The translations under genes and the position numbers were made by a program. From Vibrio renipiscarius (lineage in GTDB: Bacteria > Pseudomonadota > Gammaproteobacteria > Enterobacterales > Vibrionaceae): DNA of 64,000 bases. The notes beneath the pieces are model-generated. The model was not told the origin of the DNA, made no database searches, and worked only from the letters and a program-made list of their open reading frames with translations. Below are positions 1 to 64,000 of this stretch, one piece after another. Every line of letters starts with the position of its first letter. The first letter of the stretch is position 1. The DNA is taken from contig NZ_JTKH01000006.1 in NCBI RefSeq assembly GCF_000827885.1, forward strand, positions 248,001-312,000. The letters run 5' to 3'.

Positions 1-555
1 GTTATTGCTTGGCAAGATACCCTACGAGAGGATGCGAAACGCGCCATAAAAGCGCTGAAAGATCTGGGTATTAGTTCGATTATGCTCACCGGTGATAACC
101 CGCGTAGTGCGGCTGCCATGGCCAGTCAGATCGATATTGATTATCAAGCCAGCTTATTGCCGCAAGACAAAGTGCATTATGTCGAATCGCTGTCTGCACA
201 GCGTCATGTTGCGATGGTCGGTGATGGTATTAATGATGCGCCAGCAATGAAAGCGGCCAGTATCGGTATTGCCATGGGCGGTGGTACGGATGTTGCGCTG
301 GAAACAGCAGATGCCGCAATCACGCACAACCGTTTAACTGAGTTGCCGGCAATGATTGAACTGTCACGGGCGACGATGAACAATATTCGCCAGAATGTCT
401 TCTTAGCTCTGGGGCTAAAAAGTGTTTTTCTAGTGACAAGCTTGATGGGGATCACCGGCTTGTGGGTTGCGGTGTTGGCTGATAGCGGTGCGACCGCGTT
501 AGTGACCCTGAATGCTCTGCGTTTGTTAAAGTTCAAAAGTCAGCAAGATGACTAG
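1..555 (+). CDS. zntA: Zn(II)/Cd(II)/Pb(II) P-type ATPase, C-terminal part (5' end outside window)
   Basis: The open frame runs in from the left edge, so this is the last 184 residues of a P1B-type metal-exporting ATPase of the inner membrane. The hinge motifs MLTGDNP and VGDGINDAPA of the ATP-binding/P-domain are visible, followed by the last two membrane segments. The final segment reads GLWVAVLADSGATALVTLNALRLL. The Asp in LADSGAT is typical of ZntA-type zinc/cadmium/lead pumps rather than CopA, whose last helix has no Asp there. The metal assignment is therefore an inference from one conserved helix; the metal-binding N-terminus and CPC motif lie outside the window. No operon partner is visible downstream. 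Confidence 0.85.
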   Translation, partial: VIAWQDTLREDAKRAIKALKDLGISSIMLTGDNPRSAAAMASQIDIDYQASLLPQDKVHYVESLSAQRHVAMVGDGINDAPAMKAASIGIAMGGGTDVALETADAAITHNRLTELPAMIELSRATMNNIRQNVFLALGLKSVFLVTSLMGITGLWVAVLADSGATALVTLNALRLLKFKSQQDD

Positions 556-583
556 CGGTTAACGGTATTTAAACTTTACCACT

Positions 584-730
584 CGACTTGAAGTTGCAGC
601 GGTGACTGGCACTCTCAAACCTCATCACATAGCGCCTCTATGTTTAGAGGGCATGCTCAAAGTTTGACTTAGAAGAGGCTATGCCCAGAGGTTTTGTTCG
701 CTTGTCGCCGACCTGCATCTTCAAGTTGTT
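584..730. repeat. Imperfect palindromic repeat (MITE-like) between zntA and udp
   Basis: The ends are inverted: ACTTGAAGTTGCAG near 585 matches the reverse complement of CTGCATCTTCAAGTTG near 714-730. Inside lies a second inverted pair, CATAGCGCCTCT versus AGAGGCTATG, so the RNA could fold into one long hairpin. There is no coding capacity. It looks like a dispersed Vibrio intergenic palindrome, but copies elsewhere in the genome cannot be seen from here. Confidence 0.6.
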
Positions 731-891
731 TGGGGCTATTTTTACTCAATACCAGCCAGATTGGCTCACCGATAGCCACGTAATTTCGATTCGTGGCTAT
801 CATTTTTATGCAATGAGTTGATTTCAAACTTGGATTTATTGTGATGCCAACCGTTTTTATGTGTAAATGATTTAGGTGTTACCGTTGATGG

Positions 892-907
892 TGTGACTTT
901 TATCACT
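892..907 (+). promoter_or_regulatory. CRP-like binding site upstream of udp
   Basis: TGTGA-N6-TCACT matches the CRP consensus TGTGA-N6-TCACA at 9 of 10 conserved positions and ends 93 bp before the udp start. Known udp genes are controlled by CRP and CytR, so function is likely but inferred. Confidence 0.6.
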
Positions 908-1000
908 CTTTATCTTTTGGTTGTTGGTTAGAGTGGTTTTGTACCCAATAAATTAACACAGTGAAGCTAATTTGGCGTTCGCTGTTATAAGGAGTTCTCT

Positions 1001-1759
1001 ATGTCCCAAGCTGTATTCCATTTAGGTGTTACTGAAGCTGATCTTGCTGGCGCTACGTTGGCGATCATTCCTGGCGATCCTGCTCGAGTGCAAAAAATTG
1101 CTGAAGAGATGGAGAATCCGGTATTTCTAGCCAGTCATCGTGAATATACGCTTTACCGAGCGGAACTTGATGGTAAGCCAGTGGTTGTTTGTTCTACTGG
1201 TATTGGTGGCCCTTCGACTTCTATCGCTGTTGAAGAGTTAGCGCAACTTGGTGTGCGTACCTTCTTACGTGTTGGCACGACGGGTGCCATTCAGCCGCAT
1301 GTGAATGTTGGCGATATGATTGTTACGACCGGTTCTGTGCGTTTAGATGGTGCAAGCTTGCACTTCGCGCCAATGGAATTCCCAGCAGTGGCCGACTTTT
1401 CGGTCGCGACGGCAATGAAAGCGGCAGTCGAAGAGTCAGGCGCGACCGTTCATATGGGCGTGACCGCTTCGAGCGATACTTTCTACCCAGGTCAGGAGCG
1501 TTACGATACCTTTACAGGCCGTGTAGTACACCGTTTCCAAGGCTCAATGAAAGAGTGGCAAGAAATGGGTGTTTTGAACTTTGAGATGGAATCAGCGACG
1601 CTGCTGACCATGTGTGCGAGCTCTGGCCTTAAAGCGGGTTGCGTTGCGGGTGTGATCATCAACCGTACTCAGAAAGAGATCCCGGATCATGCAACGCTAA
1701 AAGAAACTGAAATGCGTTCAATCAAAGTCGTGGTAGAAGCGGCGCGCAAGATGCTTTAA
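1001..1759 (+). CDS. udp: Uridine phosphorylase
   Basis: A 252-aa cytosolic enzyme that splits uridine with phosphate into uracil and ribose-1-phosphate in pyrimidine salvage. It covers the whole PNP/UDP phosphorylase domain. The N-terminal phosphate loop IIPGDPARV lies at residues 22-30, the RVGTTGAIQ motif follows, and NFEMESATL near residue 195 is the ribose/base-binding segment. Length equals the E. coli enzyme. The start is set by an AAGGAG ribosome site seven bases upstream. A CRP-like site upstream and a strong terminator downstream make it a single-gene unit. It pairs functionally with udk at 6070 and nupC at 44126 in the same window. Confidence 0.97.
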
Positions 1760-1782
1760 TTCGTTAACGCATAGCAAAAAGA

Positions 1783-1824
1783 AAACCCTCAATAGCGGCC
1801 AGTGCCATTATTGAGGGTTTATTG
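1783..1824 (+). terminator. Rho-independent terminator after udp
   Basis: A 12-bp inverted repeat (AAACCCTCAATA / TATTGAGGGTTT) with a short T-rich tail follows the udp stop. Confidence 0.8.
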
Positions 1825-1872
1825 TTTCTCGGGTTTGTAAACCGAAAACGAACGGACTTATCTAGCTGCGGA

Positions 1873-2352
1873 TTATCCCGCGAACTCTACTGAGTCAGGA
1901 CGTTGGGAAAATTGAACCGCATTTAAGAAGTCACACAACAATTCATCACTGCATACTTTGTAGTTTTTGTTGTCTGTCTTGCGGAAGTAAGCACCAATTT
2001 CATATTTGCTTAATGTAATGCCCACCACTTCAAGTGCATCCAGTACATCATCAACCTTCATATTTAAGGCAATTCTTAGCTTCATAAAAATCATATTGTT
2101 GGTTAGCTGAAGCTCAGGTTTTGGTTGCTCGCCTTCTTTTTTACCACGTTTGAGATTGATAAAACCGTTAAGGAAAACCGCAAGCTCTTTGTCTTTCATT
2201 TTCGAGAAAGATTTCTCATTTTCTTCTTTCAACCAGTTGTTCATTTGGTCATGAGTAACGGTCATGTCAGCTTGTTCAAATGCTTTAATAAGCTGGGCAT
2301 TTTTAAGGTTTAAGGCGTGCTGGATGCGGCGCAAGATTTCATTGTTAGTCAA
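1873..2352 (-). CDS. DUF1456 (YehS-type) protein
   Basis: A 159-aa protein built of two similar halves of about 70 residues. Each begins with the pattern N(N/M)xxxxR(I)xxALNxK, at residues 3-18 (NNEILRRIQHALNLK) and about 84-99 (NNMIFMKLRIALNMK), the hallmark of the DUF1456/YehS family. Each half probably forms a small helical, DNA-binding-like fold. The start is a TTG codon preceded by AGGATT; no ATG fits better. The function is unknown in the family. It is transcribed toward udp and away from metG, with its own 5' region. Confidence 0.85.
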   Translation of the reverse strand: MTNNEILRRIQHALNLKNAQLIKAFEQADMTVTHDQMNNWLKEENEKSFSKMKDKELAVFLNGFINLKRGKKEGEQPKPELQLTNNMIFMKLRIALNMKVDDVLDALEVVGITLSKYEIGAYFRKTDNKNYKVCSDELLCDFLNAVQFSQRPDSVEFAG

Positions 2353-2469
2353 AGGACAATCCTAATTTGGCTATAAGTCGACGAGAGCTTCATCGACGGA
2401 GTAAGGCGATTGTTGAGGGCGACTCTATCAGAGTTATCTATCAGAGAACGCGATCTATCAACAGAGATA

Positions 2470-2500
2470 AAAAATCCCCAAGGCATCTCTGCTTCGGGGA
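2470..2500 (-). terminator. Probable terminator after metG
   Basis: On the minus strand a CCCC/GGGG-clamped hairpin around AAGCAGAGATGCCTT is followed by ATTTTTTA, just after the metG stop. Confidence 0.55.
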
Positions 2501-2536
2501 CATTGTTCATGTGTAATATTGTGGCTAAAGCCTCAA

Positions 2537-4594
2537 TTACATTACGCGCATGCCAGGTTGAGCACCTTCGTGCGGCTCAAGAATCCATAGCTCGCTGCCA
2601 CCAGGGCCTGCTGCTAGGATCATACCTTCAGACATACCAAATTTCATCTTACGAGGTTTCAGGTTCGCGACCATAACAGTCAGTTTGCCTTCTAGCTCTT
2701 CAGGTGTGTATGCAGACTTGATACCAGAGAACACTTGACGCGTTTCGCCGCCAATATCCAATTGGAATTTCAATAGTTTGTCTGCTTTTGGTACCGATTC
2801 ACATGAGATGATGCGTGCTACGCGAATATCCACTTTAGCAAAATCATCAAACTCGATTTCATCGACGATTGGATCTTTGCTTAGTTCAGTTTCGCCCGCA
2901 GATTTCGCCGCTTCTGCTTGTTCTTTCGCTGCCATTTCTGCCGCTGCATCTTCTTTTGATGCTTCGATCATCGCTTCGATGTTCTTAGGATCGATGCGGT
3001 TAAATAGCGCTTTAAACTTAGTCACTTCATGGTCTGTCAGTGGCTGTGCAATGCCTTCCCAAGTCAGTTCTTCGTTTAGGAACGCTTCAGTACGCGCCGT
3101 CAGTTCAGGCATGACTGGTTTTAGGTAAGCGATCAGTACGCGGAACAAGTTGATGCCAACAGAACAGATCTCTTGCAGCTCTTGATCTTTGCCTTCTTCT
3201 TTTGCCACAACCCAAGGGGCTTTTTCATCAACGTATTGGTTTGCTTTGTCTGCTAGCGCGGTGATTTCACGGATCGCACGACCAAACTCGCGTGATTCGT
3301 AAAGATCGCCAATGCGACCAGCGGCTGCAACGAATTCGTTGTATAGCTCTGGTTCTGCAAAGTTTGCTGAAAGCTTGCCTTCAAAACGTTTTGCGATGAA
3401 GCCTGCGTTACGAGAAGCTAGGTTCACAATCTTGTTTACTACGTCTGCGTTTACACGCTGAGTGAAGTCTTCAAGATTCAGGTCTAGATCGTCGATACGG
3501 CTGTTTAGCTTCGCCGCGTAGTAGTAACGTAGACACTCAGGGTCTAGATGCTGAAGGTACGTGCTTGCTTTAACAAACGTGCCTTTAGACTTAGACATTT
3601 TCGCACCGTTTACCGTTACGTAGCCATGTACGAATACGTTGTTTGGCTTACGGAAACCAGAACCTTCTAGCATTGCAGGCCAGAATAGGCTGTGGAAGTA
3701 AACAATGTCTTTACCGATGAAGTGGTAAAGCTCAGTGGTGCTGTCTTTTTTCCAGTACTCGTCGAAATCAAGACCGTCAGTTTTATCACATAGGTTCTTA
3801 AATGAAGCCATGTAACCAACCGGTGCGTCTAGCCATACGTAGAAGAACTTGTTCTTCTCGCCAGGGATTTCAAAACCGAAGTAAGGTGCATCACGTGAGA
3901 TATCCCACTGTTGCAGACCTGATTCAAACCACTCTTGCATCTTGTTTGCAGTTTCAGTTTGTAGCGAGCCAGAGCGAGTCCACTCTTTTAGCATGCTTTC
4001 AAACTGAGGCAGATCGAAGAAGAAGTGCTCAGAATCTTTCATGATTGGTGTTGCGCCAGAAACCGCTGATTTCGGGTTAATCAGTTCAGTTGGGCTGTAT
4101 GTCTCACCACAAGCGTCACAGTTGTCGCCGTATTGGTCTTCTGATTTACATTTCGGGCACGTGCCTTTTACGAAACGGTCAGGAAGGAACATCTCTTTTT
4201 CTGGGTCAAACAGCTGAGAAATGGTGCGGCTTGAAATAAAACCGTTTTTCTTCAGCTCAAGATAGATGTGAGAAGCCAACTCGCGGTTCTCTTCAGAGTG
4301 CGTGCTGTGGTAGTTATCAAAGCTAATATCAAAACCAGCGAAGTCTTTCTGGTGCTCTTCACTGACTGCGGCGATCATCTCTTCAGGAGAGATACCCATC
4401 TGTTGCGCTTTAAGCATGATTGGCGTGCCGTGAGCGTCGTCAGCACAAATGAAATTTACAGTGTTGCCACGTAGGCGTTGGTAACGAACCCAAATGTCAG
4501 CTTGAATGTGCTCAAGCATATGGCCAAGGTGGATCGAACCGTTAGCGTACGGAAGGGCGCAAGTTACCAGCAATTTTCTTGGATCGTTTGCCAT
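2537..4594 (-). CDS. metG: Methionyl-tRNA synthetase
   Basis: A 685-aa class I aminoacyl-tRNA synthetase that charges tRNA-Met. The Rossmann-fold signature HLGH is at residues 22-25, and KMSKS lies around residue 335. The connective peptide carries a zinc knuckle with cysteines at 146, 149, 159 and 162. The C-terminal ~100 residues form the dimerising tRNA-binding (OB-fold) domain with DIRVARI and NLKPRKM. This is the long, E. coli-like form and is full length. The linker near residues 545-575 is Ala/Glu-rich. It lies divergent from apbC, the same neighbour pair as in E. coli. Confidence 0.98.
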
Positions 4595-4751
4595 ACTTAA
4601 TATTCGCTTATCTCGATAGGTATAAAAAATTGATGATAATACTAACTCATGAAACCTCTAACTCCAAGGTGTCAGCGAATCGATTACCCTAGTTTTTTTG
4701 GGGTTCTGTAGCGCTTTACTCAGTGGTACGATGCAGTGATAAGGAGGGCCT

Positions 4752-5825
4752 ATGCGCCAATTTACTTCAAAGCAAGATTTCTGTGATTGGTTGAACGAGT
4801 TTCGTCATCCAAATTTAACGCCAGGTTGGGCCGATGAACCGAATCTCGTGAAGGTGGATCCGAATGGTTTCTTTGCGATTCAAATTCCCTACGCGGCCAA
4901 TGACCTTGCAATGGCCATGCAGTGTTGGATTGAGCATCAAGTCCGCACGGAGCAAGTCAGTCCATTTGAGTTTCAGATCAGCATCGCACCGAAAGCACTA
5001 CACACTCAAGTAACGGCGACCGTTAAAGGGGTGAAAAACATCATCGCAGTCAGTTCTGGTAAAGGCGGTGTGGGCAAATCAACCACGGCGGTGAACTTGG
5101 CACTGGCTATCGCTCAATCAGGCGCCAAAGTTGGCCTGCTTGATGCCGATATTTATGGTCCATCAGTACCGATGATGTTAGGTAAAGTCGAAGCCAAGCC
5201 AGAAGTTCGTGATAATAAGTGGATGCAACCCATCGCGGCGCATGGCATCTATACTCATTCTATTGGCTATTTAGTCTCGCAATCGGATGCCGCTATTTGG
5301 CGTGGCCCGATGGCGTCTAAAGCGCTGGCGCAGATGATTAATGAAACCGATTGGCCAAATCTCGATTATCTGGTGATTGATATGCCGCCGGGCACCGGGG
5401 ATATTCAGCTGACCTTGTCGCAACAAATTCCGGTGACGGGCGCGGTGATCGTCACCACGCCGCAAGATCTTGCTCTAGCAGATGCACGTAAAGGCGCGGC
5501 GATGTTCGATAAAATTGAGGTTCCAGTGATTGGCTTAGTGGAGAATATGAGCTATCACATTTGTAGTCATTGCGGTGAGAAAGAGCACATATTTGGTTCT
5601 GGCGGGGCTGAAAAAATGTCCGCGGAATATGGCTTGGATATTTTGGCGCAGATCCCGCTGCACATTCATGTGCGTGAAGATCTTGATAATGGTATTCCGA
5701 CTGTTATCGCAAGACCGGATTCTGAGCACACAGAGCACTATTTGGCATTAGCTGAATCTGTCTGTGCGAGAATGTTTTGGCGTGGTGAAGTGAAACCGGA
5801 AGCGATTAACATTACCATGTTATGA
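4752..5825 (+). CDS. apbC: Iron-sulfur cluster carrier protein ApbC/Mrp
   Basis: A 357-aa cytosolic P-loop ATPase that carries and transfers [4Fe-4S] clusters to apoproteins. The deviant Walker A GKGGVGKS lies at residues 103-110. The cluster-binding C-x2-C pair is Cys271 and Cys274 (ICSHCG). An N-terminal segment of about 95 residues resembles the DUF59-like region of Mrp. The start is fixed by a near-perfect AAGGAGG site seven bases upstream. It is divergent from metG; udk follows about 245 bp downstream with its own promoter region. Confidence 0.96.
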   Translation: MRQFTSKQDFCDWLNEFRHPNLTPGWADEPNLVKVDPNGFFAIQIPYAANDLAMAMQCWIEHQVRTEQVSPFEFQISIAPKALHTQVTATVKGVKNIIAVSSGKGGVGKSTTAVNLALAIAQSGAKVGLLDADIYGPSVPMMLGKVEAKPEVRDNKWMQPIAAHGIYTHSIGYLVSQSDAAIWRGPMASKALAQMINETDWPNLDYLVIDMPPGTGDIQLTLSQQIPVTGAVIVTTPQDLALADARKGAAMFDKIEVPVIGLVENMSYHICSHCGEKEHIFGSGGAEKMSAEYGLDILAQIPLHIHVREDLDNGIPTVIARPDSEHTEHYLALAESVCARMFWRGEVKPEAINITML

Positions 5826-5945
5826 GGTCATGCTCATATTGGAAGAGGAAATGTAAACGAACTTTGACGAAATCTTATATTAGTTAAACGTTTGCTTTGC
5901 GATTACTTATTCCTTTTAGCCTTTATCGAGAGAATATAACTATTC

Positions 5946-5979
5946 CCTGCTGGAATCTCGGCAGGGTTCTCCCTATAAT
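5946..5979 (+). promoter_or_regulatory. Candidate udk promoter with upstream hairpin
   Basis: TATAAT at 5974-5979 lies about 90 bp before the udk start. A hairpin (CCCTGC...GCAGGG, 5946-5967) directly precedes it. The -35 box is poor, so this is only a candidate. Confidence 0.4.
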
Positions 5980-6069
5980 CAGGCGGTTTAATTAGGCACT
6001 GCTAACCATTCCATGCCAAATTTTTTAGCAGGCCACAGATCACCAATCAATTCATCGGGTGCAAGAATA

Positions 6070-6711
6070 ATGTCTCATAATAATCAATGTGTCATCGTCG
6101 GTATTGCTGGCGCTTCTGCTTCAGGTAAAAGCCTAATCGCAAGCACTATTTATAATGAACTTCGTGAGAAGGTAGGCGATCATCAAATTGGTGTGATTAC
6201 GGAAGATTGCTATTACAACGATCAGACTCATTTGAGCATGGAAGATCGTGTAAAAACCAACTATGACCACCCGAGTGCACTAGATCACAATCTATTGTGT
6301 GACCACCTAGAGAAACTGATCAAAGGTGAAGCGGTTGAAGTGCCAGAGTATAGCTACACAGAACATACTCGTATGACTAATACCACCACTATGACACCGA
6401 AAAAAGTGATCATTTTAGAAGGTATTTTACTATTGACGGATCCACGTTTGCGTAAACTTATGCACGCGACCGTATTCATGGATACTCCATTGGATATCTG
6501 TCTACTGCGCCGTGTTAAGCGTGATGTAGAAGAGCGTGGCCGTACGATGGAATCAGTATTAAAGCAGTACCAAGCAACAGTTCGCCCAATGTTTATGCAA
6601 TTCATTGAGCCTTCTAAGCAGCACGCGGACATCATTGTTCCTCGTGGCGGTAAAAACCGTATTGCTATCGATGTACTAAAAGCTCACATTGCTAAATTGT
6701 TGAAATCTTAA
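6070..6711 (+). CDS. udk: Uridine kinase
   Basis: A 213-aa cytosolic kinase that phosphorylates uridine and cytidine to UMP and CMP. The P-loop [11 protein letters not shown] is near the N-terminus. YSYTEHTR and [14 protein letters not shown] form the nucleoside-binding and lid regions. The frame is open 19 codons further upstream, but the start at [14 protein letters not shown] matches the usual length of the family and avoids an unconserved extension. The ribosome site is weak. A strong terminator follows. Confidence 0.96.
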
Positions 6712-6746
6712 CAATACTCTGTAATTGAGACTTTATTAATGATGAG

Positions 6747-6778
6747 AAAAGTGGCACTTTAAGTGCCACTTTTTTTTT
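6747..6778 (+). terminator. Terminator after udk
   Basis: Perfect stem AAGTGGCACTT/AAGTGCCACTT followed by a run of T. Confidence 0.9.
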
Positions 6779-6937
6779 GCGTGAAAACTATGCATTGGTT
6801 TGCAAAAACCACGCGGTGAAGCGTTATACTTGCTGTACTAACCATCTGAATAAGTCTCTAAGCAATCATACTTATTCAGATTGGCATAATCTCATATCTC
6901 TTTTTTGGCCTTTGGCTGTGAAGTAAGGACACTGTTG

Positions 6938-9079
6938 ATGAAAAAAATCGCGTTATTACTCGCTATCCCTATTGTAACAATACTTGCTCTCGTGGTTGGG
7001 CTGGTACTGCTCGTTAATCCTAATCAATTCAAGCCTCTTATTGTCGAGCAAGCTAAGCAGCAAACCGGCTTAGATTTGGTTATCGACGGTGATATTAGTT
7101 GGCAATTTTTCCCATCAATCGGTCTGACTCTTGGGCAGACAGCATTAGAAAACCCACCAGGTTTTACTCAACCGAATCTATTTAAAGTGAATCAGGTCGG
7201 CGTTGATGTTTCTGTTATGCCGCTGTTGAGCAAACAGTTAGAAATTGGCCAAGTGACGCTCGATGGGGCAGAGTTCTATCTGGAAACGCGCAAAGATGGT
7301 GTGAAAAACATTGATGCGTTAACTCAAAATCAGGTTCAAAACACTACGGATGAAGCGGTAAACGCAAAGCAAGACAGTGCGAACAGTGAGCCCGCGGCGC
7401 CTTCATCATCCGCAGCAAGCGATTGGAGCATTAGTCTTGCTGGCATTTCAATTACCAATGCATTGTTAGACATTCAAGATGATCAAACGGGCAGCCACAC
7501 CAAGTTGTATGATGTTTCTCTGTCTGTTTCGGAATTTGCGTTTGGTCAATGGAGCAAAGCTGACTTTGCCGCCAAAGGTGAAACCAATCAGCAAACCTTT
7601 ACTGCGAAAGGCACGGCAGAGTTAAATCTCGCCAAGGGTTTCAGCCAATACGCTTTGCGTAATATTGCCTTTGATGCCAGTTACAATGATGCCAATAATC
7701 AAATTGATGAAGCGAAAATTGAGCTGGCGACGTTTGAGTTTGATCAAGCGAATGCATTGAAGTACGCCGTAAAAGGGACAGCGGCTGAACTAGGGTTTAA
7801 CCTAAAAGGCAGTGCGCAGCTTATTGTAGACAAAGCGATGTCAAAAGTAGCAATGAATCAATTGATTCTGGATGCTAACGTTGAAGGCGCAAGTTTACCG
7901 CAATCACCAATGAAGATAGACATGGCGTCGGATCTTTCGTTTGACCTCACCAAGAGCCATTTGAGTTTTGCGCTTGAGAAGCTGACTGCGAATGCCCTGC
8001 AATTTGACGGGCAGTTTGATGTTACGCTCGCGGATATTCCAAAAATTGTGTTTGCGCTGCACAGTCCCAATATTGATGTCGATGCGTTTTTTGCACAAGA
8101 CAATAACCAGCCTGAAGTGGCAAATTCAGAGTCGGCAAGCAAGCCCACAGCCGAAAAATCGTCTGCATCTGCGGCGGTAACGGTGGAACAAGAACCGGAT
8201 CTTTCGGCATTAAAAACGTTGGATCTAACTGGCGCGATCACGATTGATAAATTCAAAGCGGGCAATGCGAAAATGCAAAATGTGGCCGCTAAGTTCAATG
8301 TCAATCGCGGCTTAGTTAAGCTTACTTCGTTCACATCGAATCTTTATGATGGTTCGATAAAAGCCACCGCAACCTTAGACGCACGCAAATCACCGGCTTC
8401 GTATACGGCGAAAAAATTTATTAAAGGCGTCAAAGTACAACCCTTGCTTATCGATGTCGCAGACAACGATAAGTTGGAAGGGACAGGCAACATTGATGTT
8501 GATGTCCGAGGTAGCAGTTTAACGCCAACGGGTATGAAGAAAAATCTGGTCGGTACTATCAACATCAACTTTGCCGATGGCGCCGTGAATGGCTTAAATG
8601 TGGCTCAGCTGATCCGTGAAAACTACGCTAAGTTCAAAGGTCAATCAGTCGAGGGGCAAGACGCGCCGAAAAAAACCGACTTTAGCGCCATGACGGCGAC
8701 TCTCGCGCTGAATAAAGGCGTCGTGACAACCGACAACCTACACGCACAATCTCCGTTGCTTCGTGTCCGCGGTAACGGCAGTGCAAACTACATCAATGAG
8801 ACGGTTGATTTTACCATCAGCACATCGATTGTAGGATCATTAGAAGGTCAGGGTGGTAAAGACATCGATGAGCTTAAAGATCTAACCATTCCAGTGAACG
8901 TGTCAGGCTCATGGGCCAAACCCAAATTCAAACTGATTTTTGATGATGTTTTGAAACAAAAAGCCGAAAAAGAAATCGACCGTGGTCTGAAAAAACTGGA
9001 TGAAAAGTTCGGTGACAAGATTAAGGACGAAAAGACCAAAGAAGCCGTGAATAGCTTGATTAAAGGTCTATTTAATTAG
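6938..9079 (+). CDS. AsmA family protein
   Basis: A 713-aa protein with a single N-terminal membrane segment (about residues 3-24) and a large periplasmic portion. The N-terminal AsmA motif (NPNQFKPLIVEQAKQQTGLDLVIDGDISW) and the C-terminal AsmA_2 region (INFADGAVNGLNVAQLIR) are both recognisable. AsmA-like proteins are thought to bridge the envelope and help lipid transport or outer-membrane homeostasis. Two Ser/Ala-rich stretches (about residues 137-158 and 395-415) look like disordered inserts. The chosen ATG follows AAGGA; an in-frame ATG 33 bases earlier has no such site. The exact paralogue (AsmA, YhjG or YicH type) is not resolved. Confidence 0.85.
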   Translation: MKKIALLLAIPIVTILALVVGLVLLVNPNQFKPLIVEQAKQQTGLDLVIDGDISWQFFPSIGLTLGQTALENPPGFTQPNLFKVNQVGVDVSVMPLLSKQLEIGQVTLDGAEFYLETRKDGVKNIDALTQNQVQNTTDEAVNAKQDSANSEPAAPSSSAASDWSISLAGISITNALLDIQDDQTGSHTKLYDVSLSVSEFAFGQWSKADFAAKGETNQQTFTAKGTAELNLAKGFSQYALRNIAFDASYNDANNQIDEAKIELATFEFDQANALKYAVKGTAAELGFNLKGSAQLIVDKAMSKVAMNQLILDANVEGASLPQSPMKIDMASDLSFDLTKSHLSFALEKLTANALQFDGQFDVTLADIPKIVFALHSPNIDVDAFFAQDNNQPEVANSESASKPTAEKSSASAAVTVEQEPDLSALKTLDLTGAITIDKFKAGNAKMQNVAAKFNVNRGLVKLTSFTSNLYDGSIKATATLDARKSPASYTAKKFIKGVKVQPLLIDVADNDKLEGTGNIDVDVRGSSLTPTGMKKNLVGTININFADGAVNGLNVAQLIRENYAKFKGQSVEGQDAPKKTDFSAMTATLALNKGVVTTDNLHAQSPLLRVRGNGSANYINETVDFTISTSIVGSLEGQGGKDIDELKDLTIPVNVSGSWAKPKFKLIFDDVLKQKAEKEIDRGLKKLDEKFGDKIKDEKTKEAVNSLIKGLFN

Positions 9080-9105
9080 GTAACACATTCGCTGTGATGT
9101 TTTGT

Positions 9106-9136
9106 AATTAAACCCGCTGTAAAGCGGGTTTAATTA
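9106..9136. terminator. Bidirectional terminator between asmA-like gene and cobO
   Basis: AATTAAACCCGC / GCGGGTTTAATT perfect stem with a six-base loop, flanked by A/T runs on both sides. Confidence 0.75.
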
Positions 9137-9218
9137 TTGTGAGCCATCTGGTGGGTAACATACCAGGCATGGTAGTGCTGGTATGGTTATGCGCTGAAAT
9201 AGAGCCTCTGGACAGGGC

Positions 9219-9824
9219 TTACCAATCAACGCCCTTAAGTGCTTTAACACCAGATTCAAAAGCATGTTTAATGTTTTTGACTTCCGAAACGGTATCGGCC
9301 ATCTCGATTAAGGTGCGGTGAGCGCCGCGTCCGGTAATGATGACCGATTGCATGCTAGGTCGGTTGTTTAATGCTTCAACCACTTCATCGAGCTCCACAT
9401 AGCCGTAGCTGACCATGTAGGTCAGTTCATCGAATAACACCACATCAATACTCTCATCTTGCAACATGCGTTTGCATTCCTGCCAAACGATTTGTGCTGC
9501 ATCAATATCGGCTTGTTTATTTTGCGTCTCCCAGGTAAATCCGGTGGCCATGACTTGAAATTCAACGCCAAGCTTTTCTAGGAGGTTACGTTCGCCATTG
9601 TCCCACGTACCTTTGATAAATTGCGCGACAGCACAATTTAAGCCGTGTCCGACGGCGCGCGCAATGGTCCCAAAACCTGACGTGGATTTGCCTTTGCCAT
9701 TACCCGTGATGATCAGTAACAAGCCTTTTTCTTCGGTTGCCGCGGCGACTCTCGCATCGACTTCTTGTTTTACTTTTTGTTGTCGTGCTTTGTGGCGAGC
9801 TTGCTTGTTCTCTTCAACAGACAT
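9219..9824 (-). CDS. cobO: Cob(I)yrinic acid a,c-diamide adenosyltransferase
   Basis: A 201-aa cytosolic enzyme (CobO/BtuR/CobA type) that transfers adenosyl from ATP to cob(I)alamin or its precursors. The P-loop variant TGNGKGKST is near residue 40, and the partner motif FDELTYMVSYGYV lies around residue 130. An Arg/Lys-rich N-terminal helix is typical. No cobalamin-synthesis genes adjoin it, so salvage of imported corrinoids is the likely role. An AAGGAAG-type site precedes the ATG. Confidence 0.93.
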   Translation of the reverse strand: MSVEENKQARHKARQQKVKQEVDARVAAATEEKGLLLIITGNGKGKSTSGFGTIARAVGHGLNCAVAQFIKGTWDNGERNLLEKLGVEFQVMATGFTWETQNKQADIDAAQIVWQECKRMLQDESIDVVLFDELTYMVSYGYVELDEVVEALNNRPSMQSVIITGRGAHRTLIEMADTVSEVKNIKHAFESGVKALKGVDW

Positions 9825-10001
9825 GGGACTTCCTTTTTACTCATAGGGTTTATCGCTATGATAGTGCAATGCTGCGTGAAGAAAAACCTTTGATAATTAA
9901 GGACATCAAATACAAATGATCGTTTGCCTGTTGGGTTAACATTTTTGGCGTGAATGCGCTCCGGACGGCAATGTGCTCTCTACGGCAATGCGCATGAATC
10001 A

Positions 10002-10664
10002 TTAAGCCGCGACAACTCGACCACTAAAATAATCATTAGTCACGATGTACTCGGTGTTGCGGATGAGATCATCTTGAACTTCCGCCCAGTGCTGGCCGTT
10101 TTTTGCGCTCGCCGGTACGACGCCACCGATTCGAATGTTAAAAGGAGAGAGCTCCTTCGCCCAGCTCTGAGTAAAGCCAGACACCATCGATGAGGCGTTA
10201 TCAAATCCCGCAATGACTTGTTGATCCGCATAGCCAATCACATTGACGATCACCCCATTTTTACCTTCATTTTTCATCCGCTCTGCTGTTGCTTGGCTAA
10301 ACGCAAATAAAGTATTTGCCATCACGGCTAAATGCTGTGAAAAAACATGACTGGCACTGTGATCAAAAATGTCGGGCATAGCTTCGGCGGTAAAGCTGTT
10401 GATGAGTACATCTGGAGAGGCGTGACAATTCGTATCGATCAATTGGAAGAGTTGTTGAATAGACTGAATCGAGTAATCGGAGAGTGGGAACTGATGAATG
10501 CGATCAGAAATACTATGGCAACGTTGATAGGTTTCATCGAGTAGACGTTTATTCGTATCACAAATGATCACGGTCGCCCCGAGTGACGAAAAATGCATCG
10601 CGAGGTTGCTGCCAATTTGAGATCCAGCGGTGGTCACCAAGATCATCGCGCTACCAATTTCCAT
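10002..10664 (-). CDS. Short-chain dehydrogenase/reductase family protein with altered active site
   Basis: A 220-aa Rossmann-fold protein. The nucleotide-binding turn is TTAGSQIG (residues 11-18), and the C-terminal half has the SDR pattern ...GFTQSWAKELSPFNIRIGGVVPA. The catalytic YxxxK is not present: the aligned segment reads GFDNASSM, with Phe in place of Tyr and Ser in place of Lys. It may therefore bind a nucleotide without redox activity, or have another role. A GGAGAT site supports the ATG at 10664. It lies downstream of the VC2046-like gene on the same strand. Function is unknown. Confidence 0.75.
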   Translation of the reverse strand: MEIGSAMILVTTAGSQIGSNLAMHFSSLGATVIICDTNKRLLDETYQRCHSISDRIHQFPLSDYSIQSIQQLFQLIDTNCHASPDVLINSFTAEAMPDIFDHSASHVFSQHLAVMANTLFAFSQATAERMKNEGKNGVIVNVIGYADQQVIAGFDNASSMVSGFTQSWAKELSPFNIRIGGVVPASAKNGQHWAEVQDDLIRNTEYIVTNDYFSGRVVAA

Positions 10665-10855
10665 AAATCTCCATCTCCGATAAAAATGTCGCCAAAATTA
10701 TGAGAGTAAAGAATGGTTGATTAATGATTATTCAGGCGTGAATAAGGTCAAAGAAGTCACACGTAGACTAACTAAGTGTTCATTTTTTGCGTTCATTCAC
10801 ATAATGACATGTTTCAATAAACGGGAGTACATTCTAAATCGAGGAGACTCAGTGC

Positions 10856-11359
10856 TTAGGCCTGAGCTTGGATTTGATACGTGCGCTGAGCCGTGACTAA
10901 TTGATTGTACAAATCAAAGGGCATTAATTTTTTCGGAGTTTTACTGCCTAACTGACTTTGCTGATGAACGGAAAGGTTATGGTAAACCTCTTCTGGGAGA
11001 TCATGCGTCTGTTCGGGTAAATAGACTAATGCTTCGGGCATGAGATAGTGCGCCAATTTCGCACTGGCTAAACCGCCGTGATGGAACTGGTGTGCTTGTT
11101 GCGCCGATATTTGGTAAGAACTTTGATCGGATTTAAGTTGTTGAGGTGATGGCAAATCAAAGCGTTGTCGTAATGAGGTATCGGAAATTTCGACCGCATC
11201 AATTTGTTCAACTGGCGTGTTATCGCGAAGATCATGAGAAAACATAGAAACCAGTAACGCAAAGTCGGCACGACGCCCTTCATGAACAGCATGGTTGATA
11301 CCATTACTGAAATGAAGTTCGCTGACTGGGTTGATGTTGTTTATGGTTTCGACGTGCAT
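10856..11359 (-). CDS. Conserved Vibrio/Shewanella hypothetical (VC2046/SO_2500-like)
   Basis: A 167-aa soluble protein of unknown function, rich in Gln and His and without membrane segments. The position directly after sodB and the sequence fit the family named after V. cholerae VC2046. That match is from memory and not searched. The ATG at 11359 follows GAGGAAG; an alternative GTG four codons upstream would include the ribosome site itself. It is separated from sodB by a strong terminator, so it probably has its own promoter. Confidence 0.7.
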   Translation of the reverse strand: MHVETINNINPVSELHFSNGINHAVHEGRRADFALLVSMFSHDLRDNTPVEQIDAVEISDTSLRQRFDLPSPQQLKSDQSSYQISAQQAHQFHHGGLASAKLAHYLMPEALVYLPEQTHDLPEEVYHNLSVHQQSQLGSKTPKKLMPFDLYNQLVTAQRTYQIQAQA

Positions 11360-11430
11360 TCGCTTCCTCACTTGCCAACTAAATTAGCGGCTAATCGCTC
11401 GGAAACTTTAAGTAATTTTGCGCAAGGCAC

Positions 11431-11460
11431 AAAAAAAGCCTGCTGTTTGCAGGCTTTTTA
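11431..11460 (-). terminator. Terminator after sodB
   Basis: AAAAAGCCTGC-TGTTT-GCAGGCTTTTT, with the T run on the minus strand directly after sodB. Confidence 0.9.
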
Positions 11461-11481
11461 TTCAATTTCTAAGAAAAGAAA

Positions 11482-12066
11482 TTATTTTGCTAGGTTTTCT
11501 GCAACGAATTCCCAGTTTACTAGGTTCCAGAACGCAGCCATGTAATCAGGACGAACGTTACGGAAATCGATGTAGTAAGCGTGTTCCCACAGGTCAACCG
11601 TTAGAAGAGGAGTTGTCCCTTCTTCTGTTAGCGGTGTTGCTGCGTTAGACGTGTTAACGATCTCTAGAGAGCCGTCTGCTTTCTTAACAAGCCAAGTCCA
11701 AGAAGAACCGAAGTTGTTGATTGCAGAATCTGTGAATTTTGCTTTGAATTCTTCGAAAGAACCAAATGCAGCGTTGATTGCGTCAGCAACTGCGCCTGTT
11801 GGTTCGCCGCCTGCTTTAGGAGCAAGACAGTGCCAGTAGAACGTGTGGTTCCAGATTTGAGCTGCGTTGTTGAATACACCACCAGTAGAAGTCTTAACGA
11901 TCTCTTCTAGTGTTTTACCTTCAAACTCAGTACCAGGGATAAGACCGTTTAGCTTAACAACGTAAGTGTTGTGGTGCTTACCGTGGTGGAAATCTAGAGT
12001 TTCAGCTGAGATATGTGGTTCTAGTGCATCTTTTGCGTAAGGAAGAGCTGGTAGTTCGAATGCCAT
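11482..12066 (-). CDS. sodB: Iron superoxide dismutase
   Basis: A 194-aa cytosolic enzyme that dismutates superoxide. Metal ligands are His27 (FHHGKHH), the His in IWNHTFYW, and Asp and His in [11 protein letters not shown]. The sequence [11 protein letters not shown] and the Gln/Gly pattern around FGSFEEFK and [10 protein letters not shown] favour the iron type. The ATG at 12066 gives the canonical [10 protein letters not shown] start; a five-codon longer frame is not conserved. sodB-grxD is divergent, a pairing seen in vibrios. Confidence 0.97.
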
Positions 12067-12453
12067 TGCTCGGTTCTCCATTATAGGTGGAAAGAGTTGC
12101 CTCTTTCGATTGCTTCCAATTAATTGTTATTTTATCCGAATTGGCGTTAAACCATTCGTTGTCGATTTGACTGACTTGCCGCCTAGTTTAGCAACTTTTG
12201 GCTTGAATAAAAGCATGCAAATGTAAATTAATTCAGCGAAAGTGAGCATCTAAGTGTTTATTTAAGCACATAAAATGCAGGGTATTAGTGATGAAATGTC
12301 ATAAACGTGGGCACTATTCACATTCTGAATGATGCCTTTTAGGAATAGCTAGAATAGAAAAGGTCTAATTCCCCAAATATTCTATGCTTTTTATTCTGTG
12401 CTAATGGTTTAGAATATGCAGGTATATTGCAGTAAAGCCATAAAGAGGAAGCA
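12067..12453. other. Divergent sodB-grxD intergenic region
   Basis: AT-rich, about 390 bp, with promoters for both flanking genes expected. No clear operator, RNA gene or ORF is recognised. Confidence 0.5.
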
Positions 12454-12789
12454 ATGGAAACTATTGATAAAATTAAGCAGCAAATCGCAGAGAACGCAAT
12501 CCTTCTATACATGAAAGGTTCACCAAAACTACCAAGTTGTGGTTTCTCTTCTCAAGCGGCACAAGCGCTTATGGGTTGTGGCGAGAAATTTGCTTACGTT
12601 GATATCCTACAAAATCCAGATATCCGCGCGGAACTTCCAGCCTACGCACAATGGCCAACATTCCCACAACTATGGATCGAAGGCGAGCTAATCGGCGGCT
12701 GTGACATCATCATGGAAATGTTCCAAAAAGGCGAGCTTCAACCATTAGTGAAAGAAGCAGCAGCACGCGTAGAAGGCGACGCTGAATAA
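12454..12789 (+). CDS. grxD: Monothiol glutaredoxin 4
   Basis: A 111-aa cytosolic monothiol glutaredoxin with the CGFS active site (LPSCGFSSQAA, about residues 28-38). It also has the glutathione-binding TFPQLW and GGCD motifs. Such proteins hold a [2Fe-2S] cluster with BolA partners and work in iron-sulfur trafficking. A GAGGAAG site lies just upstream of the ATG. It is single-gene, ending at a strong terminator. Neighbouring sodB also responds to iron status in related species. Confidence 0.97.
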   Translation: METIDKIKQQIAENAILLYMKGSPKLPSCGFSSQAAQALMGCGEKFAYVDILQNPDIRAELPAYAQWPTFPQLWIEGELIGGCDIIMEMFQKGELQPLVKEAAARVEGDAE

Positions 12790-12840
12790 GCACTGACATC
12801 AGATAATACTGTGTAAATTTACAGTTTTTCTTGAATTATT

Positions 12841-12870
12841 AAGGCCACATTGGATAATGTGGCCTTATTT
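12841..12870 (+). terminator. Terminator after grxD
   Basis: AAGGCCACATT / AATGTGGCCTTA stem with T-rich tail. It ends just before the topB start, which argues against a longer topB N-terminus. Confidence 0.85.
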
Positions 12871-12889
12871 ATTTGTGCAGATTCAATTT

Positions 12890-14830
12890 ATGTCTCGTCT
12901 GTTTATTGCTGAGAAACCCAGCCTGGGTCGCGCCATCGCGGCGGCCTTACCTGGCCCCAAAAAGAATGATCAGGGGTTTATTCGTTGTGGTAACGGCGAT
13001 GTGGTGACGTGGTGCATTGGCCACTTACTTGAGCAAGTTGAACCAGACGTGTACGACGAACGTTATAAAAAATGGAATCTTGCCGATCTGCCTATTGTGC
13101 CGCAGCAGTGGCAACTACGACCGCGCAAAAGTGCCAGCAAACAGCTCACAGTAGTCAGAAAGCTACTCAAAGACGCGGTGCAAATCATTCATGCTGGAGA
13201 CCCGGATAGAGAAGGGCAGTTGCTGGTGGATGAAGTGCTTGATTACTGCAAAGTCAGTAAAGCGAAAAAAGAGTCCGCCCAGCGACTACTGATCAGCGAT
13301 TTAAACTTACCGGCAGTAAAACGCGCTTTATCCAGTATGCGCAGCAATCGTGATTTTATTCCGTTGTCCATTTCTGCGTTAGCGCGTTCCCGTGCTGATT
13401 GGCTTTATGGTATGAATATGTCACGTGCGTATACGTTACTGGGGCAAAAGGCGGGATATCAAGGCGTACTCTCGGTTGGTCGAGTGCAAACGCCGGTATT
13501 GGGTTTAGTGGTGCGCCGTGATGAAGAAATTGAAAAATTCATCTCGCGAGACTATTTCTCTTTGCATGCGCTTATTCCTTATCAAGGGGAATTTGGTGGA
13601 TTTGATATTCGCGCCAAATGGCAGCCGAGTGAAGCCTGCCAACCATGGCAGGATGAAGAAGGTCGTGTGCTTAACCGCAAGTTGGTCGAAAACGTCGCGG
13701 CTCGCATAGCCAACCAACCTGCCACGGTAACGGAGTCTGAACAGAAACAAACCAAACAAACAGCGCCACTACCGTATTCACTCTCGGCATTGCAAATTGA
13801 TGCGGCGAAACGTTTTGGCATGAGTGCTCAGCAAGTGTTGGATACGTGTCAATCCTTGTATGAAAAACATAAACTCATTACTTACCCTCGCTCCGATAGC
13901 CGCTATTTACCGGTTGAACACTTTGCTCAAGCCCCTTCAGTGTGTCAGGCGATAGCCAACAATGCGAAAGAGCTTGATGCCGCCGTTAACGGAGCAAACT
14001 TAAGCCAAAAATCCAAAGCGTGGAACGATAAAAAAGTCGATGCGCACCATGCAATTATTCCAACGCCGAAACAGGCCTCGAGCAATGCCCTTTCTTCTTA
14101 TGAAATGAAAGTATATCAGCTGATTGCACGCCAATATCTGATCCAGTTTTATCCTGCTGCGGTGTATGCGGAGGCGAAGTTGGTGTTTGATATTGCGGGT
14201 GGCCTCTTTATTGCCAAAGGGCGCCAGCTCATTACGGCGGGTTGGAAGGCGCTGATGGGGAAAAGCGATGACGAAGACAGTGGTGTGGACTGCGTTCCGC
14301 CATTGAAAAAGGGCAGCGTATTAACGTGTCGAGAAGGTGAATTAAAGCAGCACCAAACCGAGCCGCCGAAACACTTTACCGAAGCAACCTTACTACAAGC
14401 GATGACAGGGATTGCCCGCTTTGTCGCGGATAAAGAGCTGAAAAAAATTCTGCGTGATACTGACGGCTTAGGCACGGAAGCAACCCGCGCGGGTATTTTA
14501 GATACCTTGTTTAAACGTCAGCTTCTCACTCGACAAGGAAAAAGCATTTTAAGCTCACCCGCAGGTCGAGGGTTAGTGAATGCCTTGCCGGAAGAGTCGA
14601 CTTATCCCGATATGACGGCGCATTGGGAGCATCAATTGCAAGGTATGGCAGAGCGCAATCAGGCTTATCAACCGTTTATGATGGACTTGCTCACGAGAAT
14701 GGACGGATTGATGAGTCACGTAAAATTAGGTGTTGTACCTGAATCGTTGCGTCATTTACCAAAAGTTGAACGACCGGCGTTTAAGCGTAAAAAGCGCACC
14801 GCCAAGAGGTCGGCAAGTCCGAAAAAATAG
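12890..14830 (+). CDS. topB: DNA topoisomerase III
   Basis: A 646-aa type IA topoisomerase that decatenates replication and recombination intermediates. The Toprim domain starts at once ([15 protein letters not shown]) and includes [12 protein letters not shown]. The nucleophile is Tyr332 in [13 protein letters not shown]. The C-terminus is short and basic ([15 protein letters not shown]), without zinc ribbons, as in TopB. An in-frame ATG at 12857 lies inside the preceding terminator, so 12890 is preferred. It is full length. Confidence 0.95.
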
Positions 14831-14892
14831 ACCTCGCATTCCTCAATGACATCCGTGGACCAGATCGTCACTCAACGCGAACGCATCATCGG

Positions 14893-14918
14893 AAAAAAAC
14901 GGCATCGCTACGATGCCG
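14893..14918 (-). terminator. Terminator for the small gene at 14927
   Basis: CGGCATCG-TAG-CGATGCCG hairpin with a seven-T tail on the minus strand. Confidence 0.8.
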
Positions 14919-14926
14919 CTCATCGC

Positions 14927-15130
14927 TCAATCAAACAGGTTGCCATTGTCAACGATGGCTCCTTTCACGTCATTTTGTGTCAGTACTCGTTTGCCTAATT
15001 CATTTTTGACTTGTCGACCTAAATCAACGAGAGCATCTCGATTGGCCTGGGTTTGTCGCTTACCTGTACTTCTCAAGCAATAGTTGAGTTCATGATCTTC
15101 ACTAAAGTTAACCAAATGTCTGTCTGCCAT
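14927..15130 (-). CDS. Small conserved hypothetical protein
   Basis: A 67-aa charged, soluble protein. Its middle (residues 20-55) looks like a short helical DNA-binding or regulatory fold, but no family is recognised. GGAGAAATAAA precedes the ATG at a good distance. A clear terminator follows, so it is expressed as a single small gene. Both flanking signals make it more than a chance ORF. Function is unknown. Confidence 0.65.
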   Translation of the reverse strand: MADRHLVNFSEDHELNYCLRSTGKRQTQANRDALVDLGRQVKNELGKRVLTQNDVKGAIVDNGNLFD

Positions 15131-15276
15131 TTTATTTCTCCTTATTGAGTGAATTCATACTAAGTCTGGAATGAAGCTAGAAAAATTCAAGTTGTCGGAA
15201 AAATTATTTTAAATCCAACCGAACACGATAGAGCTAAGGCATTGTTATTATGCGTATTCGGTCAGGTTTTTTATGG

Positions 15277-16914
15277 CTATTCGTTGGCGTTTTTTTGCAT
15301 CGAGCTAATGATTACTGTGCAGTTTTTACCTGCGTGTTTTGCTTGATACATGGCCATATCGGCTTGATGCATAAGTTCATCGAGCGGTGTGTCACCATGG
15401 TGATCAAAGTAACCACCAATACTCGCATTGACTTGGCAATACACTTGCGGAGAAACCTCTATTGGGCACTGAAGCATTTGGATGAGAGAGGCTGCATATT
15501 GCGCTGGATTTTCCAAGTGTTGTTCATCGTGGAGTAGAATGGCAAATTCATCACCACCAAGGCGGCTAAGTAATGCATTTTCACCAAACACGGTTCTCAT
15601 CATTTGTGCGGCGTGGCAAAGCGTTTTATCACCCGCCGCATGCCCATGCACATCGTTGATCGCTTTAAAATCATCTAAATCAATGTAAATCAAACAGAGC
15701 GATTGGCCTTTTTTTGCATTCAATAGAATTTTAGCCTCTGATTGATGACGGAATGACCAGCGGTTATGCAGGTTGGTGAGGGCGTCATAATGCGCTAAGT
15801 AATGAATGCGCTTGTCATCGCGATATTGCTGTAATTGATATCGAGCTAATAGATACGCGATGAGTACGCTCAGCAGAGCCCCTTGTAATATCAAGCCATA
15901 ATGGATTTTCAATGCGTGTTTAAAATCAATTCGCTTATCAAATGCGCTAAAGGAAACCAATTTCCAGCGAGTCGAACTATTATTGCTAACATGGTATTCC
16001 TGGAAGCAATAAGGATTAATGTTACTTACACTCCCCACGGATTGAATGGTCATAATTCCTTTTTCGGTTTCAAACTGGCCTTGGTTGGTGCGTTTAATTT
16101 GAGACGCTAAGTTTGGGAATTCGGCATAAATATTGGCATCGTCTTTATCAAACATAAAACCAAATTCTAGGTCGGATTTTACGTCGTTATAAAGAAACTG
16201 ACCGTCGTTATTGACCAACATGTAGTTGGTGCCGCTGTTGAGGTTAAAAAGCTGCAAACCATCGAGTAAATATTTTGCCAAATAGTTGATGACCACCACG
16301 CCTTGTTTTTGACCATGTTCATCAAACACGGGAGTTGAAAAGCGAATCATCGGCTTAAAAGGCATTTCAATTTGGTTATGCTCGATATTGAGGTCCAGTG
16401 GCGAGATGTAAATTTGACGCCATTTCAATCCCATGACCTCTTGAAAGTAGTAGCGATTCAGTTTGTTTTGTAAATCATGCGGTGCAACGATGTTAGGGCG
16501 ACCATCGTTAAAGTTGACGCGAATAATCTCGTTACCGTCTAAATCGAGATAGCGAATTTGGTCGTAGATTTCTTTACGGTTGCTGATTAGTTCAATAATG
16601 TTGCCGAATTCATCCAACGCTTCTTTCTGGAGTTTTGCGTTCGGTAAATCTGCGATCTGATAAATCTTACGTTGAGATAATATATCCGCTAGCAGCGCTG
16701 TCTCTTTAACCACCGAGCCCATGCTCCACTCGATATAGTCTTTTTTACCTTTGAGGAGCGCGCTTTGTTGCACTTCAAGATTGCTCTTTCGCGTCGACAT
16801 ATCTGAAAGAGAGTCGTAATAAAAAATAGCGATAAAGGTGGCAATGAATAAGGAAAAAATAACGATAAAGCGCGTGGCAAAAAATCGCAAATCGGAGAAT
16901 GAGGCAGTATTCAT
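15277..16914 (-). CDS. Membrane diguanylate cyclase (sensor-GGDEF)
   Basis: A 545-aa protein. One membrane helix near the N-terminus (FIVIFSLFIATFIAIFYY) and one before the cytosolic part (LILQGALLSVLIAYLLARYQL) flank a ~310-residue periplasmic region that looks like a double Cache sensor. The C-terminal GGDEF domain is intact (LSRLGGDEFAILL, preceded by DALTNLHNR), so c-di-GMP synthesis is expected. The ATG at 16914 is taken because residues upstream of it are unlike a signal anchor; the longer start at 16989 cannot be excluded. The ligand is unknown and no partner gene adjoins it. Confidence 0.85.
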   Translation of the reverse strand: MNTASFSDLRFFATRFIVIFSLFIATFIAIFYYDSLSDMSTRKSNLEVQQSALLKGKKDYIEWSMGSVVKETALLADILSQRKIYQIADLPNAKLQKEALDEFGNIIELISNRKEIYDQIRYLDLDGNEIIRVNFNDGRPNIVAPHDLQNKLNRYYFQEVMGLKWRQIYISPLDLNIEHNQIEMPFKPMIRFSTPVFDEHGQKQGVVVINYLAKYLLDGLQLFNLNSGTNYMLVNNDGQFLYNDVKSDLEFGFMFDKDDANIYAEFPNLASQIKRTNQGQFETEKGIMTIQSVGSVSNINPYCFQEYHVSNNSSTRWKLVSFSAFDKRIDFKHALKIHYGLILQGALLSVLIAYLLARYQLQQYRDDKRIHYLAHYDALTNLHNRWSFRHQSEAKILLNAKKGQSLCLIYIDLDDFKAINDVHGHAAGDKTLCHAAQMMRTVFGENALLSRLGGDEFAILLHDEQHLENPAQYAASLIQMLQCPIEVSPQVYCQVNASIGGYFDHHGDTPLDELMHQADMAMYQAKHAGKNCTVIISSMQKNANE

Positions 16915-17061
16915 CAAAGAGTAAATCGGGCTTAAAAACAAAGGGCGCAGATTATAGTTAAGAGTGACCGGTATAGATAGCAAATTCATCTTTTGCCATC
17001 GATACCGGAAAATAGCGAACAGACCGGTTTATGCGTGCCGATCCAAAACGAGATGGAGTTT

Positions 17062-18195
17062 CTATGCCGTCGATGAGACCGAGGCCAGTTTGGATGGCTT
17101 CATCGCTTTCTTCTTACCTAAGCGTTGCCCGACCAACTCAATGTAGTGATAAGTGAAATGAGAGACGAGCAAGACGAAGGCGACAATGACGAAGACGGCT
17201 AAGTTATTGAGAGCCTCATTTCCAAGCGTTAAGTAACGCTGTTGCTCGATCATGTGGGTGAATTGAACTCCGGTAAGTTTGCCAACCACCATCAGTATGG
17301 ATTGCAAACAGAACAAGACCGCGGCGTGCGTCATGTATATTGAGTAAGACAACTTGCCTGCATACTGTAGAGGCGATTTGAGCAGTAACGTCGATAACCA
17401 TCCCCCCTCGAAAGCAAACATCAATACCACACAAGAAAAGAGTAAGGCAGAGGCGACGGGCTTAAAAGGGATCTCATAAATAACGACAATAACCGTACAG
17501 AAAATCATTAGACCTTCTAACAAAGTTGCGCTCGTTTTTGATAGGCGATAGTGATGTATTTTCCTAAAAATTACATACGTGGCTGCGCCAGAGAAGAAGC
17601 ATGCCAGGCCCGTTAGTGCTTGTGAGGTTATGATCATCTGATTGGATGCTAATAGCGAGAGGCTCACTATCGCGATGACGAGCCAACTGACTTGTTTTCT
17701 CTGGGAGAAGAGCGTGAGTGTGCAATAGAGGATAAGGTACAAGTAGAACTCAACGCTGATGCTCCAAGCGGGATAGTTGAAGCTTAAGTAATCAAATGAT
17801 CCAAACCAAGACTGAATCAACAGCAAGTTTGGAAGGATTTCGCTCACGTGATTCTGACCAGAAAATGGCGAGGTATTAAAGCTTAACCCTGCGTATTCAA
17901 AGGCAAGCCATTTACCGACTTCTAAACCAATAAAGACAAGTAACATCACCACATGCAGCGGGAATAATCGCCACATTCGAGCTTGTAAAAAAGGGACAAA
18001 TGGTAATTTTTCTTTGTATCCATAGCCATGGGCGAGCACAAAACCACTCAGCACAAAGAAAAACTCGACAAAAATCTCAGCTTGTTTGAAAAATGGCCAT
18101 TCTGTGATGCTGCCGGTTAGGTGGAGGTGGAATAGCACCACTGAAATGGCACAAATGCCGCGAAAAGCATCAAGAGCATGAAAACGGTGAGTCAT
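17062..18195 (-). CDS. Membrane acyltransferase (acyltransferase 3 family)
   Basis: A 377-aa inner-membrane protein with about ten hydrophobic helices. The N-terminus RFHALDAFRGICAISVVLFHL carries the family signature, R-x10-H, seen in OafA/NodX-like O-acyltransferases that acetylate surface or secreted sugars. FVLSGFVLAHGYG is the second conserved block. The ATG at 18195 is used; a TTG one codon upstream is possible. It stands alone without polysaccharide genes nearby, so the substrate is unknown. Confidence 0.85.
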   Translation of the reverse strand: MTHRFHALDAFRGICAISVVLFHLHLTGSITEWPFFKQAEIFVEFFFVLSGFVLAHGYGYKEKLPFVPFLQARMWRLFPLHVVMLLVFIGLEVGKWLAFEYAGLSFNTSPFSGQNHVSEILPNLLLIQSWFGSFDYLSFNYPAWSISVEFYLYLILYCTLTLFSQRKQVSWLVIAIVSLSLLASNQMIITSQALTGLACFFSGAATYVIFRKIHHYRLSKTSATLLEGLMIFCTVIVVIYEIPFKPVASALLFSCVVLMFAFEGGWLSTLLLKSPLQYAGKLSYSIYMTHAAVLFCLQSILMVVGKLTGVQFTHMIEQQRYLTLGNEALNNLAVFVIVAFVLLVSHFTYHYIELVGQRLGKKKAMKPSKLASVSSTA

Positions 18196-18328
18196 CAATT
18201 AAACCAATCCTTGGTATGACGTTAACGATATAAGGACAGCAGTATAGCGACTCAGTTACTAGGCTATGTTATCGGTAGAATGTAATTGTTATTAGTATCA
18301 AAAATGAGTCATTCCTTTTTCTTTAGAC

Positions 18329-18356
18329 AAAAAAAACCAGCAAGGCGCTGGTTTTG
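18329..18356 (-). terminator. Terminator of the lyase-nhaC-ridA operon
   Basis: AAAACCAGCG-CCT-TGCTGGTTTT stem with a long T tail on the minus strand. Confidence 0.85.
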
Positions 18357-18380
18357 AAAAAAAAAGGGGGGGAAGAAGAA

Positions 18381-18761
18381 TTACTGACTTACATCAACTG
18401 TAAATTCCATCTCTACTTGAGCATCTAAAGGCAACTTAGATACTTCAACGCAAACACGAGCCGGCTTATGTTCAGAGAAGTAACTGGCATAAACTTCGTT
18501 CACTTTCGCAAAATCGCCCATGTTGGTGATAAAAATGCCTACGCGAGCCACGTCGTTCAGTGTTGCCCCCGCTTCTTCAATAATGGCTTTGGCATTTTCG
18601 ATCGATTGTTTCGTCTGCTCAGCCACATCTTCCGAAATAAACTGCATGGTTTCAGGTACTAATGGCAATTGGCCTGAAACATAAAGCGTGTTGTTGATGA
18701 TTGTCGCATGTGAATAAGGGCCAACGGCTTTAGGCGCGCGTTCTGAGTTAATTATTTTCAT
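18381..18761 (-). CDS. RidA family reactive-intermediate deaminase
   Basis: A 126-aa trimeric cytosolic RidA/YjgF/TdcF-type protein. Members hydrolyse 2-aminoacrylate and related imines released by PLP enzymes. The signature ARVCVEVSKLPLDAQVEMEF, with the catalytic Arg near residue 102 and the Glu near 117, is present. AGGAAA precedes the ATG. It is the third gene of an operon with a PLP lyase and an NhaC-type antiporter. It therefore probably detoxifies the enamine/imine made by that lyase, an inference from context. Confidence 0.92.
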   Translation of the reverse strand: MKIINSERAPKAVGPYSHATIINNTLYVSGQLPLVPETMQFISEDVAEQTKQSIENAKAIIEEAGATLNDVARVGIFITNMGDFAKVNEVYASYFSEHKPARVCVEVSKLPLDAQVEMEFTVDVSQ

Positions 18762-18808
18762 TATATTTCCTAGCGGTTGGGCACCGAGAACGGTGCCCAG
18801 AGTCGTGA

Positions 18809-20245
18809 TTAAGCAAGCATGCTAAAACCACAAATGGTGAACAATACGGTTGCAACTAAGCCTGTTGCGATCGCATATGGGAACTGTGTACGAATATGGT
18901 CAATGTGGTCATTCTTTGTTGCCATTGATGCCACGATACCGGTGTCACTGATTGGTGAAGTCATGTCACCGAAAATAGCACCAGAGATAGCGGCACCAAT
19001 CATGAGTTGAGGTTCAATGCCGACAGCCGCACCAATTTGAATGCCGATTGGGATCATGATTGAGAACGTGCCCCAAGATGTCCCCGTCGAGATAGCCATA
19101 ACCACGGCGATTAAGAAGACAAAGGCCGCAGAGAAACCCGATGGAATGATGCCATCGATAGATTGAGTGATGTATGCACCCGTGTTTAGATCACCCGATA
19201 CGTTACCCATCAAAAACGCTAGCGTCATGATTGCACCCAGTGGAATCATTGATGCATAACCCGCAAAAAGGTGTGTAAAGAAGCTTTCTACATTTAGGAT
19301 CTTACGGCCAACAAAGTAGATGAATGAGCAAGATGTACCAAGCATGACTCCCCAGAATACAGAGGTTGAACCAGAACCGTTCGCAAGATCACCGTTACCG
19401 GTAATGTAAAGGCCGATTGGAACCATCAAAATTGTAGGAATAAGCGGCATCAAGAAGTTAAGAATAGATTCTTTACCTTGTGCGGATTCAATCACTTCAA
19501 CATCTTCTTCCGATGTGATTGGAAATGCACCATCACGTAGCTCTTTACCGGTCGCGGCGCGATCTTCCGATTCGCCCATCGCACCCCACTTGAAGCCAGA
19601 AAAAATGTAAAAGAAAACAGAAGCAAGTGTTAGCCAGGCCATGAAGTTATACATCATTGAGCCCGCTAGAATGCCAAACGGTTCGCCTTCGATGAAGCCT
19701 TTAGAGACCTGAACACCGATAACGCCCATCATCGCCGCGCCCCAACCATTGATCATGATGCTTGAACACACCGATACACATGATGCTTGGATAACGTAAG
19801 CCATTTTTTCGCGAGAAACACCGTAGCGTTTTGCGAGCTCATTGGTTGACGTACCTGCTGCCATGATCGAAATCGAAGACTCGATAAAGATCACACTAGT
19901 GATGAACATCGCTAAAAGCTGAACGGCTTTTTTGTTGTTAATGATGTTCGCTTTTTCCGTTAGGTAGCGAACAAGCGCTTTGGTACCACCTGTCACTTGG
20001 ATTAGACGGATTAGACCGCCGACCATAAAGCAGAAAAGGATTGTACGTGTTGAACCGGCTGAACCAAAAATACCGACAATGCCATCAAGGGTAGATTCCA
20101 CACCCGCGAAAGGGTTGAAACCATTGATCACTGTGAAGCCAACAAAAATACCGGCAAGTAGAGAAAGGATAACTTGACGAGTCCAAATTGCTAAACCAAT
20201 CGTCACCAGTGGTGTGATGATTGTCCAAATACCGTAATCAACCAT
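18809..20245 (-). CDS. NhaC family antiporter, PLP-lyase operon
   Basis: A 478-aa inner-membrane protein with about 11-12 membrane helices. GTSWGTFSIMIPIG and FGDMTSPISDTGIVAS are the NhaC-type helix motifs. Family members exchange Na+/H+, and several act as amino-acid/Na+ or amino-acid/organic-acid antiporters. It begins five bases after the stop of the PLP lyase gene and is followed by ridA, so an amino-acid substrate of that lyase is more likely than simple pH control. A second, more typical NhaC lies at 30026. Confidence 0.85.
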   Translation of the reverse strand: MVDYGIWTIITPLVTIGLAIWTRQVILSLLAGIFVGFTVINGFNPFAGVESTLDGIVGIFGSAGSTRTILFCFMVGGLIRLIQVTGGTKALVRYLTEKANIINNKKAVQLLAMFITSVIFIESSISIMAAGTSTNELAKRYGVSREKMAYVIQASCVSVCSSIMINGWGAAMMGVIGVQVSKGFIEGEPFGILAGSMMYNFMAWLTLASVFFYIFSGFKWGAMGESEDRAATGKELRDGAFPITSEEDVEVIESAQGKESILNFLMPLIPTILMVPIGLYITGNGDLANGSGSTSVFWGVMLGTSCSFIYFVGRKILNVESFFTHLFAGYASMIPLGAIMTLAFLMGNVSGDLNTGAYITQSIDGIIPSGFSAAFVFLIAVVMAISTGTSWGTFSIMIPIGIQIGAAVGIEPQLMIGAAISGAIFGDMTSPISDTGIVASMATKNDHIDHIRTQFPYAIATGLVATVLFTICGFSMLA

Positions 20246-20249
20246 TTAA

Positions 20250-21401
20250 TTAGCCCTCTAAAGCTTGTTGTAGGTCGTTGATTAAATCGTCGGCGTCTTC
20301 GATGCCGATAGAAAGACGAAGAGTTTCAAAATAGATTCCCATCGATTCACGCTCTTCTTTAGGGACAGATCCGTGAGACATAGACGCGGTGTGGTTAATC
20401 ATACTTTCCACGCCGCCTAAAGATTCAGCTAAAACAAAATAACGAAGTTTACCAATAAACTGTCTGACCTCTGCTTCACCACCCGCAAGGCGAATCGTGA
20501 CGACGGCACCGCCAGTCTTCATTTGGCGCTGGCATAACTCATGTTGAGGGTGAGATGGCAGGCCAGGGTAATGTACTTCGGTAATTTTTTCGTGTTTTTC
20601 TAGGAATTCAGCCACTTTCAATGCATTGGCACAGTGACGTTCCATACGAACGTCTAGAGTCTTTAAGCCGCGCAGTGAAAGGTAAGAGTCGAATGGAGAA
20701 GCAATCGCACCAATCGTCGTCTTGTAAGCGCTGATTTTGTCTGCAAGATCTTGATTATTAGTAATCAAAGCACCACCGATCACATCAGAATGGCCACCGA
20801 TGTACTTACTTGCTGATAGCATCACCATGTCGGCGCCAAGGTCAAAGGGACGTTGATTCCAAGCCGTAGAAAAGGTGTTATCGACACAAGTCGTAATGCC
20901 TTTTTCTTTCGCTAGATCACAGATCGCTTTGATATCGACTAATTCAAGTAATGGATTCGTGGGGGTTTCGATCCAAATCAATGCAGTTTTGTCAGTGATA
21001 ACGGCTTCCACCGCTTGTAGATCATTAAGATCAACGTAGCTGAACTCGAAACCAGATGTGCGGGTGCGTAGGCTTTCAAACAAACGATAAGTACCACCGT
21101 ATACGCTGGACATCACTACAACATGCGCATCTTTTGATAGCATTTCTAGCGCAAGCGATGTTGCAGCCATACCTGAAGCTGTCGCAGTGGCATAAAGGCC
21201 GCCTTCTAACTCCGCAAGTGCAGTTTCGTAAGCATTACGTGTAGGGTTACCGCAACGTGAATAGAAGAATTCGCCACTCTCACCTAAGTTAGGTTGAATA
21301 AACGAACTTGCCGTTACGATAGGAGGAAAGATTGCATTATTGCCTTTATCCGTTTGATTGCCGCCGTGAATGGCAATCGTGGCAATTTTATTGCTTTTCA
21401 T
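20250..21401 (-). CDS. Cys/Met-metabolism PLP-dependent lyase (gamma-lyase type)
   Basis: A 383-aa cytosolic enzyme of the gamma-family PLP fold. The Schiff-base lysine is Lys199 (SASKYIGGHSDVIGG), and Tyr47/Arg49 in YSRCGNPTR bind the cofactor phosphate. Active-site Tyr101 (SSVYGGTYRLF) is conserved. The sequence could be cystathionine gamma-lyase, methionine gamma-lyase or a related C-S lyase; residues do not settle it. It is the first gene of a lyase-antiporter-ridA operon divergent from a YheO-type regulator. AGGATT precedes the ATG. Confidence 0.85.
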   Translation of the reverse strand: MKSNKIATIAIHGGNQTDKGNNAIFPPIVTASSFIQPNLGESGEFFYSRCGNPTRNAYETALAELEGGLYATATASGMAATSLALEMLSKDAHVVVMSSVYGGTYRLFESLRTRTSGFEFSYVDLNDLQAVEAVITDKTALIWIETPTNPLLELVDIKAICDLAKEKGITTCVDNTFSTAWNQRPFDLGADMVMLSASKYIGGHSDVIGGALITNNQDLADKISAYKTTIGAIASPFDSYLSLRGLKTLDVRMERHCANALKVAEFLEKHEKITEVHYPGLPSHPQHELCQRQMKTGGAVVTIRLAGGEAEVRQFIGKLRYFVLAESLGGVESMINHTASMSHGSVPKEERESMGIYFETLRLSIGIEDADDLINDLQQALEG

Positions 21402-21484
21402 AATGAATCCTAGTTTGTTTCAGTGCGGCGATATTAAGACAATGCCAAGGAAAATATTGTGATTTAGTTCAATTTTATTATACC

Positions 21485-21568
21485 AAGTATAAAAATAATA
21501 AACTAAGTATAAAAATAATGTATTTTGTTGTTTTTTAATTGACTTAGTTGTCGTGGATTATACTTGAT
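21485..21568. promoter_or_regulatory. Repeated AAGTATA operators in the divergent lyase/regulator promoter region
   Basis: The 15-bp sequence AAGTATAAAAATAAT occurs at 21485-21499 and again at 21505-21519, exactly 20 bp apart (two helical turns). A reverse-oriented TATACTT follows at 21560-21566. The layout suggests binding sites for the regulator encoded at 21602. Confidence 0.5.
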
Positions 21569-21601
21569 GGTAAAATTTTTTGACGAATAGGGAGGGATAA
21601 G

Positions 21602-22252
21602 ATGCAAGATAAAGAATACCAGTTCACGGACCAAGACCGAAGCCAGCTCGAAAGATACGTACCGTTGATGGAGTGTATAGGCGCGATGTTCGGTGAGAGT
21701 TGTGAAGTGGTTCTTCATAGCTTTGAAGATCTCAACTCCTCTGTTACCCATATAGTGAATAGCCATGTCACGGGGCGCCAAATTGGGGCACCAGTGACAA
21801 ATGTTGCGCTGGAAAAAATTTCACGCTTTACGGAAAGTGATGAAACTTGGGATGTGTATCATACCGGAGAAGGTGATATCAGCTCTCGTAAGTCTGCCTC
21901 TGTATTATTAACGAATGATGCAAATCAGCCTATCGGGATGCTTTGTATCAACTACTCGTTAGATATTCCGTTACACGCATTTATGAATGCGATGCTGAAT
22001 ACTAAATCAGGGCATAGACAAGAAAACTTCACTAACGACGTGAATAGTCTGGTTTTAAGCCATTTAAACCCGATCAAAGCGACGGTGCATTCGAATAACA
22101 ATATCCCAAGTAAAAACAAAGTTTTTGAAATCGTAAAGCGCTTGTATGAAGAGGGGATGTTTGATTTACCGATTACAATAAAATTGGTGAGCCAAGAGTT
22201 AAGCATTAGCCCTGCGACGATTTATAAGCATTTACGTGTCATCAAAGAGTAA
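21602..22252 (+). CDS. YheO/DauR-type transcriptional regulator
   Basis: A 216-aa cytosolic regulator. The N-terminal ~120 residues are a YheO-like PAS domain (MECIGAMFGESCEVVLHSFEDL). The C-terminus is a helix-turn-helix (ITIKLVSQELSISPATIYKHLRVIKE, residues 191-216). DauR, of the same architecture, controls D-amino-acid catabolism. The gene is divergent from the lyase-antiporter-ridA operon and probably controls it. A GGAGGG site lies before the ATG. Confidence 0.88.
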   Translation: MQDKEYQFTDQDRSQLERYVPLMECIGAMFGESCEVVLHSFEDLNSSVTHIVNSHVTGRQIGAPVTNVALEKISRFTESDETWDVYHTGEGDISSRKSASVLLTNDANQPIGMLCINYSLDIPLHAFMNAMLNTKSGHRQENFTNDVNSLVLSHLNPIKATVHSNNNIPSKNKVFEIVKRLYEEGMFDLPITIKLVSQELSISPATIYKHLRVIKE

Positions 22253-22262
22253 TTCAATGGCG

Positions 22263-22298
22263 AAGTAACCATCCCTTATTTTAAGGAGATGGTTACAA
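22263..22298. terminator. Hairpin between converging genes
   Basis: GTAACCATC...GATGGTTAC inverted repeat between the regulator and the Bax-like gene. The T tail is weak. Confidence 0.45.
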
Positions 22299-22328
22299 AT
22301 TCCATTTTTACAACAACAGAACCGTCAC

Positions 22329-23237
22329 TTAGTGAGTGAAGCGAACTCGTAGGCTTTGCTGTTTATCCAACTCGACGTTATCGAAGCTATCGAGCTTGTG
22401 GTGTGTGATCAGCGCGCGTAGATTGTCTACATAAGCTTCACCACGGGTGGAGTAGTGCGATAAGGCCTGTACCAGCTCATATCCGGTTAGGTTATTTTGC
22501 TTACGTAACTGATGACGTAAGTTCCAAAGCTCCTTATAAGCGCCAGTGGTGTTAAGATTGTGCATATAACTGGCGGTGCCTTGATAGAGATTATCAAAGG
22601 CCGCGACTTTCACATGTCCACCAGGTGTCGTTAGATATTTACCACCATGAGCGGGCAAGTGCTCACCATACAAACTATTGCCTTTTATCGCAAAATGACT
22701 GGTCCCCCAACCACTTTCATCGATTCCTTGCGCCAATACCATCCCCACAGGAATAATATCGATATGCAGAAGGAGCTGCTGGATATCGCCTGATTTCACA
22801 TTGTATGAAGCATAGAGCTGCTTAATCCATTGCTTTTCATTACTTGACCACTCCGTCGTCTCTTTATTTGCGAGCACTTCAACTTGATGGCGAACCGCTA
22901 AAATTTGGTCATTGACGGCTTGAATCGTCGGTAATAACAAACGGATAAACCCAGAGGTTTTTTGTTGAACGGGTAGGCTGTTGAGATCGTCAGGGAGATT
23001 TTCAATAAAGTACGCGGGTAGTTTTGAGCTATTCGCGATCTTTTCTAGCTGGTAGTCATGCTGCTTAAATACGGCAATCAATTCTGGTGCAGAGTGGAGC
23101 GTGGTGACTGCGATGTCTGGATAAGGCTGGCTGAGCTGATCTGGAGAGAGAGGCAGCTTATCGCTAGCAAGAGTGAAAGATGAAACAAGCAGAGAACAAC
23201 AAGCAAGAGTCGAAAAAATACGTTGTAACAAGGACAT
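22329..23237 (-). CDS. Bax-like glucosaminidase-domain protein
   Basis: A 302-aa secreted protein with an N-terminal signal peptide (about residues 1-24, ending SSFTLA-SDK). The second half is a GH73-type glucosaminidase domain. GMVLAQGIDESGWGTSHFAIKGNSLYG holds the catalytic Glu, and YSTRGEAYVDNLRALI closes the fold, as in E. coli Bax. It probably cleaves peptidoglycan glycan strands in the periplasm. The ATG at 23237 is spaced nine bases from AAGGA, whereas the ATG at 23246 touches it. Confidence 0.85.
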   Translation of the reverse strand: MSLLQRIFSTLACCSLLVSSFTLASDKLPLSPDQLSQPYPDIAVTTLHSAPELIAVFKQHDYQLEKIANSSKLPAYFIENLPDDLNSLPVQQKTSGFIRLLLPTIQAVNDQILAVRHQVEVLANKETTEWSSNEKQWIKQLYASYNVKSGDIQQLLLHIDIIPVGMVLAQGIDESGWGTSHFAIKGNSLYGEHLPAHGGKYLTTPGGHVKVAAFDNLYQGTASYMHNLNTTGAYKELWNLRHQLRKQNNLTGYELVQALSHYSTRGEAYVDNLRALITHHKLDSFDNVELDKQQSLRVRFTH

Positions 23238-23393
23238 ATTAATCATTCCTTTTTTATCATCAGGTACATAAACCTAAATTAGTATAGGTGAACATTATCC
23301 ACCCAGAAGGTCATATTATGCAAATCGAGACAGGGGAGGTGATGAGTGTATTTGTTGGCGTATTGGTATTCGACAATATTTTTTTCAGATAGC

Positions 23394-23425
23394 AAAAAGG
23401 CCGCTAATTTCTTAGCGGCCTTTTC
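23394..23425 (-). terminator. Terminator after tRNA-Ser
   Basis: AAAAGGCCGCTAA / TTAGCGGCCTTTTT stem-loop immediately 3' of tRNA-Ser on the minus strand. Confidence 0.85.
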
Positions 23426-23431
23426 TAAATG

Positions 23432-23522
23432 TGGCGGAGAGATAGGGATTTGAACCCTAGGTGGGCTATAAACCCACGCCGGTTTTCAAGACCGGTGCTT
23501 TAAACCACTCAGCCATCTCTCC
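23432..23522 (-). tRNA. tRNA-Ser (UGA)
   Basis: A 91-nt class II tRNA with encoded CCA. The acceptor stem is GGAGAGA/TCTCTCC. The anticodon loop CTTGAAA gives anticodon TGA, and there is a long variable arm (GTGGGTTTATAGCCCAC). It is complete, with its own terminator. Confidence 0.96.
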
Positions 23523-23677
23523 GTTGATGTGCATAATATAGAGGTCTCTGAACCTTGTAAACCCCTAAACTGTTCGTTTGCCTTGTTTTTAAGCGATTTC
23601 AGGTTCTTTTTTTGTTTTTGTTGGTTTGTTGAGCTATCTAATTGATTGTTAGGTTAAATATGAAAGGCAGATAGCAA

Positions 23678-23703
23678 AAAAGAGAGCCGAAGCTCTCTTT
23701 TTA
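23678..23703 (-). terminator. Terminator after tRNA-Pro
   Basis: AGAGAGC-TTCG-GCTCTCT stem with T tail just downstream of tRNA-Pro. Confidence 0.85.
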
Positions 23704-23711
23704 AAGGTGTA

Positions 23712-23788
23712 TGGTCGGACTGAGAGGATTTGAACCTCCGACCCCCGACACCCCATGACGGTGCGCTACCAAGCTGCGCTACAGTCCG
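23712..23788 (-). tRNA. tRNA-Pro (GGG)
   Basis: A 77-nt tRNA with encoded CCA. The acceptor stem is CGGACTG/CAGTCCG. The loop ATGGGGT gives anticodon GGG, and the arms are nearly the same as in E. coli proL. It lies about 50 bp behind the yejM stop codon and may share its transcript. Confidence 0.96.
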
Positions 23789-23839
23789 ATGCAGTTACTC
23801 TATCGAGTCGTTCTGCGTTGGTCAACATAACAGACTGAT

Positions 23840-25639
23840 TTATTTGCTTTTTGTGTAGAAGCGCTGCAATTCAGTTAGACCTTGCATTAACACAGGCAAA
23901 GCTGGGTTTTCATCGCGTAGGCGGCTGTAGTTCGCATCGTACAGCTTATAATTACCAAATTTATCAATCACAGTCGTATTGCTATTGGTGATCAGAGCAA
24001 GCTCATGGTGGTCACCCGCAAGAATCCATTTACGTGGACGTTCATCGAATAAGTTACGACCGCTGCTATAATCGGACGGGTTTGATGATACTCCCAGCAA
24101 ATCTTGCAGTAGCGTTACTGATAAATCCAAATGGCTTGTACGGTGATTATATTGGCCAGCCAGCTTGCCTGGCCAGTGAATGACCATCGGCACTTCCAAT
24201 TGGAATTGGCTGTAGTTTGAGCCAGAACCCCAGCTGTTTGATTTTGTTTCGTTAAACTCAGTACCGTGGTTAGAAGTAATGATGATCACCGTCGAGTCGG
24301 ATAAATCGAGCTCATCGATTTTTGCATAGAGTGCAGTGAGTTCTGTGTCTGCAATCTTAACCGATTGTTCGTAGCTGTCTGCTAGCGATTCGATAGAGCC
24401 GCCTTCGGATGCGGCATAATCGTTAAAATTATCGAGCGTCGTCAGCTCAATAAAGCTAAACCAAGGCTGATCTTGTTGTTCTTTAACCCAGTCACCCCAA
24501 GCCGTTATCGCTTGCATATCCGAAGAACTTTGTTTCGCCAACTCAATAGAGTGAATCTCTAAGTTGTTGAATACCGTATCTTTATAAATCGAGTCATCAA
24601 AGTTGTCACCACTAAACAGACCAAATTGATACTCTTGGTCTTTTAATGTGGCTAACACGATTGGCAGTGATGCTTGTTCTTTAATGCTGCTTGCGTAGCT
24701 TGTTGGTAAGCCATAAAACAGACCAAATACGCCATTACTGTCATTGCTTGAGCTGAAATGATTATTGAAGCTTAAGTTGTCGAGCGAGTATTGAAGCGTA
24801 TTCGGCATCAAACTTTCGTTCAAAGCATCGGCTCTGAGGTTATTCACGCTAACAACCAATACATTCAGTGGATTTGCTCGACGGCTGAATTCAATTTTTT
24901 CTAGCGGATAACGGACTAGCTCTGATTCACCCAAACTTTCAGCGCGGCGCTTTAGGTACTCTTCACGATCCAGTAAACCGTGTTTTTCCATGAAGGACTT
25001 CGCCGTCATTGGGTATGACAAAGGGAAGTTCGCTTGTTGAGAAGTAATGGGTGTATAAAAATGAGCGTCTGCCCATGAATAAATCAAGTGGCTTGAACTA
25101 AAACACACGAAGAACAAAGCGGCGATCGGTCTGCCTACGTGTTTATGCGACAGCTTGCGCTGCTTGCGCCATACCCATTCGGATAGCGCGAGTTGTACGA
25201 GAAAGATCAGTGGTAAAACGACAAACAGATGCTGTAAGTCAGCACTCACCGTGCCACTGTTTTCTGAAAATAGGACTTCCCACACCACAGGGGTGAGGTG
25301 AAGATTAATCGTTTGGTAAGCTTGGGTATCAACCAATAAGAGCGTTAGGCCGATCGTCGCCAAACACACCGACACCAAGCGAAATAGCTTGCGTGACGGT
25401 ATGATGAACGTCAACGGAAATAGAACAAGCAGATAAGCTGCAAACGCAAGAAAACCAAAGTGGCCCACCCACGACACGGCAAGATAAAATTGGCCGAGTA
25501 GTGTCTCAGGCCACGGAGATTGCGTGATGTATCGGGTACCAATAAGCATTGCTGCGATTATATTAAAAAACGCAAACCAGTGGCCCCAACCAACTAAACG
25601 CGAAACGCGTTCACCGTATGTATTTCCGTTATCTACCAT
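23840..25639 (-). CDS. yejM: YejM/PbgA-type inner-membrane sulfatase-fold protein
   Basis: A 599-aa inner-membrane protein with five N-terminal helices (about residues 15-190), then a periplasmic alkaline-phosphatase/sulfatase-like domain (VVSVNNLRADALNESLMPN...). The E. coli homologue (YejM/PbgA/LapC) senses periplasmic LPS and controls LpxC proteolysis through LapB. The catalytic Thr/Ser of true sulfatases is replaced by the NNLRAD segment, as in that family. It forms an operon with yejL, divergent from yejK, as in E. coli. Confidence 0.92.
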   Translation of the reverse strand: MVDNGNTYGERVSRLVGWGHWFAFFNIIAAMLIGTRYITQSPWPETLLGQFYLAVSWVGHFGFLAFAAYLLVLFPLTFIIPSRKLFRLVSVCLATIGLTLLLVDTQAYQTINLHLTPVVWEVLFSENSGTVSADLQHLFVVLPLIFLVQLALSEWVWRKQRKLSHKHVGRPIAALFFVCFSSSHLIYSWADAHFYTPITSQQANFPLSYPMTAKSFMEKHGLLDREEYLKRRAESLGESELVRYPLEKIEFSRRANPLNVLVVSVNNLRADALNESLMPNTLQYSLDNLSFNNHFSSSNDSNGVFGLFYGLPTSYASSIKEQASLPIVLATLKDQEYQFGLFSGDNFDDSIYKDTVFNNLEIHSIELAKQSSSDMQAITAWGDWVKEQQDQPWFSFIELTTLDNFNDYAASEGGSIESLADSYEQSVKIADTELTALYAKIDELDLSDSTVIIITSNHGTEFNETKSNSWGSGSNYSQFQLEVPMVIHWPGKLAGQYNHRTSHLDLSVTLLQDLLGVSSNPSDYSSGRNLFDERPRKWILAGDHHELALITNSNTTVIDKFGNYKLYDANYSRLRDENPALPVLMQGLTELQRFYTKSK

Positions 25640-25673
25640 GTTTTGTTCTAAAATCCGGTTCTAATTAATGAGC

Positions 25674-25889
25674 TTACTCGTCGATTGAAGACAGCAAAGC
25701 TTGGGCAAATTTTTCAGCGATTGCTTTGCGTTGACCGCGACCTACACGGTCGTTGATCACGTTAGTCACAATGTTACCAGCGATCATCAAAGATAAATCT
25801 GGACCAGCGCCATGTTTTTCTAGCACGGCTGCTACTTCGGTCAGAATATTTTCAAATTTTTCGTCGCTGTATTTAGATGTAATCGGCAT
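25674..25889 (-). CDS. yejL: YejL family protein (DUF1414)
   Basis: A 71-aa soluble helical protein of unknown function. The block [34 protein letters not shown] is highly characteristic. It lies 34 bp upstream of yejM and divergent from yejK. The conserved three-gene layout supports a role linked to one of the two neighbours. Confidence 0.93.
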
Positions 25890-25975
25890 AAAGACTCTAA
25901 TGAAGAATAGTAAAGCGGCTTATGATAACCTACAATGCCGATCAACTGAATCCTACAGCGACGATAAATTTCATC

Positions 25976-26977
25976 ATGAGTCTCTATCTTTCTAACGTTA
26001 TTTTACACCAACTACAGAAAAACGAATCCGAAGAACTGGTTGTTAACTACCGCTCGGAATCTTTGGCGAACGATACTTCGAGTGAAAATCTGGTCGCTGA
26101 ACTGCATCGCGTCTTTAACGCAAAAGCAGGCAAAGGATTCGGCTCATTTAAGTCAGACAGCGAATTTCAGGTCTGGTTGCAAGAATTACGCAAGCAAGAG
26201 AGAAATTTTTATGATTTCTCACAGGTTAGCGCCAATCGCTTGAAAGATGAGCTGTCTAAATACCCGTTCGCTGATGAAGGCATCCTCGTGTTTGCTGAAT
26301 ATCAATCATTAGCAACAGACTATCTATTTGTTGGTATTATTCCATCGAATCACAGTTTAAAAGTCACCGAGGGGTTAGATATTCGCGCCACGGACTATTT
26401 GGATTTGAGTAAAATGGACATTGCTGCGCGCATTGACCTATCTAGCTTTGAAACCGATAAAGATTCAAATCGTTATCTGACTTACATTAAAGGCCGTGTT
26501 GGCCGTAAAGTGGCAGACTTCTTCCTTGATTTTCTACAAGCCGATATTGGCCTTGATACTAAGCAACAAAACCAAGTATTGATGCAAGCGGTTGAAGATT
26601 TTTGTAGCGATTCAAAACTTGAAAAATCAGAAGCGAATGATTATAAAAAACAAGTGTTTGATTACTGCAGCGGTCAGCTAAAAACCGGCGATGAAGTTCA
26701 AATTAAAGAACTTTCAGGTGAGCTACCACCGGCTCAAGATGGATCAAGTTTCTTGCAGTTTACGCAAGACCACGGTTACGAATTAGAAGAAAGCTTCCCA
26801 GCCGATCGCTCGACAGTACGCAAACTGACGAAATACGTTGGCGCGGGTGGCGGTTTAAATATCAGCTTCGATAGCATGCTTTTGGGCGAGCGCATGTTCT
26901 ACGATCCAGAAACGGATACGTTAACCATTAAAGGCACTCCGCCAAACTTGCGTGAGCAATTAACGCGTAATCGCTAA
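25976..26977 (+). CDS. yejK: Nucleoid-associated protein YejK
   Basis: A 333-aa cytosolic protein (NdpA/37-kDa nucleoid-associated). It begins MSLYLSNVILHQLQ and ends with GGGLNISFDSMLLGERMFYDPETDTLTIKGTPPNLREQL, both family hallmarks. It binds DNA and has been linked to topoisomerase activity. The ORF is open 18 codons upstream, but the start at 25976 gives the conserved N-terminus. A small hairpin terminator follows. Confidence 0.94.
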   Translation: MSLYLSNVILHQLQKNESEELVVNYRSESLANDTSSENLVAELHRVFNAKAGKGFGSFKSDSEFQVWLQELRKQERNFYDFSQVSANRLKDELSKYPFADEGILVFAEYQSLATDYLFVGIIPSNHSLKVTEGLDIRATDYLDLSKMDIAARIDLSSFETDKDSNRYLTYIKGRVGRKVADFFLDFLQADIGLDTKQQNQVLMQAVEDFCSDSKLEKSEANDYKKQVFDYCSGQLKTGDEVQIKELSGELPPAQDGSSFLQFTQDHGYELEESFPADRSTVRKLTKYVGAGGGLNISFDSMLLGERMFYDPETDTLTIKGTPPNLREQLTRNR

Positions 26978-27017
26978 TACGCTCTCTGCAATGTGTTCGC
27001 AGATTGACGAACACCAA

Positions 27018-27044
27018 GCCTCGCCTATGCGGGGCTTTTTTATG
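27018..27044 (+). terminator. Terminator after yejK
   Basis: AAGCCTCGC-CTAT-GCGGGGCTT stem (one mismatch) then TTTTT. Confidence 0.75.
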
Positions 27045-27169
27045 TCTGCAACATAGGGGCCGGACATCATCATAATTTGCGTTTGGCGACATTTTGCGCC
27101 CTGCATCCTGCAGAAGCGCCAATTTATGTATAGTCTTGTATTGAAGGGAATTGACACTGACGGATTGGT

Positions 27170-28573
27170 ATGCAGAAAAGACAATTGAAGTTTGGCTGGG
27201 GCTGGAGCTGGAGCGTAGTTTTGGTGTGGGCATTTGGCCTAGCTGCGATAATGATGAGCTACCAAAATACGGAAAAAGAGATGGAGCGTGTAGAGCGACT
27301 GGGTACTCATATCGAGGAGTTTCGTAGTCACCTGTTTTTTGATTCTCCTTACCGTATCGATCTCGCCTCACAGCAAATCATCAATTTGGACGATATTGAA
27401 GCCATGCACAAAGAGTTGGCGACGGCAGATCAAGGGGCCGGTTTTATGCCTGATATTCAACAACTGCTGTTTACGACAGAGTGGTTTGTTGAACAAAGCC
27501 GAGCATTTATGGGCACTGAATTAGCATTGGTGGCTTTGATTGATGAGATACAAGCAAAGCGCTTAGTTTATGCGGGGAATCAAGAGAGACAAGCGCATTA
27601 TTACCAATTGAGCGCTTATGTGTTTGAAGCCTTGTTTGCATCGCAATCCGCCAATTCTGTGGCATACAGAGATTTCGAAAATCTCTACAAGCAATCACTA
27701 TTGTTACCAGAAGACGAAAAAAAACAGCTGCAAGCTCTTTTGGCTAAGACATCTCAAGTGATGGGGAATTATGCTCAAGGTTCTTACTTTGTGTCGCAAT
27801 TGATCAGCCATTCTGTTCATAACGAGATAACAGAGGTGGAAACCCAGTATCATCACCTGCTTGAAAAATATCTATTCGTAATGATGGTGCTGAGCGGCGC
27901 TGCCCTTTTGAGCATTATGCTTCTATGGTACAGCAGTTATGCCATGCTACAGCGATCATCCTCGCTTGATGATAATGCTAACGCAGTGGGCGATGATAAT
28001 GCGGCAGAAGTTGAATCTAAACCTATAAGCTCAGCGAAAAGCGAAGGGGTCCACACTCAACATCCTCCACACACGGCGGTCGTTGAAGATCGCGCTAAGT
28101 ATGACAGTGCTAAGAATGATAGCGCTAAGAGTGACAGCGCGGTTACTCATGTTGATGACATCTCACCTATAGCCCCGCCTTCTCATGAACCCAATGACGA
28201 TCTCACGGCGACAATCGTTCAGACTGAAACGGCTCAAGCTGAAATTAATTTCTCGGGAATGCTTGAATCACTTGGTAACGATAGCGAATCTCTCTGCATG
28301 TTGCTTGAAGTCTTTATTGAAGATCACCAAAACGATGTCACCGATATTTCACGTCTGATTCATGATTCTCCCGAAGAGGCGATTCGCAAAGCCCATAGCT
28401 TAAAAGGTGTGGGGGGAAATTTAGGCGCGATGAACCTGCGAGATGTTGCTGGCCAGTTAGAGCATGCGATTCAACATGACAGCACGCGAGTCCCAGAATT
28501 GTTGGTGGCTCTTAATAAACATTTGAGCAAAGCCACCAATGAAGCGCAGTCTTTTATTCACGAAAAAGCCTGA
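27170..28573 (+). CDS. Membrane-anchored orphan Hpt phosphotransfer protein
   Basis: A 467-aa protein. A first membrane helix (about residues 15-32), a periplasmic helical region of ~190 residues and a second helix (FVMMVLSGAALLSIMLLWYSSY, about 235-256) precede an acidic, low-complexity cytosolic linker. The linker contains three AKxDS repeats near residue 310. The C-terminal ~95 residues form an Hpt domain, with the phospho-accepting His in AHSLKGVGGNLG. There is no kinase or receiver domain. The topology resembles a chemoreceptor-like sensor joined to a phosphotransfer module. Partner kinase and response regulator are not in the window. Confidence 0.8.
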   Translation: MQKRQLKFGWGWSWSVVLVWAFGLAAIMMSYQNTEKEMERVERLGTHIEEFRSHLFFDSPYRIDLASQQIINLDDIEAMHKELATADQGAGFMPDIQQLLFTTEWFVEQSRAFMGTELALVALIDEIQAKRLVYAGNQERQAHYYQLSAYVFEALFASQSANSVAYRDFENLYKQSLLLPEDEKKQLQALLAKTSQVMGNYAQGSYFVSQLISHSVHNEITEVETQYHHLLEKYLFVMMVLSGAALLSIMLLWYSSYAMLQRSSSLDDNANAVGDDNAAEVESKPISSAKSEGVHTQHPPHTAVVEDRAKYDSAKNDSAKSDSAVTHVDDISPIAPPSHEPNDDLTATIVQTETAQAEINFSGMLESLGNDSESLCMLLEVFIEDHQNDVTDISRLIHDSPEEAIRKAHSLKGVGGNLGAMNLRDVAGQLEHAIQHDSTRVPELLVALNKHLSKATNEAQSFIHEKA

Positions 28574-28742
28574 TTTATCCGTTGTTTTACCTAGGCCCAA
28601 AGCGTCTTATTTAGGATAACAATGTTGGGTTAAAAATTACCGCGATAATTTCCCAAAATGGATTAGAATGCCCGGCAATAAGTACCGCCAGTTCGTTCGA
28701 CACTGGCGTCGTACTCTCGTTGTCTTTTTCTCAGGTAATTCT

Positions 28743-29933
28743 ATGTCTATCCGCCATTTTTTCTTGGGGTTGGTGCTTTCTGCCAGCGCCTTACTTTCTG
28801 GTTGCTCTTTATTAGAACTAAAAATTGATACGCAAACCGTGCCATTGACTCAGCAAGAGCTGAACATGCGCATTATGACGCGTGAATACACCCAGCAGTT
28901 TTTCGCTCAGGTAGAGCAAGCGGCCGATGTGTTGCAAACTCGCTATGAGGCGGATGACAAAGTGCATCAGTCTTATGTTTTATTGTGGAAAATTAACGCT
29001 GAAGAAGGCATGCAAGCGGCGGCTTACCAAGTCTCGCCAATGGCAGGGTTGATTGATAGTTGGGTTTTTGTTCAGCAAATGAACCAATTTTATGCGCATG
29101 GTAATGGTCAGCACCTTTTCGTGGGTAAAACACTCGCCAATGGTGAGCGCAGTGACGACGAAGCAAAGCAAGTCTCACAGCATCTGGCTAACGAAGTCGA
29201 TAAGCTTGCTCGTTCGCTTTTAAAACCAGCGGTATATAAACAATCCCAAGCGTTTGTGACCAAGTTTGTAGAGACATACCCATTTGCGGATTTGAGTTTG
29301 ATTCGTACACCGGCTTACCGAGCGTGGTTAGAAGCGAATCAAATTAACGAGGAAGATGCGGTAACAACATTAGGGACAATGCCTGAAGCGTTGGGGGACG
29401 TCTCTGATCGCTTAAGCCTGGTTTCAGAGCAAACCCCAAAAGTGATGACTTGGAAAGCGCAGTTATTGGCCTTGAATAGCTCAGCCAGCATTGCACAAGT
29501 GAATCAAGCGTTGGATAGCTTAAAAGTTACCTCCGACGCGCTGAGTGATTTTATCCGTAACAACCCGGAGTATATGGGGCATTTAGCGGAAGAAATGGCT
29601 TTGCACCTTCAACCTTTGGTTGAAGATATCGATAAAAAAACAGAAGCGCGATTGGTGCAATTAAGTGAAGAGCGCCAAGCATTAGAAACCATGGTGGCAA
29701 GAGAAAGACAAGAAGTGGCTAGCATCATTAGCCAAGAGCGAGAGAGATTTGCTCAAGATCTGGACCATGTATCACAAGAGGTAGTGACCCTCGCGATGGA
29801 CAAGCTTATTGAACTGGTGAAAAGTACCATTCTGTATTTTGTGTTGTTCATTATTGTGATTTTCTTTGCTCCGCTAGGCATCGGCTACCTGCTAGGTAAG
29901 CGCGCAGCGGTGAAAACCAAGGCCGTAAGTTAA
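28743..29933 (+). CDS. Lipoprotein with C-terminal membrane helix
   Basis: A 396-aa protein. The signal peptide ends in the lipobox LLSGC (Cys about residue 21), so the N-terminus is predicted to be lipidated. The body is helical. A charged coiled coil at about residues 300-365 runs into one hydrophobic helix (ILYFVLFIIVIFFAPLGIGYLLG) near the C-terminus, followed by a basic tail. The upstream ATG at 28668 would bury the signal peptide, so 28743 is chosen. It lies 169 bp behind the Hpt gene on the same strand and may be co-transcribed. No family is recognised. Confidence 0.7.
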   Translation: MSIRHFFLGLVLSASALLSGCSLLELKIDTQTVPLTQQELNMRIMTREYTQQFFAQVEQAADVLQTRYEADDKVHQSYVLLWKINAEEGMQAAAYQVSPMAGLIDSWVFVQQMNQFYAHGNGQHLFVGKTLANGERSDDEAKQVSQHLANEVDKLARSLLKPAVYKQSQAFVTKFVETYPFADLSLIRTPAYRAWLEANQINEEDAVTTLGTMPEALGDVSDRLSLVSEQTPKVMTWKAQLLALNSSASIAQVNQALDSLKVTSDALSDFIRNNPEYMGHLAEEMALHLQPLVEDIDKKTEARLVQLSEERQALETMVARERQEVASIISQERERFAQDLDHVSQEVVTLAMDKLIELVKSTILYFVLFIIVIFFAPLGIGYLLGKRAAVKTKAVS

Positions 29934-29984
29934 CGAAGACAGCAAGTTAACCAAGGCAGTAAGTTAGCCACAACGATAAAATAA

Positions 29985-30008
29985 CAAAGAGCGCCTAGGC
30001 GCTCTTTG
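29985..30008. terminator. Bidirectional terminator
   Basis: CAAAGAGCGCCT/AGGCGCTCTTTG perfect palindrome between the lipoprotein gene and nhaC, which converge. Confidence 0.75.
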
Positions 30009-30025
30009 TTTATGGGGTAGAAGAA

Positions 30026-31459
30026 TTAGGCGTTTTGCTGTTGTAAATCCCGCGCTTCTTCTTCGCTTGCTTGCGCTGTGGGTTCGCACTTATCAACAAA
30101 CCAACCCATGTACGAAGTCACGATCGTAACAATGATACATACGAAGCTCAGCCACATGAACGGCGCATAAGAAAGTGTCGCCACGCCTAAAATACTCGCC
30201 ATATAAATGCCGTTGTCACTCCAAGGCACCATACCGGACGTTAACGTGCCACCAAACTCGGCATTGCGAGATAAGTTCTTACGTTTGTAACCTAATCGGT
30301 CGTAGTTTTTCGCGCATATTTTTGGCGTTAAGATCAGTGACACATACATAGCCGAGCCAAAAACGTTGCCCATAAAGGCCGTCGCAATAGTTGACGTTGC
30401 TAAAGAACCCGCGCTGTTCACGCGACGTTCGAACATTTTAGCCACTGTCTCTAAAACGCCCACTTTATCCAGTAAGCCACCAAAGCCTAAACCAAATACG
30501 ATCACCGCCACCGATCCCAGCATAGAAGACATGCCGCCGCGATTTAAGATGGAATCAATAAAGTCGACACCAGATAAAATCGAGTAAGGTTCCCAAGCGG
30601 TTTGGAACGCGGTGAGGAAATCCACATCTTGAATCATGACCGCCCAGATAATACCCAGTAAAGAACCAAAGCTGATCACAGGGAACGAAGGCATACGCAT
30701 CGCCAATAGCGCTAATACGATAATCACAGGAACAAACGAAAATGGAGTGATGTAGAACTGTTGATCCATCGCTGCAATCACGCCATCGACTTGCGACATG
30801 TCGATATTGCCCGCGAAATGAAAACCAAACAGAGTAAACAGAATGCCGGTAATGATGTAGCTGATCAGTGCAATCGGCAACATGCCTTTAATATGCTCAA
30901 CAACTTCAACATTTGACATAGAAGAGGCAAGGATCACGGAGTCTGACAGTGGTGACATTTTATCGCCAAAGTAACAGCCGGATAGAATTGCGCCTGCGGT
31001 AATGGGGGCGGGTACACCAAGGCCTTGACCAATACCCATCATCGCGATACCCGCAGTACCCGCTGCGCCCCACGATGTCCCTGTCGCTAACGCGGTTAAT
31101 GAACAGATCACCATGGTTGCGAGAAGGAAGATAGAAGGGTGAATCGCCTTAAGGCCATAGTAAATGATGGTTGGTACGATGCCGCCTGAAATCCAGGTTC
31201 CAACAAGAGCACCAACGGCCAATAGGATCAGTACCGCCCCAAGGCCATTTGAGATTCCGCTAAGGGCTGCTTGCTCTAACTCTTTGTATTTATGGCCCAG
31301 TCTCAGACCTAATACGATAATAATGAACCAGCCGATATACAACGCAAGCTGAATCGGTAGATTAAACTTGGCAGTAAACGAAAATGCCATCGTTAAGAAT
31401 AAACCAAGTGAAACAATTACTTGCATCAAGCTTGGTAGGCGAAGTGTACGTTGCGTCAT
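30026..31459 (-). CDS. nhaC: Na+/H+ antiporter NhaC
   Basis: A 477-aa inner-membrane antiporter with about 11 helices. GTSWGAAGTAGIAMMGIGQGLG and GDKMSPLSDSVILASSMSNV are the NhaC signatures. In V. cholerae a homologue stands beside asd, as here, divergently transcribed. It is expected to exchange Na+ for H+, although some family members carry amino acids. No riboswitch-like leader is seen in its upstream region. Confidence 0.9.
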   Translation of the reverse strand: MTQRTLRLPSLMQVIVSLGLFLTMAFSFTAKFNLPIQLALYIGWFIIIVLGLRLGHKYKELEQAALSGISNGLGAVLILLAVGALVGTWISGGIVPTIIYYGLKAIHPSIFLLATMVICSLTALATGTSWGAAGTAGIAMMGIGQGLGVPAPITAGAILSGCYFGDKMSPLSDSVILASSMSNVEVVEHIKGMLPIALISYIITGILFTLFGFHFAGNIDMSQVDGVIAAMDQQFYITPFSFVPVIIVLALLAMRMPSFPVISFGSLLGIIWAVMIQDVDFLTAFQTAWEPYSILSGVDFIDSILNRGGMSSMLGSVAVIVFGLGFGGLLDKVGVLETVAKMFERRVNSAGSLATSTIATAFMGNVFGSAMYVSLILTPKICAKNYDRLGYKRKNLSRNAEFGGTLTSGMVPWSDNGIYMASILGVATLSYAPFMWLSFVCIIVTIVTSYMGWFVDKCEPTAQASEEEARDLQQQNA

Positions 31460-32030
31460 CGCGAGCCTCTTAGCTATTTAATACCGTTCATCACTCAACA
31501 CCACAAATCAAACAAAATTTAGGGCAAAAACATTGAAGCAAGGGATTAGCTTACCTATCGCCGTGTGATTGCATAAAGGTTGCGGTTCGAGTTGCTGGCA
31601 GATTACTCTGCAAGTGCTAAGTGATTGATACGAGTGTTAACTCCTTTTTAATAGCACGGACTTTACCCTAAACAGATGAATATATCGAGTCTGTTTCATT
31701 TGTGTATTGTATTTGGCTTACTTTGAGTTTGGTTTTGGTTAAATAAACTGGCCATTGTTATCTTGTTGGTGTCAATTGGATCTTGTAATGTGTTATTTAT
31801 GTGGCACAGCTGTAACGCTGAGTTCGGAGGACGTTAGCCGAGTAAAAAGTGGGATTGAGCGAATGAAATAACGTCATAAATGACATTTTTATGGTTAATT
31901 TATAAAAATAATCGCAAAAGATGTAGCAAAGCGTGATTTTTAACTTGAGATTTTTGTTTGAAAATTGAAGTATGGAGAGAGTACAAATTTCAAAGAATAG
32001 CCATTTTTTAAAATACATGGAGAGTAGATG
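31460..32030. other. Divergent nhaC-asd intergenic region
   Basis: About 570 bp of AT-rich DNA. It was inspected for a lysine riboswitch because of asd and NhaC, but the conserved core elements are not seen. No ORF of note. Promoters for both genes must lie here. Confidence 0.5.
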
Positions 32031-33146
32031 ATGAGAGTAGGTTTAGTTGGTTGGCGTGGCATGGTGGGTTCTGTGCTAATGCAACGTATGGTTGAAGAAG
32101 GTGACTTCAATTTCATTGAACCGGTATTTTACAGTACATCACAAATTGGTATCCCAGCCCCGTTTTTAGGAAAAGAGGCCGGAGATCTGCAAGATGCGTT
32201 TGATATTGAAAGTTTAAAGCAGCTTGATGCCATTATTACGTGTCAAGGTGGTGGTTACACCGAGAAAGTGTACCCAGCACTTCGCCAAGCAGGTTGGAAG
32301 GGCTACTGGATTGATGCTGCTTCGACGCTTCGTATGGCATCGGATTCAATTATTACTCTTGATCCGGTCAACCACACCCAAATCCAGCAAGGCATCCATA
32401 ACGGAACGAACACCTTTGTTGGTGGTAACTGTACCGTGAGCCTAATGCTAATGGGCCTTGGTGGTTTGTTTGAAAAAGGTCTGGTTGAATGGACCAGCGC
32501 AATGACCTATCAAGCGGCGTCAGGTGCAGGCGCACAAAACATGCGTGAGCTTATTTCCCAAATGGGCGTTGTGAACGATGCGGTCAGTTCACAGCTTGCT
32601 AATCCTGCGAGTTCTATTCTTGATATCGACAAAAAAGTGGCTGACACCATGCGCAGCAGTTCGTTCCCTACGGACAAATTCGGTGTTCCGTTGGCAGGCT
32701 CGTTGATCCCATGGATCGACGTGAAGCGCGATAATGGTCAAAGCAAAGAAGAGTGGAAAGCGGGCGTAGAAGCAAACAAGATTCTTGGTTTCCAAAATGC
32801 ACCAGTGCCGATTGATGGTACCTGTGTTCGTATTGGCGCGATGCGTTGTCACTCTCAAGCATTAACCATTAAGCTTAAGCAAAATGTGCCGATGGATGAA
32901 ATTGAAGAGATCATCGCGACGCACAACGATTGGGTGAAAGTGATACCGAATGAGCGTGACATTACTGCGCAAGAGCTGACGCCGGCAAAAGTAACAGGCA
33001 CACTATCGGTTCCGGTTGGTCGTCTGCGTAAGATGGCAATGGGTGATGATTTCCTCAATGCGTTCACCGTTGGTGACCAGCTATTGTGGGGTGCTGCAGA
33101 GCCATTACGCCGCACGCTGCGTATCATCCTTGCTGAGAAACAATAA
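32031..33146 (+). CDS. asd: Aspartate-semialdehyde dehydrogenase
   Basis: A 371-aa cytosolic enzyme that reduces aspartyl phosphate to aspartate semialdehyde, the branch point for Lys, Met, Thr and diaminopimelate. NADP-binding [11 protein letters not shown] is at the N-terminus. The active-site Cys is in [12 protein letters not shown], and the catalytic His lies in [13 protein letters not shown]. It is nearly collinear with the V. cholerae enzyme as recalled. The second of two adjacent ATGs gives the conserved MRVGLVG start. A strong terminator follows. Confidence 0.97.
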
Positions 33147-33210
33147 TCAGTCATTCGTTTTACTTACAGTGAACCGGTTAAGTATTTGATGATAAATTGA
33201 CCCGTAAAAT

Positions 33211-33236
33211 GAAAGGCTACCACTCGGTAGCCTTTG
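33211..33236 (+). terminator. Terminator after asd
   Basis: AAAGGCTACC-ACTC-GGTAGCCTTT perfect stem with T-rich tail. Confidence 0.85.
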
Positions 33237-33458
33237 TTGTTTTAACGTTACACGTTTGATGCGTGAAGCCAGTGAGTGATTTATCGCCATAAGCCAGCGT
33301 AACTAGACATTATTTAAGCCATTGCACCTGTTTTCACATTAGAGTAGTGCGGATGGAAAGCAGAGTTTGCTATGATACGCACAGATCCCAGACAATGTGC
33401 TCGACATGCCAGTTTAGGATGACTGTGTATCGATAGAGCCAATGGATAACTTGAAACA

Positions 33459-34115
33459 ATGATAATCAATAAACAAAGCTTAGAAGAGCAAGCCACTGAC
33501 TACCTCCGCGAGAAAATCGTTAACGGTGAAATGGAGCAAGGCGAAAAAATTGTTGAAAGCACTTTAGCCAAGGACTTGGAATTGTCGCGCAGCACGGTTC
33601 GTATGGCGCTTAACACCTTATCTCATGAAGGCTTGGTAGTTCAAAAACCTTACGCAGGTTGGCATGTTTTCATGCTAGATGAAGATGATCTGTGGGAGCT
33701 GTACAACATACGAGTCGCGTTAGAAAGCCAAGCGGCATCGATGGCGGCTGAAAAAGCGTCAGAGCAAGATAAGAAAGCGCTGAGTGCACTGTTCCAAGAA
33801 TATTGCGATCTTTGTGCTGCAGTGCCGGATGACATTCAAGCCATCAGCCAAGCTGATTTCAAATTACATCGAAAAATCATCGAAGTGAGTTGCAGTAAAA
33901 GAATGGAAAAGGCTTACAGCCAAATTGCCAATCAATTACTCAGTTACTTGAGTATGACGCATATTGATTATGATCTTTCACAAAGTGCGCTTAGCCATAA
34001 GCCGATGATTGATGCGATTTGTGACGGTAATGCAGAGCTTGCGTGGCAAGAGGCAAAAGCCAATATCACGCCAGTTACGCCCCTGTGTGATTCAATAAAG
34101 AATCATCAAGCATAA
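33459..34115 (+). CDS. GntR family regulator (FadR/FCD subfamily)
   Basis: A 218-aa cytosolic repressor-type protein. The N-terminal winged helix-turn-helix covers residues 8-72 (ATDYLREKIVNGEMEQGEKI...LELSRSTVRMALNTLSHEGLV). The C-terminal all-helical FCD ligand domain holds the metal-binding pattern (D)xxxH...H (FKLHRKIIE, then SHKPMIDAI). The effector is probably an organic acid but unknown. No obvious target operon is adjacent; asd lies upstream on the same strand behind a terminator. Confidence 0.85.
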   Translation: MIINKQSLEEQATDYLREKIVNGEMEQGEKIVESTLAKDLELSRSTVRMALNTLSHEGLVVQKPYAGWHVFMLDEDDLWELYNIRVALESQAASMAAEKASEQDKKALSALFQEYCDLCAAVPDDIQAISQADFKLHRKIIEVSCSKRMEKAYSQIANQLLSYLSMTHIDYDLSQSALSHKPMIDAICDGNAELAWQEAKANITPVTPLCDSIKNHQA

Positions 34116-34298
34116 CGGATAGCTTGTCGCTCGCGAATCCGATTATTGACTCTCACTCGGTCGAGTTATCTTTAAGGTATACGGGCAGTGGAGTGGATGA
34201 CTAAAGAGAAGCGAGGGAGTAAAGAAAGAGAAGCGACTTGGTGCAAGGTGAAATACACAATGGACATACAAGTTGGAATGAACTTTCGCTAATTTAAT

Positions 34299-34325
34299 AA
34301 AGAGGGTGTCTATGACACCCTCTTT
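34299..34325. terminator. Bidirectional terminator between the GntR gene and the K+ channel
   Basis: AAAGAGGGTGTC-TAT-GACACCCTCTTT perfect stem flanked by A and T runs. Confidence 0.85.
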
Positions 34326-34354
34326 TGCATTTCTGAGCGTGGAATATCGCTCTT

Positions 34355-35206
34355 TCAATCACGTTCAGCGTGTTGAACCACCATCCGCTCATCAGGATCA
34401 GCAAGTTCGCTGCCGCAGAACTTACAATTCATCGCATCCGATTCATGACCCGCCTTTGAACAGTTTGGACACTTAACCAAAGTTCGGTGTGACTTCATCT
34501 CTTGGTTGAGTTCAGCGGTGATGATCCCGGTTGGTACTGCCAATATTGAATAACCCAGCAACATCGTGATGGATGCGATGCCTTTACCCAAAGCGGTTTG
34601 AGGCACGAGATCCCCATAACCCACCGTCGTAATCGTCACAATTGCCCAATAGATGCTTTGCGGAATACTGGTAAAGCCATTAGAGGGGCCTTCAATAACA
34701 TAAATGAGCGAACCTAGAATCGTGACCAAAATGGCGACGGTATTAAAGAAGATAAAAATCTTACGCTTCGCCATAAGCAATGAACGCAGCAAAATATTTG
34801 AATCTTGCAGATAACGCACGAGCTTTAATACGCGGAAAATACGCATCACGCGCAATAGCCTTATCACACCCATGAATGAAACCGCAGGGAAGAAGATCGC
34901 TAAATAGGTCGGTAAAATGGCCAGTAAATCGATCACGCCATAAAAGCTGGTGGCGTAAGATTTTGGTTTTGGAGAACAGTACAGGCGCAATAGGTATTCA
35001 AGCGTGAATAATGCGGTAAAGGCATATTCACAGTAACGAAGCTCTGTACTCCATTCGGTCATTACAGAAGGTAACGACTCTAAAACCAGAACCACAAGCG
35101 ACGTTAGAATGGCAATGATTAAGCCAATATCAAACGCTCGGCCTGCTTTGGTGTGCGTACCGAAGATAATGACGTAAAGATGGTGCTTTAAAGAGGTCTT
35201 TGGCAT
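34355..35206 (-). CDS. Voltage-gated-like potassium channel with C-terminal zinc ribbon
   Basis: A 283-aa inner-membrane channel subunit. Six helices are predicted; S4 carries spaced arginines (FMGVIRLLRVMRIFRVLKLVRYL). The pore loop has the K+ selectivity filter TVGYGD. The cytosolic tail ends with two Cys pairs (CPNCSKAG and CKFCGSE) about 18 residues apart, a zinc-ribbon-like module. Tetramer assembly in the inner membrane is expected. It lies behind the ychE-adhE locus, with no regulator nearby. Confidence 0.88.
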   Translation of the reverse strand: MPKTSLKHHLYVIIFGTHTKAGRAFDIGLIIAILTSLVVLVLESLPSVMTEWSTELRYCEYAFTALFTLEYLLRLYCSPKPKSYATSFYGVIDLLAILPTYLAIFFPAVSFMGVIRLLRVMRIFRVLKLVRYLQDSNILLRSLLMAKRKIFIFFNTVAILVTILGSLIYVIEGPSNGFTSIPQSIYWAIVTITTVGYGDLVPQTALGKGIASITMLLGYSILAVPTGIITAELNQEMKSHRTLVKCPNCSKAGHESDAMNCKFCGSELADPDERMVVQHAERD

Positions 35207-35300
35207 GACATGTCATCGATAAAAAATAATGCAATATCATACCAGAAAGTAAAGAAAGAGGCCTATCCGAGATATCGCACAGGCCCTTATATCAAAGCGC

Positions 35301-35942
35301 TTAGCCTATTAAGGCTGGGAATAAACCGCGTAAACCATTGGCGATAAATTCAATGCCTAGAGCGCCCAAGATCAAACCCATGATACGAGTAATGACGTTG
35401 ATGCCCGTTTGGCCTAAGAAACGAACCAATAGTGGGGCTGAGCGGAATAGTAACCATGAGCAGAAGCAAAATGCGATGATGGTTAAAATAATGCCCAAGG
35501 TATCAAACATACTCGGGTAGCGTGCGCCGTAAACAATCGTTGAACTGATTGCACCAGGGCCAGCCATCAAAGGCATCGCTAGTGGCACCACGCCGACTTG
35601 TTCACGAGTAACCGATTCCGTTTTCTCTTGTTTGTTCTGTTTATCTTCACCGAGTTTCCCGCTCATCATTGAAAACGCGATGCTAATTAACAGCATGCCA
35701 CCCGCTACACGGAATGAATCGATAGAAATACTGAACATGTCGAGAAGAAACTGACCCGCCAGCAAAGAAACAACCAAGATGATAACAACGGCAAAATTTG
35801 CCGTTAAGGCAGTCTTTTTCTTTTCCTCTAATGTCATGTGGTTCGTTAACGAAACAAACACAGGCATGATACCAATAGGGTTAACGGCCGCGACAAGGCC
35901 TAAAAAAAACTGAAGAAAAATCGCAAGCTCGATGGTTTGCAT
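35301..35942 (-). CDS. ychE: MarC/YchE family membrane protein
   Basis: A 213-aa inner-membrane protein with six predicted helices of the MarC (UPF0056) family. NPIGIMPVFVSLT and PLAMPLMAGPGAISSTIV are the family motifs. In E. coli ychE stands beside adhE, as here, which supports the symbol. The transport function suggested for the family is unproven. It is divergent from adhE. Confidence 0.85.
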   Translation of the reverse strand: MQTIELAIFLQFFLGLVAAVNPIGIMPVFVSLTNHMTLEEKKKTALTANFAVVIILVVSLLAGQFLLDMFSISIDSFRVAGGMLLISIAFSMMSGKLGEDKQNKQEKTESVTREQVGVVPLAMPLMAGPGAISSTIVYGARYPSMFDTLGIILTIIAFCFCSWLLFRSAPLLVRFLGQTGINVITRIMGLILGALGIEFIANGLRGLFPALIG

Positions 35943-36592
35943 AGTAATGACTCACGCGTTGGCAGTATGAAAAAGGTAAAGGGGTAATTTCGCGCATAAT
36001 GTAGTTCATTACGAGAAAGTAAACGAATGAAAAAATCTAACGTATAAAGGTTCGAATGGGTGAGAAAATCTTATTATTGACGCTTTTGTGAACGATATAA
36101 AAATGGTTTGTTACAGAAGCGGCAGAGATAGAGAGGATGCTTTTTTCATAAGTGTTAACATTCGCACATTTTCAACAAAAGATAAGTGTATTTATAGAGA
36201 GATAATGTGATTTGGATATACTATCAGTGGCACGTAAAATCTTACTTACAATCGTGAGTTTTGTAGATAAATGAAAGTTTTTTACAGAATTTTGAAAGTT
36301 TTTGAGTTTTTGTTGGTTAAGTGCGGTTTTTTTAAACACCAGTGGTTCGGGGTTATATTTGTTTTAAATCAGTGTGTTAATGATGTATTCTTTCGGTGTT
36401 TACCACTAAGGGAGTAATTAGTTTTTCATAACTGATCTGAGTCAATTTTTTTCACACTCTGAAATATTATACTCAGCCCTGAAAGCAATTTACTAAGAGT
36501 GTTATTCACCCAGTCACGAAGCAACGTGAAAGAGTACAAATAACGAGCTTAATAAAAAGTTTTTAATATTTGTTAATTTTAGGAGATTCCCT
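35943..36592. other. Long divergent ychE-adhE regulatory region
   Basis: About 650 bp of AT-rich DNA without an ORF. It holds an FNR-like site at 36432-36445 and probably a long adhE leader. No conserved RNA fold was recognised. Confidence 0.5.
36432..36445 (+). promoter_or_regulatory. FNR-like site upstream of adhE
   Basis: CTGAT-CTGA-GTCAA matches TTGAT-N4-ATCAA at 8 of 10 positions. It lies about 150 bp before the adhE start, plausible for a fermentation gene. Candidate only. Confidence 0.4.
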
Positions 36593-39289
36593 ATGCCTGT
36601 AACTAATCTGGCTGAACTAGATGCTCTAGTAGCTCGCGTAAAAGCGGCTCAAGAAGAATTCGCTACTTTCTCACAAGAACAAGTAGATGCAATTTTCCGT
36701 GCAGCATCTCTAGCAGCTAACCATGCTCGTATCCCGCTAGCACAACAAGCGGTTGCTGAGTCTGGTATGGGTATTGTTGAAGATAAAGTAATCAAGAACC
36801 ACTTTGCATCTGAGTTCATTTACAACAAATACAAAGATGAAAAAACCTGTGGCATCCTTGAAGAAGATGACAACCTAGGCACAATGACCATCGCTGAGCC
36901 TGTAGGCATCATCTGTGGTATCGTTCCAACAACAAACCCAACGTCTACAGCGATCTTTAAATCACTGATCTCTCTGAAGACTCGTAACGGTATCATCTTC
37001 TCACCACACCCACGTGCTAAAAACTCTACTAACGACGCAGCTAAACTTGTTCTAGATGCAGCAGTAGCAGCCGGCGCACCAAAAGACATCATCGGTTGGA
37101 TCGACCAACCTTCTGTTGAGCTTTCAAACGCTCTGATGAAGCACGATGGTATCGCTCTTATCCTTGCAACTGGTGGTCCAGGCATGGTTAAAGCGGCTTA
37201 CTCTTCTGGTAAACCAGCAATCGGCGTAGGTGCAGGTAACGTTCCTGTAGTTATCGATGAAACAGCAGACGTTAAACGTGCTGTCGCATCTATCCTTATG
37301 TCTAAAACATTCGATAACGGCGTAGTTTGTGCTTCTGAGCAAGCAGTTATCGTAATGGACGAAGTATACGACGAAGTGAAAGAGCGTTTTGCTTCTCACA
37401 AAGGTCACGTACTAAGCAAAGCTGACGCAGATAAAGTTCGTAAAGTGCTTCTTATCGACGGCGCACTAAACGCAAAAATCGTAGGTCAGCCTGCAGTAGC
37501 AATCGCTGAAATGGCGGGTGTTAAAGTGCCTGCTGATACTAAGATTCTTGTTGGTGAAGGCCTAGGCGAAGTGTCTTACGATGACGAATTCGCTCACGAG
37601 AAACTATCTCCAACTCTTGGTATGTTCCGCGCAACTTCTTTCGAAAACGCAGTTGACCAAGCAGTAACAATGGTAGAAATCGGTGGTATCGGCCATACAT
37701 CTGGTCTTTACACTAACCAAGACGTGAACGCAGACCGTATCCGTTACTTCGGTGACAAGATGAAGACTGCGCGTATTCTTATCAACATCCCAACGACTCA
37801 CGGCGGTATCGGTGACCTGTACAACTTCAACGTTGCACCATCACTAACGCTAGGTTGTGGTTCATGGGGTGGTAACTCTATCTCTGAAAACGTTGGTCCT
37901 AAGCACCTAATCAACAAGAAAACTGTTGCGAAGCGAGCTGAAAATATGTTGTGGCACAAACTACCAAAATCAATCTACTTCCGTCGTGGTAGCCTTCCAA
38001 TCGCTCTTGGCGACCTAGAAGGTAAGAAACGCGCGTTCCTAGTAACTGACCGTTTCCTATTCAACAACGGTTACGCTGATGACGTAGTTCGTCTACTTAA
38101 AGCTCAAGGTATCGAAGTTCAAACATTCTTTGATGTAGAAGCGGATCCAACTCTATCAGTAGTAGAGAAAGGCGCTGAAGCAATGAAGAGCTTCCAACCT
38201 GACGTAATCCTTGCTCTAGGTGGCGGTTCTCCAATGGACGCGGCTAAGATCATGTGGGTTATGTACGAGCACCCAGAAACTCACTTTGCAGAACTAGCAA
38301 TGCGCTTTATGGACATCCGTAAACGTATCTACAAGTTCCCTAAAATGGGTCAAAAAGCTGAGCTTGTATGTATCACTACAACTTCAGGTACGGGTTCAGA
38401 AGTTACGCCATTCGCGGTTGTTACAGACGACAAGACAGGTGCTAAGTACCCACTAGCTGACTACGAAATCACGCCAAACATGGCTATCGTTGATGCGAAC
38501 TTAGTAATGAACATGCCTAAGTCTCTAACAGCGTTCGGCGGTTACGATGCAGTAACTCACGCTCTTGAAGCTTACGTATCAGTTCTAGCGAACGAATACT
38601 CAGACGGTCAAGCGCTTCAAGCACTTAAGATGCTTAAAGAATACCTACCATCAAGCTACAAAAATGGTGCGGCTGACCCAATCGCTCGTGAGAAAGTACA
38701 CAACGCAGCAACCATCGCTGGTATGGCATTTGCGAACGCATTCCTAGGTGTTTGTCACTCAATGGCACACAAGCTAGGTGCTGAGTTCCACCTACCACAC
38801 GGTCTTGCTAACGCACTACTTATCTCAAACGTTGTACGTTACAACGCGAACGATAACCCAACGAAGCAAACTGCGTTCTCTCAATACGACCGTCCACAAG
38901 CACGTCGTCGTTACGCTGAAGTCGCTGACCACCTAGGCCTAAGCCAAGCTGGTGACCGCACTGCTCAGAAGATTGAACGTCTACTAACTTGGTTAGAAGA
39001 GCTGAAAGTTGATTTGGATATCCCACTATCAATCCAAGCTGCTGGCGTAAACGAAGCTGATTTCATCTCTAAACTAGAAGAGCTATCAGTTGAAGCGTTC
39101 GATGACCAATGTACTGGTGCGAACCCACGTTACCCACTAATCAGCGAGCTAAAAGAAGTTCTAACTGCTTCTTACTTTGGCACTGCATTTGTTGAAGGTG
39201 AAACTTTCGAAGGTACAACAGTTATCAAGAAGAAAGCAGACCAAGAAGCAAAACCAGCTAAAGCTAAGAAAGAAAAATCTGACGCTTAA
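36593..39289 (+). CDS. adhE: Bifunctional acetaldehyde-CoA/alcohol dehydrogenase
   Basis: An 898-aa cytosolic spirosome-forming enzyme converting acetyl-CoA to ethanol through acetaldehyde during fermentation. The N-terminal aldehyde dehydrogenase half has its catalytic Cys in NGVVCASEQAV. The C-terminal iron-dependent alcohol dehydrogenase half starts around residue 450. It shows LALGGGSPMDAAK for NAD binding and the iron ligands in FLGVCHSMAHKLGAEFHLPHGLAN. An AGGAG site lies a few bases before the ATG. Codon use is strongly biased (for example AAC, GGT, CGT), typical of a highly expressed gene. A strong terminator follows. Confidence 0.98.
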   Translation: MPVTNLAELDALVARVKAAQEEFATFSQEQVDAIFRAASLAANHARIPLAQQAVAESGMGIVEDKVIKNHFASEFIYNKYKDEKTCGILEEDDNLGTMTIAEPVGIICGIVPTTNPTSTAIFKSLISLKTRNGIIFSPHPRAKNSTNDAAKLVLDAAVAAGAPKDIIGWIDQPSVELSNALMKHDGIALILATGGPGMVKAAYSSGKPAIGVGAGNVPVVIDETADVKRAVASILMSKTFDNGVVCASEQAVIVMDEVYDEVKERFASHKGHVLSKADADKVRKVLLIDGALNAKIVGQPAVAIAEMAGVKVPADTKILVGEGLGEVSYDDEFAHEKLSPTLGMFRATSFENAVDQAVTMVEIGGIGHTSGLYTNQDVNADRIRYFGDKMKTARILINIPTTHGGIGDLYNFNVAPSLTLGCGSWGGNSISENVGPKHLINKKTVAKRAENMLWHKLPKSIYFRRGSLPIALGDLEGKKRAFLVTDRFLFNNGYADDVVRLLKAQGIEVQTFFDVEADPTLSVVEKGAEAMKSFQPDVILALGGGSPMDAAKIMWVMYEHPETHFAELAMRFMDIRKRIYKFPKMGQKAELVCITTTSGTGSEVTPFAVVTDDKTGAKYPLADYEITPNMAIVDANLVMNMPKSLTAFGGYDAVTHALEAYVSVLANEYSDGQALQALKMLKEYLPSSYKNGAADPIAREKVHNAATIAGMAFANAFLGVCHSMAHKLGAEFHLPHGLANALLISNVVRYNANDNPTKQTAFSQYDRPQARRRYAEVADHLGLSQAGDRTAQKIERLLTWLEELKVDLDIPLSIQAAGVNEADFISKLEELSVEAFDDQCTGANPRYPLISELKEVLTASYFGTAFVEGETFEGTTVIKKKADQEAKPAKAKKEKSDA

Positions 39290-39344
39290 TTAGTCAGCGT
39301 TATGATGAGTTAGATTTCGCTAGCACGAAATTAGCAAAAAATAG

Positions 39345-39376
39345 AAAGCCCCTGTCGAAAGACGGGGGCTTTTTTT
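39345..39376 (+). terminator. Terminator after adhE
   Basis: AAAGCCCCTGTC-GAAA-GACGGGGGCTTT stem followed by T residues. Confidence 0.9.
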
Positions 39377-39478
39377 GTGCGCGGCAGAAAAAGGTAGATG
39401 GAACGATCATGGAGGGTGATGGCGAGATTGTGTTGAGCAATATTGCCTTTTATTCATCAGGGTCAATCAGTCTTAATT

Positions 39479-39508
39479 AGATGCTAGATGCTAGATGCTA
39501 GATGCTAG
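39479..39508. repeat. Tandem 7-bp repeat (ATGCTAG, 4 copies)
   Basis: Four perfect copies of ATGCTAG in the adhE-minE intergenic space, preceded by a partial TAG. No coding sense. Confidence 0.9.
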
Positions 39509-39531
39509 AAGGTGAGGGCTATGACGGACAT

Positions 39532-39560
39532 AAAAAAACCGATGCGTTAGCATCGGTTCT
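39532..39560 (-). terminator. Terminator after minE
   Basis: AACCGATGC-TAAC-GCATCGGTT stem with a seven-T tail on the minus strand. Confidence 0.9.
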
Positions 39561-39613
39561 TAGGCGTTAGGATAAAGACTTATGCCGCTTGGTGTACCAC
39601 GACAGTTAAGCGT

Positions 39614-39877
39614 TTATCTTTCTTCATCTGGCAACTTAACATTCAGTTCAAGCACGGAAATGTCGTCATCCTTGTGCTCAAAAGTCAGGTCAACCATTGA
39701 AGGATCAATCGCCACATATTTACTGATCACTTTCAGAATGTCTTCTTTCAGTTGAGGTAAATAAGAAGGCGCAGGATCATCAAGGCTGCGTCGCTCTGCC
39801 ACGATGATTTGTAATCGTTCTTTGGCTAAGTTTGCCGTTGTCTTCTTCTGTGGACGGAAAAATTCCAATAATGACAT
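39614..39877 (-). CDS. minE: Cell division topological specificity factor
   Basis: An 87-aa protein with a short N-terminal MinD-contact helix ([13 protein letters not shown]) and a C-terminal dimer domain. It stimulates MinD ATPase at the membrane and drives pole-to-pole oscillation. It is the last gene of the minCDE operon, starting six bases after the minD stop, and is followed by a terminator. Confidence 0.97.
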
Positions 39878-39883
39878 GCCGTG

Positions 39884-40696
39884 TTAGCCTCCAAATAGTC
39901 GTTTGAAAATCCCTTTCTTCTGCTCAGTTAGGAAGCGGAAGTCAATTTGATCACCCAATAAACGATCAACGGTATCAGCATAAGCTTGGCCCGCATCAGA
40001 CTGATCGTCAAAAATTACTGGCACACCTTTGTTTGAGGCGTTGAGTACTGCTTGGCTTTCTGGAATGACACCCAGTAAAGAAATATGCAGGATTTCTTCT
40101 ACATCTTCTACGCTCAGCATTTCGCCTTGGTTAACACGCGCAGGGTTGTAGCGAGTTAGCAGCAGGTGTTGTTTTACAGGCTCTAAACCTTGTTCTGCAC
40201 GCACTGATTTAGAATCAAGGATACCTAAAATGCGGTCTGAATCGCGGACAGAAGAAACTTCAGGGTTAGTCGTAACAATCGCTTCATCAGCAAAGTATAG
40301 CGCCATGAGTGCGCCTTGCTCGATACCGGCAGGCGAGTCACAAATAATGAACTCAAAGCCCATCTCATCTAACTCGTCAAGCACGCGTCTTACGCCTTCT
40401 TTAGTCAACGCATCTTTGTCACGAGTTTGAGAAGCCGGCAGAATGAATAGGTTGTCTGTGCGCTTGTCTTTGATCATCGCTTGGTTAAGTGTCGCTTCGC
40501 CGTTGATGACGTTAACAAAGTCATACACAACGCGACGCTCACAACCCATGATTAAATCAAGGTTACGCAAACCGATATCGAAATCGATAACCGCTGTTTT
40601 TTTACCTTTTAGCGCAAGGCCAGAGGCAATCGCAGCGCTGGAGGTTGTCTTACCTACACCACCTTTACCTGACGTGACGACAATAATGCGTGCCAT
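39884..40696 (-). CDS. minD: Septum site-determining ATPase
   Basis: A 270-aa ParA-family ATPase. The deviant Walker A SGKGGVGKTTSSA is at the N-terminus. The C-terminal membrane-targeting amphipathic helix KKGIFKRLFGG is intact. It recruits MinC to the membrane and is displaced by MinE. An AAGGAAAG site precedes the ATG, and the gene is central in the minCDE operon. Confidence 0.98.
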   Translation of the reverse strand: MARIIVVTSGKGGVGKTTSSAAIASGLALKGKKTAVIDFDIGLRNLDLIMGCERRVVYDFVNVINGEATLNQAMIKDKRTDNLFILPASQTRDKDALTKEGVRRVLDELDEMGFEFIICDSPAGIEQGALMALYFADEAIVTTNPEVSSVRDSDRILGILDSKSVRAEQGLEPVKQHLLLTRYNPARVNQGEMLSVEDVEEILHISLLGVIPESQAVLNASNKGVPVIFDDQSDAGQAYADTVDRLLGDQIDFRFLTEQKKGIFKRLFGG

Positions 40697-40716
40697 TCTT
40701 CTTTCCTTATAATCTT

Positions 40717-41379
40717 TTAAATCGTCAACAACTCAAACTTCAGTGAGTCATCTTCTAAACTAAATAAAACTTTTTGCTGCCAAAACGCTTCATCAAACTG
40801 CTCGGTTAGCCAGTAGTGGCCAGCAATAGACATCAATTCTGCATGTAATTTATTACAGACAATGACGGCGCCTTTATTTCCGTTTGCGCCAGCAATCGCA
40901 CGACCACGCAAGGTGCCGTGGATATGGATAGATCCATCGGCGATCACTTCCGCGCCTTCGCTAACGTGATTCAATACCACCAAATCCGCGTCTTTGGCGT
41001 AAATTTGTTGACCAGAGCGTACAGGGGTACGAATGATCTTAGTCGGTGCCATCATTACCGGGGCTTGCGCTGGCGATTTGCTTGTCGACATAATGGCAAA
41101 TCCGGCTTCGCTGGCCATATTTTGTGTGCGTTTATCTTTGCTGCCAGTAATGCCGACAGGTATCATACCAACGCTAGAAATACCTTGCTTCAGCGTCAAA
41201 AAATCAAGATCGCCTTGTACTAAGGATACATTGATTACCACAGGCGCTGAGGTGAAAAAAGCGGGAGCTTGCTCGACCTTCTCTTTCAGGAAATGGATAG
41301 TTTTTTCGACATCGTTGTCAGAAAGGTGCAAAACTGACAAAGTAAAGCTACTACCTTTTAAATCCGGGGTATGTGACAT
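40717..41379 (-). CDS. minC: Septum formation inhibitor
   Basis: A 220-aa inhibitor of FtsZ assembly. The N-terminal FtsZ-binding domain runs to about residue 100. The C-terminal beta-helix ([45 protein letters not shown]) binds MinD. It is the first gene of minCDE and is divergent from ycgL. Confidence 0.97.
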
Positions 41380-41561
41380 CTTTTACTTTTGTCCTCATTG
41401 GGTTATCGCCGTCGTAGAAATGACGTTGCCTGAGAGTAGGGTTGTCATGTTATATTCCCCGCATACGGTCAGCAAGTTATCTTGCTCTCATTTGGGCGTT
41501 TTCTTCCCAAAAATGACTTAAGATTGATATTCTTTAAACTAAGATGGATTAAAGGCTTCCC

Positions 41562-41843
41562 ATGATTTGTGCGATTTACAAAAGTTCGAAAAAAGAAGGT
41601 GCCTATTTGTACGTGCCAAAAAAGGACGATTTTTCACAAGTTCCTGATGCACTGATGCAAATGTTTGGTAAACCAACCATGGTGATGGTGGTCAAACTTG
41701 AAGGTCGAACCTTAGCACAAGTGAATGTCGAAAAAGTGAAACAGTCGATGATGGACGATGGTTTCTTCTTACAATTGCCACCACCGCCTAAAAATTTATT
41801 GGACGAATACAAAGAACAGAAAGCTCGTCAAGAATCAGTATAG
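41562..41843 (+). CDS. ycgL: YcgL domain protein
   Basis: A 93-aa soluble protein of the YcgL family (DUF709), unknown function. It begins [17 protein letters not shown] and ends [13 protein letters not shown], both typical. It lies divergent from minC and 27 bp upstream of the lytic transglycosylase, so these two are probably co-transcribed. Confidence 0.92.
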
Positions 41844-41870
41844 AGATCTCGTTGCTCAAGGAGGGAGAGT

Positions 41871-42845
41871 GTGAAAAAACTACTGTTAGCCGCGTTAAGT
41901 TTAACCCTGGCATCACCGGTGTTTGCTCAAGATAAAGACTTTGATCAATACGTTGAAAGTTTAAAAGAACAAGCGCTACAACAAGGCATCTCTGAGTCGA
42001 TCGTTACCCAAGCATTCGCTGACGTGAATTATAAACCACGTGCTGTTAAAGCCGATCGTAACCAACCAGAGAAGAAACTCACCCTCGATGAGTATATTCC
42101 GCGTGCCGTACCAGAATGGAAAGTGAAACAAGCGAAAGAGTTGTATAAAAAACACCAAGCTGAATTGACGCGCATTGGTGAAGAATACGGTGTACAGCCC
42201 AGATTTATCGTGGCGCTGTGGGGCGTAGAAAGCAACTTTGGTAAGTTTACCGGCAATTACAGCGTGGTGGATGCACTTTCCACGATGGCTTATGACGGCC
42301 GCCGTGAAGCGTTCTTCCGCAAAGAGCTAATGTCGGCGCTGACGATTCTCGATCAAGGCCACATTAAAGTGGATGACATGAAAGGGTCATGGGCAGGCGC
42401 AATGGGACAGTGTCAGTTTATGCCAAGCTCATTCATTAACTTTGCCGCGGATGGCAATGGTGATGGCAAGAAAGACATCTGGAACACCAAAGCGGATGTG
42501 TTTGCTTCTACGGCCAATTATTTAAGCCAATCTGGTTGGAACGACGCTTACACTTGGGGTCGTCAAGTCAAACTGCCAGCGAACTTTGATATGAATATTG
42601 AAGGCCGCGTAGAAGGAAAACAGAAGAGCCTCGCCGAGTGGAGTAAACTTGGGGTAACGCGCTTTGATGGCCGTCCACTGCCGAAGCTCGACAATGACAT
42701 TGAAGCGTGGTTAACCGCACCAGATCAAGCCGATGGGCGCGTCTTCTTGGTGTACAACAACTACAATGTGTTGATGAAGTGGAATCGCTCTTATTACTTC
42801 GCCTTGGCGGTAAGCCACTTAGCGGATCGAATCGTTTTCGATTAA
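41871..42845 (+). CDS. Lytic murein transglycosylase (MltB family)
   Basis: A 324-aa periplasmic protein. The signal peptide ends at about residue 19 (SPVFAQ) with no lipobox, so it is soluble rather than a lipoprotein like E. coli MltB. The catalytic Glu is in ALWGVESNFGKF, and GSWAGAMGQCQFMPSSF is the second signature of the SLT_2 fold. It cleaves glycan strands, forming 1,6-anhydro ends. The start is GTG with an ideal AAGGAGG site upstream. Confidence 0.93.
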   Translation: MKKLLLAALSLTLASPVFAQDKDFDQYVESLKEQALQQGISESIVTQAFADVNYKPRAVKADRNQPEKKLTLDEYIPRAVPEWKVKQAKELYKKHQAELTRIGEEYGVQPRFIVALWGVESNFGKFTGNYSVVDALSTMAYDGRREAFFRKELMSALTILDQGHIKVDDMKGSWAGAMGQCQFMPSSFINFAADGNGDGKKDIWNTKADVFASTANYLSQSGWNDAYTWGRQVKLPANFDMNIEGRVEGKQKSLAEWSKLGVTRFDGRPLPKLDNDIEAWLTAPDQADGRVFLVYNNYNVLMKWNRSYYFALAVSHLADRIVFD

Positions 42846-42856
42846 TCGCTTTTTGA

Positions 42857-42923
42857 CTCAAGTGACTGTCGTCACTTGAGGTTATTTAAACAGGTTATCT
42901 TTAGGGGCTCATTGAGCCCCTTT
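42857..42923 (+). terminator. Two consecutive hairpins after the transglycosylase gene
   Basis: CTCAAGTGAC-TGTC-GTCACTTGAG at 42857-42880 and AGGGGCTC/GAGCCCCT at 42903-42920 followed by T-rich sequence. The second looks like the true terminator. Confidence 0.7.
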
Positions 42924-42941
42924 CATTTTTCAGGAGATGCA

Positions 42942-43886
42942 GTGCTTTCCGATCGAGCCGCACAAATGGTGGTGTTTTCCGCCTTACTTAAACATAAAAA
43001 TTTCACTCTGGCGGCTAAAAGTTTAGGGGTGTCGGTTTCGCATGTCAGTAAGCAATTGGCGCAACTGGAGCAATCGCTTGGTGTTAAGCTCGTCCAACGT
43101 ACGACGCGCAGTTTCACCGCGACCGAAGCGGGGGAGCGATTCCATCGTCACTGCCAAAAGATCGTTGCCATCATCGATGAAGCGCAAAACGAAATAGAAA
43201 GCCAGCGCGATGAAGTGGAAGGCTTGGTGAAGCTCGGTCTTTCTCAATCGTTTGGTACCTTGCATATTATCCCTGCGATTCAAGAATTGCGTGAGCAGTA
43301 CCCTAACTTGCAAGTGGAAGTGCACTTGTTTGACTACAAAGTGGATATGCTTGAAGAGGGGCTTGATCTTTGGATCACCAACAATGAACATCTACCAGAA
43401 GGTTACATTGCACGCCGTATAGCCGATTGCCAATTTGTGGTGGCGGCTTCACCGGATTATTTAATGCATTACACCGCACCCGCACACCCTCATGATCTGA
43501 GTGATCATAACTGTTTGATTTATCGCAGTTGGCAACGGGACTACACCAACTGGGCATTTGTGAATCCTGAGCAACAAATCAATGTCAAAGTGTCAGGCAA
43601 CTATTCTGTCGATCTGGCTGAAGCGGTACGCGACGCTGCGGTTGCCGGGTGGGGGATTGCCTACTTAGCCACTTATTTGATTCGTGATGAATTTAAAAAC
43701 GGTCAGCTTATTCAGCTCTTACCAGAATGGAAAGCGAGCCAAACCATGCCTTTTTATGCGGTTTACCCTAGCCGTCATTACCTGCCTAAAAAGACCTCTG
43801 CGGTGATCGAATTTATCAAAGATAAAATTGGTAGCCCATGTTATTGGGATGTACAGCTTTCGCCTTACATTAGCCGTCCGAGTTAG
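42942..43886 (+). CDS. LysR family transcriptional regulator
   Basis: A 314-aa cytosolic regulator. The winged helix-turn-helix is at residues 5-64 (MVVFSALLKHKNFTLAAKSLGVSVSHVSKQLAQLEQSLG). The substrate-binding domain follows. A GTG start with AGGAG six bases upstream is chosen; the open frame extends 22 codons further, but that part overlaps a terminator hairpin. The ligand and targets are unknown. The nearest candidate target is the downstream nupC, though that gene has CRP-type control. Confidence 0.85.
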   Translation: MLSDRAAQMVVFSALLKHKNFTLAAKSLGVSVSHVSKQLAQLEQSLGVKLVQRTTRSFTATEAGERFHRHCQKIVAIIDEAQNEIESQRDEVEGLVKLGLSQSFGTLHIIPAIQELREQYPNLQVEVHLFDYKVDMLEEGLDLWITNNEHLPEGYIARRIADCQFVVAASPDYLMHYTAPAHPHDLSDHNCLIYRSWQRDYTNWAFVNPEQQINVKVSGNYSVDLAEAVRDAAVAGWGIAYLATYLIRDEFKNGQLIQLLPEWKASQTMPFYAVYPSRHYLPKKTSAVIEFIKDKIGSPCYWDVQLSPYISRPS

Positions 43887-44050
43887 TGACCCGAATGAGT
43901 TGCGTTAAATCGTCGTTATTATTTCCAAAGTCGGAAACATCTTTTCCATTTGGAAATAAACGCATTGAGCAATCGTTTATCCTCTTCAAAAACAATTAGT
44001 TAAAATGGTGGTGTAAAAAGCAGCACCAATAAGTACAAACTTGCAACAAG

Positions 44051-44066
44051 TGTGACTTGCATCTCA
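44051..44066 (+). promoter_or_regulatory. CRP-like site upstream of nupC
   Basis: TGTGA-N6-TCTCA matches the CRP consensus at 9 of 10 positions and ends 59 bp before the nupC start. Nucleoside transporters of this type are CRP/CytR-controlled in E. coli. Confidence 0.55.
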
Positions 44067-44125
44067 TTTTTTCGCCGCTATTATCCGATGCCTTTCCAAT
44101 TCCCCCTTTTAGTCGGATTCACTTT

Positions 44126-45325
44126 ATGAACTCAATCTTAGGTATTGTGGCGATTTTGCTTACCGCGTGGTTGCTATCAACCAACCGTAAAAACATTAAC
44201 TACCGTACAGTATCACTGGCGTTTGCGTTACAAATCTCTTTCGCCTTATTAGTGCTTTATGTGCCGGCAGGGAAAGAGGCGCTTGGCAGCGTGACAGCCG
44301 CGGTATCTAATTTAATCAATTACGGCCAAGAAGGGATTACGTTCCTATTTGGTGGCTTAGCGACGGGCAGTTTTACCTTCGCGATTAACGTATTGGGTAT
44401 CATTGTATTCTTCTCCGCTTTGATTTCAGGTCTGTATCATATTGGCTTAATGCCGAAGGTGATCAACTTCATCGGTGGTGGCTTACAAAAATTACTTGGC
44501 ATTGGCCGTGCGGAATCCCTGTCTGCAACCGCAAACATCTTTGTGGGTATGATTGAAGCGCCATTGGTGGTGAAGCCTTACCTAAAGCACATGACGGATT
44601 CGCAGTTCTTCACCGTTATGACCTGTGGCTTGGCATCAGTTGCCGGTGGTACTTTGGTGGGCTACGCATCATTGGGTGTTGATCTGAACTACCTTATCGC
44701 CGCGGCATTCATGTCAGCGCCTGCGGGTCTTTTGATGGCAAAAATCATGATGCCAGAAAGCGAAACGTTAGCGCCTGAAGTTGAGCTAGAAAACGTTGAA
44801 ATGCCAAAAGCGACGAACGTAGTTGAAGCCATGGCTGATGGCGCAATGGCGGGGTTACGTATTGCTGTGGCTGTTGGTGCGACATTGCTAGCGTTTGTCA
44901 GTGTGATTGCATTGCTAAACGGCATTCTTGGCTGGGCGGGTGGCTTGGTTGGTATCGACTTGAGCTTTGAACTGATCCTTGGCTACCTATTTGCACCAGT
45001 CGCATGGCTACTTGGCGTGCCATGGAGCGAAGCAACGATTGCGGGTTCTCTGATTGGTAACAAGATTGTCGTTAACGAATTTGTCGCTTTCATCCAACTA
45101 ATGGAAGTAAAACCGCTATTGAGTGAGCACTCACAAGCGATCGTGACTTTCGCACTGTGTGGTTTTGCTAACATCTCAACCATGGCAATGCTGATTGGTG
45201 GTCTTGGTAGCGTTGTGCCTGAAAAGCGCAGCTTTATTTCCCAATACGGTTTCCGCGCAATTGCAGCGGGCGTGATGGCCAACTTAATGAGCGCATCACT
45301 AGCGGGTGTGATTCTGAGTTTATAA
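44126..45325 (+). CDS. nupC: NupC family concentrative nucleoside transporter
   Basis: A 399-aa inner-membrane importer of nucleosides with about ten helices. GQEGITFLFGG, SATANIFVGMIEAPLVVKPYL and GSLIGNKIVVNEFVAF are the CNT-family motifs. Vibrio CNT proteins are usually sodium-coupled (known for V. cholerae). The ATG at 44126 gives the conserved start. It works with udp and udk in this window in nucleoside salvage. A strong terminator follows. Confidence 0.93.
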   Translation: MNSILGIVAILLTAWLLSTNRKNINYRTVSLAFALQISFALLVLYVPAGKEALGSVTAAVSNLINYGQEGITFLFGGLATGSFTFAINVLGIIVFFSALISGLYHIGLMPKVINFIGGGLQKLLGIGRAESLSATANIFVGMIEAPLVVKPYLKHMTDSQFFTVMTCGLASVAGGTLVGYASLGVDLNYLIAAAFMSAPAGLLMAKIMMPESETLAPEVELENVEMPKATNVVEAMADGAMAGLRIAVAVGATLLAFVSVIALLNGILGWAGGLVGIDLSFELILGYLFAPVAWLLGVPWSEATIAGSLIGNKIVVNEFVAFIQLMEVKPLLSEHSQAIVTFALCGFANISTMAMLIGGLGSVVPEKRSFISQYGFRAIAAGVMANLMSASLAGVILSL

Positions 45326-45364
45326 GCGTTCAGTATTGATCGTATAAACCGTAAAGCAAGATCC

Positions 45365-45395
45365 AAAAAGGGATGACGTATGTCATCCCTTTTTA
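45365..45395. terminator. Terminator after nupC
   Basis: AAAAAGGGATGACG/TGTCATCCCTTTTT stem; may also serve folD on the opposite strand. Confidence 0.85.
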
Positions 45396-45450
45396 TTTTG
45401 GCACTCACCCAAGAGCTATCCTATAAATAACGCAAGGTGGGTAGGCGAGG

Positions 45451-46311
45451 TTATGATTGCGTATGAAACTGCTCACAAGCCAGCATAGTATTTTCAATTA
45501 GGCTCGCCACCGTCATTGGGCCGACGCCGCCCGGAACGGGAGTAATGTAGCTCGCGCGTTCTTTGGCTTTGGCGTATTCAACATCACCGACCAATTTACC
45601 GTTATCTAAACGGTTGATGCCCACATCGATCACAACAGCACCTTGTTTGATCCAGTCTCCTGGAATGAAGTTAGGTTTACCAACCGCCACCACAACCACG
45701 TCTGCTTGACGTACGTGGCCTTCTAAATCTTTAGTGAACCGATGGCAGGTTGTTGTCGTACAGCCAGCGAGAAGCAATTCTAGCGTCATTGGACGGCCAA
45801 CAATGTTTGAAGCCCCCACGATAACCGCATGCTTACCACGCATATCAATATTGTAACGCTCCATCAGCGTAATAATGCCTTTCGGTGTGCATGAACGCAG
45901 TTTTGGAATACGTTGTGCCAGGCGACCTACGTTATATGGATGGAAGCCATCGACGTCTTTTTCTGGATGGATACGCTCTAAAACTTGTGTGGTATCAATA
46001 CCGGCAGGTAAGGGCAGTTGAACCAAAATCCCATCAATAGTGTCGTCAGCATTCAGCTCATCGATCAAGCTAAGTAACGCTTGCTCATTGGTAGTGGCGG
46101 GTAAATCAAAAGATTTAGAGACGAAGCCAACTTCTTCACAAGCGCGACGCTTGCTACCTACATACACCTGTGATGCAGGATCTTCACCCACAAGAACCAC
46201 GGCCAAACCTGGTGCACGTAAACCCGCTTCCTTGCGCGCTTTAACTCGTGCAGCAACTTCCGATCGCACGGTTTGCGATATCAACTTCCCATCAATGTTT
46301 TGAGCTGTCAT
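45451..46311 (-). CDS. folD: Methylene-tetrahydrofolate dehydrogenase/cyclohydrolase
   Basis: A 286-aa cytosolic bifunctional enzyme interconverting methylene-, methenyl- and formyl-THF. The catalytic Lys lies in [11 protein letters not shown], and [16 protein letters not shown] binds [20 protein letters not shown] is the C-terminal signature. AAGGAAAG precedes the ATG. It is divergent from tRNA-Arg(UCU). In E. coli folD also lies near argU, the integration site of prophage DLP12, so this neighbourhood is a recurrent island target. Confidence 0.97.
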
Positions 46312-46472
46312 GACTTTCCTTCAGAAATAGAATGGCGAGTAATACATAAGGTATTGTCGCAAAAAATTTGACGAACATCTATAAGCAAACGTTTGCTTCG
46401 TGGTGTTTTTAGTCACCACGCCCGTCATTGGCCTTTTTTTAAGCATTCAGATCAGAATGTTACTAAAAGCAC

Positions 46473-46500
46473 TTGTGTTGCGCGCGCTAACTCGTATAAT
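46473..46500 (+). promoter_or_regulatory. Promoter of the host tRNA-Arg gene
   Basis: TTGTGT (46473-46478), 16-bp spacer and perfect TATAAT (46495-46500), about 14 bp before the tRNA 5' end. It is still intact and now drives the broken tRNA into the element. Confidence 0.75.
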
Positions 46501-46513
46501 TCTGCCCTATAGC

Positions 46514-46570
46514 GCGCCCTTAGCTCAGCTGGATAGAGCACGTCCCTTCTAAGGATGTGGTCGCAGGTTC
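46514..46570 (+). pseudogene. Host tRNA-Arg (UCU), 5' 57 nt, split by the element
   Basis: This runs from GCGCCCT through the anticodon loop CTTCTAA to the first half of the T-arm, ending GCAGGTTC. The next base begins foreign sequence. The missing 20 nt (GAATCCTGCAGGGCGTGCCA) are found at 61746-61765. Joining the two gives an exact 77-nt tRNA with paired acceptor and T stems (GCAGG/CCTGC). As it stands this copy cannot form a T-arm or acceptor stem and cannot be functional. Confidence 0.93.
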
Positions 46571-46582
46571 TTATATTAGGTT
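46563..46582 (+). other. Left attachment site (attL)
   Basis: Junction of host T-arm GCAGGTTC with element end TTATATTAGGTT. With the right end (61728-61755) the shared core is GTTC, and the element ends are inverted repeats. See the att finding for the reconstructed sites. Confidence 0.8.
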
Positions 46583-46633
46583 ATTTCTGGTGTAACGGAT
46601 CAAGATGATTGACTAAAGGCTTTGTAACCTAAT
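46575..46633. repeat. Inverted repeat near the left end
   Basis: ATTAGGTTA (46575-46583) and its exact complement TAACCTAAT (46625-46633). The same AGGTT/AACCT word appears at the right end (61713-61735). Possible recombinase-binding arms. Confidence 0.6.
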
Positions 46634-46659
46634 TTGGTGAAATGAAGCGTACAAATGAT

Positions 46660-46688
46660 TTGAATTTCGTTTTTTAGCTAGATATAGT
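46660..46688 (+). promoter_or_regulatory. Promoter of the element-borne tRNA-Arg
   Basis: TTGAAT (46660-46665), 17-bp spacer, TATAGT (46683-46688), 16 bp before the tRNA 5' end. Both boxes and the distance fit a sigma-70 promoter. Confidence 0.6.
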
Positions 46689-46704
46689 TGAGAAACAAAA
46701 TAAA

Positions 46705-47018
46705 GCGCCCTTAGCTCAGTTGGATAGAGCACGTCCCTTCTAATTGGCTAGATTTTTCTAGCGTTCAGATTGGGCCTCTTTTTGGAAACGATAAGAGTGT
46801 AAGATGTCAAATTCGGGGAAACCTTACTTTAACGAGTTGGCAATCCCGAGCCAAGCCCAGTAATTTTGGGAAGGTGTAGAGACTAGACGGCATCTACCTA
46901 ACGCTTGCAAAGCTATGGTAAAGGTATAGTCCAGCGCACGAAGCCTTAATAGGTGGTAGCGAAAGCTATAGTGTGACGAAGGATGTGGTCGTAGGTTCGA
47001 ATCCTACAGGGCGTGCCA
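46705..47018 (+). tRNA. Element-borne tRNA-Arg (UCU) interrupted by a group I intron
   Basis: Exon 1 is 46705-46741 and exon 2 is 46979-47018, including encoded CCA; spliced length is 77 nt. The joined anticodon loop is CTTCTAA, with the intron after the third anticodon base (between positions 36 and 37). The two exons differ from the broken host copy by only one D-loop base (C to T) and one T-stem pair (GCAGG/CCTGC becomes GTAGG/CCTAC, a compensatory change). The gene has its own promoter upstream and terminator downstream, so it can replace the host gene if the intron splices. Confidence 0.92.
46742..46978 (+). ncRNA. Group I intron (IC3-like) inside tRNA-Arg
   Basis: A 237-nt intron without ORF. 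The 5' exon ends in U and the intron ends in G, as group I splicing requires. The core is nearly that of the Azoarcus tRNA-Ile intron: TGTCAAATTCGG, GAGCCAAGCC, then GGTGTAGAGACTAGACGGC and GGTATAGTCCAG. These give P3, P4 and P6 strands and the P7 pair (AGACTA with TAGTCC) that binds guanosine. P2 is CTCTT/AAGAG with a GAAA-containing loop. P9-like GGTAGCGAAAGCTAT follows. The P1 guide pairing appears short and was not settled by eye. Confidence 0.93.
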
Positions 47019-47024
47019 CTTTTA

Positions 47025-47061
47025 AGAGCCAGTATCTATTAATTTAGGTACTGGCTTTTTT
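47025..47061 (+). terminator. Terminator after the element-borne tRNA-Arg
   Basis: AGCCAGTA (47027-47034) pairs with TACTGGCT (47049-47056), followed by TTTTT. Confidence 0.8.
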
Positions 47062-47129
47062 GCATTTTCTTTCGACCGAAAACCTATTCCTTGTATTTAG
47101 ATCACAAACTGTGTAAAAAAACAGCCATC

Positions 47130-47206
47130 ATTGCACCATCATTGCACCACCATTGGTTTTTCTATTGTAGGATATACATAAGTTGAGGTTAATTTAGTGG
47201 TGCAAT
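47130..47206. promoter_or_regulatory. ATTGCACCA sites before the recombinase operon
   Basis: ATTGCACCA at 47130-47138 and 47141-47149, and its complement TGGTGCAAT at 47198-47206 touching the ribosome-site region of the first gene. The same word forms a perfect palindrome near the other end of the element (61596-61632). Possible operator or recombinase-accessory sites. Confidence 0.55.
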
Positions 47207-47212
47207 GGGAAG

Positions 47213-48649
47213 ATGGTTAGAAAAACAAAAAATGTTGTAAAAAGGGAACTCACCACACCAGGCGGTGTGATTTTTTATTCATTTGTTTCGAAAACCACAG
47301 GTTCAATTGTGGAGCTTGAAGAGCATATAAATAATCTGATATTGAACAACCAGCCATACAACACCGTCAAAGCGAAAGCTTCAGATTTAGCGAAGTTCTA
47401 TGATTTCTTCATTGAAGCATCAAATGTCCTCCACACACAGGCGTTTAAGGAAGAGCTTACGAAAAAACGTCATTACTCCTCTGCTTTTCATTTAAGAACC
47501 ACCCTGAATAATATTTTTAAAGCTTATCCTTCTTTTCTTATGGATGGAAAAAACTCAGAAAACCCACTTGCTAGAGTGTGCGCTATAAATCTTGATTCAA
47601 CCCCTCTGAGTAGAACATCAGCTAAACGTATGATTTCAAGTATGTGTGATTTTGTAACTGCATCAAATGCCCTTGAATACAGCATAGTGCAGCAGAGAAA
47701 GATGGATGGACTTATTAATGTAGATCAGCCATTTACTGCCGTTGGTGAAGAACTGGGTATGGTAAAAGAGATACAACCAAGTCAGCGTAAAGCGCTAATT
47801 GAGAACTCGTACTTAGCTGGTTGTATTTCGGGCGGAGCTAGGGTCTCGAAAATTAAAAACTTTTTCAAACTGCCCAGTGAGACCAAAAGCGAGGAACCTA
47901 AACACTTTCCAATGGATGCCATAGGGAAATTTCTCCTGAACACCAAAACTCATCGTGACAAATGTTTATATGCACTCTGCTTCGGTGGAGGGTTAAGAAT
48001 CTCTGAGGCTGCCAAGGTACGGTTTTGTGATTTGGATGTAATCAATGAAGAAGTTAAATTACACGATGAAGGTATAATTAGTTACCTTGAACTTGTTGAT
48101 TATAAATCAAAAAGTGGTAAGTCTGTAGAACACTTTCAGGTGACTTTTATAGAACCTTTTAAATCATTTTTCTTTGAAGAATTAACAAACTATTTAGATC
48201 AAGAAAGACCAGAGTCAAACTCTGAGTATGTCTTTTTACAAAGTCGATCCACAAAAAATAAGCAGACTGGTCTATTCGAATATCAACCCTACTATCGTTC
48301 TGCAAAGAGCACTATCAAGGAAGCGTGGGATTCAAACCTTGAGAGAGCTAGCTTAAATACAGATCCAAGGTTTGATTCACTTGGCACTCATTCAATGCGT
48401 CACTACTTCGGTGATTTCATGATCAATTACGCCCCTAACCCTATAGGTGGTAACGGCTACTCGCTTCTGGAAGTCCAATATTTTATGAGACACGCAGAAT
48501 CAAAGAGCACAAAGATTTACACCTCGCGCATTGACATTGAAAAAGTGCGCAAGGACACGCAAAAGATGAATGAAGTGATACTGAAAGCAATTCAATCTGG
48601 ACGCGAGCAAAACTTTATCTCAATAACAAATCAGGTTCACGATATATGA
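47213..48649 (+). CDS. Tyrosine recombinase A of the element
   Basis: A 478-aa integrase-type recombinase. The N-terminal ~225 residues are the core-binding region. The C-terminal catalytic domain has the full set Arg262 (GGLRISEA), His393 and Arg396 (HSMRHYF), His427 (MRHAES) and nucleophile Tyr436 (KIYT), with Lys300/303 as candidates for the beta-hairpin lysine. It is the first gene of the operon; its stop overlaps the next start as ATGA. The ATG has GGGAAG very close to it, so translation may be weak. It should catalyse excision and integration at the tRNA T-arm. Confidence 0.92.
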   Translation: MVRKTKNVVKRELTTPGGVIFYSFVSKTTGSIVELEEHINNLILNNQPYNTVKAKASDLAKFYDFFIEASNVLHTQAFKEELTKKRHYSSAFHLRTTLNNIFKAYPSFLMDGKNSENPLARVCAINLDSTPLSRTSAKRMISSMCDFVTASNALEYSIVQQRKMDGLINVDQPFTAVGEELGMVKEIQPSQRKALIENSYLAGCISGGARVSKIKNFFKLPSETKSEEPKHFPMDAIGKFLLNTKTHRDKCLYALCFGGGLRISEAAKVRFCDLDVINEEVKLHDEGIISYLELVDYKSKSGKSVEHFQVTFIEPFKSFFFEELTNYLDQERPESNSEYVFLQSRSTKNKQTGLFEYQPYYRSAKSTIKEAWDSNLERASLNTDPRFDSLGTHSMRHYFGDFMINYAPNPIGGNGYSLLEVQYFMRHAESKSTKIYTSRIDIEKVRKDTQKMNEVILKAIQSGREQNFISITNQVHDI

Positions 48650-51600
48650 TTTTTCTAGAAACCTTTACTCGGGTTAGCTTTAAGTCTCTCCTAGTTGAAT
48701 TTAAGTCTAAGATTAAAGAATATTGTAAAGAGGCTTACCCACCTGAATATCAGACAAATTATAGGGGGGCTAATGACGGTTCAGACCTTCTTCTTTCAGC
48801 ATTAAACAGAGAGTCAACCAAGCAACTTGACGAAATTAAGTTCTTTTTAATTCGCTGCGAAGAACTTGTTATAAAGGAATCCCGAGGCGACAGTATCGGG
48901 AGGTGCATGGATGTACTCGACGAGTTAATTCCATGGGAATCAAAGCCTAAAGTCAATGATATTTATAACCGATTGCATAATATGCGCTTGTTTTTGAGTT
49001 TTTTGGCTTTGAATAAGGTAATTAGGCTAAATCATATGTTTGGCTCCCACCCCAAAGCACTAATTGTCGCAGAGCGGATTGCTACCACAAAGCTAAGGCT
49101 CTTCATGCCTGTAATAGCTAATGATTTGTGGTTAGGTGCGACTAATAATCGCTTTAATAAACTTGGGGAACATATCGGAAGCGCCTCAATTATTACCCAC
49201 TATTCTGCTTATACTAAAGGTGTCGGTACAGATACGATTAATCAGTCTTTTAAAAGGCTGGCAGATGTTATCATCTCGAATGGAATAACTGATCTAAGTG
49301 AACTTAATACGGAAATTCTTTTGGATTATCACACTGATCTCCTTGAGTATTACAATGGTACGCCGCCTGGATATAATCTTAGGTTTGCAATTGATTTCCT
49401 AGTTGAATGCGGACTTATCGTTGATGCCAAATTTCACGACGAATTTAAACGTACTCCGAAGGACAATATCAAAAAGGCCGTGTCATCTTCAGTAAAAACC
49501 CACCCAGCTAAAAACAAGCTTGCTCGCACCTTTATCGGGGAATATGTCCAGAATGCTGAAGAGATTGTAGTTTCTAGACGAGATAAGAATACCATAGTTG
49601 ACTATGGATACTGGTCTGATTCTGGCGGTAGTGATTTTAACTTTTTCGCTGATAATCTTGACCAAAGCAATATTTGGATTGCAGCGCAACAAGATTATAT
49701 TCGAGCTTCTTCAGTTGAAGCTGGAACTAAGAAGCAGAAGAACACTCGTTTGAGTATATTCAACAAATACCTCTTTTCTTATCTACCATCGTATTTTAAG
49801 TCTGGGCTTTCGGGGAAATTCACTTATCCTGAAACTCCAAGTGAATTTATACATAGTTTGTATGTGCAGAGAAGTAACGTTTTCGAACTGCAAAATTCTG
49901 ATAAATTTGTAAATAATTTTCAGTATCCTGTATCTATACAACAATTTGTCTACGATATGACAGGTGCGGCTAGTAAAGCCAACACCGAAGGTAACAATAG
50001 CGGCAGGGATGCATTGGTTGTGATCAATGCCTTTTTTGATTATCTGACAGAGTTGGACTCAGGCATTGTTGGAAAATTCAGAAACCCTTTATCTGGTAAA
50101 GCAAAAGAAAAGGTTGGCAAAAGGTATACCAAAAACAGGAAATACGTTTTCAGTCTCACTTATTGGTTGGGATTGCGCTCATATGCAATGGCAGTTACCC
50201 ATCGGATACTGGATGACGTTCTTAACGCATTGAAGAATGGTGAAAACTGCCAACAATCAATTTATGTCCCTGAAGCGATTAACATCGATGGTGGCGATCA
50301 AAAAGCCATGGTTATTGGTCGAGTGTCGCTAGAGTCAATAACGAGGGTAAAACTTACCAAAGACGACAGCGTTATTTACACAAACGGTGTTAAAGACACT
50401 AGTATTTATATAAATAATCACATTCCATGGGCAATGATAACGCTGTTTTTGCACTCTGGACTTAGAAGATCTAACGCTCTCTGGTTAGATGAACGAGATT
50501 GTTTCTCTTATGTTGTGGAAGGCGCTGAATATCAGGAGATCGTGGTATCGACAGATAAAACGAAAACCAAACCATATAAGGTTTTGGTTCCTAATGAAGT
50601 GGTGACGCTATTAAAGAAAGTTGTTGAAATAAAACAGTTTGCAGCTAAATCCAACAAAAAACTAACAGAAGCAGTGCCTTACAATAATAGTGAGGATTCA
50701 AAATGGGGAGATATCTGCCCTATATTCCAAATTAAGGATTATCACGCTGATAATTCTGTACCGCACTGTTTCTCTGCGATAATTAATGAATACGAGAGTT
50801 TTTTAATTAGAAATAACGTAAGTTTTGAACCAACAACAATATATGCCCCTCAGTTGCATTATGCTCTCGATGAATTCGTTTACTTACGAGAGCATGGGGA
50901 TATTGACACGAAACCTTGCGAAATATCAGTTAAGTATCTTCTAGATCCTGAATTGGTGAAATTTATACCATTGGAAAAGAAGACGTTAGTTACTCCACAC
51001 TCATTACGTACGATGACTGATAGTGTGTTTGCGCCAATTGTTGGCGCAAAGGTAGTTGGTAAACTATTGACTGGCCAAACAGAATCTACCGTCGGCTACT
51101 ACACAAAGTTGTTGCCAGATAGTGCATCTAGAGATTTTATTAATCAAGTTGCGTACCTTGTGGCAGCCTCTAGAGAGGATGCTGCTTTAGTTACGGTGTC
51201 TGAGTCTCAAATTAATCAGGAGAGCTTTGAAAGTGATCTTAACAATTCGCCTCAGTCTACTATCAGTAAATATAACGCACAGTCCGTCAATTTCACATCG
51301 CCTGAAGGTGACGAAAAGCCGCTTAACGGATTAGCTGAGTTAGGGGCGGCTTATCACAGCAACATTGCTTATTTCCGCACACACATCTGCCCAATCGGTG
51401 GAAAATGTCCGAAAAAGGTTGTTACGGAAATTGGAGAGAAGCATTGTTACGTTTGTCCTTTGGCGGTAGTTACTAATAACCATCTCCCAGCGATCGCCGC
51501 TACCATCCGTGCTTTGTGCGATGACATTAAAAGCATCAACATAAAGTTGGATCACTTTAAAGACACAATGTATGAAATTGAAGTCGAAGAACTGGAACGA

Positions 51601-51990
51601 CAGAAGACTCAGTATGTTGTTGAAGCTTCGTATTGGTTAGCACGAAAGGATATCGCGGACCAATCTAATAATGGCAAAAATTCATATTATGTTTCGGACG
51701 AAGGCTTGGAGCTAATGCATGAAATTAAGCCAATAGATGCAAGCGATCAGGCAAAGCTATTTTTACGACTGAAAGAAACGGAAGGAGTCCCTACACTTCA
51801 AACGCAAACCTTATCTAATCAAGCGGCAAGATTGAGAAGGAAAGTCCAAGTGCTATCTAAGGATGGATGGGATGAAGCAGACGAGCTAACTGATATTGAA
51901 TACCTTGCTCAATTGTTTAATCTTAAAACTGAAATTCGAGGCATAAGCAATGAAGACAAAATGAAGATGCTTTTGCTTACAGAGGGATGA
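48646..51990 (+). CDS. Large tyrosine recombinase B with Cys cluster
   Basis: A 1114-aa protein, about twice the usual size. The first ~500 residues are unassigned, with two core-binding-like helical blocks. The catalytic fold lies at about residues 590-830: Arg607 (SGLRRSNALWL), Lys in STDKTKTKPYK, His785 and Arg788 (HSLR), Gln811 where the second His is usual, and Tyr818/Tyr819. A metal-binding-like cluster follows (Cys915, Cys921, His933/Cys934, Cys937). It is translationally coupled to gene A and comparable to the large second recombinase of Tn554-like or GInt-type systems, by analogy only. Confidence 0.85.
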   Translation: MIFLETFTRVSFKSLLVEFKSKIKEYCKEAYPPEYQTNYRGANDGSDLLLSALNRESTKQLDEIKFFLIRCEELVIKESRGDSIGRCMDVLDELIPWESKPKVNDIYNRLHNMRLFLSFLALNKVIRLNHMFGSHPKALIVAERIATTKLRLFMPVIANDLWLGATNNRFNKLGEHIGSASIITHYSAYTKGVGTDTINQSFKRLADVIISNGITDLSELNTEILLDYHTDLLEYYNGTPPGYNLRFAIDFLVECGLIVDAKFHDEFKRTPKDNIKKAVSSSVKTHPAKNKLARTFIGEYVQNAEEIVVSRRDKNTIVDYGYWSDSGGSDFNFFADNLDQSNIWIAAQQDYIRASSVEAGTKKQKNTRLSIFNKYLFSYLPSYFKSGLSGKFTYPETPSEFIHSLYVQRSNVFELQNSDKFVNNFQYPVSIQQFVYDMTGAASKANTEGNNSGRDALVVINAFFDYLTELDSGIVGKFRNPLSGKAKEKVGKRYTKNRKYVFSLTYWLGLRSYAMAVTHRILDDVLNALKNGENCQQSIYVPEAINIDGGDQKAMVIGRVSLESITRVKLTKDDSVIYTNGVKDTSIYINNHIPWAMITLFLHSGLRRSNALWLDERDCFSYVVEGAEYQEIVVSTDKTKTKPYKVLVPNEVVTLLKKVVEIKQFAAKSNKKLTEAVPYNNSEDSKWGDICPIFQIKDYHADNSVPHCFSAIINEYESFLIRNNVSFEPTTIYAPQLHYALDEFVYLREHGDIDTKPCEISVKYLLDPELVKFIPLEKKTLVTPHSLRTMTDSVFAPIVGAKVVGKLLTGQTESTVGYYTKLLPDSASRDFINQVAYLVAASREDAALVTVSESQINQESFESDLNNSPQSTISKYNAQSVNFTSPEGDEKPLNGLAELGAAYHSNIAYFRTHICPIGGKCPKKVVTEIGEKHCYVCPLAVVTNNHLPAIAATIRALCDDIKSINIKLDHFKDTMYEIEVEELERQKTQYVVEASYWLARKDIADQSNNGKNSYYVSDEGLELMHEIKPIDASDQAKLFLRLKETEGVPTLQTQTLSNQAARLRRKVQVLSKDGWDEADELTDIEYLAQLFNLKTEIRGISNEDKMKMLLLTEG

Positions 51991-51996
51991 GGCTTT

Positions 51997-52671
51997 ATGG
52001 CTGGTTTAATTGATGTAAAAGTGGAAACGGCTAATCGTAGAACTGATATGGTTAAAGAAATCCTCTCAGGTCTTGCGAGATCCCATGCTAGCTTTAAATC
52101 CGCTAGAAAACTTTCGGAGTTCATTGCGGAAAAGATGACTGAAAAAGGTGAGCGTATAGATAGCTCTACATTGAGGCGTAAGGGATCAAAATATAAAGAG
52201 TTAATTGATAATTATGTAGGAAAAAAGGCTAGTTCAAATGAAGTGGCTAACAATGTAGCAAGAGACTTAAAGTTAAGGCGACAAACAAAAAAAATTGAAG
52301 AACTTGAGGCTCTTATTAAAGATAGGAATCGTGAGTTGGGCGAGAAAGAGTCTGAAATTGAAACCGTGCTTATCGAATTGCATCAGGAGAAAAGCAAAAG
52401 TTTGTCTACAATAGCACCACCTAAGGCATCGACATATAACAAGAGCGAACTCACCAAGGCTAAGTTGATCATTGAGGAGCAAACAAAACAGCTAGAACAA
52501 CTTAGCCGCCAGCTTGATTTGGCGTGCAAGACGTTGAACCAAATAATGTTGGACTCTCACAAATCATACGTTGTCGATAATGGACAGTTTAAAGATACGG
52601 TCGCTAGTAATGAAGTCATGTTCCACAAAGGTAACTTAGAGAGATACTTTCTACTATATGGTTCAGAGTAA
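51997..52671 (+). CDS. Coiled-coil accessory protein C of the recombinase operon
   Basis: A 224-aa protein starting six bases after gene B. Residues 1-75 resemble a small DNA-binding helical domain (ILSGLARSHASFKSARKLSEFIAEKMTEKG). Residues about 95-185 form a long coiled coil. No catalytic residues are seen. Small coiled-coil partners (for example TnpC of Tn554) accompany paired recombinases and direct their orientation; the role here is inferred from place and shape. Confidence 0.7.
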   Translation: MAGLIDVKVETANRRTDMVKEILSGLARSHASFKSARKLSEFIAEKMTEKGERIDSSTLRRKGSKYKELIDNYVGKKASSNEVANNVARDLKLRRQTKKIEELEALIKDRNRELGEKESEIETVLIELHQEKSKSLSTIAPPKASTYNKSELTKAKLIIEEQTKQLEQLSRQLDLACKTLNQIMLDSHKSYVVDNGQFKDTVASNEVMFHKGNLERYFLLYGSE

Positions 52672-52739
52672 ATATCAAACTAGGTACAAAAAACTATACT
52701 TTTGTTAAACATTTACAGTGCCCATAGGAGCTAATACTT

Positions 52740-53177
52740 ATGGCAAATGGTCAGCAGAAAGCGCAGCAAAATCTAGAGGCTTTTGAGGTCTGGAAAGCCA
52801 CACAGACGGACGATGACTTAAAACAAATCGTGTTCAGAGGTCAGCTTAATCGTATCGAAGTGGCAAAGGGTATCGGTTGTGGTAAATCTGCTTTAAACCA
52901 AAATCCTGCTCTTAAAAATGCACTCAAAGAGCTAGAAAATGAACTGCGTGACCGAGGTGTTTTGCCAGATTTGACGGATTTCGCTAAAGAGAATGCGGAT
53001 AACCCCAATGTCTACGACAATTCGGCTAATCGTAAGTTACTAGACTCTAAGCGTCTGTCTTCATTAGAGGCTGAGAATATTGAACTGAAAGCCAAGATCA
53101 AGGAACTTGAAAAACGACTTGAGCGCTTCGGTGAGTTGTCAGAAACCTTATCCGAAATAGGGTTGATGCCACGATGA
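52740..53177 (+). CDS. Small coiled-coil protein D of the recombinase operon
   Basis: A 145-aa protein. The N-terminal half includes VFRGQLNRIEVAKGIGCGKSALNQNPALKNAL, which resembles a helix-turn-helix of the type found in small TnpC/GinD-like partners. The last ~45 residues form a short coiled coil (LSSLEAENIELKAKIKELEKRLER). It is translated just upstream of and overlapping the helicase start (ATGA). No known function. Confidence 0.65.
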   Translation: MANGQQKAQQNLEAFEVWKATQTDDDLKQIVFRGQLNRIEVAKGIGCGKSALNQNPALKNALKELENELRDRGVLPDLTDFAKENADNPNVYDNSANRKLLDSKRLSSLEAENIELKAKIKELEKRLERFGELSETLSEIGLMPR

Positions 53178-55339
53178 ATGTCACTTTCTATCAAGACCAG
53201 ATGCGTGTCACCAGCATCCCTTATCGCACGAATAAACTAGTGATATTCAGTGGTGTGCCGCTGGCGAAGGACTCTTATAAAACTAATAGCGGGAAGTATT
53301 ACGTCACAATCAAAGCCGACCCTGATAGCCTTCCTGTGCTCCCTACATTAGGCCAGCATTGGTCAGTTAAAGGCGCTCTCCAGATAAAAAATGTGGAGGT
53401 GGGTGATTATGTAATGCAGCAGCACACTTATGAATCACCTAAACATGTTGAATGCACTTTACCTGAAACTGGTGAGCAACTGATACGCTTTATCGCCAGA
53501 GAAAAAGACTTCAAAGGTATTGGCGAAAGCAAAGCTAGGGCGCTCTGGTCGCTTTTAGGTAAAGACCTGCATTCCACATTAACAAATGACACGACTGAAT
53601 CCAGAAAGCGTCTGACATCGATTCTGAGTGAAGATTCAGTAGATGCGCTCTTTAAGGGGTACGCCAAATACAAAAATTTGGCACATTGCAACTGGATGAG
53701 TGAGCACAACATCCCCGCCAGTGTGCAACAACGGCTACTCAAGTATCATGGCGGAGCCTCCATTGATGTTATCAAGGATAATCCTTACGCTCTGATGGGC
53801 TTTGGTCTTTCGTTTAATGATATTGAAGATATTATCAAGAAAACGCCCTTTCAGACCGATGTGGCGCAGGATGACCCAAGAAGGCTCAGCGCAGCATTGG
53901 AAATGGCGATTCGAAAGGAGATTGAAAAAGGTCATACCTATACTACTCATGCTAATGTGTGCCCTTATCTCGTTAAGTTACTGCAAGACAAAGCACTGGT
54001 CACTCAGGCGTTCCAATCAGGTCATGATAAAGCTCAGTACATTTTAAACCCCGATACAGGGGCTTACCATCCCACGGCGCAACTTCTGATGGAAAGCGTT
54101 GTTGCTAAACGACTTAGCATACTGATTAAACGAAATGGCTTGTATGATGAAAAGGCTAATATTGCTTATTGCTCGGCGGCTGCCGAGCTTCCCTACGACC
54201 TAACTCGTAAACAAATCGAAGCTGTAACAACATGCCTGGATCATTCCGTAAGTTGTATCACAGGCGGAGCTGGAACAGGCAAGACAACTGTACTAAGAAC
54301 TGCTCTCAGAGCTTACCATCAACTCGGATTTGAAATACACGCTGTGGCGCTCAGTGGTCGTGCTGCAATGAGGCTTCATGAATCAATCGGCTTTATTACT
54401 TCAACTATTGCTAAACTGCTGCGTGAAGAACCCATAGAACCAAGTGTAGATAAACCAAACCATCTACTAGTAATTGATGAAGCGAGTATGATTGATCTAC
54501 CGACCATGTATCGTCTTGTTAATCACATTCACCCTTCTGTACGAATGATATTCACTGGTGATCCTGAACAACTCCCACCGATAGGCTGTGGTAAGGTGCT
54601 TGCAGATATCGTAGAAGCCAAAACGGTCGCCAATACCATGCTAGATATAGTCAAAAGGCAAGAAGGCTCAACAGGCATTCCTGAATACTCAAAGTTCATC
54701 AATCAAGGTGTGATGCCTAAACAGTTAAGTACGAGCGCAATACACTTTCACGAAACCAGTAAAACAGACATTCCAAAAGTATGTAGCGAGCTTTACCAAG
54801 AATCTCCTGCAAATAGTCGTGTTATGGCTCCAACAAAAGCATTGGTATCAGAAATCAATAAACTCATCCAACAAGCGGTCAACTCAAGCAGCGACAGTCT
54901 TGAATTCGAAATCAATGGCGACAAATTCTTTCTACCTATCCGTCGTAATGATGCTGTGCTATTTACACAAAATCATTACGACAAAGGTATTCAGAATGGG
55001 TCTCTTGGCACACTCACTAGCGTCAAACCTTCTGATGGCAGTTACGGTGAAGTGACACTAGATACAGGTGAAAAGGTCGATATAAAACAATCAGTGCTCG
55101 ACTGTATGGAGTTGGGGTATGCAATCACACTGCACAAAGCCCAAGGCTCACAGTTTCCACGCATCATTATTGCCCTGCAAAAAGGAAGAATTGTAGATAG
55201 GGCTTGGCTCTATACGGCAATTACCAGAGCAGAAAGAGAAATTCATATTGTTGGCAGTAGTGATGACATGAAGCAAATTACCGAAGATCTTAGTCATTCT
55301 CATAAGCGAAATAGCTACTTGAAAGTGCTTTTGCAGTAG
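53174..55339 (+). CDS. RecD-like superfamily 1 helicase
   Basis: A 721-aa ATP-dependent 5'-3' type helicase resembling RecD2/TraA. The N-terminal ~340 residues include a helix-hairpin-helix-like part (FKGIGESKARALW). Walker A GGAGTGKTT is at residues 364-372 and Walker B LLVIDEASM at about 434-442. Motifs IV-VI follow (ITLHKAQGSQFPRIIIAL, LYTAITRAE). It overlaps gene D by four bases, so it belongs to the same operon. A helicase in a recombinase operon suggests processing of single strands during strand transfer or circle replication, an inference. Confidence 0.88.
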   Translation: MNVTFYQDQMRVTSIPYRTNKLVIFSGVPLAKDSYKTNSGKYYVTIKADPDSLPVLPTLGQHWSVKGALQIKNVEVGDYVMQQHTYESPKHVECTLPETGEQLIRFIAREKDFKGIGESKARALWSLLGKDLHSTLTNDTTESRKRLTSILSEDSVDALFKGYAKYKNLAHCNWMSEHNIPASVQQRLLKYHGGASIDVIKDNPYALMGFGLSFNDIEDIIKKTPFQTDVAQDDPRRLSAALEMAIRKEIEKGHTYTTHANVCPYLVKLLQDKALVTQAFQSGHDKAQYILNPDTGAYHPTAQLLMESVVAKRLSILIKRNGLYDEKANIAYCSAAAELPYDLTRKQIEAVTTCLDHSVSCITGGAGTGKTTVLRTALRAYHQLGFEIHAVALSGRAAMRLHESIGFITSTIAKLLREEPIEPSVDKPNHLLVIDEASMIDLPTMYRLVNHIHPSVRMIFTGDPEQLPPIGCGKVLADIVEAKTVANTMLDIVKRQEGSTGIPEYSKFINQGVMPKQLSTSAIHFHETSKTDIPKVCSELYQESPANSRVMAPTKALVSEINKLIQQAVNSSSDSLEFEINGDKFFLPIRRNDAVLFTQNHYDKGIQNGSLGTLTSVKPSDGSYGEVTLDTGEKVDIKQSVLDCMELGYAITLHKAQGSQFPRIIIALQKGRIVDRAWLYTAITRAEREIHIVGSSDDMKQITEDLSHSHKRNSYLKVLLQ

Positions 55340-55464
55340 GTATTTCAAACAAATTGATTTTTCAAAAAAAATATGCCATCTATTTGATATGGTCACCAGT
55401 TACAAGTAGTTGATTGTGCTAACATCCAAAAAGTCAGCATTACACTACTTTAAAGGAGAAACCA

Positions 55465-55779
55465 TTGGCTAGACGAGGTAGTGGTTTACGAACGGCGATA
55501 AAGGTTGTTAAAGCAATAGATAGAGCTAACAAACAGGCTGCTCGTGAATCCCTGCGCAGGCAAAAAGCTCGTGAGCGAGCGCATGCTCAGGCAATGAGAG
55601 AGCACGAGAGAGAGGTGCGAGAAGCTCAGCGCGAATTACAGAGACAAGTAAGACTAAAGAAGTCAGCAGCAAAGCAAGCTTTTAAAGATGCCATAGCTAA
55701 CGCCGCAGAAGAATACCAAGAGCGGTGTGAAGAGCGAGCCGCTCTTAGGAAGCAATTCATACAAGAGGTTCTAAAGTAA
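55465..55779 (+). CDS. Small basic coiled-coil protein upstream of the DUF4041 nuclease
   Basis: A 104-aa, very charged protein (many Arg, Glu, Ala), almost entirely a predicted coiled coil from about residue 20 to 95. The start is TTG with an ideal AAAGGAGA site upstream; no ATG fits. It ends three bases before the next gene, so the two are coupled. It may be a partner of the nuclease or a DNA-associated protein. No family is recognised. Confidence 0.65.
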   Translation: MARRGSGLRTAIKVVKAIDRANKQAARESLRRQKARERAHAQAMREHEREVREAQRELQRQVRLKKSAAKQAFKDAIANAAEEYQERCEERAALRKQFIQEVLK

Positions 55780-55782
55780 TCA

Positions 55783-57225
55783 ATGGATAATAATTTACTG
55801 ATGTTGGCAGGCTTATCATTAGTAGCTGTCGTATTAACTTATATTTTAACAAAACGCTCAGCCGATAAGAAAATCGAGCAATATAAGTCGCTAGATGAAG
55901 CACTAGCAAAGACAAAAGAGGAATATGACTCTGCGTGTCTAAGCCGAGAAACAATAATCGCTGCCAATGAAACCGCAAAGCGAGATCTAGATAAAATTAA
56001 TGAGGAAACAGCCGAGCTTCAAGCTTTGAAAGGACAAGATGATACACTAAAACAAAGTATTCAAGAGCAGCAAATGACCTTAGAGTCAACCAAATCAAGA
56101 TTAGATGAACTCAACTCAAGCATTGAAAAAGGTGAGCTTGATCTAGAAGAGTTAATGGGAGATCTCGATTTATATTCAAGGCTTGATGAGTATACTGCTC
56201 ATGGTCACTTTGAAATGCCGCAGTACCTTTACGAAACATCTACTCGATTCGCAGAAGAGATCAAGGACGTTAGGCAACAACAAAAAGACATGATCAAAGA
56301 TAAAACAGCGATCACTTTCCCTGAGTCGACGGTGATATCTAACGACAAGTCATTCAATAATAAAATTCTAAATGGTCAGGTTAAGCTCATGCTTACTGCT
56401 TTTAATATTGAATGTGATCTTCTTATCGGTAAAGTGTCGCCGAGTTCGTTTGGACGAACTCTAGAACGTATAGAAAAGCTTGCCAATACATTAGAGAAGT
56501 CAGCCGCGACCTTAGAGTGTGGATTTGATATAGATTATATCGAACTTAAGTTCGAAGAATGTAAGCTTCAATATCAATACACACTCAAAAAGCAAGAAGA
56601 GGTTGCTGAGCAGAAGCTTATCAAAGAACAGATCCGTGAAGAACAGCGAGCTATTAAAGAGTTTGAGAAAGCGATTGCCGATGCAGAAAAAGAAGAAAAA
56701 ATGTACCGTAATCTTCTTGATAAAGCACAGCAAGAACTTGCTAAGGCTACTGAGCAGGATCGCTCAGAAATGGAGCAACGTATAGCAATTCTTGAGCAGC
56801 AACTCGCTGAAGCAGAAGCGAAAGAAGAACGAGCTAAGAGTATGGCAGAGCAAACCCGTAAAGGGCATGTTTACGTCATTAGTAATATTGGTTCGTTTGG
56901 AGAGGATGTTTACAAGATCGGGCTTACTCGCCGTCTAGAGCCAATGGACAGGGTTAAAGAACTAGGCGATGCAAGTGTACCATTCCCATTTGACGTACAT
57001 GCTATGATTTATACTGATGATGCCCCAGCTCTTGAAACAGCGCTACACCGCGAATTCAATTCAAAACGTGTAAACGCAGTAAACCTTCGCAAAGAGTTCT
57101 TTAACGTCGATCTAGCATCTATTCAAGAAGCCGTAGAAAAGTTAGCTGGCATAGAAGCGGACTTTAAAATGACTGCTCTGGCTGAAGATTACTATGAAAG
57201 CTTAAGATTAAGTGAAGCAGCATAA
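55783..57225 (+). CDS. Membrane-anchored DUF4041 / GIY-YIG (T5orf172-type) nuclease
   Basis: A 480-aa protein. Residues 5-23 are one membrane helix, then a coiled coil to about residue 120. The DUF4041 region follows (about 185-310; LMLTAFNIECDLLIGKV), then a second coiled coil. The C-terminal GIY-YIG nuclease fold runs from about 361 to 450. The fold shows Tyr364 (VYVIS), Tyr377-Gly380 (YKIG), Arg383/384 and Glu418 (ALETALHREF). The same order (membrane helix, DUF4041, GIY-YIG) occurs in a recently described anti-phage nuclease (SNIPE), recalled and not verified. A defence role is therefore a hypothesis. A hairpin terminator follows. Confidence 0.82.
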   Translation: MDNNLLMLAGLSLVAVVLTYILTKRSADKKIEQYKSLDEALAKTKEEYDSACLSRETIIAANETAKRDLDKINEETAELQALKGQDDTLKQSIQEQQMTLESTKSRLDELNSSIEKGELDLEELMGDLDLYSRLDEYTAHGHFEMPQYLYETSTRFAEEIKDVRQQQKDMIKDKTAITFPESTVISNDKSFNNKILNGQVKLMLTAFNIECDLLIGKVSPSSFGRTLERIEKLANTLEKSAATLECGFDIDYIELKFEECKLQYQYTLKKQEEVAEQKLIKEQIREEQRAIKEFEKAIADAEKEEKMYRNLLDKAQQELAKATEQDRSEMEQRIAILEQQLAEAEAKEERAKSMAEQTRKGHVYVISNIGSFGEDVYKIGLTRRLEPMDRVKELGDASVPFPFDVHAMIYTDDAPALETALHREFNSKRVNAVNLRKEFFNVDLASIQEAVEKLAGIEADFKMTALAEDYYESLRLSEAA

Positions 57226-57248
57226 GTTGTTTTCATTTACCGCTGATT

Positions 57249-57278
57249 ATTGAGCTAGCTTCCTTGGCTAGCTCAATT
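57249..57278 (+). terminator. Hairpin after the DUF4041 gene
   Basis: ATTGAGCTAGC and GGCTAGCTCAAT form an 11-bp stem with a short loop; the T tail is short. Confidence 0.65.
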
Positions 57279-57422
57279 CTGCCCAAAGCGCATTGAGCAT
57301 AGTTAAAGAACAGATCCCATACCAGACTATCGCAAGACTTTAATTAATGAAGGTAAAAAATAAAGGTCTCCCCCAATAACTTTTCGAGTTTGGCCTATAA
57401 GATAAGTGGCTGTAGGGTAATT

Positions 57423-57500
57423 ATGAAAGAAATAGCTGGCTCTGCTGTCATTGGATCCGATGACTTAATTAAGAATCCATCGGCAATGATGCGGGTATAA
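57423..57500 (+). pseudogene. Possible antitoxin-like gene fragment
   Basis: A 25-codon frame beginning MKEIAGSAVIGS and continuing DDLIKNPSAMM then a stop. The phrase DL-KNPSA resembles the N-terminus of Phd/YefM-type antitoxins. It is far too short to fold as one, so at most it is a remnant. Weak evidence. Confidence 0.25.
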
Positions 57501-57566
57501 ATTGACGTTATTCCGTAGTTTGCAATAATATTACAGAGTTGTGTTTTTAGATTGGCTGCGTTAGTA

Positions 57567-57899
57567 ATGAAGAATAGTAAACTTGAAGCTTTTATTAATA
57601 AGTCGATTGGTATGTGGGGAGATAGGCTAGATTATTCTTTAGTGGAATATATTAATCAAAGAACTAGTGTTAAATTGATATGTAATAAGCATAGGGAACA
57701 AAGTTTCTTCTTGCAAACGCCTAAATCTCATTTCATGTGCAAACACCATCCTTGTCCACACTGTTATAAAGAAGAATCTGGGAAATTTCAAAATCTATGG
57801 CGAGAAGACCCAAATCATTGGAAAAACAAAACCGAAGAATATTCAGATCTTGTAATAACTAATTATGATTTTACTTTGATTAATTTAGTTTTAAAGTGA
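57567..57899 (+). CDS. DUF723-like zinc-binding protein, short
   Basis: A 110-aa protein. The pattern D-Y-S-L-V-E-Y-I-N followed by KLICNKHR...FLQTPKSHFMCKHHPCPHC is that of DUF723-like repeats. These are common in phage and mobile-element nucleases and carry Cys/His pairs (Cys53, then CPHC about 40 residues later). Family members normally continue into a nuclease domain, so this copy may be truncated. The start is uncertain (ATG at 57567 or TTG at 57552). Function is unknown. Confidence 0.5.
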   Translation: MKNSKLEAFINKSIGMWGDRLDYSLVEYINQRTSVKLICNKHREQSFFLQTPKSHFMCKHHPCPHCYKEESGKFQNLWREDPNHWKNKTEEYSDLVITNYDFTLINLVLK

Positions 57900-57901
57900 A
57901 T

Positions 57902-57930
57902 AAAAAAAGCCGTATTATACGGCTTTTTTT
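57902..57930. terminator. Bidirectional terminator
   Basis: AAAAAAAGCCGTA/TACGGCTTTTTTT stem between converging genes. Confidence 0.9.
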
Positions 57931-57939
57931 ATTTATTAC

Positions 57940-60612
<2,673 letters not shown>

Positions 60613-60860
60613 TTAGTTATTCCGTTTAATAGCTTAGATGATAGCCATGATCAAATGTGACTATATTGAACAGAAAATATAGTGGTTACATATTTAGTTT
60701 TTGATTCGTTGGGGGGATTGAATCAAGTTAATTTAGTATGTGCCGTTTTGAGGCGTTTGCATTATATGTTTGCTTTATAATTTAGATATAGGTGTTTGTC
60801 ACAAAATTGAACTCGAAAATAAATTACAGATGTAAATATTTGTGACTCGCAAATTTGTGT

Positions 60861-60910
60861 TGTTAAATTGTTAAATTGTTAAATTGTTAAATTGTTAAAT
60901 TGTTAAATTG
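60861..60910. repeat. Tandem 8-bp repeat (TGTTAAAT, 6.25 copies)
   Basis: Six perfect copies plus two bases, about 250 bp upstream of the GH63 gene. A simple-sequence repeat prone to copy-number change. Confidence 0.95.
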
Positions 60911-60999
60911 TGGTGAGCACCTTGAGTGAGATGTAAGCTTTCATTTGAGTGATTGTTTTTATGTTTTAATAGATTAACGCACATAAGTTCGTGATTAAA

Positions 61000-61433
61000 T
61001 TCTAATATTGAATGTGTAAAAATATATATTTTTATACATATAGGCTAATGGGCATCTCAGGGATAGGTATAACTTGCGATAACGATTTAGATATCGTGTC
61101 GAGTATTGATAACTGCCTAATTTGAGCCAGTGAAGCCAGCTTTTCCTTAACTGCCTGAGTAGCCGAACATACAGAGTGTCTGTTATTTTACTTTCCATAT
61201 ACCGATGATGGCACCTGAATACGCTGTGAGCGATTAATGCGAGCTTTCCGCCGTTTTTTTGATTTTCAGGTGAAACGCTTTCTTAGATTGCAATGACGTT
61301 TCTTAAGATGTGTGCCCAGCAGAGTTGCCGATTAGATTCATCGATATATTTATAGGCGGAGTATTGGTCTGTGACTGAAATATGTGGGATAGCCTTCACC
61401 GAGAAGTCGCTTAGCGGTATGTTGATTCCTGCC
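61000..61433 (-). pseudogene. IS66-family transposase remnant
   Basis: On the minus strand, translation of 61433 to about 61305 gives AGINIPLSDFSVKA..., VTDQYSAYKYIDE and NRQLCWAHILRNVIAI, the DDE-domain phrase of IS66-type transposases. After a stop and frameshift it resumes as NGGKLALIAHSVFRCHHRY and RLLRQLRKSWLHWLKLG. Stops and shifts make it non-functional, and no terminal repeats were found. It marks an older insertion within the element. Confidence 0.65.
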
Positions 61434-61595
61434 ACTGTTTACTTGGAAGAAGGCTGCATCTTTACTGAGTGCTTAGTAAAATGAATAAATATTCACGAAT
61501 TGGTTTGTTTGGTATGGTAAATATTTATTCGCATTGTGTATGTTGAGGTTGAATTTTCAAGTCGTTATAGCAAATTTGAGAAATGGTATGATGTT

Positions 61596-61632
61596 AACTT
61601 GACAATTGCACCAGTGGTGCAATTGTCAAGTT
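61596..61632. repeat. Perfect 37-bp palindrome near the right end
   Basis: The 18-bp arms AACTTGACAATTGCACCA and TGGTGCAATTGTCAAGTT surround a single G. The arms contain ATTGCACCA, which also occurs three times before the recombinase operon. It lies 113 bp from the right boundary. Confidence 0.9.
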
Positions 61633-61727
61633 CAAGAAAATTGATCACATTAATACCCATGAAGCTAAGTTATATCAAGGTGTGGAAGAGTTGGTCACTC
61701 ACTCATTCATTCATTAGGTTGAAAATT

Positions 61728-61755
61728 AACCTTATATAAGAGTTCGAATCCTGCA
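61728..61755 (+). other. Right attachment site (attR)
   Basis: Element end AACCTTATATAAG (61728-61740), then AGTTC, then host T-arm GAATCCTGC. The element end is the inverted copy of the left end CTTATATTAGGTT (12 of 13 bases). Confidence 0.8.
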
Positions 61756-61765
61756 GGGCGTGCCA
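61746..61765 (+). pseudogene. Host tRNA-Arg (UCU), displaced 3' 20 nt
   Basis: GAATCCTGCAGGGCGTGCCA completes the fragment at 46514-46570: CCTGC pairs with its GCAGG, and AGGGCGT with its GCGCCCT. It has no promoter and cannot act alone. Confidence 0.93.
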
Positions 61766-62082
61766 TTTATTCTAGAAAGCCCCGACAACTCAATGAGTTG
61801 TCGGGGCTTTTGCGATCTGGTGGCGCCATTCTTTCATTTCTCACATTTTTAGCCCACCACTGGGCGAGCTAATGTTGCTAATTCACCTTTCCTTGCTTTA
61901 TTTCGAGTAGCATAACCACATGGCCTAACGCTTCTATTTTCCCTAATTTGTCTAATACGATGATGTGAGGTTTGGCCTGTCGTTGTGCGGTTGAGCTTAT
62001 AGTATTCGTTCTATCGCACTGCGCTTTAAAGTTCAAATGCAATAAGCTAATCTCTCTGCTTATCCAAATGGCAGGCAAAAAT
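61766..62082. other. Intergenic region after the element
   Basis: Holds the old tRNA terminator. The rest has no supported gene. Confidence 0.5.
61776..61811 (+). terminator. Original terminator of the host tRNA-Arg
   Basis: AAAGCCCCGACAACTCA/TGAGTTGTCGGGGCTTT stem with T tail, now 15 kb from its gene. Confidence 0.85.
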
Positions 62083-62460
62083 ATGATTGATCACGTTACC
62101 CTTTCCGTCAGCGATTTAGAGCGAAGTAAAAAGTTCTATGAAGAGGCTTTTGGCCCATTAGGCTATAAACTCGCATTTGGAGAACCGGGCAAATTTTGGG
62201 CTTTTGACTTAGGGAAAGGCTTTCTGTTTGAGATATGCAGTGCTAAGGCAAAAGGGGCTTTAACAAGCTTTCATATTGCTTTTCGGGTTCCAAGTCAGCA
62301 GAAGGTACACGAATTTTACGAAGCCGCTCTGCTTGCTGGCGCTAAAGATAACGGTGCGCCAGGGCCTCGTCCTCAGTACACAGAGAATTATTATGCTTGC
62401 TTTGTGCACGATCCAGATGGGCATAACATTGAGGCTATGTTCGACAATTGGGCGGTATAA
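62083..62460 (+). CDS. VOC (glyoxalase/bleomycin-resistance) family protein
   Basis: A 125-aa soluble protein with two beta-alpha-beta-beta-beta units. IDHVTLSVSDLERSKKFYEEAFGPLGY and YYACFVHDPDGHNIEAMF are family signatures; His4, Glu and His near the end could bind a metal. The reaction is unknown. The ATG at 62083 gives the conserved MIDHVTLSVSD start; the open frame extends further upstream without homology. Confidence 0.85.
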   Translation: MIDHVTLSVSDLERSKKFYEEAFGPLGYKLAFGEPGKFWAFDLGKGFLFEICSAKAKGALTSFHIAFRVPSQQKVHEFYEAALLAGAKDNGAPGPRPQYTENYYACFVHDPDGHNIEAMFDNWAV

Positions 62461-62603
62461 CCGTTCTACTTGACGTTGCCGCGGTGTAGACTGACAAAAC
62501 AGAATCTAATTGTTCATGAGAAGCTCGAAGAAGCGATACAATGCTCGTGTTGCAAGTTCGCAATATGGAATCCCCATTCACAGAAACCTTGAAGTAATCA
62601 TAC

Positions 62604-63098
62604 ATGTCTAAAGATTTCGATTTCACCACAGAATATACGCTCGACAAGCCTTTCTTTGCCGAGTGTTATGATCAAACGAGTCAACCTGCTAAGTTTCCAC
62701 ACGCGTATTTAAAAGGAATACTCTTTCTTATTTTTGGTGTGGTTTTAATAGAGTTTGAGCTGTTACCTAACGGTTATGTCGGTTGGTTCTTTATCGTATT
62801 GAGTGTTATTGAAGCGTTCAGTGTTTATTGCAAGCGAACATGGTGGCTATGGCGACAAACTATCAGCTCAAGCCGTGTCAATAAAGTGGTGCTTCAAGTG
62901 AATGCTGAGGGGGTGACTTATAAAAGTGGTAAAATCGACCGCAAAGTCGCCTGGAGTGAAATCGATCAACTTGAGCAAACCGATTTAGGCTTCATCTTTC
63001 ATATCGGTAAACAACGCCAATATGTGAGTAAATCTTGCTTAAATGAAGAAGTGATCGCGTTTATGGTTGAGCAGCACGCCGCATCAATATCAAAATAA
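62604..63098 (+). CDS. YcxB-like membrane protein
   Basis: A 164-aa protein with two adjacent membrane helices (about residues 37-75: ILFLIFGVVLIEFELLPN, WFFIVLSVIEAF). A C-terminal cytosolic beta-rich region follows, with VTYKSGKIDRKVAWSEIDQLEQTDLGFIFHI, typical of YcxB-like (PH-type) domains. Function is unknown. It ends near a clear terminator. Confidence 0.7.
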   Translation: MSKDFDFTTEYTLDKPFFAECYDQTSQPAKFPHAYLKGILFLIFGVVLIEFELLPNGYVGWFFIVLSVIEAFSVYCKRTWWLWRQTISSSRVNKVVLQVNAEGVTYKSGKIDRKVAWSEIDQLEQTDLGFIFHIGKQRQYVSKSCLNEEVIAFMVEQHAASISK

Positions 63099-63163
63099 CG
63101 TTATTGCAGCGAGCGATAAGGTTGTGTTTTAAAGCGACTCATCAAGCTTTCAGTAAACAAGAG

Positions 63164-63190
63164 GCGAATCGATTGATTCGCTTTTTTTGA
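63164..63190 (+). terminator. Terminator after the YcxB-like gene
   Basis: GCGAATC-GATT-GATTCGC stem with a run of seven T. Confidence 0.85.
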
Positions 63191-63248
63191 TCTTGCCTTT
63201 GCCTGAATAGAAGGCATTGTTGAGAGTAAATAGACCTAACTCGTTTTT

Positions 63249-63803
63249 GCCCCGAAGTATGTTCCGCTTATTACTTATGTACCGGTCACTCGCTTATTCA
63301 TCAGCGGCCCAATGACTCTTTGCCTTGCCAAAGAGTAATCAGAAAGGCGCTTTGGTTCGGTAGTCATTGTTCGGTCGGTTTTAGGCGTTCCCGACGCCGA
63401 AAACCTAAAAATGCGTCCTGTATTTTTGCCTATAGCCGTATTTATCTTGGGCGCATTGAAATTCTCTTTAAATGGGGAGGCTCTGCCCAGAACTTTCACA
63501 GCTGGCACTTCATAACACAGAATTGCCCGAAGTATGTTCCGCTTATTACTTATGTACCTGTCACTCGCTTATTCATCAGCGGCCCAATTACTCTTTGCCT
63601 TGCCAAAGAGTAATCAGAAAGGCGCTTTGGTTCGGTAGTCGTTGGTCGGTCGGTTTTAGGCGTTCCCGACACCGAAAACCTAAAAATGCGTCCTGCATTT
63701 TTGCCTATAGTCGTATTTATCTTGGGCGCATTGAAATCCTCTTTAAATGGGGAAGTTCTGCCCAAAGCCTTCACCGTTGGCACGTCATAGCACAGAATTG
63801 CCC
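63249..63803. repeat. Two tandem direct copies of a ~275-bp non-coding unit
   Basis: Copy 1 (about 63249-63524) and copy 2 (about 63525-63803) align with period 275 and a few substitutions, for example CGAAGTATGTTCCGCTTATT at 63253 and 63528. Each contains the inner word GGCGTTCCCGACGCCGAAAA (or ACACCG). Reading frames across both copies lack family features. Confidence 0.85.
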
Positions 63804-64000
63804 CATTGTTGGTTTCGTCAAAAAAGCCTATGTTCGTAGGTAGCCGAATTTCCCGCAAATCTAGCTAATGTGACCCCCAAAGTTCACAAAGTATGAAAAA
63901 TGAGCATCATTGTGCGGTTATTTTTTCAAATGAACATACCGATTTTTGCTCTGTAACTCGCTCTAAAAGCGTCACAAAATCACAAGGCAAAGCCTTGAAC

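What the first reader, a model, noticed from the sequence alone, without database searches (positions are those of the whole stretch)
46742..46978. Group I intron inside a Vibrio tRNA-Arg(UCU) gene
The tRNA is interrupted after the anticodon by 237 nt whose core matches, block by block, the Azoarcus tRNA-Ile group I intron as I remember it. It has the correct U before and G at the end of the intron. Self-splicing tRNA introns are known in cyanobacteria and some alpha- and beta-proteobacteria. I know of none in a gammaproteobacterial tRNA-Arg(UCU) or on a mobile element.
Basis: partly seen in the sequence, partly recalled or inferred. Interest (0 to 1): 0.95.

Follow-up and report, generated by a model that had tools for sequence, protein, structure and literature searches.

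The report
Self-splicing rescue tRNA on mobile element
In this Vibrio genome a mobile element has split the cell's own arginine tRNA gene and carries a complete replacement copy that is itself interrupted by a predicted self-splicing group I intron, so reading of two rare arginine codons likely depends on an element-supplied RNA that would have to cut itself out.

Summary
Window 46742-46978 is a group I intron (RF00028, 61.4 bits, cut-off 50) after the anticodon of a complete tRNA-Arg(UCU) gene, 46705-47018. Its fold is kept by covariation across nine relatives.

The gene lies at the left end of a ~15.2 kb element that has split the chromosome's own intronless tRNA-Arg(UCU) gene in its T-loop. 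The fragments, 46514-46570 and 61746-61765, rejoin to an intact tRNA. In G121, a two-contig relative with the same arrangement, no other UCU or CCU tRNA was found.

A search blind to introns found tRNAs broken at GTTC|TTAT in 9 of 329 Vibrionaceae genomes. In 8 of 9 the replacement carries a group I intron: Arg(UCU) with one intron, a CAU tRNA with another. G108 has an intronless divergent tRNA.

Most likely the element brings a rescue tRNA whose intron must splice; the intron is probably a passenger that such elements spread. In G433 an intron-bearing copy was itself split by a later element, which speaks against a shield role. Splicing is predicted, not shown.

The parts
46514..46570 (+). 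5' fragment (57 nt) of the chromosome's own intronless tRNA-Arg(UCU) gene (argU), ends in GTTC at the element's left border
   Evidence: sequence; rejoined with 61746-61765 it gives a 77-nt tRNA-Arg(tct) by ARAGORN; RF00005 only 24 bits on its own, cut-off 29
46571..61745 (+). integrative element, about 15.2 kb, between the two halves of the native tRNA gene
   Evidence: same left border (GTTC|TTAT) in a tRNA in 9 of 329 Vibrionaceae genomes
46571..46582 (+). left terminal arm TTATATTAGGTT
   Evidence: near-inverted copy of 61728-61739
46660..46688 (+). promoter-like site of the replacement tRNA, TTGAAT-17-TATAGT
   Evidence: 1 found, shuffles mean 1.3, so weak alone; TTGAAT and TATAGT are also upstream of the gene in G081, G121 and Enterovibrio, but not in the Shewanella, Psychromonas and G110 copies as printed
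46705..46741 (+). 5' exon of the replacement tRNA-Arg(UCU), ends with the anticodon TCT
46742..46978 (+). group I intron, 237 nt, between tRNA positions 36 and 37
   Evidence: no ORF of 60 aa or more overlaps it
46979..47018 (+). 3' exon of the replacement tRNA-Arg(UCU), CCA encoded
47024..47059 (+). intrinsic-terminator-like hairpin closing the tRNA unit
   Evidence: 1 found, shuffles mean 0.5
47213..48649 (+). IntA, tyrosine recombinase, 478 aa
   Evidence: PF00589 8.5e-15; relatives in the other tRNA-splitting elements
48646..51990 (+). large protein, 1114 aa, likely second tyrosine recombinase (no Pfam or NCBIfam match)
   Evidence: tyrosine-recombinase-like motif at 607-819 by a regex of mine; relatives of 1032-1130 aa in the same gene order in seven other elements
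51997..52671 (+). third core protein, 224 aa, unknown function
   Evidence: third gene in all eight elements read; sequence likeness shown among the argU elements and among the ileX-type elements, not between the two sets
52740..53177 (+). VPA1267-family protein
   Evidence: NF040697, 193 bits, cut-off 90
53174..55339 (+). RecD2-like helicase
   Evidence: TIGR01448 362 bits, below its cut-off of 500
55783..57225 (+). cargo: PD-Lambda-1 type anti-phage defence protein
   Evidence: PADLOC PDLC03976 1.3e-180
57940..60612 (-). cargo: alpha-glucosidase (YgjK-like)
   Evidence: NF007525 1053 bits, cut-off 625
61728..61739 (+). right terminal arm AACCTTATATAA
61740..61745 (+). 6-bp spacer or footprint GAGTTC at the right border (left border has AGGTTC)
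   Evidence: reading it as a footprint is inference from the SE and Tn554 literature
61746..61765 (+). 3' fragment of the native argU gene

Best explanation
A ~15 kb element with tyrosine recombinase genes has split the chromosome's tRNA-Arg(UCU) gene in its T-loop and carries, beside its left border, a complete replacement tRNA-Arg(UCU) gene interrupted by a group I intron that is predicted to splice itself out and so likely supply the cell's only reader of AGA and AGG codons. Shown by sequence: the split native gene, the complete intron-bearing copy between promoter-like and terminator-like sequences, the covarying ribozyme fold, and the same design with another tRNA and another intron in relatives. 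Inferred: transcription, self-splicing, dependence of the host, movement of the element, and that the intron is mainly a passenger that these elements carry between species rather than a part that the element needs.
For: Intron: RF00028 61.4 bits; six of six Vibrio copies above cut-off; covariation incl. P2, P3, P6a, P7 and P8; RNAalifold 22 of 73 pairs with double changes. Split native gene: flanks rejoin to an intact tRNA in the window and in both ileX-type elements with two visible ends, G142 and G162. Sole reader: own draft genome, 6 ACG + 1 CCG and no UCU or CCU among 88 typed tRNAs; two-contig genome G121, 136 tRNAs, 8 ACG + 1 CCG, no UCU, no CCU. Recurrence: 9 of 329 genomes with a tRNA broken at GTTC|TTAT, reversed control 0; 8 of 9 with an intron in the replacement, against tRNA-located introns in 8 of the other 320, Fisher p 3.6e-11 (genomes are not independent). 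Converse: all 7 of 227 genus genomes with an IntA match at 1e-20 are among those with a split tRNA. IntA and large-protein relatives in all eight elements read at length. Passenger and vehicle: the Enterovibrio intron is 98% identical to that of G121 while their IntA are 27% identical; G108, whose IntA is 63% identical to the Enterovibrio one, carries an intronless divergent tRNA-Arg(UCU).
Against: No RNA data: splicing, aminoacylation and host dependence are untested. The window's genome is a 30-contig draft; 1 of 89 tRNA places over cut-off, cut by a contig end, was not typed, and only 150 of 285 candidates were scored, so another UCU or CCU gene could be missing; in G121 150 of 425 were scored. 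V. pectenicida and V. hepatarius carry the intron in argU at the usual place beside folD with no element seen, so the intron can exist without one. Two T-loop elements (G108, G433) do without the intron. The promoter-like and terminator-like sites are no more numerous than shuffles allow.
Confidence: 0.86

Rival explanations
1. The intron is kept because it hides the replacement tRNA from the element's own recombinases: it splits the attachment site in DNA while the RNA is restored by splicing.
For: Two different tRNAs with different introns show the same design. In a second group (G204, G202, G052, G253) the native argU is broken in the anticodon stem, within about 10 nt of the intron site of the replacement gene. 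The intronless G108 uses a divergent tRNA body, which would also hide it.
Against: For the window type the break is in the T-loop, and the T-arm with the stretch from the intron to it is intact in the 3' exon. In G433 an intron-bearing tRNA-Arg was itself split at GTTC|TTAT by a later element with IntA and large-protein relatives.
Confidence: 0.15
2. The intron or a divergent body keeps homology between the split native fragment and the nearby replacement short, so that homologous recombination does not trim the element away.
For: Broken and complete copies lie about 190 bp apart as direct repeats in the window; the intron cuts their shared run from 57 to 39 nt. The element-free intron-bearing argU of V. 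pectenicida and V. hepatarius could be products of such a deletion or of gene conversion (inference).
Against: 39 nt is still enough for recombination in many bacteria (general knowledge); G433 carries an intronless replacement.
Confidence: 0.15
3. The intron entered chromosomal argU first, and element and intron meet only by chance because both favour tRNA genes.
For: Intron in argU without an element seen in V. pectenicida and V. hepatarius; structural RNA genes, tRNA genes included, are the usual homes of bacterial group I introns (PMC3984707, passages).
Against: 8 of 9 tRNA-splitting elements carry an intron in the replacement, against 8 of 320 other genomes; the ileX-type elements do so with a different intron.
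Confidence: 0.1
4. The intron-bearing gene is a dead relic and AGA/AGG are read by another tRNA.
For: No expression data; the draft assembly may lack genes.
Against: Exons intact, fold under selection, no UCU or CCU gene found in G121 besides the intron-bearing one, while AGA or AGG occur in 18 of 33 mechanically called ORFs of 150 aa or more left of the element.
Confidence: 0.04

Closest known systems
Group I introns of bacterial tRNA genes (Azoarcus tRNA-Ile(CAU), Agrobacterium tRNA-Arg(CCU), cyanobacterial tRNA-Leu(UAA) and tRNA-fMet, Acidovorax/Burkholderia tRNA-Ile2)
   Same: small ribozyme in the anticodon loop, RF00028 fold; the fMet and Acidovorax/Burkholderia Ile2 cases were seen in passages of PMC8450103; Agrobacterium Arg(CCU) and the insertion sites are recalled
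   Different: here in tRNA-Arg(UCU) of a gammaproteobacterium, and on an element that has split the host's own copy
[quoted passage not shown]
   Different: no Tfp gene between the two recombinases, the target is a tRNA gene, a tRNA is carried; no IntA or large-protein match at 1e-5 in 72,556 plasmid records. The SE paper has 0 occurrences of 'tRNA' and 'intron' in its main text
Gamma-Mobile-Trio (GMT) elements
   Same: IntA has weak GmtY similarity, VPA1267-family neighbour, defence cargo (the GMT paper itself was not in the library, its content is recalled)
   Different: GmtY 32 bits against a cut-off of 340; the large and small core proteins match no NCBIfam model of note
Genomic islands and prophages at argU (for example DLP12 in E. 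coli; recalled)
   Same: argU beside folD as integration site
   Different: those usually restore the gene with a 3' piece (recalled); here a whole second gene with an intron is brought and the native gene stays split

Membership tests
Group I introns | score over the Rfam RF00028 cut-off | tested here: met
   61.4 against 50 bits, full model; six of six Vibrio copies over cut-off
Group I introns | P3-P8 core with P7 pseudoknot kept across relatives | tested here: met
   all 13 helices 92.6-100% paired; double changes in P1, P2, P3, P6a, P7 (one sequence), distal P8 and the two P9 branches
Group I introns | U.G pair at the 5' splice site in P1 and G as last nucleotide | tested here: met
   exon UCU pairs GGG of the intron in 9 of 9 rows; last base G in all nine, whose ends were set by a search that asked for this end
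Group I introns | self-splicing with guanosine | not testable with these tools
   needs in vitro transcription
Subgroup IC3 | IC3-specific core features | not tested
   no subgroup model on hand; likeness to the Azoarcus intron is recalled
tRNA-Arg(UCU) gene | spliced exons form a complete tRNA with UCU anticodon | tested here: met
Integrative element in a tRNA gene | two borders whose removal restores the target | tested here: met
   window, G142 and G162
Integrative element in a tRNA gene | excision or transfer | not testable with these tools
   no reads or experiments
SE (strand-biased circularizing integrative element) | intA-tfp-intB-srap operon | tested here: not met
   three genes, none between the two recombinases
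SE (strand-biased circularizing integrative element) | near-inverted arms with 6-bp spacer at the joined ends | tested here: met
   AACCTTATATAA-GAGTTC-TTATATTAGGTT from the two ends of the window element; similar ends in G142 and G162 (compared by eye)
Gamma-Mobile-Trio | GmtY over its cut-off plus the two partner families | tested here: not met
   32.1 against 340 bits; no match for the window's large and small proteins over any cut-off

The most novel reading that the evidence does not exclude
A family of recombinase-driven elements lives by splitting single-copy, rare-codon tRNA genes (Arg-UCU and CAU) and making the cell depend on an element-borne replacement tRNA that must be completed by a self-splicing ribozyme: an essential-gene hostage device and, at the same time, the main vehicle by which group I introns spread through gammaproteobacterial tRNA genes, leaving intron-bearing tRNAs behind when the element decays.
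Probability: 0.6. Interest if true: 0.88.

Novelty: new variant of a known kind. Interest (0 to 1): 0.78.

Why it matters
Group I introns in bacterial tRNAs have a patchy spread without a clear vehicle, since many lack a homing endonuclease (general knowledge, recalled). Here a vehicle is visible: elements that carry an intron-bearing tRNA, split the host's own gene and, as G110 and Psychromonas suggest, may leave the new gene behind as a fixture. If right, it is also a mobile element that cannot be lost without losing a needed tRNA, and a tRNA supply that hinges on ribozyme splicing. Both are directly testable. [quoted passage not shown]

Tried and rejected
Integrase-shield idea: attractive, but the T-arm is intact in the 3' exon and G433 shows an intron-bearing copy split by a later element; kept only as a rival. 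GMT and SE membership: tested, not met. Phage origin of the exons: Vibrio phages carry a tRNA-Arg 98.7% like the exons, but 62 rows in the listed part of the genus search are 99% like the spliced tRNA, 30 of them read with their flanks, so a phage origin is not needed. Insertions with two intact intronless argU copies 3.3-11.7 kb apart (G181, G215, G089, G160, G176) are a different design: the native gene stays whole. Naming carriers through the IntA protein in genome contigs gave 26 pattern stretches, none confirmed. tblastn of both recombinases against plasmids found nothing; blastn of 46571-48649 against plasmids gave 6 records, matched over the intron part only, in Tritonibacter and Bradyrhizobium. 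The intron is rare elsewhere: in a sample of 315 genomes of the order, 5 have an RF00028 match at 1e-7, two of them (G000, G052) already counted and two (G433, G522) just under the family cut-off; in E. coli 5 of 5426 genomes have a partial match, all on plasmids.

Errors of mine: the first broken-tRNA pattern had a gap one base too long, matched nothing, not even the window, and is discarded; one search is the corrected run. One search printed nothing because of a wrong regex and one search stopped with a script error; both were repeated corrected. The decayed-fragment alignment scores printed were cut at the wrong place and are not used; broken fragments were read by eye from printed sequence. 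The first nine-row intron alignment (A3) had wrong ends and is not used; A4 is. ARAGORN labels for G202a and G142 (Gln), G052 (Ser) and G213 (422-nt intron) are mis-split; their tRNA identity was read by eye. 'ileX' and 'Ile2' for the CAU tRNA are my reading from recalled E. coli gene order and codon reading; ARAGORN prints Met. Second group (anticodon-stem break): no recombinase and no right end found in the stretches read, so that it is an element at all is inference. G213's contig ends beside the tRNA, and G213 had no IntA match, so its core genes were not seen.

Full report
The reported feature is real. cmscan finds RF00028 at window 46744-46943, 61.4 bits against a cut-off of 50, the only match over the cut-off in the own genome. 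ARAGORN's default mode reports only two other tRNAs in the window; with introns allowed it reads tRNA-Arg(tct) with a 237-nt intron from gene position 38. That is 46742-46978, between tRNA positions 36 and 37, after a U and ending in G. The spliced exons fold as a tRNA.

The fold is supported by comparison. Nine introns from Vibrio, Enterovibrio, Shewanella and Psychromonas were aligned with seven exon bases on each side (A4). RNAalifold found 73 pairs, 22 with double changes. A structure that I named from the group I plan, with P7 as a pseudoknot, gave 99.1% of 540 cells paired and 16 of 60 pairs with changes on both sides, each reached by 0 of 500 shuffles; sliding the partners by 1 to 3 columns dropped pairing to 28.2-40.2%. 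P1 pairs the exon's UCU with GGG, with U.G at the splice site in 9 of 9. P4, P5, P6, the base of P8 and P9 do not vary, so they say nothing either way, and the P7 double change is in one sequence.

The surroundings change the story. At 46514-46570, next to folD, lies the first 57 nt of an intronless tRNA-Arg(UCU) gene ending in GTTC; its last 20 nt are at 61746-61765. Joined, they are a 77-nt tRNA-Arg(tct). So a ~15.2 kb element has split argU in the T-loop. Its ends are near-inverted arms, TTATATTAGGTT and AACCTTATATAA, with GAGTTC at the right border. The intron-bearing gene is a second, complete tRNA-Arg(UCU) gene inside the element's left end, between a promoter-like site and a terminator-like hairpin (neither beyond chance alone); the promoter hexamers recur in G081, G121 and Enterovibrio.

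Element content: IntA, a tyrosine recombinase (PF00589); a 1114-aa protein without Pfam or NCBIfam match but with a tyrosine-recombinase-like motif, for which a search of the best 7969 candidates found 17 relatives, those with a source name called hypothetical or uncharacterized protein, from Vibrio, Photobacterium and Celerinatantimonas; a 224-aa protein; a VPA1267-family protein; a RecD2-like helicase; a PD-Lambda-1 defence protein; and an alpha-glucosidase. The element's ORFs use AGA and AGG 5.8 times as often as mechanically called ORFs left of it (51 of 3539 against 30 of 12135 codons).

Is it the only reader of AGA and AGG? In the own draft genome, RF00005 gave 90 places, one of them the 24-bit broken fragment. 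ARAGORN typed 88 of the other 89; the last is cut by a contig end. They include 6 Arg-ACG and 1 Arg-CCG, no UCU or CCU. In G121, a two-contig genome with the same arrangement, 136 tRNAs include 8 ACG and 1 CCG and no UCU or CCU. Both tRNA searches scored only the best 150 candidates.

Distribution. In 227 genomes of the genus, six carry this intron; three further genomes have only matches of 27-34 nt. G000, G081 and G121 have the split native gene and the element; V. hepatarius (G070) and V. pectenicida (G114) have the intron in argU at its usual place without an element seen; G110 has the intron in a divergent tRNA-Arg(UCU) beside folD, with what looks like the native promoter left but the native gene gone (read by eye). 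One pattern scan of named genomes gave five contigs: Psychromonas sp. MB-3u-54, Enterovibrio norvegicus FF-33, V. pectenicida, V. hepatarius and Shewanella sp. SG41-4, all in tRNA-Arg(UCU). In Enterovibrio and Shewanella a split native fragment ending GGTTC|TTAT lies upstream and an IntA relative downstream. In Psychromonas a decayed fragment is followed by the intron-bearing gene and then by tRNA-His, so the element seems to be gone.

A family-wide scan with RF00028 (E at most 1e-7, strict filters) gave 21 matches in 17 of 329 Vibrionaceae genomes. ARAGORN with introns places a tRNA over 18 of the 21; the other three (G276 and two in G070) are not in tRNAs by that test. Four genomes (G162, G213, G202, G142) have a different intron in a CAU tRNA, and all four show a split CAU tRNA ending GTTC|TTAT upstream. 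G204, G202, G052 and G253 have a further intron, at position 34/35 of a tRNA-Arg(UCU), with a native argU broken in the anticodon stem some 150-240 bp upstream; the agent of that break was not identified.

To test the link without looking at introns, I searched the same 329 genomes for tRNA 5' parts running into GTTC|TTAT: 9 genomes, none for the reversed pattern. Eight of the nine carry an intron in the replacement tRNA. The ninth, G108, carries a complete, intronless and divergent tRNA-Arg(UCU). With tRNA introns in 8 of the other 320 genomes, Fisher's p is 3.6e-11, but species and elements share ancestry, so the firm statement is that two different tRNAs with two different introns show it. 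From the other side, an IntA profile matched 7 of 227 genus genomes at 1e-20, and all seven have a split tRNA. Eight elements were read at length; all eight have relatives of IntA and of the large protein with a 211-231 aa protein next, but the small proteins of the argU and the ileX-type elements did not match each other. In G202 and G142 the core lies several kb from the tRNA. Three elements have both ends in view (window, G142 and G162; 15.2, 12.6 and 16.3 kb), and in all three the joined flanks make an intact tRNA.

What the intron does for the element. In G433 (one contig; order sample) a decayed argU fragment is followed by the intron-bearing tRNA, which is itself split at GGTTC|TTAT, then by a complete intronless tRNA-Arg(UCU), then by IntA and large-protein relatives. 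So the intron does not block T-loop integration and is not required. The Enterovibrio intron is 98% identical to that of G121, while their IntA proteins are 27% identical. tRNA-intron cassettes thus seem to move between recombinase backbones. My reading is that the replacement tRNA is the needed part and the intron a tolerated, well-spread passenger; this is inference.

Literature. [quoted passage not shown] 'tRNA' and 'intron' do not occur in its main text. If the window's element moves in that way, splitting argU would be irreversible, which would explain why it brings a whole tRNA; this is inference. The 2014 review of bacterial group I introns (PMC3984707, passages) names tRNA and rRNA genes as main homes and says that phage introns known then were all in protein-coding genes. 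tRNAscan-SE 2.0 (PMC8450103, passages) reports introns in tRNA-fMet and tRNA-Ile2. Ten searches of the open library listed nothing on an intron-bearing tRNA carried by an integrative element, judged from titles, starts of abstracts and the passages named; the library holds only open papers, and the GMT paper was not in it.

Noticed in passing
L052-L107 (IMG/VR viral contigs): Group I intron cores in viral contigs: 46 of 61 pattern places lie inside an ARAGORN tRNA (my count: 15 labelled Leu, 11 Arg-UCU, 20 others, many probably mis-split Leu). The 2014 review said phage introns were then known only in protein-coding genes. Some contigs may be host DNA.
   Followed up: partly
L219 (G433), reverse strand about 17290-16680: Three generations of tRNA-Arg in a row: decayed native fragment, intron-bearing copy split by a later element, intact intronless copy.
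   Followed up: yes
L157, L158, L160, L170: Second group: native argU broken in the anticodon stem (GAGCAC|RACTAACCCCC) with a tRNA-Arg(UCU) carrying a different intron at position 34/35; in L179 downstream ORFs include a HamA-domain and a helicase protein. No recombinase found.
   Followed up: partly
window 47213-60612: Element ORFs use AGA/AGG 5.8-fold and ATA 3.4-fold more often than ORFs left of the element; as I recall, the two tRNA types that these elements replace read just these codons.
   Followed up: partly
L221 2001-2097 (E. coli plasmid NZ_CP023816.1): A group-I-like core (73.5% identity over 97 bases) near a predicted aac(3)-IId gene, also in a few other enterobacterial and one Acinetobacter plasmid; ARAGORN gives a doubtful tRNA call.
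   Followed up: no
L171, L173 (G070), L162 (G276): Further group I intron matches with no tRNA around them.
   Followed up: no
L140-L143, L145: Other argU-associated insertions with two intact intronless argU copies 3.3-11.7 kb apart: a second integration style at argU.
   Followed up: no
L223, L224 (Tritonibacter and Bradyrhizobium replicons): Similar intron cores in tRNA genes of alphaproteobacterial plasmids or chromids; L224 reads as tRNA-Leu(UAA) with a 204-nt intron.
   Followed up: no
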